A program made the position numbers and the translations under genes. A stretch of 42,252 nt of DNA from Bacillota bacterium. Its GTDB lineage: Bacteria; Bacillota; DTU030. Under the pieces are notes generated by a model. It was not told the origin of the DNA and made no database searches. It worked only from the letters and a program-made list of their open reading frames with translations. The stretch spans positions 1 through 42,252 of the forward strand of contig JAAYSG010000015.1 in NCBI GenBank assembly GCA_012518435.1. The letters are read 5' to 3'. This document shows positions 1 to 42,252 of this stretch, piece by piece. How positions within the stretch are numbered: position 1 is the first letter of the stretch; every line of letters starts with the position of its first letter.

Positions 1-171
1 CAGGGGGGAAATACCCCCGCCACTTTGCTCGCCATTGCTGTGGGAGCCATGGTCTATCTCCTAGTGCTTCTCTTATTGGGTGGTTTGGGTGCTCAAGATG
101 TGGAAATGATCCCCTATCTGGGGCCCCGCTTATCCGCCCGCCTCCGGGGCCAAGGTTTGCTAAAAGATTAG
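1..171 (+). CDS. C-terminal end of a SpoVB/MurJ-like polysaccharide flippase (5'-truncated by window)
   Basis: Frame 1 open from base 1 to TAG at 169-171: ...LLAIAVGAMVYLLVLLLLGGLGAQDVEMIPYLGPRLSARLRGQGLLKD*. Hydrophobic helix plus 'D..MIP.LG.RL...L...GL' tail typical of SpoVB-like proteins. Position upstream of mazG matches B. subtilis yabM-yabN order. Confidence 0.7.
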   Translation, partial: QGGNTPATLLAIAVGAMVYLLVLLLLGGLGAQDVEMIPYLGPRLSARLRGQGLLKD

Positions 172-184
172 GAAGGGTGAATTG

Positions 185-1015
185 ATGATGAAGGTGGAGG
201 GGAGTACCTATCCCTTGGATCCATTGGTGAGGGTGATGGAAGGGTTGTTGGCAGAGGATGGCTGTCCCTGGGACCGGGAACAGACCCACCTTTCTCTACG
301 CCGCTACCTTTTGGAGGAGTCTTATGAGGTTATCGAGGCCATCGAGGAAGGGGATATGCATAAATTATGTGAGGAGTTGGGAGACTTACTATTACAAATA
401 GTATTCCACGCCGCCTTGGCCCAGGCCCGGGGCGAGTTCTCCCTAACAGAGGTGGTGGAGGGAATTACTGCCAAAATGATCCGCCGCCATCCCCATGTTT
501 TTGCCGCCGCAAGGGTCAAAGACAGTGCCCAGGTCCAGGTAAATTGGGAAGAGATAAAGGGACAGGAAAGGGGCAGGAAGGAGGGGGATACGGTTTTAGC
601 CGGTATCCCCGTGCAGTTGCCGGCCCTGATGCGGGCCCTAAAGTTGCAGGAGAAGGCAGCCCGGGTGGGCTTTGACTGGGATAGTGCCCAGGGGGCCTTT
701 GCCAAGGTGGAGGAGGAGCTCTTGGAATTAAAGGAAGCCGCCGACCGGGAGGACGCCGCGGCCGTGGAGGAGGAGTTGGGAGACTTATTGTTTGCCGTTG
801 TCAATGTGGCTCGATTTTTGCTGGTGGAGCCGGAGACTGCCCTAACCCGTACCAATGCTAAATTTACCAGGCGCTTTCGCTATATCGAGGGGGTTGCCCG
901 CCAGGAGGGACGGGATTTAAAGGACCTGACTTTGGCGGAAATGGATAAATTGTGGGAGCAGGCAAAAGAAAATGGTAAACTTTGCGAAAAACCCCCAAGG
1001 GAGGCAGGAGATTAG
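185..1015 (+). CDS. mazG: Nucleoside triphosphate pyrophosphohydrolase MazG
   Basis: Two MazG-type EExxE motifs (CPWDREQTHLSLRRYLLEESYEVIEAIEEGD...EELGDLLLQIVFHA; KVEEELLELKEA...EEELGDLLFAVVN). Starts possible at TTG 182, ATG 185 or ATG 188. Confidence 0.95.
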   Translation: MMKVEGSTYPLDPLVRVMEGLLAEDGCPWDREQTHLSLRRYLLEESYEVIEAIEEGDMHKLCEELGDLLLQIVFHAALAQARGEFSLTEVVEGITAKMIRRHPHVFAAARVKDSAQVQVNWEEIKGQERGRKEGDTVLAGIPVQLPALMRALKLQEKAARVGFDWDSAQGAFAKVEEELLELKEAADREDAAAVEEELGDLLFAVVNVARFLLVEPETALTRTNAKFTRRFRYIEGVARQEGRDLKDLTLAEMDKLWEQAKENGKLCEKPPREAGD

Positions 1016-1072
1016 GCTTTGGCAGCGAAAATACTTAGCGTACATTATTTTAATCCATAAGGAGGCGAGGAT

Positions 1073-1351
1073 GTGAACAAAGGGGAACTAATTTCTAGTG
1101 TTGCTAATAAAATTGATATTACTAAAAAGGATGCAGAGAAGGCAGTTAACGCCGTGTTTGAAACTATTCAGGAGACAATGGCAACGGGGGAAAAGGTGCA
1201 GTTGATCGGCTTTGGCACCTTTGAAGTCCGGGAAAGGAAGGCCCGCAAGGGGCGGAACCCGCAGACGGGAGAGGAAATTGATATTCCGGCGGCCAAGGTG
1301 CCGGCATTTAAGGCCGGGAAGGGACTTAAGGATGCAGTCTCTGGTCGTTGA
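1073..1351 (+). CDS. hup: HU family DNA-binding protein
   Basis: [32 protein letters not shown]...[38 protein letters not shown] start with GGAGG upstream. Confidence 0.97.
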
Positions 1352-1365
1352 ACTGATTCTTTCCT

Positions 1366-1402
1366 AAAATCAGGTTCCCACTGCGGGGGCCTGATTTTCT
1401 TT
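1366..1402 (+). terminator. Rho-independent-like terminator after hup
   Basis: AAAATCAGG ... CCTGATTTT followed by CTTT. Confidence 0.65.
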
Positions 1403-1420
1403 CCGGGGGAAAAAGAAAAA

Positions 1421-1705
1421 GTGGAGTTGGTAACCTTGCGTTTGGACAAGTTTTTGCAAGTTTCGCGTTTGATAAAGCGGCGCACCCTGGCCAAAAGGGC
1501 CTGCACCCAGGGGAGGGTGCGGCTTAATGGGCGGGTGGCCAAGGCGGGGGCAGAGGTGAATATTGGCGCTAGGCTGGAAGTGGATTTTGGCCGCCGCTGC
1601 CTGGAGGTGGAGGTTCTGGCTGTACCGGAAAGGGCCGGGGTTAGGGATGCCAGTTCCCTCTACCGGATATTGGCTGATGGGCCCAGGGAGGAGGCGGGGG
1701 GTTAA
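1421..1705 (+). CDS. rqcP: S4-domain RNA-binding protein RqcP (YabO-like)
   Basis: LRLDKFLQVSRLIKRRTLAKRACTQGRVRLNGRVAKAGAEVNIGARLEVDFG S4 domain; context hup-rqcP-yabP. GTG start. Confidence 0.88.
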   Translation: MELVTLRLDKFLQVSRLIKRRTLAKRACTQGRVRLNGRVAKAGAEVNIGARLEVDFGRRCLEVEVLAVPERAGVRDASSLYRILADGPREEAGG

Positions 1706-1822
1706 GGCCCTCCCTGGTATAGGGACCATCCCTTTTTCGCATAATAGGCAGAGGGAAGTCCTTTGGGAGACTTTGTTTTCCCAAATCCCCTTCCCATAAA
1801 AGCCAAGGGATGGTGAGGTCTG

Positions 1823-2794
1823 ATGAAAGGCGGCAGACTGTTGGTGGTGGGTGTACTGCTTCTATTGCTTTTCCAGGGCGGGTGCACCATGTTTCGGAAG
1901 GCACCGGAGAAGCCCCCCCGGGAAGGAGGGGAAAGCCGGGTACTGGAGATGGCCGAGGCAGGGGAGGAACCCCTCCTCCGGGTTTTCATCCATGAGACGG
2001 AGGAGACAAGGGAAATGCAATTTGAGGAGTACATCATGGGTGTGGTGGCCGCCGAGATGAAGACGGATTGGCCCCTGGAGGCCCTGGCGGCCCAGGCCAT
2101 CATGGCCCGAACCTTTACCCTGGAGACCATCAAGAGTAGGGGTGGTGCCCCCATGCACGGGACCGATGCCTGTACTGCTGTGGAACACTTTCAAGCCTAT
2201 GACGCCCAGGCCATTAATGAGCGGGTGCGGGAGGCGGTGGAGATGACCCGGGGTGAGGTTGTTACCCATGGGGATGACTACATTAAGGCTTGGTTCAGCG
2301 CCTATGCCGGTGAAAAGACGGCCCTGGCCAAGGAAGGTCTGGTCTTTCGGGAGGAGGAACCCCCCTACATTGTCAGTGTGGATAATCCCGGGGCCAAGTA
2401 TGCACCCCCGGAGGATAAGGATTGGACGGCATCCTTTAGCAAGGATGAGATTAGGGTTGCCCTGGCGGAATTGGATGGGGAGGCAGGGCCCGTGGAGGAT
2501 GTGACCATAGCCCAAAAGGGGCCGACGGGCCGCGCGGTGACAATTAAGGTGGATGACGTGGAGGTGGCCGGGGCCGATTTTCGGGTTGCCCTGGGCAGTA
2601 CGAAAATGAAATCAATTCTTTTGCAAGATATTAGCCTGGCGGGGGATGAGGTTATCTTTAAGGGCCAGGGTTATGGCCATGGGGTGGGTATGTGCCAGTG
2701 GGGGGCCTACGGCTTGGCCAAGGAGGGGCAAAAGCCGGAGAAAATAGTAGAGTATTATTTTAAGGATGTGAAACTGAAAAAACTTTGGGATTAG
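1823..2794 (+). CDS. SpoIID/LytB-domain protein with lipoprotein-like N-terminus
   Basis: LLLLLFQGGCTMFRK lipobox-like; EEYIMGVVAAEMKTDWPLEALAAQAIMARTFTLE and FKGQGYGHGVGMCQWGAYGLAKEGQ are SpoIID hallmarks. Confidence 0.9.
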   Translation: MKGGRLLVVGVLLLLLFQGGCTMFRKAPEKPPREGGESRVLEMAEAGEEPLLRVFIHETEETREMQFEEYIMGVVAAEMKTDWPLEALAAQAIMARTFTLETIKSRGGAPMHGTDACTAVEHFQAYDAQAINERVREAVEMTRGEVVTHGDDYIKAWFSAYAGEKTALAKEGLVFREEEPPYIVSVDNPGAKYAPPEDKDWTASFSKDEIRVALAELDGEAGPVEDVTIAQKGPTGRAVTIKVDDVEVAGADFRVALGSTKMKSILLQDISLAGDEVIFKGQGYGHGVGMCQWGAYGLAKEGQKPEKIVEYYFKDVKLKKLWD

Positions 2795-2829
2795 GGGGTC
2801 TGGAACAGGCAGAGGGTGGTTTTTGGCTA

Positions 2830-2864
2830 AAGGGCGCAAACCCACGGGGTGCGCTTTTTTTTTG
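2830..2864 (+). terminator. Rho-independent terminator after spoIID-like gene
   Basis: GGGCGCA-AACCCACGGGG-TGCGC followed by TTTTTTTTT. Confidence 0.75.
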
Positions 2865-2945
2865 TCATAAAATCCTTTTTTTAGCATAAAAATTCTAGAG
2901 CCGGGGCAGGGAAAGATCCCCAGGTCTCGGAAGGGGGGCACATGT

Positions 2946-3227
2946 ATGGAGGATAAAATTAAGGTTAGGCAACATCACAAGGTTATTATGATAGATAGGG
3001 AGCAGATGGAGATTGTGGGGGTGGAGGATGTCATCAGCTTTGATGATGAGCAAATTGTGATGGAAACCACACGGGGGATTTTGCGGCTGACGGGGACTGA
3101 CCTTCATATTAAACACCTTGATTTGGCGGCCACAAAGCTTGATGTGGAAGGTTTGATCAGTATTTTGGAATACACAGAAAGCCGGGGCCTGCAGGGGAAG
3201 GGAATTATCGGGCGGCTTTTTCGCTAG
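2946..3227 (+). CDS. yabP: Sporulation protein YabP
   Basis: 93 aa, HKVIMIDREQMEIVGVEDVISFDDEQIVMETTRGILRLTGTDLHIKHLDL; YabP/YqfC family and cluster context. Confidence 0.93.
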   Translation: MEDKIKVRQHHKVIMIDREQMEIVGVEDVISFDDEQIVMETTRGILRLTGTDLHIKHLDLAATKLDVEGLISILEYTESRGLQGKGIIGRLFR

Positions 3228-3247
3228 GGGTTTAGGAGGGGAGGCCG

Positions 3248-3802
3248 GTGTTTAGTCCTGAACAACAGCTTTTGACCCTCCTGTGGATGCTTGTGACCGG
3301 GGTGGGGGTGGGTCTTATCTTTGATCTCTACCGCATTGGCCGGGGGCTGGTGCAGCCCCGCTGGTTCCTAACCGCCCTGGGGGATTTGCTCTTTTGGCTC
3401 CTTGTGGTGGGATTTACCTATGGGATCCTCCTCTGGGTTAACTTTGGCCAGGTCCGCTCCTTTGTCTTTCTGGGTATTTTCTGCGGCCTTTTTTTCTATT
3501 ATCGCCTCCTGAGCGGCCTAATAATAAGGCTTGCCCTCATTGTTATTGTGGGGATCAGCCGGGGGTTTGCCTTCTTAGTTGGGGTACTTAATATGGTTTT
3601 TTTGCAACCCGGCCGCCGACTAATCCACCTTGTACTGCGCCCCTTGCGGGGCTTGGGCCGCTATGTGCATGGGTTTTTGGCCGTTGGCAAAAATAGGGTC
3701 TTGGGGAGGGCCGGGGGGCTAGTTAGGGGGCTGCGACGGCGGATACGGTTGATTTACCGGCTCCTCAAGCATAAACTCCTCTTTTTACTGGGGAAAAAGT
3801 AA
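3248..3802 (+). CDS. yabQ: Spore cortex biosynthesis protein YabQ
   Basis: Multi-TM protein GVGLIFDLYRIGRGLVQPRWFLTALGDLLFWLLVVGFTYGILLWVNFGQVRSFVFLGIFCGLFFYYRLLS directly after yabP; GTG start. Confidence 0.92.
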   Translation: MFSPEQQLLTLLWMLVTGVGVGLIFDLYRIGRGLVQPRWFLTALGDLLFWLLVVGFTYGILLWVNFGQVRSFVFLGIFCGLFFYYRLLSGLIIRLALIVIVGISRGFAFLVGVLNMVFLQPGRRLIHLVLRPLRGLGRYVHGFLAVGKNRVLGRAGGLVRGLRRRIRLIYRLLKHKLLFLLGKK

Positions 3803-3880
3803 AGATAATTTCCCGCAAGAGGAGGATTTTCATTTTTCCCCTCGAAGCAATAACAAAGCACCTTTTGGCACCGGAGGGGG

Positions 3881-4237
3881 GTGTATTGCGTCGTGTCCGT
3901 CGTTCCCCTTAGGGGCCGGGGGAAGGTCCCTGCCAATAAAAAAACTGCCAGCTCCAGGAAAAACAGGAGGAAAGGGTCTCCCATCCTCTTGGGGATCTGT
4001 ATTTTTATTGGTATTTTATTGTATACTAGCTGGGGGAACATTGGCCAAATTTGGCAAATGTACTGGCAGAGGGCAGAATTGGAGCAGCTGATCGCGGATA
4101 TGGAGGCTGAAAACAGCGAATTGGCCCAAAAGGTGCAGTATATGGAAACGGATGCCTGGGTGGAACAGGCGGCCCGGGACGAATTGGGACTGGTAAAGCC
4201 GGGTGAAATTATTTTAATTCCCGCAGATGCCCCTTGA
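3881..4237 (+). CDS. divIC: Septum formation initiator (DivIC/FtsB family)
   Basis: Single TM followed by coiled coil (ELEQLIADMEAENSELAQKVQYMETDAWVEQAARDELGLVKPGEIIL). Confidence 0.9.
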   Translation: MYCVVSVVPLRGRGKVPANKKTASSRKNRRKGSPILLGICIFIGILLYTSWGNIGQIWQMYWQRAELEQLIADMEAENSELAQKVQYMETDAWVEQAARDELGLVKPGEIILIPADAP

Positions 4238-4244
4238 GGCTTCC

Positions 4245-4273
4245 TTGACAAGGGCCATGCGGGTCTATATACT
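4245..4273 (+). promoter_or_regulatory. Sigma-A-like promoter upstream of the S1-domain gene
   Basis: TTGACA (4245-4250) - 17 nt - TATACT (4268-4273). Confidence 0.75.
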
Positions 4274-4332
4274 TATGATTAGAAGAAGTGTGTCCAAGGG
4301 ATTTCACAATATAAGGGAGGAACAACTGGAGG

Positions 4333-4737
4333 ATGTCCTTGGAAGTTGGGAACATTGTTGAAGGAACGGTTACGGGAATAGCGAATTTCGGTGCCTTTGT
4401 TACCCTACCGGGGGGAGTTACTGGACTTGTTCATATTTCTGAGGTTGCCGATGCCTATGTCCATGATGTTAAGGATCATTTGAAGGAAAACGACAAGGTG
4501 AAGGTTAAGGTTATTAGCATTAAAGAGGGTAAGGTTGGCCTGTCCATCCGGCAGGTCGATGGACCCCGGGAACAAAGGGGACCCACCTTTCGCCCCCCGC
4601 GTCCCTCTAGGCAATCACGGCGCATGTCCTTTGAGGACAAGCTGGCTAAATTTCTCAAGGAAAGTGACGAAAGGCAGACGGATATACGCCGGAGTGCCGA
4701 TGCCAAACGGGGTGGCCGGGGCACTAAGTTTTCCTAG
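4333..4737 (+). CDS. S1 RNA-binding domain protein (YabR-like)
   Basis: VGNIVEGTVTGIANFGAFVTLPGGVTGLVHISEVADAYVHDVKDHLKENDKVKVKVISI S1 domain; after divIC. Confidence 0.93.
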   Translation: MSLEVGNIVEGTVTGIANFGAFVTLPGGVTGLVHISEVADAYVHDVKDHLKENDKVKVKVISIKEGKVGLSIRQVDGPREQRGPTFRPPRPSRQSRRMSFEDKLAKFLKESDERQTDIRRSADAKRGGRGTKFS

Positions 4738-4815
4738 CATACCGAAGCTGGCTATAAGCATTCCCTTTGGGGGATGCTTATTTTATTGGGATAATTGTGA
4801 AGGGGAGGGAGGGGA

Positions 4816-5781
4816 ATGACCCTCTATGGTGCCATTGATATCGGCAGCAATTCTACCCGCTTGCTCATTGCCAAGCTGGGGGAAGGGCGTATTGTGCCTG
4901 TGGAAACTGACCTGTGCAATAGCCGCTTGGCGGAGGGACTGGAGGATACAGGGGCCCTGGGGAAGGATGCCCAGGCCCGGACCTTGGCGGCCGTGGCGGA
5001 ATTTTGGGAACGCTGCCGGGAGGTGGGGGTGGAAGGGATCCGGGTGGGGGCAACCAGTGCCGTCCGGGGGGCGGCCAACGGCAAGGAATTTCTCCAAAGC
5101 CTGAAAAAGGCTACAGGACTTGAGGCCGAGGTTTTTTCCGGGGAGATGGAGGCCCGGTTGAGTTTTTATGGTGTGACCTGGGCCTTACCCATGGTTGCCG
5201 CGGGCCCCAGCCTCATTATTGATATTGGTGGTGGAAGTACGGAATTGCTAAGGGGTGTGGGGCGGGAGGTTAGGGCTTCTGTCAGCCTCCCCCTGGGGGC
5301 CGTCAGGTTAATGGAAAGCCATCCTTTCCTAAGAAATGGCCCCTTGGGCCCCACCCAATTGGAGCAGATGGAGGAGCGGGTTAGGGCGGTTTTGGCCGGG
5401 AGCGGGCTGGAGGACCTGGGAGGCGGTAAGGGGGAAGCCCCCCCTTTGGCTGTGGGTGTGGGCGGGACAGTGACGACCCTAACGGCCATCTACTTAAGGT
5501 TGGAGAGGTATGGGGCAAATTTGGTCCATGGCGTGGTTTTACCCCGGCGCCACCTGAGGAGGATCTTGCTCAGGTTGGCAGCGATGGACCCGGCCCAGCG
5601 GAAGGAAGTGAGGGGGTTACCAGCGGATAGGGCCGACACCATCATCGCCGGTACAATTATTCTTTTGACCCTTTTGGCTAAGTTGGATTTGCCGGAACTC
5701 ATCAGCAGCGAGGGGGATATTCTCCTGGGAATGCTGGTGGATCTGGGGGCGAAAATGGGGTGGGGACCGGGGATATCCTGA
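4816..5781 (+). CDS. Ppx/GppA family phosphatase
   Basis: GAIDIGSNSTRLLIAKL...GATSAVRGAANG...SLIIDIGGGSTELLRG...GVGGTVTTLTAIYL. Confidence 0.95.
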   Translation: MTLYGAIDIGSNSTRLLIAKLGEGRIVPVETDLCNSRLAEGLEDTGALGKDAQARTLAAVAEFWERCREVGVEGIRVGATSAVRGAANGKEFLQSLKKATGLEAEVFSGEMEARLSFYGVTWALPMVAAGPSLIIDIGGGSTELLRGVGREVRASVSLPLGAVRLMESHPFLRNGPLGPTQLEQMEERVRAVLAGSGLEDLGGGKGEAPPLAVGVGGTVTTLTAIYLRLERYGANLVHGVVLPRRHLRRILLRLAAMDPAQRKEVRGLPADRADTIIAGTIILLTLLAKLDLPELISSEGDILLGMLVDLGAKMGWGPGIS

Positions 5782-5840
5782 AGGGGGTACATGCATATTT
5801 TGCAACAAACGGTGCAGACTAATTTCAGGAGGTGAAAATA

Positions 5841-6257
5841 ATGGTAGATGGGGGCTTTGATTCGGTGCAAGGCCGTGACAAGGAACAGGGAATGACGGGG
5901 CGGGATACGGACACGGCCCGTGATGGTTCCTGGATTAGTCATGCGATACGTTTTATTGTTTCGGCACTGGTGTTGATGTTGGTGGGTTTTATTGTCCCCG
6001 GGTTTTCCCGCATAACCTTTGGCACTGCCCTTATGGCAGCCATTGCAATTGCCGCCATTGGTTATGTAATTGAGCTGGTGGCGGGGAGGAGTATTTCCCC
6101 CTATGGCCACGGCATTGTTGGTTTTATTGTTTCGGCGGTGGTTATTTATGCCGTCCAATTTTTTATTCCGGGTTTGAGGGTTTCCATGCTGGGGGCTCTT
6201 TTGGCGGCGGTTGTGATTGGGATAATAGATATGTTTGTGCCGACGGAAATTAGGTAA
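5841..6257 (+). CDS. Phage holin family / four-TM superfamily IV-type membrane protein
   Basis: Alternating TM segments IRFIVSALVLMLVGFIVPGFSRITFGTALMAAIAIAAIGYVIEL...FIVSAVVIYAVQFFIPGLRVSMLGALLAAVVIGIID; AGGAGG RBS 8 nt before ATG 5841 (track ORF starts GTG 5832). Confidence 0.8.
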   Translation: MVDGGFDSVQGRDKEQGMTGRDTDTARDGSWISHAIRFIVSALVLMLVGFIVPGFSRITFGTALMAAIAIAAIGYVIELVAGRSISPYGHGIVGFIVSAVVIYAVQFFIPGLRVSMLGALLAAVVIGIIDMFVPTEIR

Positions 6258-6275
6258 TAAATGGGAAGAAGGGGC

Positions 6276-6308
6276 GGGGCAGGGGCGGTTATCCCCTGCC
6301 CTGCTTTT
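6276..6308 (+). terminator. Rho-independent terminator
   Basis: GGGGCAGGGG-CGGTTAT-CCCCTGCCC then TGCTTTTTG. Confidence 0.75.
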
Positions 6309-6526
6309 TGTTTCGCTGCCTTTTCCCCCCGGTGAGGGAAGGGAAGTATGGTTTTACATCGGCGTCCTTTCGGGTTATAATTGGTGTACAACCCCTGCCT
6401 TGCGGTGGTTGCTAGATTAGCTGGGGACTGGAAAGGGCTTGAGGCACATATATTTATTGTACAGGGCCGGGGGGTTTTGCCCCCGGGGGCTGGTGTCCCC
6501 AATGTGGGAAGGGGTAGAAATGGGGA

Positions 6527-7180
6527 ATGAAGGGTATTTTTTTAACCATAGAAGGCTTGGACGGTGCTGGAAAAACAACCCAGCTGGGTCTTTTACGGGA
6601 TTGGTTTTGGGAAAAGGGCTATGATCCCCTTTTTACCCGGGAGCCGGGGGGAACCCGGCTGGGGGATGGGGTGAGGGAACTACTTTTGAGCCGGGAGTAT
6701 ACCGGCTTGGTTCCCCTGACGGAGGCCTTCTTGTATGCCGCCTCCCGGGCCCAGTTGGTGGCGGAGGTTATTGTACCAGCCCTGAAGGCTGGCCGCCCCG
6801 TGGTCTGTGACCGCTTTGTTGACTCCAGTATTGCCTATCAGGGCTATGGGCGGGGTTTGCCCCGGGATTTTCTTGAAGGGATCAATAGGCGGGCCACGGG
6901 GGATCTGGAACCCCACCTCACCCTCCTCCTTGATCTAAATCCGGCCCTACGCCTCAGACGTTTGGCCCAGGAGGGGGTACCTCGGGATCGTCTGGAGGTG
7001 GAGGGGGATGCCTTCTACACCCGCGTGCGGGAGGGTTACCTGAGCTTGGCCCGGGAAAACCCCCGGCGAATTAAGGTCATATCAGCCCAGCAGTCTGTGC
7101 AGGCAGTACATGGGCAGATTGTGCAGCAGGTGGTGGAGTTGTTCCGGAAACGGACTCCCTGTCCTAAAAGGAGGTTTTAG
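6527..7180 (+). CDS. tmk: Thymidylate kinase
   Basis: MKGIFLTIEGLDGAGKTTQ (P-loop), TREPGGTRLGDGVRELLL, VVCDRFVDSSIAYQGYGRGL. Confidence 0.97.
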   Translation: MKGIFLTIEGLDGAGKTTQLGLLRDWFWEKGYDPLFTREPGGTRLGDGVRELLLSREYTGLVPLTEAFLYAASRAQLVAEVIVPALKAGRPVVCDRFVDSSIAYQGYGRGLPRDFLEGINRRATGDLEPHLTLLLDLNPALRLRRLAQEGVPRDRLEVEGDAFYTRVREGYLSLARENPRRIKVISAQQSVQAVHGQIVQQVVELFRKRTPCPKRRF

Positions 7181-7182
7181 GG

Positions 7183-7512
7183 ATGAAGCTGTTGCTCACC
7201 ATTGTCCAGGATCAGGATGCCTTACCACTTTTGGAGGCCTTGGTCCAGGAGGATTACCGGGTGACTAAGTTGGCCAGTACCGGTGGCTTTTTGCAGGCGG
7301 GGAATACTACTTTGTTGGTCGGGATAGAGGATGAGCAGGTTGAGGATGTTCTGGGTATTATTAAGGAGACCTGCCAGCCCCGGGGGAAGACCGTCGCCCC
7401 CCTTTCGCCCCAAGGGGGAATGGCGGAATCCTATGTCCCCTTTCCGGTAAAGGTTTCCGTCGGTGGTGCGGCGGTGTTTGTCATTGATGTGGAGCAATTT
7501 GTGCGGGTTTAG
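7183..7512 (+). CDS. darA: Cyclic-di-AMP receptor DarA/YaaQ (PII-like)
   Basis: MKLLLTIVQDQDALPLLEALVQEDYRVTKLASTGGFLQAGNTTLLVGIEDEQVEDVLGIIK; context tmk-yaaQ-holB. Confidence 0.93.
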   Translation: MKLLLTIVQDQDALPLLEALVQEDYRVTKLASTGGFLQAGNTTLLVGIEDEQVEDVLGIIKETCQPRGKTVAPLSPQGGMAESYVPFPVKVSVGGAAVFVIDVEQFVRV

Positions 7513-7524
7513 GGGGGTATTTTC

Positions 7525-8529
7525 ATGGCCTTGGCGGATATCCCGGGCCAGGAGCTGGCGGTAAAATGCTTGACCAGGGGCCTGGCCCGGGCTAGGATAA
7601 CCCATGCCTATTTGTTTACAGGCCCAGAGGGGGTTGGCCAGGCCGAGGCGGCCCTTGCCTTGGCCCAGGCCCTAAATTGCCCGGCAAGCCCCCGGGAACC
7701 CTGTGGGACCTGCAATACCTGTCGCCGTATAGCGGCAAACAATTATCCCGATGTCCTGGAGGTGGTTCCGGAGGGAAACAATATTAAAATTGATCAGATC
7801 AGGTCCCTCCGTAAGGATATATATTTTCGACCCTATGAGGGGAAGTACAAGGTTTATATTATTTCTGCTGCCCAGCAAATGACGGTGCAGGCAGCCAATA
7901 GCCTGCTGTGTATTTTGGAGGAGCCGCCCTCCTATGCCGTATTGGTCCTCCTAACTTCCCAGGAGGATAGGCTGTTGCCCACCATAGTTTCCCGTTGCCA
8001 GAAGGTGCCCTTTTATCCCCTATCCCCGGCCCTTATGGAGGATAAGCTGGTGGGGGAAATGGGCTTGGAGCGGGAAAGGGCAGGGGTGGTGGCTGCCCTG
8101 GCGGCCGGCTCCTATGTTAGGGCGCGGGAATTGGTGGAAAGTGGCCGGGCCCGGGAAAGTCATCGGCGGGTTATGGCCTTGGCCGCTACCATTTGCGGCG
8201 GAAATGAGGGGGAAAGGTGGCTGCTGGGGGAAGAATGGGGAAAGGCGGAGGAACTCCCCCTATTTTTACAGCAGCTTCTTTTTTGGTTTCGGGATCTGCT
8301 AATCTTAAAGGAGACTGGGGCGGAGGAATTGCTGCTGCACCGGGGTGAGATGCCCCGCCTGCGGCAGATGGCCCAATGCTATTCCCGCAGAGGCTTGGTG
8401 GCATCCTTGGAGGCCCTGCGGGAGATCATGACCCTGCTGACTAGCAATGTAAATATTGGGCTGGCCCTCAATGTGCTTATGGGCCAGTTGGAACCTGATC
8501 TGTCTTTAACAGATGGGGGAGGTGATTGA
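7525..8529 (+). CDS. holB: DNA polymerase III subunit delta'
   Basis: HAYLFTGPEGVGQAEAALALAQALNC, zinc cluster CGTCNTCRRIAANNYPDVLEV, IDQIRSLRKDIYFRPYEGKYKVYII, LLCILEEPPSYAVLVLLTSQ. Confidence 0.95.
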   Translation: MALADIPGQELAVKCLTRGLARARITHAYLFTGPEGVGQAEAALALAQALNCPASPREPCGTCNTCRRIAANNYPDVLEVVPEGNNIKIDQIRSLRKDIYFRPYEGKYKVYIISAAQQMTVQAANSLLCILEEPPSYAVLVLLTSQEDRLLPTIVSRCQKVPFYPLSPALMEDKLVGEMGLERERAGVVAALAAGSYVRARELVESGRARESHRRVMALAATICGGNEGERWLLGEEWGKAEELPLFLQQLLFWFRDLLILKETGAEELLLHRGEMPRLRQMAQCYSRRGLVASLEALREIMTLLTSNVNIGLALNVLMGQLEPDLSLTDGGGD

Positions 8530-8530
8530 T

Positions 8531-9334
8531 GTGCCTGAGGTTGTAGGAATTAGATTTAGACCTGCGGGTAAAATATACTACTTTGATCCGGGGGAGTTTT
8601 CCCTGGAGCCGGAACAGCGGGTTATTGTGGAGACCACCCGGGGGATGGAGCATGGGGAAGTGGTAATAGGAAACAGGGAAGTGGAGGAGGGGGAAATTGT
8701 CAGCCCCCTAAAGCCGGTACTGCGCTTGGCCACCCCGGCCGATGAAAGGCAGGTGGAGGCAAACCGCAGGAAGGAAGGGGAGGCCTTTGGCATTTGCCTG
8801 GATAAAATTGCCGCCCATAAGCTGCCCATGAAGTTGATCAATGTGGAATATAATTTTGATAATAGTAAAATAATCTTTTACTTTACTGCCGATGGCCGGG
8901 TTGATTTCCGGGAATTGGTGCGGGATTTGGCCTCTGTCTTTAAAACCCGCATTGAACTGCGGCAGATCGGTGTTAGGGATGAGGCCAAGATGCTGGGGGG
9001 CCTTGGCACCTGTGGCAGGACCCTCTGTTGTTGCTCCTTTTTGGGGGATTTTTCCCCGGTTTCCATCCGCATGGCCAAGGAGCAAAACCTATCCCTGAAC
9101 CCGGCCAAGATATCTGGCCTCTGTGGGCGCCTCATGTGCTGCTTGAGGTATGAGGCTGATGTTTACAAGGAGGCCCGGGCCAGGTTGCCCAAGGAGGGCT
9201 GCCGGGTCAAGACCTCTGAAGGCCGGGGCAAGGTAATTGGGGTCAATGCCTTGAAGGAAAGTGTTATGGTTCGCCTCCACGAAGGGGGAGCCCCGGTGGA
9301 ATTTCCTGTGGAAAAGGTAAAGAGGGAACGCTAG
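8531..9334 (+). CDS. ricT: PSP1-domain regulatory protein RicT (YaaT)
   Basis: VVGIRFRPAGKIYYFDPGE...FYFTADGRVDFRELVRDLASVFKTRIELRQIGVRDEAKMLGGLGTCGRTLCCCSFLGDFSPVSIRMAKEQNLSLNPAKISGLCGRLMCCLRYE. GTG 8531 preceded by GGGGGAGG; track start 8513 overlaps holB. Confidence 0.95.
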   Translation: MPEVVGIRFRPAGKIYYFDPGEFSLEPEQRVIVETTRGMEHGEVVIGNREVEEGEIVSPLKPVLRLATPADERQVEANRRKEGEAFGICLDKIAAHKLPMKLINVEYNFDNSKIIFYFTADGRVDFRELVRDLASVFKTRIELRQIGVRDEAKMLGGLGTCGRTLCCCSFLGDFSPVSIRMAKEQNLSLNPAKISGLCGRLMCCLRYEADVYKEARARLPKEGCRVKTSEGRGKVIGVNALKESVMVRLHEGGAPVEFPVEKVKRER

Positions 9335-9440
9335 ACAATTTTAAAAAAGAAGAAGGATTTCGGCCACCAAAGGAGAACTTGTTACAGGTTAGCGCTTGCA
9401 TAAAAAGAGCCGTAAATATGCTACTTTAGGGGGAGATACT

Positions 9441-10277
9441 GTGCGTGAAATAGTCCGACTAGCCTTTATACTGATGTTGCTCTGTGCCATTACCGGTGCA
9501 GCCCTGGCGGTAACCTATGCCAAAACCCGTCCCATTATCGAGGAGCACGAAGCCCAGGTTTTGCAGGAGAACCTGAAGGCCCTTCTACCCGCGGCTGAGC
9601 ATTTTGACCCGGTGGAGGGGGAGGATGGGGAGGAAGAAACCTATTATGTGGGTTACAAGGGGCAGGAGCAGGTTGGTGTCGTGGCCCTCTTTTCCCAGGG
9701 GGGTTATGGCGGAGATGTGAGGATGATGATGGGTGTTGATATGGGGGGTAAAATTACAGGTTTGCGGATTATGGAACACAGTGAAACCCCCGGCTTGGGA
9801 GCCAAGATTACGGAGGAATGGTTTATTTCCCAGTTTGAGGAGAAGAAGGTGACGGATCCCCTGACCATTGGCACCGATGTGGATGCCATCACCGGGGCCA
9901 CCATTTCTTCCCGGTCTGTGGCGGGAGGGCTGAAATTGATGGCCGGTGAGCTGGAGAAGAGATTTTTGGGTGGGGCCCAAGCCGGCTTAAATATCGGGCA
10001 GATCCCCGATGGATCCTATGAGGGTGTGGCCGAAGGGTTTGGGGGCAAGACCAGGGTGGAGGTTCGGGTGGAGGGTGGCCGTTTGGTGGGGGTGGATATT
10101 TTAGAACACCACGATACCCCCGGGGTTTCCGATGTTGCCCTGGAGATGGTCCCCCAGCGGATGGTGGAGGAGCAGGAAATTGAGGTTGATACCGTGGCCG
10201 GAGCCACCTTTACCAGCCGGGGAATCATCGATGCCGTTACCGATGCCTTCCAGGAATTTGCCCCGGCGGAGGACTAG
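9441..10277 (+). CDS. Membrane-anchored FMN-binding protein: RnfG-like domain plus a second FMN_bind-like domain
   Basis: N-terminal TM IVRLAFILMLLCAITGAALAVTYA; GLRIMEHSETPGLGAKI...DAITGATISSRSV; second GVDILEHHDTPGVSDVALEMVPQRMVEEQEIEVDTVAGATFTSRGIIDAVTDAF. GTG 9441 has upstream GGGGGAGA; track start 9396 also possible. Confidence 0.88.
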   Translation: MREIVRLAFILMLLCAITGAALAVTYAKTRPIIEEHEAQVLQENLKALLPAAEHFDPVEGEDGEEETYYVGYKGQEQVGVVALFSQGGYGGDVRMMMGVDMGGKITGLRIMEHSETPGLGAKITEEWFISQFEEKKVTDPLTIGTDVDAITGATISSRSVAGGLKLMAGELEKRFLGGAQAGLNIGQIPDGSYEGVAEGFGGKTRVEVRVEGGRLVGVDILEHHDTPGVSDVALEMVPQRMVEEQEIEVDTVAGATFTSRGIIDAVTDAFQEFAPAED

Positions 10278-10421
10278 GGGAGGCCCCCATTTCCTCCGGA
10301 AACAATGTTAGGATCCCGTAGGGGGTGGCCCCTGTGCCGCCCCGCCGGGCTTTTGCATACCTAAAGGGATTAATGGGATGATGGCATCCCCCCAAATAGG
10401 ATAAAATAATGGAGGTATGCC

Positions 10422-11174
10422 GTGTTATCTAGAAATGAGACAAGGATAGGTCTAGACCCTGGGGAAGACCTGGAGGATTTGCAGCGCTGTGGTCTGAAAA
10501 TAATCCAGGCCAGGGATACCTTTCGCTTTGGCATAGACTCCGTACTACTGGCCCACTTTGCCCCCCTGCGCAAGGGGGACCGGGTTTTGGATCTGGGTAC
10601 AGGTAACGGAGTCCTTCCCCTTCTACTGGCCGGGATTGGGGAACCCGGTGCCATCCATGGTTTGGAAATACAGCCCCGGCTGGTGGACATGGCCCAGCGC
10701 AGTGTGGCCCTAAATGGTTTGGAAGACTTGATCACCATCATGGAAGGTGATCTTTGTTTTCCCCCGCCCCAACTGATAGCCGGGGGATACGACCTGGTCA
10801 TCAGCAACCCCCCCTACCTTCCGGCCGGGGGGAAGGTCAACTCCCGGGAGGAACTGGCCATTGCTCGCCATGAAATCCTGTGCACCCTAACTGATGTTCT
10901 CCGGACCGGGGCCCAAATGCTGCGGAACCGGGGGCGGATGGCCCTTATCCACCGGCCCGGGCGCCTCATTGATCTTTTGACCACCATGCGGGCTGAGGGC
11001 TTGGAACCCAAGACCCTCCGCTTTGTTCATCCCACCCCAAGGCGAAAGCCCACCATGGTTATGGTGGTGGGAGTCAAGGGGGCCCGCCCCCATGTGGATG
11101 TCTTGCCCCCATTGGCCATCTACCAGGAGGGGGGCGGCTACAGTAAGGAGGTCTTGAGTTTTTACCAGGGATAG
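10422..11174 (+). CDS. tRNA1(Val)-type (adenine-N6) methyltransferase family (YabB/TrmN6-like)
   Basis: FRFGIDSVLLAHFAPLRKGDRVLDLGTGNGVLPLLLA...GLEIQPRLVDMAQRSV...DLVISNPPYLPAG (NPPY motif). GTG start. Confidence 0.93.
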   Translation: MLSRNETRIGLDPGEDLEDLQRCGLKIIQARDTFRFGIDSVLLAHFAPLRKGDRVLDLGTGNGVLPLLLAGIGEPGAIHGLEIQPRLVDMAQRSVALNGLEDLITIMEGDLCFPPPQLIAGGYDLVISNPPYLPAGGKVNSREELAIARHEILCTLTDVLRTGAQMLRNRGRMALIHRPGRLIDLLTTMRAEGLEPKTLRFVHPTPRRKPTMVMVVGVKGARPHVDVLPPLAIYQEGGGYSKEVLSFYQG

Positions 11175-11236
11175 GAAATGGGCAATACTGCCGGGCCTTC
11201 TTTGCCAAGGACCGGGAGCTTGGGAGGACTAGACTT

Positions 11237-12091
11237 ATGCCAGCGGCTGTCGGCTCTGGGAGATTATACCTTTGTGCCACCCCCATCGGCAACTTGGAGG
11301 ATATCACCCTCCGGGTTTTAAGGATTTTGGGGCAGGTGAATGTCATTGCCGCCGAGGATACCCGGCGGACAAGAAAACTTCTCCGGCACTATGATATTAA
11401 AACACCCTTGGTCAGTTACCATGAACATAATCGCCGAGCCCGGGGGGAAGAATTGCTTGGGCGTTTGGCGGTGGGGGAAGATATTGCCCTGGTATCCGAT
11501 GCCGGAATGCCGGCCATTGCCGATCCGGGGACAGAGCTGGTCCAGGGCGCCATTGCCAGTGGGATTCCCGTGGAGGTTTTGCCGGGTCCCACGGCCCTGA
11601 TCACCGCCTTGGCCCTATCGGGCCTGCCCGCCGATAGCTTTGTTTTTGCCGGCTTTCCCCCCCGCCGGGGCCGGGAAAGGGTAGAATATTTTTCCTCCCT
11701 GGCCCGGGAGAGGCGCACCATTGTCCTTTATGAATCTCCCCACCGGCTGTTGGCAACCCTGACTGATCTGGCTAAAGGTTTTGGGGAGCGTTGGTTGGTG
11801 GTTGCCCGGGAGTTGACCAAACGCTATGAAGAGGTGCGGCGCGGCCCCATCAGCCAACATATTTCCCATTTTCAGCGGGGGGTGCCCCGGGGAGAATTTT
11901 GTTTAATTTTGGCGGGGGCCCCCGCCCCGGAAGGAGAAATTACACCCGCCCAGGTGGAGGGGGCCCTAAATTTGGTTGCCGACCTGGTTGGGCTGGGGGT
12001 AGTAAAGAAGGAGGCCATTAAGTTGGCAGCCCGGGAAAGGGGCCTACCCCGGCGCTACCTTTACCAGGCGGCACTAAAGGTGGATAAATAG
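11237..12091 (+). CDS. rsmI: 16S rRNA (cytidine1402-2'-O)-methyltransferase
   Basis: GRLYLCATPIGNLEDITLRVLRILGQVNVIAAEDTRRTRKLLRHYDIKTPLVSYHEHN...LVSDAGMPAIADPG. Confidence 0.97.
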   Translation: MPAAVGSGRLYLCATPIGNLEDITLRVLRILGQVNVIAAEDTRRTRKLLRHYDIKTPLVSYHEHNRRARGEELLGRLAVGEDIALVSDAGMPAIADPGTELVQGAIASGIPVEVLPGPTALITALALSGLPADSFVFAGFPPRRGRERVEYFSSLARERRTIVLYESPHRLLATLTDLAKGFGERWLVVARELTKRYEEVRRGPISQHISHFQRGVPRGEFCLILAGAPAPEGEITPAQVEGALNLVADLVGLGVVKKEAIKLAARERGLPRRYLYQAALKVDK

Positions 12092-12097
12092 AAAAAG

Positions 12098-12121
12098 ACA
12101 CCCACTTGAAAGTGGGTGTTT
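12098..12121. terminator. Bidirectional terminator between convergent rsmI (+) and abrB (-)
   Basis: ACACCCACTT-GA-AAGTGGGTGT flanked by AAAAAG on the left (CTTTTTC on the minus strand) and T-rich sequence on the right. Confidence 0.75.
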
Positions 12122-12137
12122 AGGTGTTTTATCTTGT

Positions 12138-12389
12138 TTAGCCCGCTTGCTCCCGCATATCCTTGAGGCAGTTCTGACAGATGTTTTTGCCCCGGAAGCT
12201 CACAACTCCCTCGGCATTGCCACAGAATACACAGGCAGGCTCGTACTTTTTGAGGACGATCTTGTCGGCATCCACATAGATTTCCAGGGCATCCTTTTCA
12301 GCAATGGACAAATTCCGCCGCAATTCGATGGGGATAACCACGCGGCCAAGTTCATCAACCTTACGCACTATACCCGTTGATTTGAGCAT
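12138..12389 (-). CDS. abrB: AbrB-family transition-state regulator with C-terminal CxxC...CxxC segment
   Basis: MLKSTGIVRKVDELGRVVIPIELRRNLSIAEKDALEIYVDADKIVLKKYEPACVFCGNAEGVVSFRGKNICQNCLKDM; ATG at 12389 (track ORF extends too far upstream). Confidence 0.96.
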   Translation of the reverse strand: MLKSTGIVRKVDELGRVVIPIELRRNLSIAEKDALEIYVDADKIVLKKYEPACVFCGNAEGVVSFRGKNICQNCLKDMREQAG

Positions 12390-12432
12390 TGTTCTCCTCC
12401 CCCCACGTTTATTCGACAATATTTTCAAGTAA

Positions 12433-12461
12433 AGTGTACCAAAATTACCAAAATAAGTCAA
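12433..12461 (-). promoter_or_regulatory. abrB promoter containing tandem TGGTA motifs
   Basis: Minus strand TTGACT - 17 nt (TATTTTGGTAATTTTGG) - TACACT. Confidence 0.7.
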
Positions 12462-12663
12462 GGACTTTTATCCTATTTCTGGCCCCCATGGGGATTTTGA
12501 GCCCACATTATAGCGAAACTTATCTGAAAATACCCACTGGTAAAAGGAGGATTCACCTCCGCTCCAGCGAATAGAATTTATACCGTGGGGATGATTAGCC
12601 CGCCATATGCCGGGGTGTTTGCCCGGAGGGATTTGCCTCCTAAAATACTGCCAAAAGGGTGTA

Positions 12664-13419
12664 ATGCCAATGGGCAAGGGGGATGCTCTTACAAGAATAC
12701 TGGAGATAGCCTTAAATCTGTGTGAGACCTTTTATGCCAGGGCCACGCGGGAGGTTAGCCTGCGCGAGGCTGTGGAAGAAGAGCTTGCCCATCTTAGGGC
12801 AGAGTACGAAAGGCTTTTGCAGGAGAACGAGATAATACTAAGTAAAATTGATAGCTTGAATAGGGAATTGGATGATAGGGTCCTGGAGAGGACAAGTCAA
12901 TTGGAAAGCGCCGTGGTCAAGTTGCGGGAAATAGCCATTCGGGATTGTATGACGGGTTTATACAATCGCCGCCAGGTCTTGAAATTGGGTAGGGAAGTAT
13001 TTCTAAAGTGTGCAGCGGAAAACCGAGATCTATCTGTTATCATGCTGGATGTGGATAATTTCAAAAGGGTTAATGACACCTATGGCCATGTGGTGGGGGA
13101 CAAGGTCCTTAAGATCTTGGGGAAGAGGTTGTCCGGCGCCATCAAGGAAACGGATCTGGTGGGGCGCTATGGTGGGGAAGAATTTATTGTTTTTTTGCAA
13201 TGTGGCCGGGAAAAATCCGTAGAAATTGCCCAGAGGATCAAAAGGAGTGTGGCTGCCAATATGTTTGTGATTGGGGCTGGCATCTCCATACCCATTACCG
13301 TCAGCTTGGGCGTGGCGGAAAGAAAGCCCCGGGATAGCCTGGATGGGCTTATAACCAGGGCTGACAACCAGATGTATAGGGCTAAAAAGTTGGGAGGCAA
13401 CGAACTGGCAGTGGGTTAA
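12664..13419 (+). CDS. GGDEF-domain protein (putative diguanylate cyclase) with N-terminal coiled coil
   Basis: IRDCMTGLYNRRQVLKLG...VIMLDVDNFKRVNDTYGHVVGDKVLKIL...VGRYGGEEFIVFLQ; ATG 12664 with AAAAGGGTG upstream. Confidence 0.93.
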   Translation: MPMGKGDALTRILEIALNLCETFYARATREVSLREAVEEELAHLRAEYERLLQENEIILSKIDSLNRELDDRVLERTSQLESAVVKLREIAIRDCMTGLYNRRQVLKLGREVFLKCAAENRDLSVIMLDVDNFKRVNDTYGHVVGDKVLKILGKRLSGAIKETDLVGRYGGEEFIVFLQCGREKSVEIAQRIKRSVAANMFVIGAGISIPITVSLGVAERKPRDSLDGLITRADNQMYRAKKLGGNELAVG

Positions 13420-13454
13420 AGGGCGCCGGCCCTTGGGCCGCAGGGCAAATTTCC

Positions 13455-13483
13455 TTGACATCCCCCCCCTCTTTTAGTATATT
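13455..13483 (+). promoter_or_regulatory. Sigma-A-like promoter for the metG T-box unit
   Basis: TTGACA (13455-13460) - 17 nt - TATATT (13478-13483). Confidence 0.75.
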
Positions 13484-13494
13484 TATTATAAATT

Positions 13495-13834
13495 GTCCCT
13501 CATAGGAAAAAAGGTGATGATGGGGGCGAGTAGCTAGGGGTGCAGGCCTTAGAGAGCCGGGGAGGGTGCAAGCCGGTGCCTGTTTACCTAGTGAAGATGG
13601 CCCCTGAACTGCAGGTGGAACGGGTCGCCAAGGGCGACTCCAGTACGCTGGGCCGGGTTCCCCCCAATGGGGGAAGGGCAACCGTTATCTTGCCGGGGTA
13701 TCGGGCATACTGCTGCCCCGTACCTGGGGAGGCCACAGCCGCAAGGCTGGGGTAAAAAAGGGTGGTACCGCGTGGATGAGTTCCCTCGCCCCTTGGGAGT
13801 ATTTTCCTGGGGAGGAGGGGATTTTTGTTTTTAA
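13495..13834 (+). ncRNA. T-box leader, specifier ATG (Met), upstream of metG
   Basis: T-box AAGGGTGGTACCGCG (~13759-13772); stem I elements AGTA and AGAGAGCCGG; candidate specifier GAAG-ATG-GCCCCTGAA at 13597-13599; terminator CCCTCGCCCC...GGGGAGGAGGGGATTTTTG. Confidence 0.93.
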
Positions 13835-13917
13835 TAGAAGGGGGGAAGTGGACCCCGGGCCAGCAAAATAAGCCAGACAGGGGAGCTGCCTCCCCGTTTA
13901 GAAAAGGAGTTGAAAAG

Positions 13918-15840
13918 ATGGGAAAACCGACATATTATTTGACAACCCCAATTTATTATCCCAGTGACAATCTCCATATTGGCCATGCCTACACAACGGT
14001 GGCGGCCGATGCCATGGCCCGCTACAAGCGGCAGAGGGGTTACGATGTCATGTTCCTGACCGGATCCGATGAACACGGGCAAAAAATCCAACGGGTGGCG
14101 GCGGAAAAGGGGGTCAGCCCCCAGGAGTATGTGGATGAAATTGTGGCCAGCTTTAAGAGTCTTTGGCAAACCCTCCACATCACCAATGATGACTTTCTTA
14201 GGACTACGGAGGAAAGGCACATTAAGGGTGTAAAGAAAATATTTCAGGAACTCTATGACCGGGGGGACATCTACAAGTCTGAATATGAAGGCTGGTACTG
14301 TGTTCCCTGTGAAACCTTTTGGACCGACAGGCAGGTGGGGGAGGATAAGGCCTGTTTAGACTGCGGCCGGCCCGTGGAATTGGTGAAGGAGGAGAGCTAT
14401 TTTTTCCGGATGTCCAAATACACCGACCGCTGGCTGAAGTTTGTGGCGGATAACCCCGACTTTATTCAGCCGGCCTCCCGCCGCAATGAAATGATCAGCT
14501 TTGTTAAAAGCGGCCTGGAGGACCTCTGTGTCTCCCGCACCACCTTTGACTGGGGAATAAAGGTTCCCATGGATCCCAAGCATGTCATTTATGTCTGGGT
14601 CGATGCCCTGTCCAACTATATCACAGCCTTGGGTTATGGTTCGGAGGATGAGGAAAAGTATCGGCATTACTGGCCGGCTGATCTTCACCTAATGGGTAAG
14701 GAGATCGTCCGTTTTCATACCATCATCTGGCCCATGATGCTCATGGCCTTGGAGATACCCTTGCCGAAAAAGGTCTTTGGCCATGGCTGGCTCATCTTGG
14801 AAAGTGGCAAGATGTCCAAATCCTTGGGCAATGTGGTGGATCCCTTGGTGTTGGTGGATAAGTACGGGGTGGATGCTATCCGCTATTACCTCCTGCGGGA
14901 GATTGCCTTTGGGGCCGATGGCCACTATTCGGAGGAGGCCCTTGTGCGGAGGATTAATGCTGATTTGGCCAATGATTTGGGCAACCTGCTCCACCGTACC
15001 CTAACCATGATTGAAAAGTACTTTGCCGGGGTGATACCAGAACCCGCTGCCCCCGGAGACCATGACCAGGAGCTAATGGGGGTTGCCCGGGATGTGGCCC
15101 AGGAAGTAGTGGAGTCCATGGAGAAGTTGGAGATATCCACTGCCTTGGCGGCCATTTGGAAGCTGGTGGGGCGGGCCAACAAGTATATAGACGAAACGAC
15201 ACCCTGGATTTTAGCCCGGGAGGAGGCGGATCGCCCCCGGTTACGGACTGTTCTCTCTAATTTGGCCGAGGCCCTGCGGATAATAGGCCTTCTTCTGGTA
15301 CCCTATCTCCCCACTGCCCCGGAAAAGATTTGGCAGCAGTTGGGCCTAGAGGGGGATGTTCGGGCCGTCCCCTACCGGGAGGCGGAGACCTGGGGTCTCT
15401 TGGCGGCTGGTATTAGGGTCCGGCGGGGGGAACCCATCTTCCCCCGTATTGATATGAAGGAGGCACTGCAAGGGGGGGAGAAAAAAGTGACGGAGAAGAC
15501 CCCTGGGGTGGGGGAGAAAATTACCATTGAAGAGTTTGGCCGCTTGGATCTGCGGGTGGCCCAGGTTCTTGCGGCGGAGAGGGTGGAGAAATCCAAAAAG
15601 CTCCTAAAATTCCAAGTAGACCTGGGCACGGAGAAAAGACAGGTGGTAGCCGGTATTGCCCAGTGGGAGAATCCCCAGGACCTAATAGGAAAGAAGTTGG
15701 TTGTGGTGGCCAATCTGGAGCCGGCAAAGTTAATGGGAATAGTATCCGATGGTATGATCTTGGCCGCCAGTGATGATGAGGGCAACTTGTCCCTTTTGAC
15801 AGTTGACAAGGATATTGCCAATGGGGCCAAAATTACTTGA
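13918..15840 (+). CDS. metG: Methionyl-tRNA synthetase
   Basis: PTYYLTTPIYYPSDNLHIGHAYTTVAADAMARYKR, zinc Cys pairs (CVPC...CLDC), KMSKS (SGKMSKSLGN), C-terminal tRNA-binding domain (IEEFGRLDLRVAQVLAAERVEKSKKLLKFQVDLG). Confidence 0.97.
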   Translation: MGKPTYYLTTPIYYPSDNLHIGHAYTTVAADAMARYKRQRGYDVMFLTGSDEHGQKIQRVAAEKGVSPQEYVDEIVASFKSLWQTLHITNDDFLRTTEERHIKGVKKIFQELYDRGDIYKSEYEGWYCVPCETFWTDRQVGEDKACLDCGRPVELVKEESYFFRMSKYTDRWLKFVADNPDFIQPASRRNEMISFVKSGLEDLCVSRTTFDWGIKVPMDPKHVIYVWVDALSNYITALGYGSEDEEKYRHYWPADLHLMGKEIVRFHTIIWPMMLMALEIPLPKKVFGHGWLILESGKMSKSLGNVVDPLVLVDKYGVDAIRYYLLREIAFGADGHYSEEALVRRINADLANDLGNLLHRTLTMIEKYFAGVIPEPAAPGDHDQELMGVARDVAQEVVESMEKLEISTALAAIWKLVGRANKYIDETTPWILAREEADRPRLRTVLSNLAEALRIIGLLLVPYLPTAPEKIWQQLGLEGDVRAVPYREAETWGLLAAGIRVRRGEPIFPRIDMKEALQGGEKKVTEKTPGVGEKITIEEFGRLDLRVAQVLAAERVEKSKKLLKFQVDLGTEKRQVVAGIAQWENPQDLIGKKLVVVANLEPAKLMGIVSDGMILAASDDEGNLSLLTVDKDIANGAKIT

Positions 15841-15856
15841 GATGGGGGTTGATCCT

Positions 15857-16645
15857 ATGCTTATCGATAGCCACTGCCATATCCAGGACAGGGAGTTTGA
15901 TGCTGACCGGGAGGAGGTTTTGGCCCGGGCCAAGGAGGCGGGGGTTGACCATGTCCTGGCCGTTGGCAGTACCCTGTCCTCTTCCCGGCGGGCCCGGGAT
16001 CTGGCGCAAAAACAGGAGCAGGTCTTCGCCGCCGTGGGCATACACCCCCACAACAGCGCCCATGTGACCGGTGATACCTTTGCCGCCATTAGGGAACTGG
16101 CCGCGGCGGAGAGGGTGGTGGCCTTGGGGGAGATGGGCCTGGACTACTATCGGGACCTATCCCCCCGGAATATTCAGCAGCGGGTTTTTCGTTATCAAAT
16201 TAACTTGGCCAAGGAACTGGGGCTCCCCATCATAATTCACGATCGGGAGGCCCACGGGGATACGGTGGAAATCCTCCGGGAGGAAGGGGCCGGGGAAGTG
16301 GGGGGAGTGCTCCACTGCTTTTCTGGTAGCCTGGAAATGGCCCAGGAATGCATAGACATGGGCTTTTATATTTCCTTGGCCGGGCCCGTAACCTTTGCCA
16401 ACGCCCGGCGCCTGGCCCGGGTGGCGGCGGGACTGCCCTTAGAGCGCCTTTTGCTGGAAACGGATTCCCCCTATTTGACCCCAGTTCCCCACCGGGGAAA
16501 GCGCAATGAACCGGCCTATGTGACCCATGTGGCCGAGGCTGTGGCCCGCCTCAAGGGAATCCCGGTGGCGGAGGTTAAAAGGCAAACCAGGGCCAACACC
16601 ATTGCCCTCTTTGCTTTACCCCTCAGGGCCGAGGGGGATTCCTAG
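15857..16645 (+). CDS. tatD: TatD-family metal-dependent deoxyribonuclease
   Basis: LIDSHCHIQDREFDADREEVL...VGIHPHNSAHV...ALGEMGLDYYRDLSP...LPIIIHDREAH...LHCFSGS...LLETDSPYLTPVPHRGKRNEP. Confidence 0.96.
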   Translation: MLIDSHCHIQDREFDADREEVLARAKEAGVDHVLAVGSTLSSSRRARDLAQKQEQVFAAVGIHPHNSAHVTGDTFAAIRELAAAERVVALGEMGLDYYRDLSPRNIQQRVFRYQINLAKELGLPIIIHDREAHGDTVEILREEGAGEVGGVLHCFSGSLEMAQECIDMGFYISLAGPVTFANARRLARVAAGLPLERLLLETDSPYLTPVPHRGKRNEPAYVTHVAEAVARLKGIPVAEVKRQTRANTIALFALPLRAEGDS

Positions 16646-16754
16646 CCGGGCCCCGGTACCCGGCCCGCCGAGGCCCCTCCGTGTCCATCTGGGGCAGGGT
16701 GGTGTCCCCTGGGCATATACTGGACCAGGGGATTCTGAGCCCGCCTGTAAAAAT

Positions 16755-16825
16755 TCACCATTTATGGTTAGTTGACATGATTCTGGAAATAATATAGAAT
16801 GGCTGACATAGCTTTTAAATGGTGA
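16755..16825. repeat. 10-bp perfect inverted repeat bracketing a promoter
   Basis: TCACCATTTA (16755-16764) and TAAATGGTGA (16816-16825). Confidence 0.8.
16772..16800 (+). promoter_or_regulatory. Sigma-A-like promoter upstream of the 3D-domain gene
   Basis: TTGACA (16772-16777) - 17 nt - TAGAAT (16795-16800). Confidence 0.75.
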
Positions 16826-16850
16826 GTTTTCCCCGACAAAGGAGGGTTTC

Positions 16851-17876
16851 ATGATGGACGAAAAGCCCGCGCATCTTCAGCCGGGGGGAAAGACCCGCGG
16901 CCGGCGGTCGTGGGGAGGGTTGGTGGGGTTCTTGGCCCTAATGACCTTTTTCTCCCTTTTAGCTCTAGGGTATGGGTGGGCGTTTACGGAGGTAACCCTT
17001 AGTGTCGATGGCCGGGAGCAGGTGGTACGGACACTGCAGGGGGATGTGAGGGGCCTCTTGGCGGAAAAGGATGTTCAGGTCTTGGCCTGCGATATGGTGG
17101 AACCGCATTGGGATATGCCCCTTGAAGAGGGGATGAAGGTGGAGGTTAGGCGGGCGGTGCCCCTTACAATTAGGGTGGATGGGAAGACGGTGGATACTGT
17201 CAGTGGGCAAAAAAATGTCTTGGGAGCCGTGGAGGAAGCAGGTGTTGTCCTGGGGCCCCTGGACCGGTTGCGTCCCCAAGGACAGACTCCCCTGACAGCG
17301 GGAATTGAGATAGAAGTAATTAGGGTGGAGGAAAAGGTAATAAGTGCTGAGGTTGCCATACCCTTTCAGACCCGGCGTTTGAGTGATGATAGTATGCCCC
17401 AAGGGCAATCTAGGCTGGTGCAGGAGGGGCGGGAGGGTTTGGCCCGGCGGCTTGTGTGGTATTTGTATGAAAATGGGGAAAAGGTGGCGGAGGAAATTCT
17501 CACTGAGGATATAATAGAGGAGCCGACGGCCCGGGTTGTGGCAATGGGTACCATTAACACCAGCCGGGGTGGGCCGGATCTGCGTTACAAAAAAATGCTG
17601 AAGATGGAGGCCACGGCCTATGCCCCTGATTCCCGCAGTCTTGGGGTTACCAGCAAGTATACCGCCACGGGGGTTAAGGCGAGGAGGGGAATTGTGGCCG
17701 TTGATCCCCGGGTGATCCCCCTGGGAACAAGGCTGTATGTTTCTGGCTACGGGAAGGGCTTGGCGGCGGATACCGGTGGGGCCATCAAGGGTTATTGTGT
17801 TGACCTATGTTTTGATACCTATGAGGAGGCCGTGCGTTTTGGGCGGCGCCAGGTGGAGGTTTATATACTGGAGTAG
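16851..17876 (+). CDS. YabE-like protein: DUF348 repeats, G5-type region, C-terminal 3D domain
   Basis: N-terminal TM; EVTLSVDGREQVVRTLQGDVRGLLAEKDV and PLTIRVDGKTVDTVSGQKNVLGAVEEAGV repeats; 3D domain MEATAYAPDSRSLGVTSKYTATGVKARRGIVAVDPRVIPLGTRLYVSGYGKGLAADTGGAIKG. Confidence 0.93.
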   Translation: MMDEKPAHLQPGGKTRGRRSWGGLVGFLALMTFFSLLALGYGWAFTEVTLSVDGREQVVRTLQGDVRGLLAEKDVQVLACDMVEPHWDMPLEEGMKVEVRRAVPLTIRVDGKTVDTVSGQKNVLGAVEEAGVVLGPLDRLRPQGQTPLTAGIEIEVIRVEEKVISAEVAIPFQTRRLSDDSMPQGQSRLVQEGREGLARRLVWYLYENGEKVAEEILTEDIIEEPTARVVAMGTINTSRGGPDLRYKKMLKMEATAYAPDSRSLGVTSKYTATGVKARRGIVAVDPRVIPLGTRLYVSGYGKGLAADTGGAIKGYCVDLCFDTYEEAVRFGRRQVEVYILE

Positions 17877-17902
17877 GGGTGGGGGCCCCTGCTTCTTTTT
17901 TT
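17872..17902 (+). terminator. Rho-independent terminator overlapping the yabE-like stop codon
   Basis: AGTAGGGG-TGGGGG-CCCCTGCT followed by TCTTTTTTT. Confidence 0.75.
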
Positions 17903-17930
17903 CTGGGCTGGGAAGGGGTATAATGGATGG

Positions 17931-18500
17931 AGATGGATGATATTGGTTAATTATTCAAATTTAGAGGTCGGGGAACACCCCCTTACAGCCGGAGACAAGG
18001 ACGAATGAGCTCCGGCTCCTTCGGGCAGGGACAGAACTCACCCCTTCGGGGTTCAAACATGCTGTCCCTGACTTCCCCCTTCGGCGCCTCCGCTCTTTGA
18101 TTCAATGTCTCAAGGCTGTTTTGGGTGTGTTCCCACGACTCCCTTTTGAGTAAGTAGGGGATAATTTCCAGTGCAGGGCTAATACCAAGATGCGGTTTCC
18201 ATGGGGAGTGGCATATCTGGTGAAGCGATATTTCGAGGGGCGGCTAAGGGAACTTGCGACGGTTCCGCGGAACGGCGGGGCGGAAGACATGGACGTCTGA
18301 AGCCGCCCCCGGGGCATGGACGCCCCGTGGGCGGGGACCCCGCCGTTCAAGGAACCGGAGCGTTAGTTCCCTCCGCCCGGAGAATTTAGCGCGCAACCAG
18401 ATATGCCCTACCCAGTATGTATGTGGCTCTTTGGGAGTGTTACCCCGGTAAGCCAGTGGTAAATATAGGGGCGGAAATCTTCGTCTCATCGGGAGGAATT
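17931..18500 (+). ncRNA. Candidate structured non-coding RNA / long 5' leader of rsmA; strongest fold at 18238-18378
   Basis: TATAAT at 17919-17924 just after a terminator; no convincing ORF; stem-loops 17987-18017 and 18026-18070; nested stem system 18238-18378 (see findings). Boundaries and strand are inferred. Confidence 0.45.
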
Positions 18501-18503
18501 GTT

Positions 18504-19376
18504 ATGGATGGCCCGCAGTTGACATCACCCCGGCTGGTGAGGGAGATATTGCAAAGGCACAAGCTGGTCCCCAACAAAGGGCTGGGGCAGAATTTTTTGA
18601 TCGATAAAAACATCTTGGCCAAGATAATAGCCGCGGTGAAGATAAAACCTGAGGATACCATTTTGGAGGTCGGGCCGGGCCTGGGGGTCCTGACGAGTCC
18701 CTTGGCAGCCCGGGCGGGGCGGGTGGTGGCCGTGGAAGTGGACAAGGGTCTCATCCCCCCTTTAAGGGAAAACCTAGGGGCCTACCCCAATGTAAAAATA
18801 GTCCAAGGGGATATTTTAAAAATATCCTTGGCGAGTTTGGTGGAGGATATTAATACCCCCCTCAAGGTGGTGGCCAACTTGCCCTATTACATTACCTCGG
18901 CGGTAATAATGACCCTTCTCACCGGCCCCCTAAATTTGCAGTGTATGGTCTTGATGGTGCAGCGGGAGGTGGCCCAAAGGCTCTTGGCGGTGCCCGGTAC
19001 CAAGGATTACGGTATCCTCACCGCCGCCGTGGGTTATTACACAGTGCCGGAAATAATTGCCCCTGTCCCCAGGACGGTTTTTTATCCCAGTCCCGCCGTG
19101 GATTCAGCCGTGGTACGCCTGCGGGTGCGGGAATCCCCTCCGGTGGAGGTGGAGGATGAGGGGCTCTTCTTTCGTCTTATTCGGGGTGCCTTCGGCCAAA
19201 GGCGCAAGACCCTTTTAAACAGCCTGGGGGGGGAATTTAAGGGAGAGTACACCAGGGAGGAACTTGCCCGGTTTTTATTAGAGGCACAAATTGGGAAAAA
19301 ACGACGGGGTGAGACCTTAAATTTAGAGGAATTTGCCCGTTTGGAAAGAATTATTAAAAATAGGGGTAAAAAATAG
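18504..19376 (+). CDS. rsmA: 16S rRNA dimethyladenosine transferase
   Basis: NKGLGQNFLIDKNILAKIIAAV...ILEVGPGLGVLTSPLA...VVANLPYYITSAVIMTLL; ATG 18504 with GGGAGG RBS (track start 18417 is too far upstream). Confidence 0.97.
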   Translation: MDGPQLTSPRLVREILQRHKLVPNKGLGQNFLIDKNILAKIIAAVKIKPEDTILEVGPGLGVLTSPLAARAGRVVAVEVDKGLIPPLRENLGAYPNVKIVQGDILKISLASLVEDINTPLKVVANLPYYITSAVIMTLLTGPLNLQCMVLMVQREVAQRLLAVPGTKDYGILTAAVGYYTVPEIIAPVPRTVFYPSPAVDSAVVRLRVRESPPVEVEDEGLFFRLIRGAFGQRRKTLLNSLGGEFKGEYTREELARFLLEAQIGKKRRGETLNLEEFARLERIIKNRGKK

Positions 19377-19421
19377 ATAAGGGGAAAAATTTGCCCCTAC
19401 GCACTGCCAAGGGGGAATTGT

Positions 19422-19901
19422 GTGAAAAGGGAATTTAAAAGTCCAAGCAAGGGGCCCATGTCCTTTCGGGAAGTCTTTGCCGATCTCATTACCTATGTGG
19501 AGGAAATGCCCAAGTTTAATTACCGGCTCATCATAGGTACCGATTCGCAAAATCGGGATGAGGAGTCGGTATTTGTCACGGCCATTGTCATCCACCGGGA
19601 AGGGAAGGGGGCCCGTTACTTTTACAGCAAAAGACAGCGGGAGAAGATCTACAGCCTGCGGCAGCGAATTTTTTATGAAGCCTCCCTGAGCCTGGACGTG
19701 GCCAGCCGCTTAACGGCCCTTCTGGCCGAAAGCGGGGACCACGATTTGAACATCGAGGTCCACCTGGATGTGGGTAAGGTGGGGGAGACAAAGGATATGA
19801 TCAGGGAAATAGTGGGCATGGTGGCGGGCAGTGGCTTTAATGCCAAAATCAAACCCGATTCTTATGGTGCATCCACCGTGGCCGATAAATATACCAAGTG
19901 A
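19422..19901 (+). CDS. YkuK-like ribonuclease H-like protein (DUF458)
   Basis: YRLIIGTDSQNRDEESVFVTAIVIHREGKGARYFYSKRQREKIYSLRQRIFYEASLSLDVASRL...LNIEVHLDVGKVGETKDMIREIVGMV; GTG start. Confidence 0.88.
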   Translation: MKREFKSPSKGPMSFREVFADLITYVEEMPKFNYRLIIGTDSQNRDEESVFVTAIVIHREGKGARYFYSKRQREKIYSLRQRIFYEASLSLDVASRLTALLAESGDHDLNIEVHLDVGKVGETKDMIREIVGMVAGSGFNAKIKPDSYGASTVADKYTK

Positions 19902-19923
19902 TAAAAAAATAACAAATAAAACC

Positions 19924-19952
19924 TTGTATTTTTTCCAACTTTGTGGTAGGAT
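19924..19952 (+). promoter_or_regulatory. Promoter of the serine T-box unit
   Basis: TTGTAT - 17 nt - TAGGAT. Confidence 0.55.
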
Positions 19953-19980
19953 ATTAGGCAATATAGGAAATCTTTTTCCC

Positions 19981-20212
19981 ATGCAGGGGAGCAGTACCTG
20001 GTTCAACCCCTAGAAGAGAGCCGGTGGCAGGTGAAAACCGGTAGGGGAAGCAGGGAATCCGCCCCGAAGGAAGTCCCGCCGAAACAAAGTAAGTGGGACC
20101 GGCCCAGCCCGTTATAGCTGTTGAGGGGATCATGATCTGTCATGATCAACCTGGGTGGCACCGCGGGAAAACTCCCGTCCCATGTTTGGGGCGAGGGTTT
20201 TTTGTTTTTTTA
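19981..20212 (+). ncRNA. T-box leader with probable TCC (Ser) specifier, upstream of aminotransferase-serA
   Basis: AGAAGAGAGCCGG stem I motif; GAA-TCC-GCCCCGAA specifier-loop context (TCC 20058-20060); T-box CTGGGTGGCACCGCGG (~20151-20166); terminator CTCCCGTCCC-ATGTTT-GGGGCGAGGG-TTTTTT. Confidence 0.92.
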
Positions 20213-20241
20213 GTTTAAATGATATGGAAGGGGATAGGACA

Positions 20242-21411
20242 GTGGCCAAGGACAAGGAGTACTTATTTATTCCCGGACCGACACCGGTCCCCCCACAGGT
20301 GATGACGGCGATGACCAAACCCATTATTGGCCATCGCAGTGGGGAATTTTCCCGCCTTTATCGGGATCTGGTGAAAAAAATGCAGAAGGTATATCAAACA
20401 GAAAATGATCTATTTATTCTCAGCAACTCTGGAACGGGAGCCATGGAAATGGCCCTGGCCAATACAGTCAATCCGGGGGAAAAGGTACTGTCTTTGGTAA
20501 CAGGTCACTTTGCCCAACGCTTTAACCGGATAGCAACTGTCCTGGGGGCCGATGTTGATACATTGGACTTTCCCTGGGGGGGTCCCGTGGACCTGGATAT
20601 GGTGGAAAATAAATTGCGGCAGGAAAATTATCGGGCCGTTCTTGTTACCCATAATGAAACCTCAACGGGGGTTATTAACGACCTGGCCGCCTTGGGGCAG
20701 CTAACGGCCCAGACCGATGCCCTCCTCCTGGTGGATGCGGTAAGTTCCCTGGGCGGGGCAGATATTAAAACCGATGAATACCAGCTGGACCTGGTGGTGA
20801 CCTCCTCCCAAAAGGCCCTGATGCTGCCGCCGGGTTTGGCGGCCATTTCCGTTAGTTCCAAGGCCTGGGAGCGGGTGGAAAAATGTAAGGCCAGAACCGT
20901 CTACTTCTCCCTGGCCGACTATCGGCAGCTAATTGCCAAGGGGCATACCCCCTGGACACCGGCCGTCGGCCTCCTCTACGGCCTGGAGGCAGCCCTGGAT
21001 ATGATTCTGGCCGAGGGGTTGGAAGAGGTTTTCCGCCGCCACCAAAGGTTGGCCCAAGCGGTGCGGGCGGGGATGAGGGCCCTGGGCCTGAAGGTGGTGG
21101 CCCCGGAGGAGTGTGCTTCCCCCACGGTAACGGCGGTGTGGGCGCCGGAGGGGGTAAATCCCGATGAACTGCGCCGGTTTTTACGGGAGGAGCTGGGGGT
21201 TTACATGTCGGGTGGCAAGGGTAGTTTGGCCGGGAAGGTTTTTCGTTTTGGCCATATGGGCTATGTGGGAGAATTTGATATTATTACTGGGCTGGCAGCG
21301 GTGGAAATGGGCCTGGCAAAGTTGGGCCGGGGGGTACAGTTGGGTGCCGGTGTGGCAGCGGCCCAGGAGCTATTATTGCATACATTGGGAAAAGGGGGTA
21401 GGAAAGGGTGA
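20242..21411 (+). CDS. Class V PLP aminotransferase (serine-pyruvate/alanine-glyoxylate type; probable serine-pathway transaminase)
   Basis: YLFIPGPTPVPPQVMTAMTKPIIGHRSGEF...LSNSGTGAMEMALAN...LLVDAVSSLGGADIKTDEYQLDLVVTSSQKALMLPPGLA. GTG 20242 likely; track start 20155 lies inside the T-box. Confidence 0.93.
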   Translation: MAKDKEYLFIPGPTPVPPQVMTAMTKPIIGHRSGEFSRLYRDLVKKMQKVYQTENDLFILSNSGTGAMEMALANTVNPGEKVLSLVTGHFAQRFNRIATVLGADVDTLDFPWGGPVDLDMVENKLRQENYRAVLVTHNETSTGVINDLAALGQLTAQTDALLLVDAVSSLGGADIKTDEYQLDLVVTSSQKALMLPPGLAAISVSSKAWERVEKCKARTVYFSLADYRQLIAKGHTPWTPAVGLLYGLEAALDMILAEGLEEVFRRHQRLAQAVRAGMRALGLKVVAPEECASPTVTAVWAPEGVNPDELRRFLREELGVYMSGGKGSLAGKVFRFGHMGYVGEFDIITGLAAVEMGLAKLGRGVQLGAGVAAAQELLLHTLGKGGRKG

Positions 21412-22385
21412 AAATCTTAGCCTTGGATGGTATTGCCGCTGATGGGATTAGCTACCTGCAGGAACGTGGTTTTAGTGTGGATAGGGGGCCATCCCAATCG
21501 GAGGAAGAATTAGCCCAAATACTCCCCCCTTATGCCGCCCTCCTGGTGCGCAGTGGCACCCGGGTGACGGATAGGGTTTTGGCCAGGGCCAGAAAGTTGC
21601 GGGTTATTGGCCGGGCCGGGGTTGGTGTGGATAATATCGATGTGATGGGAGCCGCCCGCCGGGGTATTCAGGTGGTTAACTCTCCCTGTGGCAACACGGT
21701 GGCGGCCGCCGAACATACCATGGGTCTCCTCCTCTCCTTGGCGCGGAATATCCCCCGGGCCGATGAACAGTTGCGCCACGGCCGCTGGGAGCGCAAGACA
21801 CTGGGTGGGGTGGAATTGGCCGGCAAGGTTTTGGGAATTTTGGGTTTGGGTAAGGTGGGAACCGCCGTGGCCCAGAGGGCCCGGGCCTTTGAAATGAAGA
21901 TCATTGGCCATGATCCCTATCTCTGTGGCGACAAGGTGCGGGGGCTGGGGGTGGAGTTGTTGGGTTTAAGGGATGTATTGCAGCGGGCGGATTTTATCAC
22001 CCTTCACCTGCCCCTGACCCAGGAAACCCGCCACCTCATCGGGCCGGAACTTTTGGCCCTCTTAAAGCCCACGGCCATGCTTATAAATGTGGCCCGGGGG
22101 GGTATCATCCGCGAGGATGCCCTCTGTGAGGCCCTTAAGGCCGGGAGGCTGGCCGGGGCAGCCCTGGATGTCTTTGAAGAGGAGCCGGCAGTAAAAAATC
22201 CCCTCTGTAACTTGGACAATGTTATTGTTACCCCCCACCTGGGAGCCTCCACGGGGGAGGCCCAGGTCAGGGTGGCCATGGAGGTGGCCAAGGATGTGGC
22301 TGGTATCCTCAGGGGACAGCCACCGCTCAATCCGGTCAACCGTCCTGTCAATGGGGTTTGTAAGTTAAAAAGTGCAATCCTCTAG
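21408..22385 (+). CDS. serA: D-3-phosphoglycerate dehydrogenase, short form (no C-terminal ACT domain)
   Basis: VIGRAGVGVDNIDVMGAARRGIQVVNSPCGNTVAAAEHTMGLLLSLARNIP...LGILGLGKVGTAVAQRARAF...INVARGGIIREDAL...TPHLGASTGEAQ; overlaps the upstream stop codon. Confidence 0.92.
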   Translation: MKILALDGIAADGISYLQERGFSVDRGPSQSEEELAQILPPYAALLVRSGTRVTDRVLARARKLRVIGRAGVGVDNIDVMGAARRGIQVVNSPCGNTVAAAEHTMGLLLSLARNIPRADEQLRHGRWERKTLGGVELAGKVLGILGLGKVGTAVAQRARAFEMKIIGHDPYLCGDKVRGLGVELLGLRDVLQRADFITLHLPLTQETRHLIGPELLALLKPTAMLINVARGGIIREDALCEALKAGRLAGAALDVFEEEPAVKNPLCNLDNVIVTPHLGASTGEAQVRVAMEVAKDVAGILRGQPPLNPVNRPVNGVCKLKSAIL

Positions 22386-22417
22386 CTGGTTAAAATTTGC
22401 GCCGCCAATCCCTTCCA

Positions 22418-22453
22418 CCCCTAATTGCCATCCCCGGGGGTGGCAATTAGGGG
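22418..22453. repeat. Near-perfect 36-bp palindrome (hairpin), no U-tract
   Basis: CCCCTAATTGCCATCCCC|GGGGGTGGCAATTAGGGG, one T/G wobble position. Confidence 0.85.
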
Positions 22454-22467
22454 ATGGGGAGGAACCT

Positions 22468-22491
22468 TGCCCACCTTTACCAAGGTGGGCA
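22468..22491. repeat. Second perfect 10-bp hairpin
   Basis: TGCCCACCTT-TACC-AAGGTGGGCA. Confidence 0.85.
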
Positions 22492-22505
22492 TTGTGGTAT
22501 ATCCG

Positions 22506-22514
22506 TGCTATAAT
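22506..22514 (+). promoter_or_regulatory. Extended -10 (TGCTATAAT) upstream of Fe-ADH gene
   Basis: TGCTATAAT just after the two hairpins; no clear -35. Confidence 0.5.
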
Positions 22515-22569
22515 TGTTTTAGGCAAATATTGTCAGGGGATATAATTATAAAAAAAGGGGGCTGTAAAT

Positions 22570-23733
22570 TTGGGACTCACACCCTTCCAATTGGTCCTGC
22601 CGGCCCGGACCATCTTCGGCTGGGGCAAGGTGGGGGAAATAGGTAGCGAGGCGAAAAAGTTGGGGAAAAGGGCCCTGGTGGTGACGGGCCGCTCTTTTTT
22701 ACGCACCAGCGGAGTCTTGGACCAGCTGGTCCAGGCCCTGGGGGAGGCCGGTGTAGAGGCAGTGCTCTTCTCCCAGGTGGAGGCGGAGCCCAGTTTGGCC
22801 ACCGTTGAGGAGGGACGCACCCTTCTGGCGGAGGAGGGCTGTGATCTGGTAATTGGCGCCGGGGGCGGCAGTGGCATGGATGCCGCCAAGGCCATTGCCG
22901 GCTTGGCCCGGGAGGAGGGCCAGGTTAAGGATTATTTTGCTGGGAGGGAAATTACCCAGCCCGGTTTACCCTGGATTGCCGTTCCCACCACGGCCGGTAC
23001 CGGGGCCGAGGCCACTAAAAATTCCGTTCTCAGCCATTATGAAAGCAGGGTGAAAAAAAGCATCCGCAGCGATTTTTGGGTTGCCGACTTGGTGCTCTGG
23101 GATCCCCAGTTAAGCAGCCATATGCCGCCGGAGTTGACGGCGGCTACCGGGATGGATGCCCTCACCCAGGCCATTGAATCTTATACTTCCCGCTGGGCCA
23201 ATCCCTTTACCGATGGCCTGGCCCGGCGGGCCATCTCCCTCATTGGGAGGAATATTCTCTTGGCCTACCGGGAGGGAGAAAATCGGGAGGCCCGGGAAGG
23301 GATGGCCCTGGGATGTTATCTGGCGGGGATTGCCCTGACCAATGCTCGCCTGGGTGTGGTCCATGGCCTGGCCCACCCCCTGGGGATTCTCTATAAACTG
23401 CCCCACGGTCTGGTCTGTGGTGTCCTTCTACCCTATGCCATGGAATACAATCTCCGGGCTGCAAAAAGGAAGTATGCGGATACCGCCGCCCTCATGGGTT
23501 TGGATACTGGGGGCCTGACCAGCCAAGAGGCGGCCCGGCTGGCCTTAAAACGGGTCCGGGAACTTAACAAGAAGATGGGCCTGCCCCCGGGCCTGGGGGA
23601 ACTAGGGCTCAAGGAGGAAGACTTTGACTTTATCATCCGGGAAACCATGCCTTCGGGTTCCACCGCCGCCAACCCCCGGGAGGTGACGGCGGCCGGGGTC
23701 CGGGCCATCTTAAAGGCAAATTTGCCCGGGTAA
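22570..23733 (+). CDS. Iron-containing alcohol dehydrogenase
   Basis: IGAGGGSGMDAAKAIAGLAR...PTTAGTGAEATKNSVLS...GMDALTQAIESYTSRWANPFTDGLA...VVHGLAHPLGILYKLPHGLVCGVLLP; TTG start. Confidence 0.93.
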   Translation: MGLTPFQLVLPARTIFGWGKVGEIGSEAKKLGKRALVVTGRSFLRTSGVLDQLVQALGEAGVEAVLFSQVEAEPSLATVEEGRTLLAEEGCDLVIGAGGGSGMDAAKAIAGLAREEGQVKDYFAGREITQPGLPWIAVPTTAGTGAEATKNSVLSHYESRVKKSIRSDFWVADLVLWDPQLSSHMPPELTAATGMDALTQAIESYTSRWANPFTDGLARRAISLIGRNILLAYREGENREAREGMALGCYLAGIALTNARLGVVHGLAHPLGILYKLPHGLVCGVLLPYAMEYNLRAAKRKYADTAALMGLDTGGLTSQEAARLALKRVRELNKKMGLPPGLGELGLKEEDFDFIIRETMPSGSTAANPREVTAAGVRAILKANLPG

Positions 23734-23801
23734 GGGGATGGTTTTGACTTACCGGTGGGGGGAGGAGGAAGGGAAATGACCATCTTGCGGGGGAGGGAGA
23801 A

Positions 23802-24419
23802 ATGATGGAGGTAGGGTATAAGGAAGTGGTGGAGGCCTTGGAGAGGCGGGGAATTAAAGCGGTTTTTCTTCCCACGGTGCAGGAGGCCCGCAGGGAACTG
23901 TTGGCAAGGATCCCCGCCGGGAGCAGGGTGGGAATCGGTGGTTCCATGACCATACAGGATCTAAGGGTGGAGGAGGAGTTGGCCGCCAGGGGATGTGAGG
24001 TTCTTTGGCATTGGCGGGCCCCCAGCCCGGGGGAGGTTAAGCAGCTGCGGCGCCGGGCCTTGACCTGTGATTTTTACCTGGCCAGCACCAATGCCATCAC
24101 CCGGGATGGGCGCCTGGTCAACATAGATGGTTCTGGCAATAGGGTGATGGGTATGGTTTACGGCCCTCCCCGGGTAATTCTTGTGGCAGGTATTAACAAA
24201 TTATCTACTAATTTGGAAGGGGCCTTGGAGCGGGTACGGCGGGAGGCCTGTCCCCCCAATGCCCGACGTCTGGGGCTGAAGACCCCCTGTGCCGCCACGG
24301 GGGAATGTAATGATTGCAATACTCCGGATAGAATGTGCAAGGTCCTCACCATTATTGAGGGGAAGCCCAATGAAACGGAGCTGGAAGTTATCTTGGTGGG
24401 GGAAAAGTTGGGTTATTGA
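23802..24419 (+). CDS. LUD-domain protein (lactate-utilization/YkgG-like) with C-terminal Cys cluster
   Basis: VGIGGSMTIQDLRVEEELAARG...DFYLASTNAITRDGRLVNIDGSGNRVMGMVYGPPRVILVAGINKL...CPPNARRLGLKTPCAATGECNDCNTPDRMCK. Confidence 0.88.
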   Translation: MMEVGYKEVVEALERRGIKAVFLPTVQEARRELLARIPAGSRVGIGGSMTIQDLRVEEELAARGCEVLWHWRAPSPGEVKQLRRRALTCDFYLASTNAITRDGRLVNIDGSGNRVMGMVYGPPRVILVAGINKLSTNLEGALERVRREACPPNARRLGLKTPCAATGECNDCNTPDRMCKVLTIIEGKPNETELEVILVGEKLGY

Positions 24420-24479
24420 CATTGTCTTCCGGCCCCTTTGGGTATATAATTACCTTAGGGAAATTGTAATAATATTTGC

Positions 24480-24613
24480 TGGGGGAGCCCGTGGGCCCGG
24501 GCTGAGAGGGTGGTGTGGAAGCCGCCAACCCCTGAACCTGACCTGGGTAATGCCAGCGGAGGGAAGCGTACACGTATGACCGGGACAGGGGATGGGTTTC
24601 CCTGTCCTTTTTT
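24480..24613 (+). ncRNA. TPP (THI-box) riboswitch with terminator, upstream of thiE
   Basis: GGGGGAGCCC...GGCTGAGAGGG...ACCCCTGAACCTGACCTGGGTAATGCCAGCGGAGGGAAGCG; terminator GGACAGGG-GATGGGTTT-CCCTGTCC-TTTTTT (24583-24613). Confidence 0.97.
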
Positions 24614-24635
24614 CTGCTTGGGGGGAGGTGAAAAA

Positions 24636-25277
24636 ATGAACCTGAAGGTTTATGTTCTGGTCACCGGTGAGCTTTGTCAGGGGCGTCCCCCCGGGGAGGT
24701 GGTGGAAGCCACCCTCCAAGGTGGGGCCAGCGCCATTCAACTACGGGAAAAGAACCTTTCGGGGCGGGAGCTGGTGGACTTGGCCTGCAAGTACCGGCAG
24801 TTGACTAAGAGATATGGGGCCCTTTTTATTGTCAATGACCGGCTTGATGTGGCCTTGGCCGCCGGGGCCGATGGTGTCCACCTGGGTCAGGATGATCTTC
24901 CCGCCCGTGTGGCCCGCCGGCTCTTGGGTTCCAAGAAGCTTATCGGGGTTTCGGTGGGTGATGTGGCCGAGGCCCGGAAGGCCCAGGCGGATGGTGCCGA
25001 TTATGTGGGTTTGGGACCCTTTTTCCCCACCGACAGTAAGGCCGATGTGGGTGAACCGGTGGATTTGGCTACCCTGCGGGAGGTAAAGGAGGCAGTTGAT
25101 ATCCCGGTGGTGGCCATTGGGGGGATAAAGGCGGAAAATGCCGCTGCCCTCTTTGCCGCCGGTGCCGATGGTGTGGCCGTTATTTCGGCGGTGGTTGCCG
25201 CCCCGGATATTGCGGGGGCAACCCGGCGGCTCCTGGCCGTGGCGGAGGGAAGGGGTCTGTCCGCCAAGGGTGAATAG
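24636..25277 (+). CDS. thiE: Thiamine-phosphate synthase
   Basis: GASAIQLREKNLSGRELVDLA...LFIVNDRLDVALAAGADGVHLGQDDLPARVARRLLG...IGVSVGDVAEARKAQADGADYVGLGPFFPTDSK; ATG 24636 (track start 24510 lies in the riboswitch). Confidence 0.97.
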   Translation: MNLKVYVLVTGELCQGRPPGEVVEATLQGGASAIQLREKNLSGRELVDLACKYRQLTKRYGALFIVNDRLDVALAAGADGVHLGQDDLPARVARRLLGSKKLIGVSVGDVAEARKAQADGADYVGLGPFFPTDSKADVGEPVDLATLREVKEAVDIPVVAIGGIKAENAAALFAAGADGVAVISAVVAAPDIAGATRRLLAVAEGRGLSAKGE

Positions 25278-25390
25278 GTTAATCTTAAAGGGGAAAGCGT
25301 AAAGGGATGGGGGATGGGCCTACCTGCCCGACCTGCATGCCCTTAAGGGGTTTTTTGCGGAAAGGGTTGTTTGGGAAAGGAGTAGAAAAA

Positions 25391-26740
25391 ATGTTACCGA
25401 AGGCGTTAACCATTGCTGGCTCGGATTCTGGTGGTGGGGCTGGGATACAGGCGGATTTGAAAACCTTTGCTGCCCTTGGTGTCTATGGGACCAGTGTTAT
25501 AACCTCTGTGACGGCACAGAACACCCTGGGCGTGACAGGTGCCCATGATCTGCCCCCGGATTTTGTGGCCTTACAGTTGGATGCTGTCCTCAGTGATATT
25601 GGGACCGATGCCGCCAAGACTGGAATGCTGGCCAATGCTGGAATCATTGCCGCCGTGGCCAAGAAGGTAAAGGAGTACAATTTGGGAAAATTGGTGGTGG
25701 ATCCGGTAATGGTGGCCAAGGGGGGGGATCACCTTCTGGCCCCAGAGGCCAATGAAGCCCTGAAGGAGAAATTGTTGCCCCTGGCCCTGGTGGTTACCCC
25801 CAATATTCACGAGGCTGAGGTTTTAACGGGTAGGACCATCTCTGGCCTGGCGGATATGGAAAGGGCGGCCCGCATTTTATACGATTTTGGCACCCCCCAT
25901 GTGGTGGTTAAGGGGGGCCATCTGGAGGGGACGGCCACCGATGTCCTCTACGATGGCCGTGAGTTTCATCATTTCCCCGGGGAACGTTTTGCCACTAAAA
26001 ACACCCATGGTACGGGCTGCACCTTTGCGGCGGCCATTGCGGCGGGTTTGGCGGCGGGATTGCCTGTATTTGAGGCGGTGTTAGGTGCCAAGGAGTTTAT
26101 TAATACTGCCATTGCCTTTGCCTTGGATATAGGTGGCGGCCATGGGCCTACCCATCATTTGGCTTCCCTCTATCGGGATCGGGAACGCCATTTCTTATTG
26201 GCGGAATTGGGAAGGGCATTGGCCCTTTTGGAAAGGGAGGAGGGAATGGGCCTTCTTATTCCCCAGGTGCAATCTAACCTTTTGGCTGCTTTGCCCTATG
26301 CCCGGGGGCCTGAGGATGTTGCTGCCCTAACGGGAAGGTTGGTTAGATGTGGTGAGATGGCCCGGGCTGTGGGTTGCCCGGCCTTTGGGGCATCCCGCAA
26401 CATGACCACCGTCCTTATCCCGGCCCTTGAGGTGGACCCCACGGTGAGGGCGGTAATGAATATAAGGTATAGTGGGGAAATTATTGCGGCCTGCCGGCGG
26501 TTGGGGCTGACCATGGCTTCCTTCCAACGCCAGGATGAACCGGAGGATTTTGCCAGCCGGGAGCAAAACCGCTACCGGGAATGGGGTACTGTTACTAGCC
26601 TGGAGGAATTTGGTTCTGTGCCGGATCTTATTTATGATGAGGGGGGCTGGTGCAGGGAGGGCCAGGTGCGGGTGTTTGGCAAGGGGGCCCTGGAGGTTGC
26701 AGGGAAGGTCATTGATATTTGTCGGATGTTGGCTAGATAA
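25391..26740 (+). CDS. thiD: HMP/HMP-P kinase fused to a C-terminal ThiN domain (ThiD-ThiN)
   Basis: [42 protein letters not shown]...[15 protein letters not shown]...[19 protein letters not shown] (ThiD); then [33 protein letters not shown]...[33 protein letters not shown] (ThiN-like). Confidence 0.92.
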
Positions 26741-26887
26741 ATGGAGGGGTTTTTCCCGTGTTTGCCGGGCACTTGGGCAGCATTTGTTCTGGTGGGTCCC
26801 GTCATGGTGGTTGGGGGTTGGGGGCCAGTTGGGTCAGCCCCTTTGCCGCCCATTGCCGGGTACCTGCGGAAACGGTCCCTAAAATAA
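26741..26887 (+). CDS. Possible 48-aa small hydrophobic protein
   Basis: ATG immediately after the thiD-thiN stop: MEGFFPCLPGTWAAFVLVGPVMVVGGWGPVGSAPLPPIAGYLRKRSLK*; one TM-like stretch and basic C-terminus; weak RBS. Confidence 0.25.
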   Translation: MEGFFPCLPGTWAAFVLVGPVMVVGGWGPVGSAPLPPIAGYLRKRSLK

Positions 26888-26928
26888 GGTCCCCAAGGGG
26901 TGGGGACGGGAGAGATGTAAGCTGGCTG

Positions 26929-26952
26929 GGCCACCTAAGGTGGCCTTTTTTT
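26929..26952 (+). terminator. Rho-independent terminator of the thi operon
   Basis: GGCCACC-TAA-GGTGGCC-TTTTTTT; abuts the 3' end of convergent hsp20. Confidence 0.85.
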
Positions 26953-27397
26953 AATGTTCAATTTGGGGTTTAAAGCCCTCTTCTAGCTGGTCCTTGGCCT
27001 TGGGGATCCTAACTTCTAAAACACCGTTTTTGAAGGAGGCCTTGGCCTCCTTGGCCTTTACCTCCACCGGGAGGGGGACCACCCGCCTAAAGGAACCAAA
27101 ACGGCGTTCGGTACGGAAATAGCCCTCCTCCTTCACCTCTTCTTCCTGCTTTAATTCCCCCTTGATGGCAAGCATATCTTTGCTTACGGTAATGTCAATA
27201 TCCTTGGGATTAATGCCCGGGATTTCCACTGCGGCGACAATTTCCCCATCTGTTTGGTAAATATCCAGGGAAGGCTGGTAGGTGCTCAGGCCCTGCCGCC
27301 ACTGCCTGACGGGGTTGGTGTCGAAAATACGGTTTACCTCATGGCGCAGTCTTTCCAGTTCGTTCACGGGGTTAAAGGGTATCAGCACTTTGTTCAC
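26951..27397 (-). CDS. Hsp20/alpha-crystallin family small heat-shock protein
   Basis: PSLDIYQTDGEIVAAVEIPGINPKDIDITVSKDMLAIKGELKQEEEVKEEGYFRTERRFGSFRRVVPLPVEVKAKEAKASFKNGVLEVRIPK. Confidence 0.95.
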   Translation of the reverse strand: MNKVLIPFNPVNELERLRHEVNRIFDTNPVRQWRQGLSTYQPSLDIYQTDGEIVAAVEIPGINPKDIDITVSKDMLAIKGELKQEEEVKEEGYFRTERRFGSFRRVVPLPVEVKAKEAKASFKNGVLEVRIPKAKDQLEEGFKPQIEH

Positions 27398-27633
27398 CTC
27401 CTCATAAAGATAGTTGCTCTAACTGGAGGGTTGGGCGGAAAATTTTTGTCCTTCCCACCTTCTCTTCCAATAGTTTTCCTCCGCCTGCTGCCTTTTATTC
27501 CCGTCAATTTGCCCAAGGGTATATCCAACTTCCATGTATCAGGGTCTGCCATCCAGGCAAAACTAAGGTATGCTTGCCAACAAAATTCCCACGTCTTGCC
27601 CTTTACCGATGGTGGATAAAAAGGAGGAGTAAG

Positions 27634-28398
27634 ATGCCGCAGACAAATCCCGTTCAGCAGGCCCAGGCCATGGCGGAGGCCCTCAAACAGGTGGAGCAGA
27701 ATTATAACCAGATAGATGAACGTGTGCAACAGTTTTGTCAAACCTGTGAGAGCCAGTTGCAACAGCTGTCCACATCCTTGCAAAAGGTGGAACAAGAGGG
27801 GCAGAATTTTGAGGGGGATGTGGATCAAAGCCTTAAACAGTTGGAGCAGGAGGCGGTGCAGAACCAGGGCGTGTGGGCGGTTCTGGCACCGGGGAATAAG
27901 TATGCCCATAAGGAGCAAGTTAGCCAAAAGAGGCTAGCCCTTTTAAACATGGCGAAAAAACTCCGCCAGACAATGCAGGAGGCAAGTTCGGAACTGGGTA
28001 TAACGGTAAAGCAATTTCAAGATGATACCAGGCAGCTGCAGAAGGAGTTTACCCCCATAAAACGGGATTTCCAGAACCTGGCGAAAACCTTGGATCAGCT
28101 TCACAATAATCTCAAGGGCCAACAGAGTCAGGGAATGATGGGTGGCCAGGGGGCAATGCCGGCCCAAGGCTCCCAGGGTCAAGGTGGGGGCATGGGGGGT
28201 TCTCAGCAGCCCCAGCCACAGGCGGGGATGATGCCTGGCCAGGGCTTGAGCCCCCGGGATAGGCAAATTGTCACGGGTTTGCAGCAGGCCATGGGGGAAT
28301 TATCCCTGGCCCTCCAGCTCTTGGAACACAATAAGGTTTTGTTTCAGGTCCTCCAAACCTTTGATAGCCACGTGGAGCAGGTTTGGCAGCAACCCTAG
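27634..28398 (+). CDS. Uncharacterised Gln-rich coiled-coil protein (paralogue 1)
   Basis: AAGGAGGAG RBS before ATG 27634; MPQTNPVQQAQAMAEALKQVEQNYNQIDERVQQFCQTCESQLQQLSTSLQKVEQ... then Q/G/M-rich linker and C-terminal helix region LQQAMGELSLALQLLEHNKVLFQVLQTFDSHVEQVWQQP. Confidence 0.75.
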   Translation: MPQTNPVQQAQAMAEALKQVEQNYNQIDERVQQFCQTCESQLQQLSTSLQKVEQEGQNFEGDVDQSLKQLEQEAVQNQGVWAVLAPGNKYAHKEQVSQKRLALLNMAKKLRQTMQEASSELGITVKQFQDDTRQLQKEFTPIKRDFQNLAKTLDQLHNNLKGQQSQGMMGGQGAMPAQGSQGQGGGMGGSQQPQPQAGMMPGQGLSPRDRQIVTGLQQAMGELSLALQLLEHNKVLFQVLQTFDSHVEQVWQQP

Positions 28399-28534
28399 GA
28401 AAAAAGTGGCCCCAATAATTTTTCTCACCTTTAAAAGCCCCCCGTCAGTGGGGGAAGGGTGGGGTATAAAACCCTTCTCCCGGGGGAAACGTAACAGTAG
28501 TTTATGGATAAAAAACTATGAGGGTGGTGGCGGT

Positions 28535-29326
28535 TTGACCAACAAGGATTGGAAGGAAAAGAAGTTTCAGGAGGAAGTAGCGGATGAATTGTCGGGGAAT
28601 TTACAAAGGGAAGCTGGCCTAAAGGGCGATGGCAAGTTTGGCCAAACAAGGGCTGGCCAAGGACAGGCGCAGATGGATGGGCAGAAGATGTATCAGCAAA
28701 CACAGACGGGGGGTCAGCAGATGCACCAGCAGGGGCAAGTGGATGGTCAGCAGCCACAGCAACAGTACCAGCAAGCACAAATGGGGGGTCAACAGCAAGC
28801 TCAGCAACGGCAGCAGGGCCAAATGGGGGGCCAGCAACACCTCCTGGGGCAAATGGGAAGTGGGCAACAGTGGCAGCAGCAGGGGCAAATGGGGCAGCAG
28901 GGTGCCCAACTGGAACAGTTGGCGGGACAGATGCAGCACGCCTTGGGGCAGTTTGGCGGCCAGCAGCAGGTACCCCATCAGTTTCAGCAGTTGCTCAATC
29001 AGATCAAACAGGAGGCCCAGGCCCAGCAGGCCCAAACGGATCAGCAGGTTCACCAGGCTGTTCAAACGGCTATGCAGGCTTTATCCCAGGCCATCCAAAA
29101 TATCCAATCCAATCAGGTTTATGTGCAAATGTCACAGCTTTTGGATCAATCTCAACAGCAGCTGCACCAGCTTTCCCAACAAGCGGGGGGACAACAGCAG
29201 ACGGGGATGCAGCAGATGGGTGGGCAACAGGGACAGCAACAATCTGGCTGGCAGCAAATGGGGGGCCAGCAACAGCAGCCGCAACAGATGGGCATGTCCG
29301 GCGGCCAGCAGGGAAGTATGCAGTAG
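28535..29326 (+). CDS. Uncharacterised Gln/Gly/Met-rich low-complexity protein (paralogue 2)
   Basis: Likely TTG start 28535 (LTNKDWKEKKFQEEVADELSGNLQREAG); many QMGGQQ-type repeats; internal VHQAVQTAMQALSQAIQNIQSNQVYVQMSQLLDQSQQQLHQLSQQ. Start uncertain. Confidence 0.65.
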   Translation: MTNKDWKEKKFQEEVADELSGNLQREAGLKGDGKFGQTRAGQGQAQMDGQKMYQQTQTGGQQMHQQGQVDGQQPQQQYQQAQMGGQQQAQQRQQGQMGGQQHLLGQMGSGQQWQQQGQMGQQGAQLEQLAGQMQHALGQFGGQQQVPHQFQQLLNQIKQEAQAQQAQTDQQVHQAVQTAMQALSQAIQNIQSNQVYVQMSQLLDQSQQQLHQLSQQAGGQQQTGMQQMGGQQGQQQSGWQQMGGQQQQPQQMGMSGGQQGSMQ

Positions 29327-29360
29327 TCCAATAAATCTCGCACTGGAGAACCGGGCCCGG

Positions 29361-29395
29361 TAAAGGGGAGGGAATTATCCCTCCCCTTTATTTTT
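29361..29395 (+). terminator. Rho-independent terminator after the Gln-rich pair
   Basis: AAAGGGGAGGGA-ATTA-TCCCTCCCCTTTATTTTT. Confidence 0.88.
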
Positions 29396-29517
29396 GTTTC
29401 AATACTGTTTTGGCGGTGTTACAGGGGGTTTGGTGTCAGCCCAATATGGCAAGCTTATCCTAGGGGGTGATTTTTCTTGGACTTCGGTGGCTAGGGGTTG
29501 GCCCATCTTGTTGCTCC

Positions 29518-30660
29518 TTACTTGCGCCGCAGACCCAGGCGGCGGATATGGGTGGTGGCCTGCACCTTTATTGCCACAGTGGGAAATTCTTCCGACCAGT
29601 CCACATCCTTATAATAGTGGGGATGACGGGCCCGGACATACTCACTAAGGTTTAGGATGTCCGTCTTTAGTTCCCGCTGTATTTTCCGGATCAGCCGCTG
29701 ACATTCCCCCGCCAACTGGGCGGACAGGCGTTGTTCCAAGGCCTTAATTATGGCTTCATCATCCAAATCTACCTGGCCGGGGTTTTCTATTATGTTACCT
29801 TCCACCCAGAGGTCGATGACAAAGGAAAGTTTTTTCTCCTCAACCTTTGTTAGAACCCGCCGGTTGGAGTTGCGGATTTCATAGCTGAATTCTATCTGCC
29901 CACTGGTGGGCTCCAAAAGGTTGATGAGGCCCCGGCCCTTGGCCTGGCTCAGGTATAAAAAGATGCGGAGTTCGGCGGGGCTCAGCCTTCCCACCATCCT
30001 TTCCCGGTCAAAGGCGGCCAGGCCCTCCAGTTCCACCTTGTCCCCGGCGGCCCGCAGCATGACGGCCACGGGCTGTTTGGAGGGGCTATTGAAGCGGAAG
30101 ATAAAATCCTCAAAACGCATGATGGGGATGGCCTTATTGTTGGCCAGGCTCTCCAGGCTGGTGAGGATATAAAAGGGGGGAAGGGGGTGGAGGGGGGAGG
30201 TCAAGGCCAAGAGTTCCTTGGCACTGCCGGGGGTGATGATAAGCCAGGATTTACGGCGGAAGTCATTATTGCGCAAAAAATAATCCAAAAGGGGGTAGAT
30301 CCCCTGGGCCGCTGCTTCTTGGCTGATGGCCAAGAGCATGGTGTGGCCCAGGAAGATGGGGTTGTTGACCATTCCCGCCAATTTTTCCAGGGCAGTGCCT
30401 ATACTTGGCCCCTGCACCGTGGTCACCTGGATAGGGGCTCCCTCGCCACCCTCTTCACTCCCCCCCACGGTTTTCCCCACATTGTGATAAATTGCTATCT
30501 GGGCGGTAACCTCCAAACCCTTTTCATCCTCAGGGTTTTTGTCTATCCCAATGGCTAAAATGGCGGTGCGCCTTTCTATATCCCGCCTATCATAACAGCC
30601 GGCCAAATTAAATACTAGTAAAAGGAGGAGCAGGGTGGCTAGGGTTTTGGCTGGTTTCAT
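29518..30660 (-). CDS. Ger(x)C family spore germination lipoprotein
   Basis: LLLLLVFNLAGCYDRRDIERRTAILAIGIDKNPEDEKGLEVTAQIAI... lipobox and GerAC features. Confidence 0.95.
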   Translation of the reverse strand: MKPAKTLATLLLLLLVFNLAGCYDRRDIERRTAILAIGIDKNPEDEKGLEVTAQIAIYHNVGKTVGGSEEGGEGAPIQVTTVQGPSIGTALEKLAGMVNNPIFLGHTMLLAISQEAAAQGIYPLLDYFLRNNDFRRKSWLIITPGSAKELLALTSPLHPLPPFYILTSLESLANNKAIPIMRFEDFIFRFNSPSKQPVAVMLRAAGDKVELEGLAAFDRERMVGRLSPAELRIFLYLSQAKGRGLINLLEPTSGQIEFSYEIRNSNRRVLTKVEEKKLSFVIDLWVEGNIIENPGQVDLDDEAIIKALEQRLSAQLAGECQRLIRKIQRELKTDILNLSEYVRARHPHYYKDVDWSEEFPTVAIKVQATTHIRRLGLRRK

Positions 30661-31772
30661 CCCTCTTCCCCCCTTTTTTGCCGGATGAGGGCCATTAGGT
30701 AAAGTAAGCCTGGCCCGACAATTACCAGTACTATTCCAGCTTGGGATATAACCCTGGCGTATGTTTCCACGGCAATGACATTTTGGGGAAGACGGGCCAA
30801 AAAGAAGAGGGGGATGGTAAGGATGTAGTGGTAAAAGCGGTTTCTTTTTTGCTGTTTTAGACCCAAAAGTTGCCTAATACCAAGGATGACCATGAGGTAG
30901 AGGCTGCCTGTACTGGTAAAGAGTACCACAACCCAGATGCCAATAAAGATGGATTCCAGGCGCTCAAAGACACTGGGCATGCTGGGGAGGGCCGCCAGCC
31001 TGATCTGCTCCAGGGCGGGCCACTGGAGGTACTGAAGGGCTGTATCGCCAAAGGTACCCAGGCCCATGGTTACAATGGTGAAGTAGAGGACAATGGGAAT
31101 GAGGATTCCGTAAAGGTGAGATTTGACTGCCTCTTGGGGTTTGCTGTAATAGGGCAGGAGCATGAGGACGGATTCTATACCCAAAAAAGAAAGGCCGGTG
31201 GCCAAGGCCCCCTTGATGAGGGGCCAGGGGCCAAAGGCCAAAATTGGCAGCAGGTGCAGGGGATTGATGGCATTGATGGAATTTAAAAAAAGAAATAGAA
31301 GGGGTATAATGGTCAGGGGAAGGAGGATCTCATGGATGCGGGCAAAGACCTTGATATCCTGCGCTGCCAGCTGGGCCCCCAGGAGGAGCATGATACCGAT
31401 GATGATCTCCAGGGGGGTGTTGGGCAGAATGGCGGTTATGACCATTTCCCCGAAAGTCCGCACCAGGATTGCGGTGAGGAGAAACCAGTAGACAAGAAAG
31501 AGGAGGGACAATAGCCTGCCCAATATGGCCCCCAGGATCATGTTGCTGTACTCCATGAGGGAGTGGCGGGGAAAACGCAGGCCCAGCTTGGTTAGGAGAA
31601 GCAAAAGAAGGGCGGCAATTCCTCCGCCCAAGAGGGTGGCCAGGGGCCCATCGGTTCCGGCGGCTGCGGCCACTTCCCGGGGGAGGGTAAGAATGCCCAC
31701 CCCAATGATACTGGAGGCCACGATGGCCGCCGCCTGCAAGGATGTGATCTGATTTTTTCTACTGTCCTTCAT
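30657..31772 (-). CDS. GerAB/YndE family spore germination permease
   Basis: MKDSRKNQITSLQAAAIVASSIIGVGILTLPREVAAAAGTDGPLATLLGG...; ~10 TM helices; between gerAA and gerAC. Confidence 0.95.
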   Translation of the reverse strand: MKDSRKNQITSLQAAAIVASSIIGVGILTLPREVAAAAGTDGPLATLLGGGIAALLLLLLTKLGLRFPRHSLMEYSNMILGAILGRLLSLLFLVYWFLLTAILVRTFGEMVITAILPNTPLEIIIGIMLLLGAQLAAQDIKVFARIHEILLPLTIIPLLFLFLNSINAINPLHLLPILAFGPWPLIKGALATGLSFLGIESVLMLLPYYSKPQEAVKSHLYGILIPIVLYFTIVTMGLGTFGDTALQYLQWPALEQIRLAALPSMPSVFERLESIFIGIWVVVLFTSTGSLYLMVILGIRQLLGLKQQKRNRFYHYILTIPLFFLARLPQNVIAVETYARVISQAGIVLVIVGPGLLYLMALIRQKRGEEG

Positions 31773-33369
31773 GGTCTGGTTTTCCCCCTACCTTGTTTTT
31801 TCCCCGGGGCCTGGGCATGCGTTCTGTATCTTGGGGCCTTATTTCCGTCGGTCGCTGCCAAAAATAGGGCCAGGGCAGGCGTAAAATGGCATCCTTCTGC
31901 CCCTCCAGGTGGAAGGGGGCATAGGGGGCAAGGTAGGGTACCCCCAGGGAATGCAGGGAAGCCACATGGATGACGATGAGGATTAAGCCGATGATAATCC
32001 CATAAAAACCGAAGGTGGCGGCCAAAAACATCAGGGGATAGCGCAGGATGCGGAAGGATATGGCACCACTGTAGCTGGGGGAGGCAAAGGAGCCAATGGC
32101 GGTAATGGCTACAACTATGACCGTCAGGGGGCTGACTATTCCGGCCCCCACTGCGGCATCCCCCAAGACCAGGCCCCCCACAATGCCTATGGTGGGTCCA
32201 ATGGGGCCGGGGAGGCGGACACTGGCCTCCCGCAGGACCTCCACCATGGTTTCCATGATCAGGGTCTCCAAAAAAAGGGAGAAGGGTACCCGGGAGCGGG
32301 CCGCGGCTATGGCCAGGGCCAGGGTGGTCGGGAGCATTTCTGGATGAAAGGAGGTAAAGGCAATATAGATGGCCGGGAGGGTGAGGGAGAAGGTCATGGC
32401 CAAGAGGCGGATGAGACGGATGAAGGTGGCTATATGGCTTCTCTCATAGTAATCTTCGGGGGAATGGAAAAACTGGGCCCACACCGCCGGGGCAATAAGG
32501 GCAAAGGGAGTACCATCCACCAGGATGGCCGCCCGTCCTTCCAAAAGGTTGGCCACCACCTTGTCGGGGCGTTCGGTACTGAGGATCTGGGGGAAGGGGG
32601 AAATTGTCGAGTCTTCAATGAGCTGCTCAATATATCCCGAGTCTACAATACCATCAATGCTAATATTTTTGAGGCGCTGGCGCAATCTTCGGATTAGCTC
32701 TGGGCTGGCAAGATCGGCCACATATAAAAGGGAGATACTGGTCTTGGAACGCTTGCCAATTTCCATTATTTCCACGCTCAGGTCTGGATCCTTGAGACGG
32801 CGGCGGATAAGCCCCAAATTGACAATTAGGGTTTCGGTAAAGCCCTCCCGGGGGCCCCGGACCACGGCTTCCACATTGGGTTCCGAGGGGGTGCGCATGG
32901 ACCAACCCTTGGTATTGGCCAGAATGGCAAAGGAGCTGCCGTCCAGGAGGATGGCTGTATCCCCGTATAAAACCCCGCCCAGGATGGCATCTAGCTTATT
33001 GGTAATTCTAATTTCACCGATGGTGAGGAGGTGTTCTTCCACATACTGGAAGGCATTGTCCTTGGTAAGGATTTGGTCCAGGTGTGAGAGGCGGGCCAGG
33101 TGCATAAGGGGTTGCATGATATCCTGATCTATTACCTGCTTGTCGACCAGGGCATCGGCATAGACCAGGCCAACCCCTATGCCCTCCCCGGCGCTGAGGG
33201 TAAATTCCCGGATCACGATGTCGGCGCTCCGGTGAAGAAGTTTGTCCAGTAGGGATAGATCGATGTTTAAATCTCCCGTCAACTCCCGGGGAGGATTTTG
33301 TAGGATCCTTTCTTTTTTCCTCTGGGCGGTTAGTTCCTTTAATTTAATGGGTCTTTTTTTCTGGGCCAA
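31759..33369 (-). CDS. Spore germination protein GerAA family
   Basis: IREFTLSAGEGIGVGLVYADALVDKQVIDQDIMQPLM...LIEDSTISPFPQILSTERPDKVVANLLEGRAAILVDGTPFALIAPAVWAQFFHSPEDYYERSHIATFIRLIRLLAMTFSLTLPAIYIAF. Confidence 0.97.
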   Translation of the reverse strand: MAQKKRPIKLKELTAQRKKERILQNPPRELTGDLNIDLSLLDKLLHRSADIVIREFTLSAGEGIGVGLVYADALVDKQVIDQDIMQPLMHLARLSHLDQILTKDNAFQYVEEHLLTIGEIRITNKLDAILGGVLYGDTAILLDGSSFAILANTKGWSMRTPSEPNVEAVVRGPREGFTETLIVNLGLIRRRLKDPDLSVEIMEIGKRSKTSISLLYVADLASPELIRRLRQRLKNISIDGIVDSGYIEQLIEDSTISPFPQILSTERPDKVVANLLEGRAAILVDGTPFALIAPAVWAQFFHSPEDYYERSHIATFIRLIRLLAMTFSLTLPAIYIAFTSFHPEMLPTTLALAIAAARSRVPFSLFLETLIMETMVEVLREASVRLPGPIGPTIGIVGGLVLGDAAVGAGIVSPLTVIVVAITAIGSFASPSYSGAISFRILRYPLMFLAATFGFYGIIIGLILIVIHVASLHSLGVPYLAPYAPFHLEGQKDAILRLPWPYFWQRPTEIRPQDTERMPRPRGKNKVGGKPDHEGQ

Positions 33370-33636
33370 AGCAGTCCCCCCTCATCCTTGCTTGCTATAT
33401 TCTAACCGAAAGGGTCTTTGTCCATGCGGAAAGATGGGGGCTATGGGGTTGCCCCGGAAAGTATTTTCTTTCCACCGGGGAAATTTCTCCCCAATAATAA
33501 GTTGGGGCTGGGGAGGACCGGGGCTGGGGTGGCCGGGGAAGGAGTTTGACCTTTTCTGACGAAACAATTAAGGGTATGGGGAAGGCCTGGGGCTGGACAG
33601 GAATTGTTCTTACAAGTTGAAGGAGGAGACGGTGCG

Positions 33637-34257
33637 GTGGCCATTTTTTATTTGGTGCGTCATGGGGTGACGGAATGGAACAGGCAGAGGCGTATTCAGG
33701 GGCAGTTGGATATTGCCTTAACAAAGGAGGGGCGGGAACAGGCCCGGCGGGCTGGGCAGGCCCTAATGGGAAAAGGGATAGAATATATTTACACAAGCGA
33801 TCTGGGCCGGGCCCGGGAAACAGCCCAGTTGATAGCTGAAAAACTCCAGCTACCCATTGCCGGAACCCGGCGGGAGCTGCGGGAGATAGATTTTGGCCGT
33901 TGGGAGGGTATGACCCTGGATGAAATTAAGGAGAAGGAGCCTGAAGCCTATGCCCTGAGACAGGAAAATATGATAGATACCCCAACCCCGGGGGGGGAAT
34001 CCTTCCGGATGATGGCGGAACGGTCGCTGGGGTGTATACAAGATTTGGCGGCAAGGCACCCCCATGATAAGATAGCCGTGGTAACCCATGGTGGGCCCAT
34101 TATCTATATTTTAGGGGCTATTGAGGAGGAAAATATACAGAGCCGACCCCTCTATAAAATTGCCAACTGTTCAATTACCATCATTGGCTACAACCACGAT
34201 GGGGATGGTTGGCAGGTGTTAAAGGTTAATGATACCCGGCATTTGGATACCCCTTGA
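33637..34257 (+). CDS. Histidine phosphatase family protein (CobC/GpmB-like)
   Basis: IFYLVRHGVTEWNRQRRIQGQLDIALTKEGREQARRAGQAL...ELREIDFGRWEGMTLDEI...VVTHGGPI; GTG 33637 after AAGGAGGAG. Confidence 0.92.
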   Translation: MAIFYLVRHGVTEWNRQRRIQGQLDIALTKEGREQARRAGQALMGKGIEYIYTSDLGRARETAQLIAEKLQLPIAGTRRELREIDFGRWEGMTLDEIKEKEPEAYALRQENMIDTPTPGGESFRMMAERSLGCIQDLAARHPHDKIAVVTHGGPIIYILGAIEEENIQSRPLYKIANCSITIIGYNHDGDGWQVLKVNDTRHLDTP

Positions 34258-34298
34258 GGGGCTGGGGGATAATTTACATGGCATAAATTTTTTCCCTA

Positions 34299-34307
34299 TG
34301 CTATAAT
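34299..34307 (+). promoter_or_regulatory. Extended -10 promoter element upstream of gap
   Basis: TGCTATAAT; no well-spaced -35. Confidence 0.5.
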
Positions 34308-34348
34308 GGGAAAAAAATGAACAAAAATTCGGGAGGAGCTGAATTAAA

Positions 34349-35353
34349 TTGAAACCAAAGGTAGCCATCAATGGTTTTGGCCGGATTGGGAAAAATCTAG
34401 TGCGGATATGGCTGGAAAACCAGGATGAGATGGATATAGTTGCCCTCAATAGTACCAGTGGCCCCCAGGCCCATTCCCATCTTTTTAAGTATGATTCCAT
34501 CTATGGGGTTTTGGAAAACAAGGTGGAAGCCACCGCCGATGCGATAATAATTGATGGTCAGCCAATTACCTTTTTGGCTGAGGGGGATCCAAGCAAGTTG
34601 CCCTGGGCGGAATTGGGAGTGGATATTGTCATTGAGGCCACGGGTAGACTGCGGAAAAGGGAGGATGCTGCCAAGCATCTAGAGGCTGGGGCCAAGCGGG
34701 TTATTATCACGGCTCCCGGCGATGGTGTCGACAATACAATTGTCTTGGGTATAAACCAGGATTCCTTTGCACCGGAAAAAGATTACATAATATCCTCTGC
34801 TTCTTGTACGACAAACTGCCTGGCCCCCGTTGTCAAGGTGCTGGATGATAATTTGGGAGTGGTCAATGGTCTTTTATCCACCATCCATGCCTATACCGCT
34901 GATCAGCGGCTGGTGGACAAGCCCCACAAGGATCTGCGGCGGGCCAGGGCAGCGGCCGTATCCATTATTCCCACGACTACAGGGGCGGCCAGGGCCGTCG
35001 GCCTGGTTATGCCCCATCTAAAGGGGAAGCTAAATGGCAGTGCCCTCCGGGTTCCCACCGAGGCAGTATCCTTGGTTGATTTTGTAGCCAATGTAAAAAA
35101 GCCCACCTCCGTTGAGGAGGTAAATGAACTTTTCCGCCAGGCTGCGGCGGGATCATTGCAGGGGATATTGCAGTATACCGAAGAACCCCTGGTGTCCCGG
35201 GATTTTGTGCAAAACCCCCATTCCTCCATTGTGGATGGCCTGGCCACCATGGTTATTGATGACAAGTTGGTAAAGGTGTTGGCCTGGTATGATAATGAAT
35301 ATGCCTATGCCAAGAGGGTCATGGAAACGGTCAGCCTCATTCACACCCCTTAG
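34349..35353 (+). CDS. gap: Glyceraldehyde-3-phosphate dehydrogenase
   Basis: VAINGFGRIGKNLVRIW...IISSASCTTNCLAPVVKVLDDNLGVVNGLLSTIHAYTADQRLVDKPHKDLRRARAAAVSIIPTTTGAARAVGLVMPHLKGKLNG; TTG start. Confidence 0.97.
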   Translation: MKPKVAINGFGRIGKNLVRIWLENQDEMDIVALNSTSGPQAHSHLFKYDSIYGVLENKVEATADAIIIDGQPITFLAEGDPSKLPWAELGVDIVIEATGRLRKREDAAKHLEAGAKRVIITAPGDGVDNTIVLGINQDSFAPEKDYIISSASCTTNCLAPVVKVLDDNLGVVNGLLSTIHAYTADQRLVDKPHKDLRRARAAAVSIIPTTTGAARAVGLVMPHLKGKLNGSALRVPTEAVSLVDFVANVKKPTSVEEVNELFRQAAAGSLQGILQYTEEPLVSRDFVQNPHSSIVDGLATMVIDDKLVKVLAWYDNEYAYAKRVMETVSLIHTP

Positions 35354-35409
35354 AATGGAAAAATACTCTCCGGTTTGTGTGTGGTATTTTTAGCTGGATG
35401 TTTTGCCAT

Positions 35410-35442
35410 AATAATCACGCCCTGGGCCGGGGCGTGATTATT
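35410..35442. terminator. Perfect 13-bp hairpin after gap (possible terminator)
   Basis: AATAATCACGCCC-TGGGCCG-GGGCGTGATTATT followed only by TATTC. Confidence 0.55.
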
Positions 35443-35611
35443 TATTCGGATTGTATTGGGAGAAAGTGCCCCGGCAAAGGGTTAATATTAGGTGTCGGGA
35501 TGGGGTACTTATCTTTTTGGAGAAGGGGGAAGGCCAGGGGGTTTTCTCCGGCCCTTGGGGGAATGTTGGGTATAATTTGGGTCCAGTATTATTTTTTCAA
35601 GGAGGGATTTT

Positions 35612-36163
35612 GTGGATAAGTTTACCCTGCATAGGGAGGATTCTGCCTTTGTTGTCATCGATATCCAGGAACGTTTGGCGGCGGTAATGAAGTACGGGAA
35701 GCAGGCTGTTAAAAATAATGCCATTTTACTGGCGGCCGCCCGGGAATTTAATATGCCTGTCCTGGTTACGGAACACTATCCTCAGGGTTTGGGGAAAACG
35801 GTGGCGGAGCTGGGGGCAGAGCTGGGGGCGGATGAGGTTTATGAAAAGATTATTTTCTCCGCTGTTGGGGAAGGGGAAATAGCTGCTGTCCTAAGGGGGT
35901 TAGGGAGGAAAAAGCTCATTGTTACCGGTATGGAGACCCATGTCTGTGTGCTGCAGTCTGTGCGGGATATGCTTTCCCTTGGTTTTCATGTGCATGTGGT
36001 TGGTGATGGGGTGTGTTCCCGAACCAAGGAAAATTATCGCAATGGTCTGGAGCAGATGTCTGCCATGGGGGCGGTGATTACCAACACGGAGACGGTGGTG
36101 TTTGATCTCCTGAAGCGGGCGGGGACCCCGGAGTTTAAGAAATTGTCAAGGTTAATTAAGTAG
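35612..36163 (+). CDS. Isochorismatase-family hydrolase
   Basis: SAFVVIDIQERLAAVM...MPVLVTEHYPQGLGKTVAEL...LRGLGRKKLIVTGMETHVCVLQSVRDML; GTG start. Confidence 0.9.
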   Translation: MDKFTLHREDSAFVVIDIQERLAAVMKYGKQAVKNNAILLAAAREFNMPVLVTEHYPQGLGKTVAELGAELGADEVYEKIIFSAVGEGEIAAVLRGLGRKKLIVTGMETHVCVLQSVRDMLSLGFHVHVVGDGVCSRTKENYRNGLEQMSAMGAVITNTETVVFDLLKRAGTPEFKKLSRLIK

Positions 36164-36269
36164 CCGGAATGCCCTTGGCTCTTTTCGCAGTGTTACAACT
36201 GCCAGGAGGTAAAGGGACAAAGACTTTGCTTCCCTAAAATATGGCTGGCCGTGTTATATTTCTCCTAAT

Positions 36270-38279
36270 TTAAGGTATATTCGTCTCCCCCTGGGCGGGT
36301 GAGAGCCGCTTCCACCAGTTCCAATTAAAGGGGGAGTGGCTATTGCAGTATTCCCGGGGTTCTGTCCCCGCGATAAAGAGTTCCCGGCGGATTTCATCCT
36401 TGGGGCACCACCAGCCCGGCCGCAGGCCCGACTGGGAGCAGATTTCGGCTTCTACTACCCCCTGGGGCCGGGGGAAGTCTGACTTGGGGCTTCCCATTAG
36501 TGCCCGGTGCATAAAATCTGCCCAGATGGGGGCGGCCAGGCTGCCGCCGGTATGGCCCAGGGATGTGGCTGACTTGTCATTTCCCACCCATACCCCGGCA
36601 ATTAGATGGGGGGTATAGCCGATAAACCAGGCGTTGCCGTAATCTTGGCTTGTCCCGGTCTTACCGGCGGCGGGGCGGTTGAGTCTCCAGCCCATCCCGG
36701 CCGCCGTCCCCCCGGGCTCCAGTACCCCCTTGAGGACATCGGTGATGATATAGGCCGCCGCGGGGTCCACCACCTGCCGTAAGTGGGGCTTTTTTTCCAG
36801 GATGGTCCGACCCTGGGCATCGGTAATTTTGCTGATGGCCATGGGTTCAACCCTGCGGCCGCCGTTGGCCAGGGGGCAGAAGGCCCGGGTCAGCTCCAGG
36901 GGTGTTACCTCGGAAGTGCCCAGGGCGGAGGAAAGATAGGGCTTTAGGGTACTCTCGATCCCCAGGCGCCGGGCGCACTTGATGCCCTCTGCGGGGCCCA
37001 GGTTATAATTGAGGATGGTTGCCACCACATTGTCAGAAATGGTCAGGGCCTCCCTCAGGGTGAGGGGGCGGTTGTGATATGGTTGGGCCCCATAATCGGT
37101 GGGGCGGTAGACATCTTGGCTCCCGGGGATGGGAAACTCCACCTCCTGGCACATGATCGTATCCGTTAGGGTGTAGCCATTTTTTAGGGCCGCCAAGTAA
37201 ACAAAGGGCTTGAAGGCGGAACCGGGCTGGCGCAGGGCTGTGGCCCGGTTGAATTGTGTCTCCTGATATTTTCTTCCCCCCACCAGGGCCTGGATGTGGC
37301 CTGTGGAGGGATCCATGGCCACCAAGGCCCCTTGGGGTTGGTTGATGCCCTCCTCATCGGGGGTTCCCGGGGGCAGGCCAGCCCGCAGTGCCTCTTCGGC
37401 AATCTCCTGATATTTGCGCACCAGGGTGGTGTGAACTGTCAATCCTCCGCTCTTTAGGCGTTGGGCCAGGCGGGGATAATTTTCTTGTAGTTCCCTAATT
37501 GCATAATCGATAAAATATTGGTAGGGAGCCGCGGGCGGGTCCTGTTCTCCCAGGCTTATTTCCTCCTCTCGGGCAGCGGCGGCCTGGCCGGGGGATATGT
37601 AGCCCAACTCAACCATCCGCTCCAGAATTAGGTGCTGCCGGGAGATGGCGGCATCGTAATTGAGGAAGGGGGAATAGCGGGCTGGGGCCCGGGGCACCCC
37701 GGCCAGGAGGGCGCCTTCAGCCAGGGTGAGCTCCCGGGCCGATTTGCCAAAAAAGACGGCGGAGGCCCTTTCTAGGCCATAGGCCCCGTGGCCAAAATAG
37801 ATCTGATTGAGGTACATATTTAATATTTCTTCCTTGGTATAATTGATCTCCAGTTGGAGGGTGAGGAGCATTTCCGGGATTTTTCGGGAGAGGGTGCGCT
37901 CCGGGGTTAAAAAAAGATTCTTGGCCAGCTGTTGGCTTATGGTGCTCCCCCCTTCCACAATCCGCCCCGCCCGCAGGTTTTTCCACAGGGCGCGAAGGAT
38001 CCCGTGGAGATCAAGGCCAAAATGCTGCCGGAAGCGGTAGTCCTCAATGGCTATAAAGGCATCACAAAGGTAAAGGGGTATTTCCTCTTGGGTGAGGTGA
38101 ATTCGATTTTGGCTGAAGACTGTGGGGATCTCGTTGCCCCCCTGATCCAAAAAGCGGGTGGGCTGGGGGTGGTTGGGGGTGGGGAGGGGGACCAAATAGA
38201 CATAAAGGGCCACAGCGATAAAGGCCACAAACATGGTGATGACAAATAGTGTAAAGAGCCGCCGGAAAAATTTACTCAC
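36270..38279 (-). CDS. Class A penicillin-binding protein (PBP1A family)
   Basis: Glycosyltransferase IAIEDYRFRQHFGLDLHGILRALWKNLRAGRIVEGGSTISQQLAKNLFL; transpeptidase GSAFKPF (SxxK), SDN, KTGT. Confidence 0.96.
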   Translation of the reverse strand: MSKFFRRLFTLFVITMFVAFIAVALYVYLVPLPTPNHPQPTRFLDQGGNEIPTVFSQNRIHLTQEEIPLYLCDAFIAIEDYRFRQHFGLDLHGILRALWKNLRAGRIVEGGSTISQQLAKNLFLTPERTLSRKIPEMLLTLQLEINYTKEEILNMYLNQIYFGHGAYGLERASAVFFGKSARELTLAEGALLAGVPRAPARYSPFLNYDAAISRQHLILERMVELGYISPGQAAAAREEEISLGEQDPPAAPYQYFIDYAIRELQENYPRLAQRLKSGGLTVHTTLVRKYQEIAEEALRAGLPPGTPDEEGINQPQGALVAMDPSTGHIQALVGGRKYQETQFNRATALRQPGSAFKPFVYLAALKNGYTLTDTIMCQEVEFPIPGSQDVYRPTDYGAQPYHNRPLTLREALTISDNVVATILNYNLGPAEGIKCARRLGIESTLKPYLSSALGTSEVTPLELTRAFCPLANGGRRVEPMAISKITDAQGRTILEKKPHLRQVVDPAAAYIITDVLKGVLEPGGTAAGMGWRLNRPAAGKTGTSQDYGNAWFIGYTPHLIAGVWVGNDKSATSLGHTGGSLAAPIWADFMHRALMGSPKSDFPRPQGVVEAEICSQSGLRPGWWCPKDEIRRELFIAGTEPREYCNSHSPFNWNWWKRLSPAQGETNIP

Positions 38280-38408
38280 ATTACTCCAACCCTTCCCGTC
38301 TGATTATTCTCCTTTCCAGTTTCCCACATGGGGGGAAGATTTAACCCCTATTTTCACCGTGGGCCGCTGTACCCTTATTATGTACTTTTGTCCAGGATTT
38401 TTGTCTTC

Positions 38409-38437
38409 TTGTTTAGGGTAACTCTTTTTGTTATAAT
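38409..38437 (+). promoter_or_regulatory. Sigma-A-like promoter upstream of htrA-like gene
   Basis: TTGTTT - 17 nt - TATAAT. Confidence 0.6.
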
Positions 38438-38560
38438 GGGTCTGAGTTCATTTTCTTGGGGAAATTACCGGCGGTTGGGTATAATATCGATGTTGGAGTT
38501 CATCCCTTTTTTTATTTTTTGCATCTCATACCCCTGGGGGGTTACTTTGGGAAAGGGAGG

Positions 38561-39718
38561 ATGCCGGAGATGTCCGAATACTATGATGGAAGAAGACCCG
38601 GTTTGTTTTTGTATATTGCCATCGGTCTAATTTCTGCCCTCCTGGGCAGCTCATTGATGCTCTTTGCGGTTCATACCAATCCCCAACTTTTTTTCCCGGA
38701 CAAGGGCCCCGGCGGTGGTGGACAGGGCACTTTGGATGCACCTCCCCCTGCCCAAAACACTTTGCCACCGGCACGGGTTAATGACCCCCATGAGACCATT
38801 GTTCAGGTGGCGGCCAAAATTGGTCCGGCGGTGGTGGGGGTTAGTACTCGCCGCCAGGCCTATGATTGGTTTTGGGGTGCCTATGAGATACCGGGGGTGG
38901 GTTCCGGGGTTATCTTTGCTGAGCAGGGCTACATTCTGACCAATGATCATGTTGTCCACGGGGCCCGGAGCATAACCGTTACCCTCTTCGATGGGCGGCA
39001 GGTACCGGGCAGGCTGGTGGGGACTGATCCCTCCACAGACCTGGCAGTGGTAAAGATCGATGAACCTGATCTTCCCGTGGCCCCCCTGGGTGATTCGGAT
39101 AATCTTTTGGTGGGGGAATTGGCCATTGCCATTGGTAACCCCCTGGGCCTGGAATTGCAGCGGACGGTCACGGCGGGAATAGTAAGTGCCCTCAACCGCA
39201 CCATCCAGACTGAGGATGGCAATGTCTTGGAGGGCCTCATCCAAACCGATGCCTCCATTAACCCGGGCAACAGTGGTGGCCCCTTGGTAAATGCCTCGGG
39301 GCAGGTAATTGGCATCAATACTGCCAAGGCCCCCAAGGCCGAAGGTATCGGTTTTTCCATACCTATTAACCTGGCCAAACCCATTGTTGAGGAGCTCATT
39401 ACCCATGGCCGCATTGTTACCCCTTGGTTGGGGATCATCGGCGGCACCATTACACCGGAGATAGCCAACTACTACGATCTGGCGGTGGAGGAGGGTGTTT
39501 TAATTCTGGAGATATCCCGCAATAGCCCGGCGGAGAAGGCGGGCCTGCGCCGCTTAGACGTGATTACAACCTTTAATATTACACCCATGGAAACCGTCGA
39601 GGATTTGACCAGCGCCCTGGAACAGCAAAAGGTAGGACAGGAGATCAAGCTGACAATTCTGCGGGGGGAAAGTAAACAAACGGTTAGTGTTACCCTGGGG
39701 GAACGGCCCCAGGAATGA
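38561..39718 (+). CDS. Membrane-anchored trypsin-like serine protease with PDZ domain (HtrA/DegP family)
   Basis: TM LYIAIGLISALLGSSLMLFAV; triad motifs TNDHVV, TDLAVV, GNSGGP; PDZ VLILEISRNSPAEKAGLRRLDVI. Start 38561 or 38570. Confidence 0.95.
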   Translation: MPEMSEYYDGRRPGLFLYIAIGLISALLGSSLMLFAVHTNPQLFFPDKGPGGGGQGTLDAPPPAQNTLPPARVNDPHETIVQVAAKIGPAVVGVSTRRQAYDWFWGAYEIPGVGSGVIFAEQGYILTNDHVVHGARSITVTLFDGRQVPGRLVGTDPSTDLAVVKIDEPDLPVAPLGDSDNLLVGELAIAIGNPLGLELQRTVTAGIVSALNRTIQTEDGNVLEGLIQTDASINPGNSGGPLVNASGQVIGINTAKAPKAEGIGFSIPINLAKPIVEELITHGRIVTPWLGIIGGTITPEIANYYDLAVEEGVLILEISRNSPAEKAGLRRLDVITTFNITPMETVEDLTSALEQQKVGQEIKLTILRGESKQTVSVTLGERPQE

Positions 39719-39818
39719 TGACAGGTGCCTAGGCACTGTCATATAATAACTGATGGCAGGTGGCCGAGGATACTTTTCTTCGGAAACCACTTACATTAAA
39801 AAAGGGGGAGAGTTAATA

Positions 39819-41243
39819 ATGCCGGAAAAAACACCGCAAAAGGTAATGCTTACTGACACCAGTCTCCGTGATGCTCACCAATCTCGTTTTGCCACCAGGA
39901 TGAAGGTGGAGGATATGATCCCTGTTTTGGAGAAACTTGACACTGTGGGTTACCATTCCCTGGAAATGTGGGGAGGGGCGACCTTTGACACCTGTATGCG
40001 TTTTCTCAATGAGGATCCCTGGGAGCGGCTGTCGGAAATTAGAAAGAGGGTCAAAAACACCAAGCTCCAGATGCTTTTGCGGGGCCAAAACATTTTGGGT
40101 TACCGCAATTATCCCGATGATGTTGTGACTGGTTTTGTGCAAAGGATTATCGAAAGGGGCATAGACATCCTTCGCATTTTCGATGCCCTCAATGATGTCC
40201 GCAATATGGAAAAGGCCATCGAGGTGGCCAAAAAGGAAGGTGCCCATGTGCAGGGTACCATCTGCTATACCATAAGCCCGGTCCATGATATTCCCTTGTT
40301 TGTCAAGGTTGCGGGGGAACTGGTGGACTTGGGGGTAGATTCCATCTGTATTAAGGATATGGCTGGACTAATTTCACCCTATATGGCCTTTGATTTGGTG
40401 ACGGCCCTGAAAAAGGAATATGATATTCCCCTCCAGCTCCACTGCCACTACACCAGTGGGATGGCCTCCATGTCTTATTTAAAGGCCATTGAGGCCGGCT
40501 GTGATGTGGTGGATACTGCCAGCTCTCCCCTGGCCCTGGGAACCTCCCAGCCCCCAGCGGAATCCCTGGTGGCAACCCTGAGGGGTACCCCCTACGATAC
40601 TGGTTTGGATCTATCCCTTCTCAGTGAAATTGCCACCTATTGGAAGGATGTAGTGCCCAAGTATGAAGAGTTTGGTGTGGCCTCATCGGGGGTTGACACC
40701 AATGTCTTGGAATACCAGATACCCGGGGGAATGATATCTAACCTTACTTCCCAGCTGCGGGAGGCCAATGCCATGGATAAATACCAGGAGTGCTTGGCAG
40801 AGGTTCCCAAGGTGCGGGCTGAACTGGGCTATCCGCCCCTGGTTACCCCCACCAGCCAGATTGTGGGTACCCAGGCTGTCTTTAATGTTATTATGGGTGA
40901 ACGCTATAAGGTTATTCCCAACGAAGTTAAGAACTATGTTTTGGGCTACTACGGCCGGCCGCCGGCCAAGATTGATCCAGAGATTCAGAAGCTGGTTATT
41001 GGTGATGCGGAGCCAATTACCCATCGCCCGGCTGATATGTTGGAACCCATGATTGAGGAAGCCCGCAAGAAGATCGGCCGCTATGCACAAAAGGAAGAGG
41101 ATATCCTTTCCTATTGCCTATTTCCCCAGGTGGCGGATAAGTTTCTCAAGGAACGGGCCATTAAAAGGGCGGGGGTAGATTTTGAACTGCTGGAAGAACA
41201 GGATAAGGCTGCTGACAGCCCCTTTACCTATCATCCCGTCTAA
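39819..41243 (+). CDS. Biotin-dependent carboxyltransferase subunit (pyruvate carboxylase B / oxaloacetate decarboxylase alpha / transcarboxylase 5S-like), no biotinyl domain
   Basis: VMLTDTSLRDAHQSRFATRMKVEDMIPVLEKLDTVGYHSLEMWGGATFDTCMRFLNEDPWERL...CIKDMAGLISPYMAFDLV...LQLHCHYTSGMA; ends at ...DSPFTYHPV without an (A/V)MKM biotin site. Confidence 0.93.
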   Translation: MPEKTPQKVMLTDTSLRDAHQSRFATRMKVEDMIPVLEKLDTVGYHSLEMWGGATFDTCMRFLNEDPWERLSEIRKRVKNTKLQMLLRGQNILGYRNYPDDVVTGFVQRIIERGIDILRIFDALNDVRNMEKAIEVAKKEGAHVQGTICYTISPVHDIPLFVKVAGELVDLGVDSICIKDMAGLISPYMAFDLVTALKKEYDIPLQLHCHYTSGMASMSYLKAIEAGCDVVDTASSPLALGTSQPPAESLVATLRGTPYDTGLDLSLLSEIATYWKDVVPKYEEFGVASSGVDTNVLEYQIPGGMISNLTSQLREANAMDKYQECLAEVPKVRAELGYPPLVTPTSQIVGTQAVFNVIMGERYKVIPNEVKNYVLGYYGRPPAKIDPEIQKLVIGDAEPITHRPADMLEPMIEEARKKIGRYAQKEEDILSYCLFPQVADKFLKERAIKRAGVDFELLEEQDKAADSPFTYHPV

Positions 41244-41329
41244 TCCCGTGTCCCGGGTCCGGAGGGGCACAGGGGCCGCCCGCCGGGGGGGAAATGGACA
41301 TTATTGCTATGAACTGCGGTGAAATGCAA

Positions 41330-41350
41330 GGGACGACCCCGTGTCGTCCC
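41330..41350. repeat. Perfect 8-bp palindromic hairpin in intergenic region
   Basis: GGGACGAC-CCCGT-GTCGTCCC. Confidence 0.75.
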
Positions 41351-41417
41351 GTGTTCCCATACAGGTCCTAAAAATGGGTATGATAAGGGAAGAATCCCCT
41401 CATGGGGGTGAGATATT

Positions 41418-42252
41418 ATGAAAAGGGAAGTATACTTGGATAATAGTGCCACCACCCAGGTGCGGCCTGAAGTGGCTGCCGCGGTGATGGAAACCATGAC
41501 CCGGTGGTACGGCAATCCCTCTTCCCTTCATCAAAAGGGTCTAGAGGCGGAAGGTCTGGTGGAGGAGGCCCGGGAGGCGGTGGCTCGTTCCCTATGTGTC
41601 CAGAGGGACACCATCTACTTTACCTCCGGGGGGACGGAGGCCAACAACCTGGCCCTTTGGGGTGCGGCCAGGGCCCGGGCCCGCCGGGGCAGGCATATTA
41701 TCACCACCGCCATCGAGCACCCATCGGTGCTCAATGTCTGTGGCCGGCTCAGGGAGGAGGGTTATGACATAACCCTCCTTCCCGTGGATGGCGCTGGTAT
41801 TTTGCAGCCGGAGGAACTACGGGCCCACCTCAGACCGGAGACCATCCTACTGAGCACCATGCAGGTAAACAACGAGATTGGTTCCATCCAACCCTTGGCC
41901 GAGATAGGGGCCGTTTTAAGGGAAGAGGGTTCAGACCTCCTCTGGCATGTGGATGCCATCCAGGGTTTTGGCAAACTGCCCCTGAAACCCCGGGAGTTGG
42001 GTATTGACCTCTTATCCCTCAGTGGCCATAAGTTCCATGGGCCCAAGGGTGTTGGTGCCCTCTATGTGGCGGAAGATGTACACCTCAAGCCCCTCTTTGC
42101 CGGCGGCGGCCAGGAGGGGGCTCTCCGCTCCGGCACGGAAAACGTCCCCGGCATCGTGGGCCTGGGCCTGGCGGCCAAAATGGCCGCGGCGGAGCGGGAA
42201 GAGGCTGTGGCCAAGATGGCCTCTTTGAAGGAACTGCTATTGGCAGGCCTCC
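41418..42252 (+). CDS. Cysteine desulfurase (NifS/IscS family), 3'-truncated by window end
   Basis: MKREVYLDNSATTQVRPEVAAAVMETMTRWYGNPSSLHQKGLEAE...FTSGGTEANNLALWGAA...LLSLSGHKFHGPKGVGALYV; no stop before 42252, so missing from the ORF track. Confidence 0.95.
   Translation, partial: MKREVYLDNSATTQVRPEVAAAVMETMTRWYGNPSSLHQKGLEAEGLVEEAREAVARSLCVQRDTIYFTSGGTEANNLALWGAARARARRGRHIITTAIEHPSVLNVCGRLREEGYDITLLPVDGAGILQPEELRAHLRPETILLSTMQVNNEIGSIQPLAEIGAVLREEGSDLLWHVDAIQGFGKLPLKPRELGIDLLSLSGHKFHGPKGVGALYVAEDVHLKPLFAGGGQEGALRSGTENVPGIVGLGLAAKMAAAEREEAVAKMASLKELLLAGL

What the first reader, a model, noticed from the sequence alone, without database searches (positions are those of the whole stretch)
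18238..18378. Nested structured-RNA candidate upstream of rsmA with two apical hairpins sharing an ATGGAC loop
Pairings read directly: outer stem GGGCGG(18238-18243)/CCGCCC(18373-18378); AGGGAACT(18247-18254)/AGTTCCCT(18365-18372); CGGTTCC(18260-18266)/GGAACCG(18351-18357); GAACGGCGGGG(18270-18280)/CCCCGCCGTTC(18338-18348). Inside are two hairpins with the same hexaloop closed by C-G: AGAC-ATGGAC-GTCT (18285-18298) and CGGGGC-ATGGAC-GCCCCG (18310-18327). CGCCC/GGGCG (18304-18308/18329-18333) can extend the second. The coaxial stems and repeated loop suggest a functional RNA such as a riboregulator, protein-binding RNA or element-derived RNA. I could not match it to a class. HEARO/omega-RNA, raiA and OLE-type large RNAs are only ideas to test; no IscB/TnpB or OapA-like gene is adjacent.
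Basis: partly seen in the sequence, partly recalled or inferred. Interest (0 to 1): 0.75.

Follow-up and report, generated by a model that had tools for sequence, protein, structure and literature searches.

The report
Dispersed TwoAYGGAY (CsrA-sponge-like) RNA repeat
The folded RNA upstream of rsmA is a divergent member of a known but unexplained RNA family (TwoAYGGAY, grouped by Rfam with the CsrA-sponge RNA CsrB), and here and in related bacteria it sits inside a repeat that has spread around the genome like a small transposon.

Summary
Window 18205-18412 folds at -131.7 kcal/mol (z -10.2), and its two ATGGAC-loop hairpins are the only such hairpins in the window. It is not an unclassified RNA. 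Rfam RF01731 (TwoAYGGAY) matches end to end (40.3 bits, E 7e-5; gathering 43). Rfam puts that family in the same clan as CsrB, and a 2014 paper proposed that TwoAYGGAY RNAs bind CsrA. Hairpin 1 reads ACAUGGACGU, the CsrA consensus pattern, and the genome has a fliW-csrA operon. 47 of 50 genomes with the RNA have csrA, against 247 of 349 without it.

What looks new: the element is a dispersed inverted repeat, not a fixed rsmA leader. It has several copies in this genome and its relatives, is absent from one orthologous site in the sister species, and lies in the opposite orientation near this gap there. Its stems covary (21 pairs changed on both sides; 0 of 1000 shuffles). In two distant lineages related elements are inserted at intrinsic terminators, with the whole terminator duplicated, and one empty site keeps a single terminator.

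Best reading: a mobile, MITE-like carrier of a CsrA-binding hairpin pair. CsrA binding and transcription are untested.

The parts
18208..18409 (+). Whole dispersed inverted-repeat element (about 200 nt)
   Evidence: Copies in the same genome start and stop near these positions (G000:C76 83%, G000:C73 80%). Fold -131.7 kcal/mol, z -10.2 over 18205-18412.
18210..18221 (+). Left terminal inverted repeat, GGCATATCTGGT
   Evidence: 12 bp perfectly complementary to 18396-18407. Six of the 12 pairs show two-sided compensatory changes among the family copies.
18396..18407 (+). Right terminal inverted repeat, ACCAGATATGCC
   Evidence: Partner of 18210-18221.
18231..18385 (+). TwoAYGGAY RNA core (RF01731, clan CL00106)
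   Evidence: cmscan: model positions 1-168 of 168, 40.3 bits, E 7.2e-5 in an 801-base search; gathering score 43.
18285..18298 (+). Hairpin 1, AGAC-ATGGAC-GTCT; loop context ACAUGGACGU fits the CsrA consensus ACANGGANGU (consensus from general knowledge)
   Evidence: Sequence and fold. The 18285/18298 pair switches A-T/G-C among the 10 copies. GGA kept in all copies; one loop base is deleted in the G002 and G004 copies.
18310..18327 (+). Hairpin 2, CGGGGC-ATGGAC-GCCCCG
   Evidence: Sequence and fold. Compensatory G-C/A-T change at 18314/18323 in 4 of 10 copies.
18303..18334 (+). Stem CCGCCC/GGGCGG below hairpin 2
   Evidence: Fold. Changes to CCGCCA/TGGCGG in G002; not kept in this form in the G004 copies.
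18504..19376 (+). rsmA/ksgA, 16S rRNA dimethyltransferase: the downstream neighbour, not part of the element
   Evidence: NCBIfam TIGR00755, 257 bits, cut-off 171.

Best explanation
Window 18208-18409 is a dispersed, MITE-like inverted-repeat element whose core is a TwoAYGGAY RNA. When its + strand is transcribed, most simply within the leader of the rsmA transcript, the long stem presents two hairpins whose A-N-GGA loops, about 27 nt apart, would be gripped by one CsrA dimer. Each transcribed copy would then titrate CsrA (a sponge of the CsrB kind) or tether CsrA to the mRNA that carries it. Shown here: fold, covariation, family membership at a sub-threshold score, dispersal, presence and absence between species, and csrA in the genome. 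Inferred: that it is transcribed, that CsrA binds it, and that a transposase supplied in trans moved it.
For: Rfam full-length match. TwoAYGGAY shares clan CL00106 with E. coli CsrB. The CsrA-binding prediction for this family is published (PMC4333381). Covariation in ten family copies: 21 pairs changed on both sides, 37 cells; shuffle means 9.9 and 12.8, 0/1000 shuffles reach them. csrA in a flgL-fliW-csrA context in this genome. csrA in 47/50 genomes with TwoAYGGAY versus 247/349 without (p 2e-4); by family 24/24 versus 81/118 (p 3e-4). Two or more GGA-loop hairpins on the RNA strand in 62/83 copies and on the complement in 0/83. Dispersal: copies at unrelated loci. Empty orthologous site in G001. 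Opposite orientation in the sister species. Terminator-duplicating insertions of related elements, with an empty site.
Against: The Rfam score is below gathering (40.3 versus 43). No sigma-70-type promoter was found upstream on the + strand, though TATAAT near 17917 recurs in G001. No csrA was found in the sister genomes G001-G004, whose copies still keep GGA loops; at least G002 is probably an assembly gap, since its fliW runs off a contig end. Wobble asymmetry, which would mark selection on one RNA strand, is absent in the core stems (83 GU versus 89 AC). No target-site duplication was found at the window copy or its relatives, apart from a tandem repeat at one of them. The csrA association is not corrected for phylogeny or motility.
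Confidence: 0.6

Rival explanations
1. A DNA-level palindromic repeat only (MITE-like). The long hairpin is what an unseen transposase or the replication machinery recognises, arms stay complementary through template switching, and the RNA has no cellular role.
For: Inverted-repeat ends, dispersal and empty sites. No GU-over-AC bias in the core stems. Both strands fold equally well. Copies lie in either orientation to their neighbours. Tandem deletion derivatives with only the ends left.
Against: Both apical loops keep an A-(N)GGA core on one strand while their stems covary, including copies found by BLAST rather than by the RNA model. The loops match a known protein's consensus, and the family co-occurs with that protein.
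Confidence: 0.25
2. A cis-regulatory leader of rsmA (attenuator or riboswitch).
For: It lies about 95 nt upstream of rsmA on the same strand; Rfam labels the family 'Cis-reg'.
Against: Copies stand next to unrelated genes in all orientations. In the sister species the copy after the same upstream gene is reversed and about 88 nt from the upstream stop instead of 333 nt. No terminator follows it before rsmA.
Confidence: 0.05
3. An RNA that binds another protein or ligand through the two loops, not CsrA.
For: Copies keep GGA loops in G001 and G004, where no csrA was found; no binding has been shown for any member.
Against: Loop consensus, Rfam clan placement and csrA co-occurrence.
Confidence: 0.1

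Closest known systems
TwoAYGGAY RNA (Rfam RF01731; PMC2864571)
   Same: Full-length covariance-model match, same two AYGGAY hexaloops, same nested stem.
   Different: Sub-gathering score. The element here is longer, with 12-bp terminal inverted repeats outside the Rfam model, and is dispersed in the genome. I found no published description of the family as a mobile repeat.
CsrB/RsmB family (RF00018, clan CL00106)
   Same: Same Rfam clan; GGA-loop hairpins proposed to bind CsrA in pairs.
   Different: CsrB is one 360-nt sRNA with many sites. This is a two-site, about 200-nt palindromic element in several dispersed copies.
Bacterial MITEs (pneumococcal repeats, MITEAba12; PMC3049150, PMC6382973)
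   Same: Short, non-coding, inverted-repeat ends, multi-copy, present or absent between species.
   Different: Conserved paired GGA loops. In two related lineages the insertions duplicate a whole intrinsic terminator. No transposase identified.

Membership tests
TwoAYGGAY RNA (RF01731) | Score at or above the family's gathering threshold (43 bits) | tested here: not met
   40.3 bits, but full length (1-168) with E 7.2e-5; other family copies 38.9 and 34.8. Homologous by structure and loops, but formally below the curated cut-off.
TwoAYGGAY RNA (RF01731) | Two adjacent hairpins with AYGGAY terminal loops | tested here: met
   ATGGAC at 18289-18294 and 18316-18321, the only such hairpins in the window.
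TwoAYGGAY RNA (RF01731) | Enclosing long stem with covariation | tested here: met
   21 pairs with two-sided changes in ten copies, 0/1000 shuffles.
CsrA-sequestering sRNA (CsrB/RsmZ kind) | GGA in hairpin loops, in pairs | tested here: met
   Both loops ATGGAC; hairpin 1 fits ACANGGANGU.
CsrA-sequestering sRNA (CsrB/RsmZ kind) | CsrA encoded in the same genome | tested here: met
   G000:C46, TIGR00202 86.6 bits, cut-off 70.1.
CsrA-sequestering sRNA (CsrB/RsmZ kind) | Expressed, and binds and titrates CsrA | not testable with these tools
   No RNA-seq or binding assay available.
MITE | Terminal inverted repeats and multiple dispersed copies without coding capacity | tested here: met
MITE | Presence/absence at orthologous sites | tested here: met
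   The G000:C76 array is absent from the continuous G001:C48 locus. G042 filled versus G117 empty for a related element.
MITE | Target-site duplication | tested here: inconclusive
   None at the window family, apart from a tandem repeat at G000:C76. Whole-terminator duplication in G042 (5/6) and G124 (3/4; 16/20 of elements chosen by their ends).
MITE | An autonomous partner with matching ends | not tested
HEARO / omega-RNA / raiA / OLE | Match to the Rfam model | tested here: not met
   No match at gathering or relaxed threshold.

The most novel reading that the evidence does not exclude
TwoAYGGAY RNAs are the conserved core of a family of non-autonomous mobile elements in Bacillota that spread ready-made pairs of CsrA-binding hairpins through genomes. 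In some lineages they insert at intrinsic terminators and duplicate the whole terminator, so the gene upstream is not harmed while the load of CsrA sites rises: mobile CsrA sponges.
Probability: 0.35. Interest if true: 0.8.

Novelty: new variant of a known kind. Interest (0 to 1): 0.58.

Why it matters
TwoAYGGAY has been an orphan motif since 2010, with a CsrA-sponge prediction from 2014 for which I found no test. Showing that it is a dispersed mobile repeat, up to dozens of copies per genome, changes how it should be annotated and tested. According to the 2014 paper, CsrA-antagonising RNAs had been identified only in Gammaproteobacteria; a mobile source of such sites in Bacillota would give a concrete route by which a global regulator's target set is rewired. 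An insertion that duplicates a complete terminator hairpin is itself an unusual target choice with an obvious benefit.

Tried and rejected
Default Rfam scan: found only a T-box and a TPP riboswitch, not this element. 'Loops decay where CsrA is lost': G001-G004 show no csrA and looser loops, but G002's fliW hit is cut by a contig end, so the absences cannot be trusted and the idea was dropped. Strand test by GU versus AC mismatches: no clear bias (core 83 versus 89, outer 96 versus 61). Target-site duplications at the window family: none, except a tandem-repeat effect in C76. Attenuator reading of the G042 and G124 flanks: rejected once the full duplicated terminators and an empty site with a single terminator were seen. 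cis-regulation of rsmA: rejected. Literature on terminator-targeting MITEs and on CsrA with MITEs returned nothing matching.

Full report
CHECK. The 161-nt segment folds at -101.3 kcal/mol (z -7.9, 0/200 shuffles). It is the most stable segment of that length in the window, and its two ATGGAC hairpins are the only AYGGAY-hexaloop hairpins with 4 or more base pairs on either strand of 42 kb. The complementary strand folds nearly as well, as expected for an imperfect palindrome.

IDENTITY. A default Rfam scan misses it. With relaxed thresholds, RF01731 TwoAYGGAY matches from end to end (model 1-168) at 40.3 bits, E 7.2e-5, against a gathering score of 43. TwoAYGGAY was listed in 2010 as a probable RNA from human-gut, gammaproteobacterial and Clostridiales sequences, not cis-regulatory (PMC2864571). 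[quoted passage not shown] Rfam now keeps it in clan CL00106; scanning E. coli csrB shows CsrB in the same clan. The window's loops fit: hairpin 1 reads ACAUGGACGU, matching the ACANGGANGU consensus (consensus from general knowledge).

DISPERSAL. In the window's own genome (1.7 Mb, 107 contigs) there are further copies at C76 (83%) and C73 (80%) and partial copies at C62 and C76. Relatives G001, G002 and G004 have more, up to 12 matches in G004. The copies share their ends and differ outside. At C76 the copy sits in a tandem array of end-only remnants, and the orthologous region of sister species G001 is continuous without it (81% and 79% identical flanks, 16 nt or less between them). G001 also has a copy after the same upstream gene as in the window, but in reverse orientation, about 88 nt rather than 333 nt from the stop; the contig ends before rsmA, so adjacency there is inferred. 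So this is not a conserved rsmA leader.

COVARIATION. In ten copies from four genomes (alignment corrected by hand in loop 1), 21 of 64 pairs show changes on both sides (37 cells), against shuffle means of 9.9 and 12.8, reached in 0/1000 shuffles; sliding the partners drops pairing from 88% to 32-46%. Compensatory changes include the basal pair of hairpin 1, a pair in hairpin 2 and the terminal repeats. The GGA of both loops is retained throughout. GU versus AC mismatches show no clear strand preference in the core stems, so selection on RNA rather than on a DNA hairpin is not proven. GGA loops do mark one strand: 62 of 83 copies have two or more GGA-loop hairpins on the RNA strand and none has two on the complement (partly by construction, as most copies were found with the RNA model).

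CSRA. The genome encodes CsrA in a flgL-fliW-csrA context (gene names for flgL from the sequence, fliW). Among 399 genomes of the phylum, 50 have TwoAYGGAY; 47 of these have csrA, against 247 of the other 349 (Fisher p 2e-4). By family it is 24/24 versus 81/118 (p 3e-4; the total number of families was taken as 142). Neither test corrects for phylogeny or motility. All four sister genomes lack a detectable csrA and three of them a detectable fliW; G002's fliW is cut by a contig end, so these absences are unreliable.

MOBILITY IN RELATED LINEAGES. TwoAYGGAY is high-copy elsewhere: 29 matches in G056, 27 in G039, and dozens of DNA matches in G117. Most copies have long inverted repeats outside the Rfam model. 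In G042 and G124 the element ends in CAGNNTGTNGACAAA repeats (102 such ends in G124, 1 in the reversed control). Locus-specific hairpins, many followed by T-runs, are duplicated on both sides: 5/6 copies in G042, 3/4 in G124, 16/20 in a set of G124 elements chosen by their ends, and 0 of the cross-pairings in each of these sets. In G117 only 2 of 20 copies pass the same cut-off, one of them a perfect 26-bp duplication. In the clearest case G042 reads AGGGCCGTTTTTACGGCCCT-CAG...CTG-AGGGCCGTTTTTACGGCCCT, while G117 has a single AGGGCCGTTTTCCGGCCCT at the matching place and no element. This shows insertion with terminator duplication for that lineage. Those copies score 50-74 bits as TwoAYGGAY and carry AGGA or AYGGAY-type loops such as ACAGGACGU. 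The window family shows no such duplication; its transposition mechanism is unknown.

MECHANISM. Best reading (0.6): a MITE-like repeat whose transcribed + strand displays two CsrA sites on a rigid stem, titrating or tethering CsrA. Shown: structure, family, dispersal, presence/absence, csrA present. Inferred: transcription, CsrA binding, transposition in trans. Main rival (0.25): a purely DNA-level palindrome.

Noticed in passing
window 17966-18142: A second, unrelated dispersed palindromic repeat in the same intergenic gap (fold -89.1 kcal/mol, z -7.2), with copies in G000, G001, G002, G004 and G010. No Rfam match.
   Followed up: partly
G124 contigs (L283-L302): About 50 elements bounded by CAGNNTGTNGACAAA ends, including deletion derivatives of 57-115 bp, sit between duplicated hairpin terminators that differ at every locus. 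A terminator-targeting mobile element with no transposase identified.
   Followed up: partly
L196:5330-5760 (G000:C76): Tandem array of TwoAYGGAY-element remnants: several units keep only the inverted-repeat ends (CCATATCTGGTgagcaaaACCAGATATGCC) with a repeated spacer.
   Followed up: no
window 19972-20185: T-box leader (RF00230, 127.7 bits) ahead of an aminotransferase-like ORF.
   Followed up: no
window 24471-24581: TPP riboswitch (RF00059, 69.2 bits).
   Followed up: no
window 22441-22536: ARAGORN reports a tRNA with an undetermined four-base anticodon (tacc), probably spurious.
   Followed up: no
L239, L240, L242 (G235): TwoAYGGAY elements nested inside another inverted repeat, GAGTCACGGGGACGGTTCTnCTGACTCA.
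   Followed up: no
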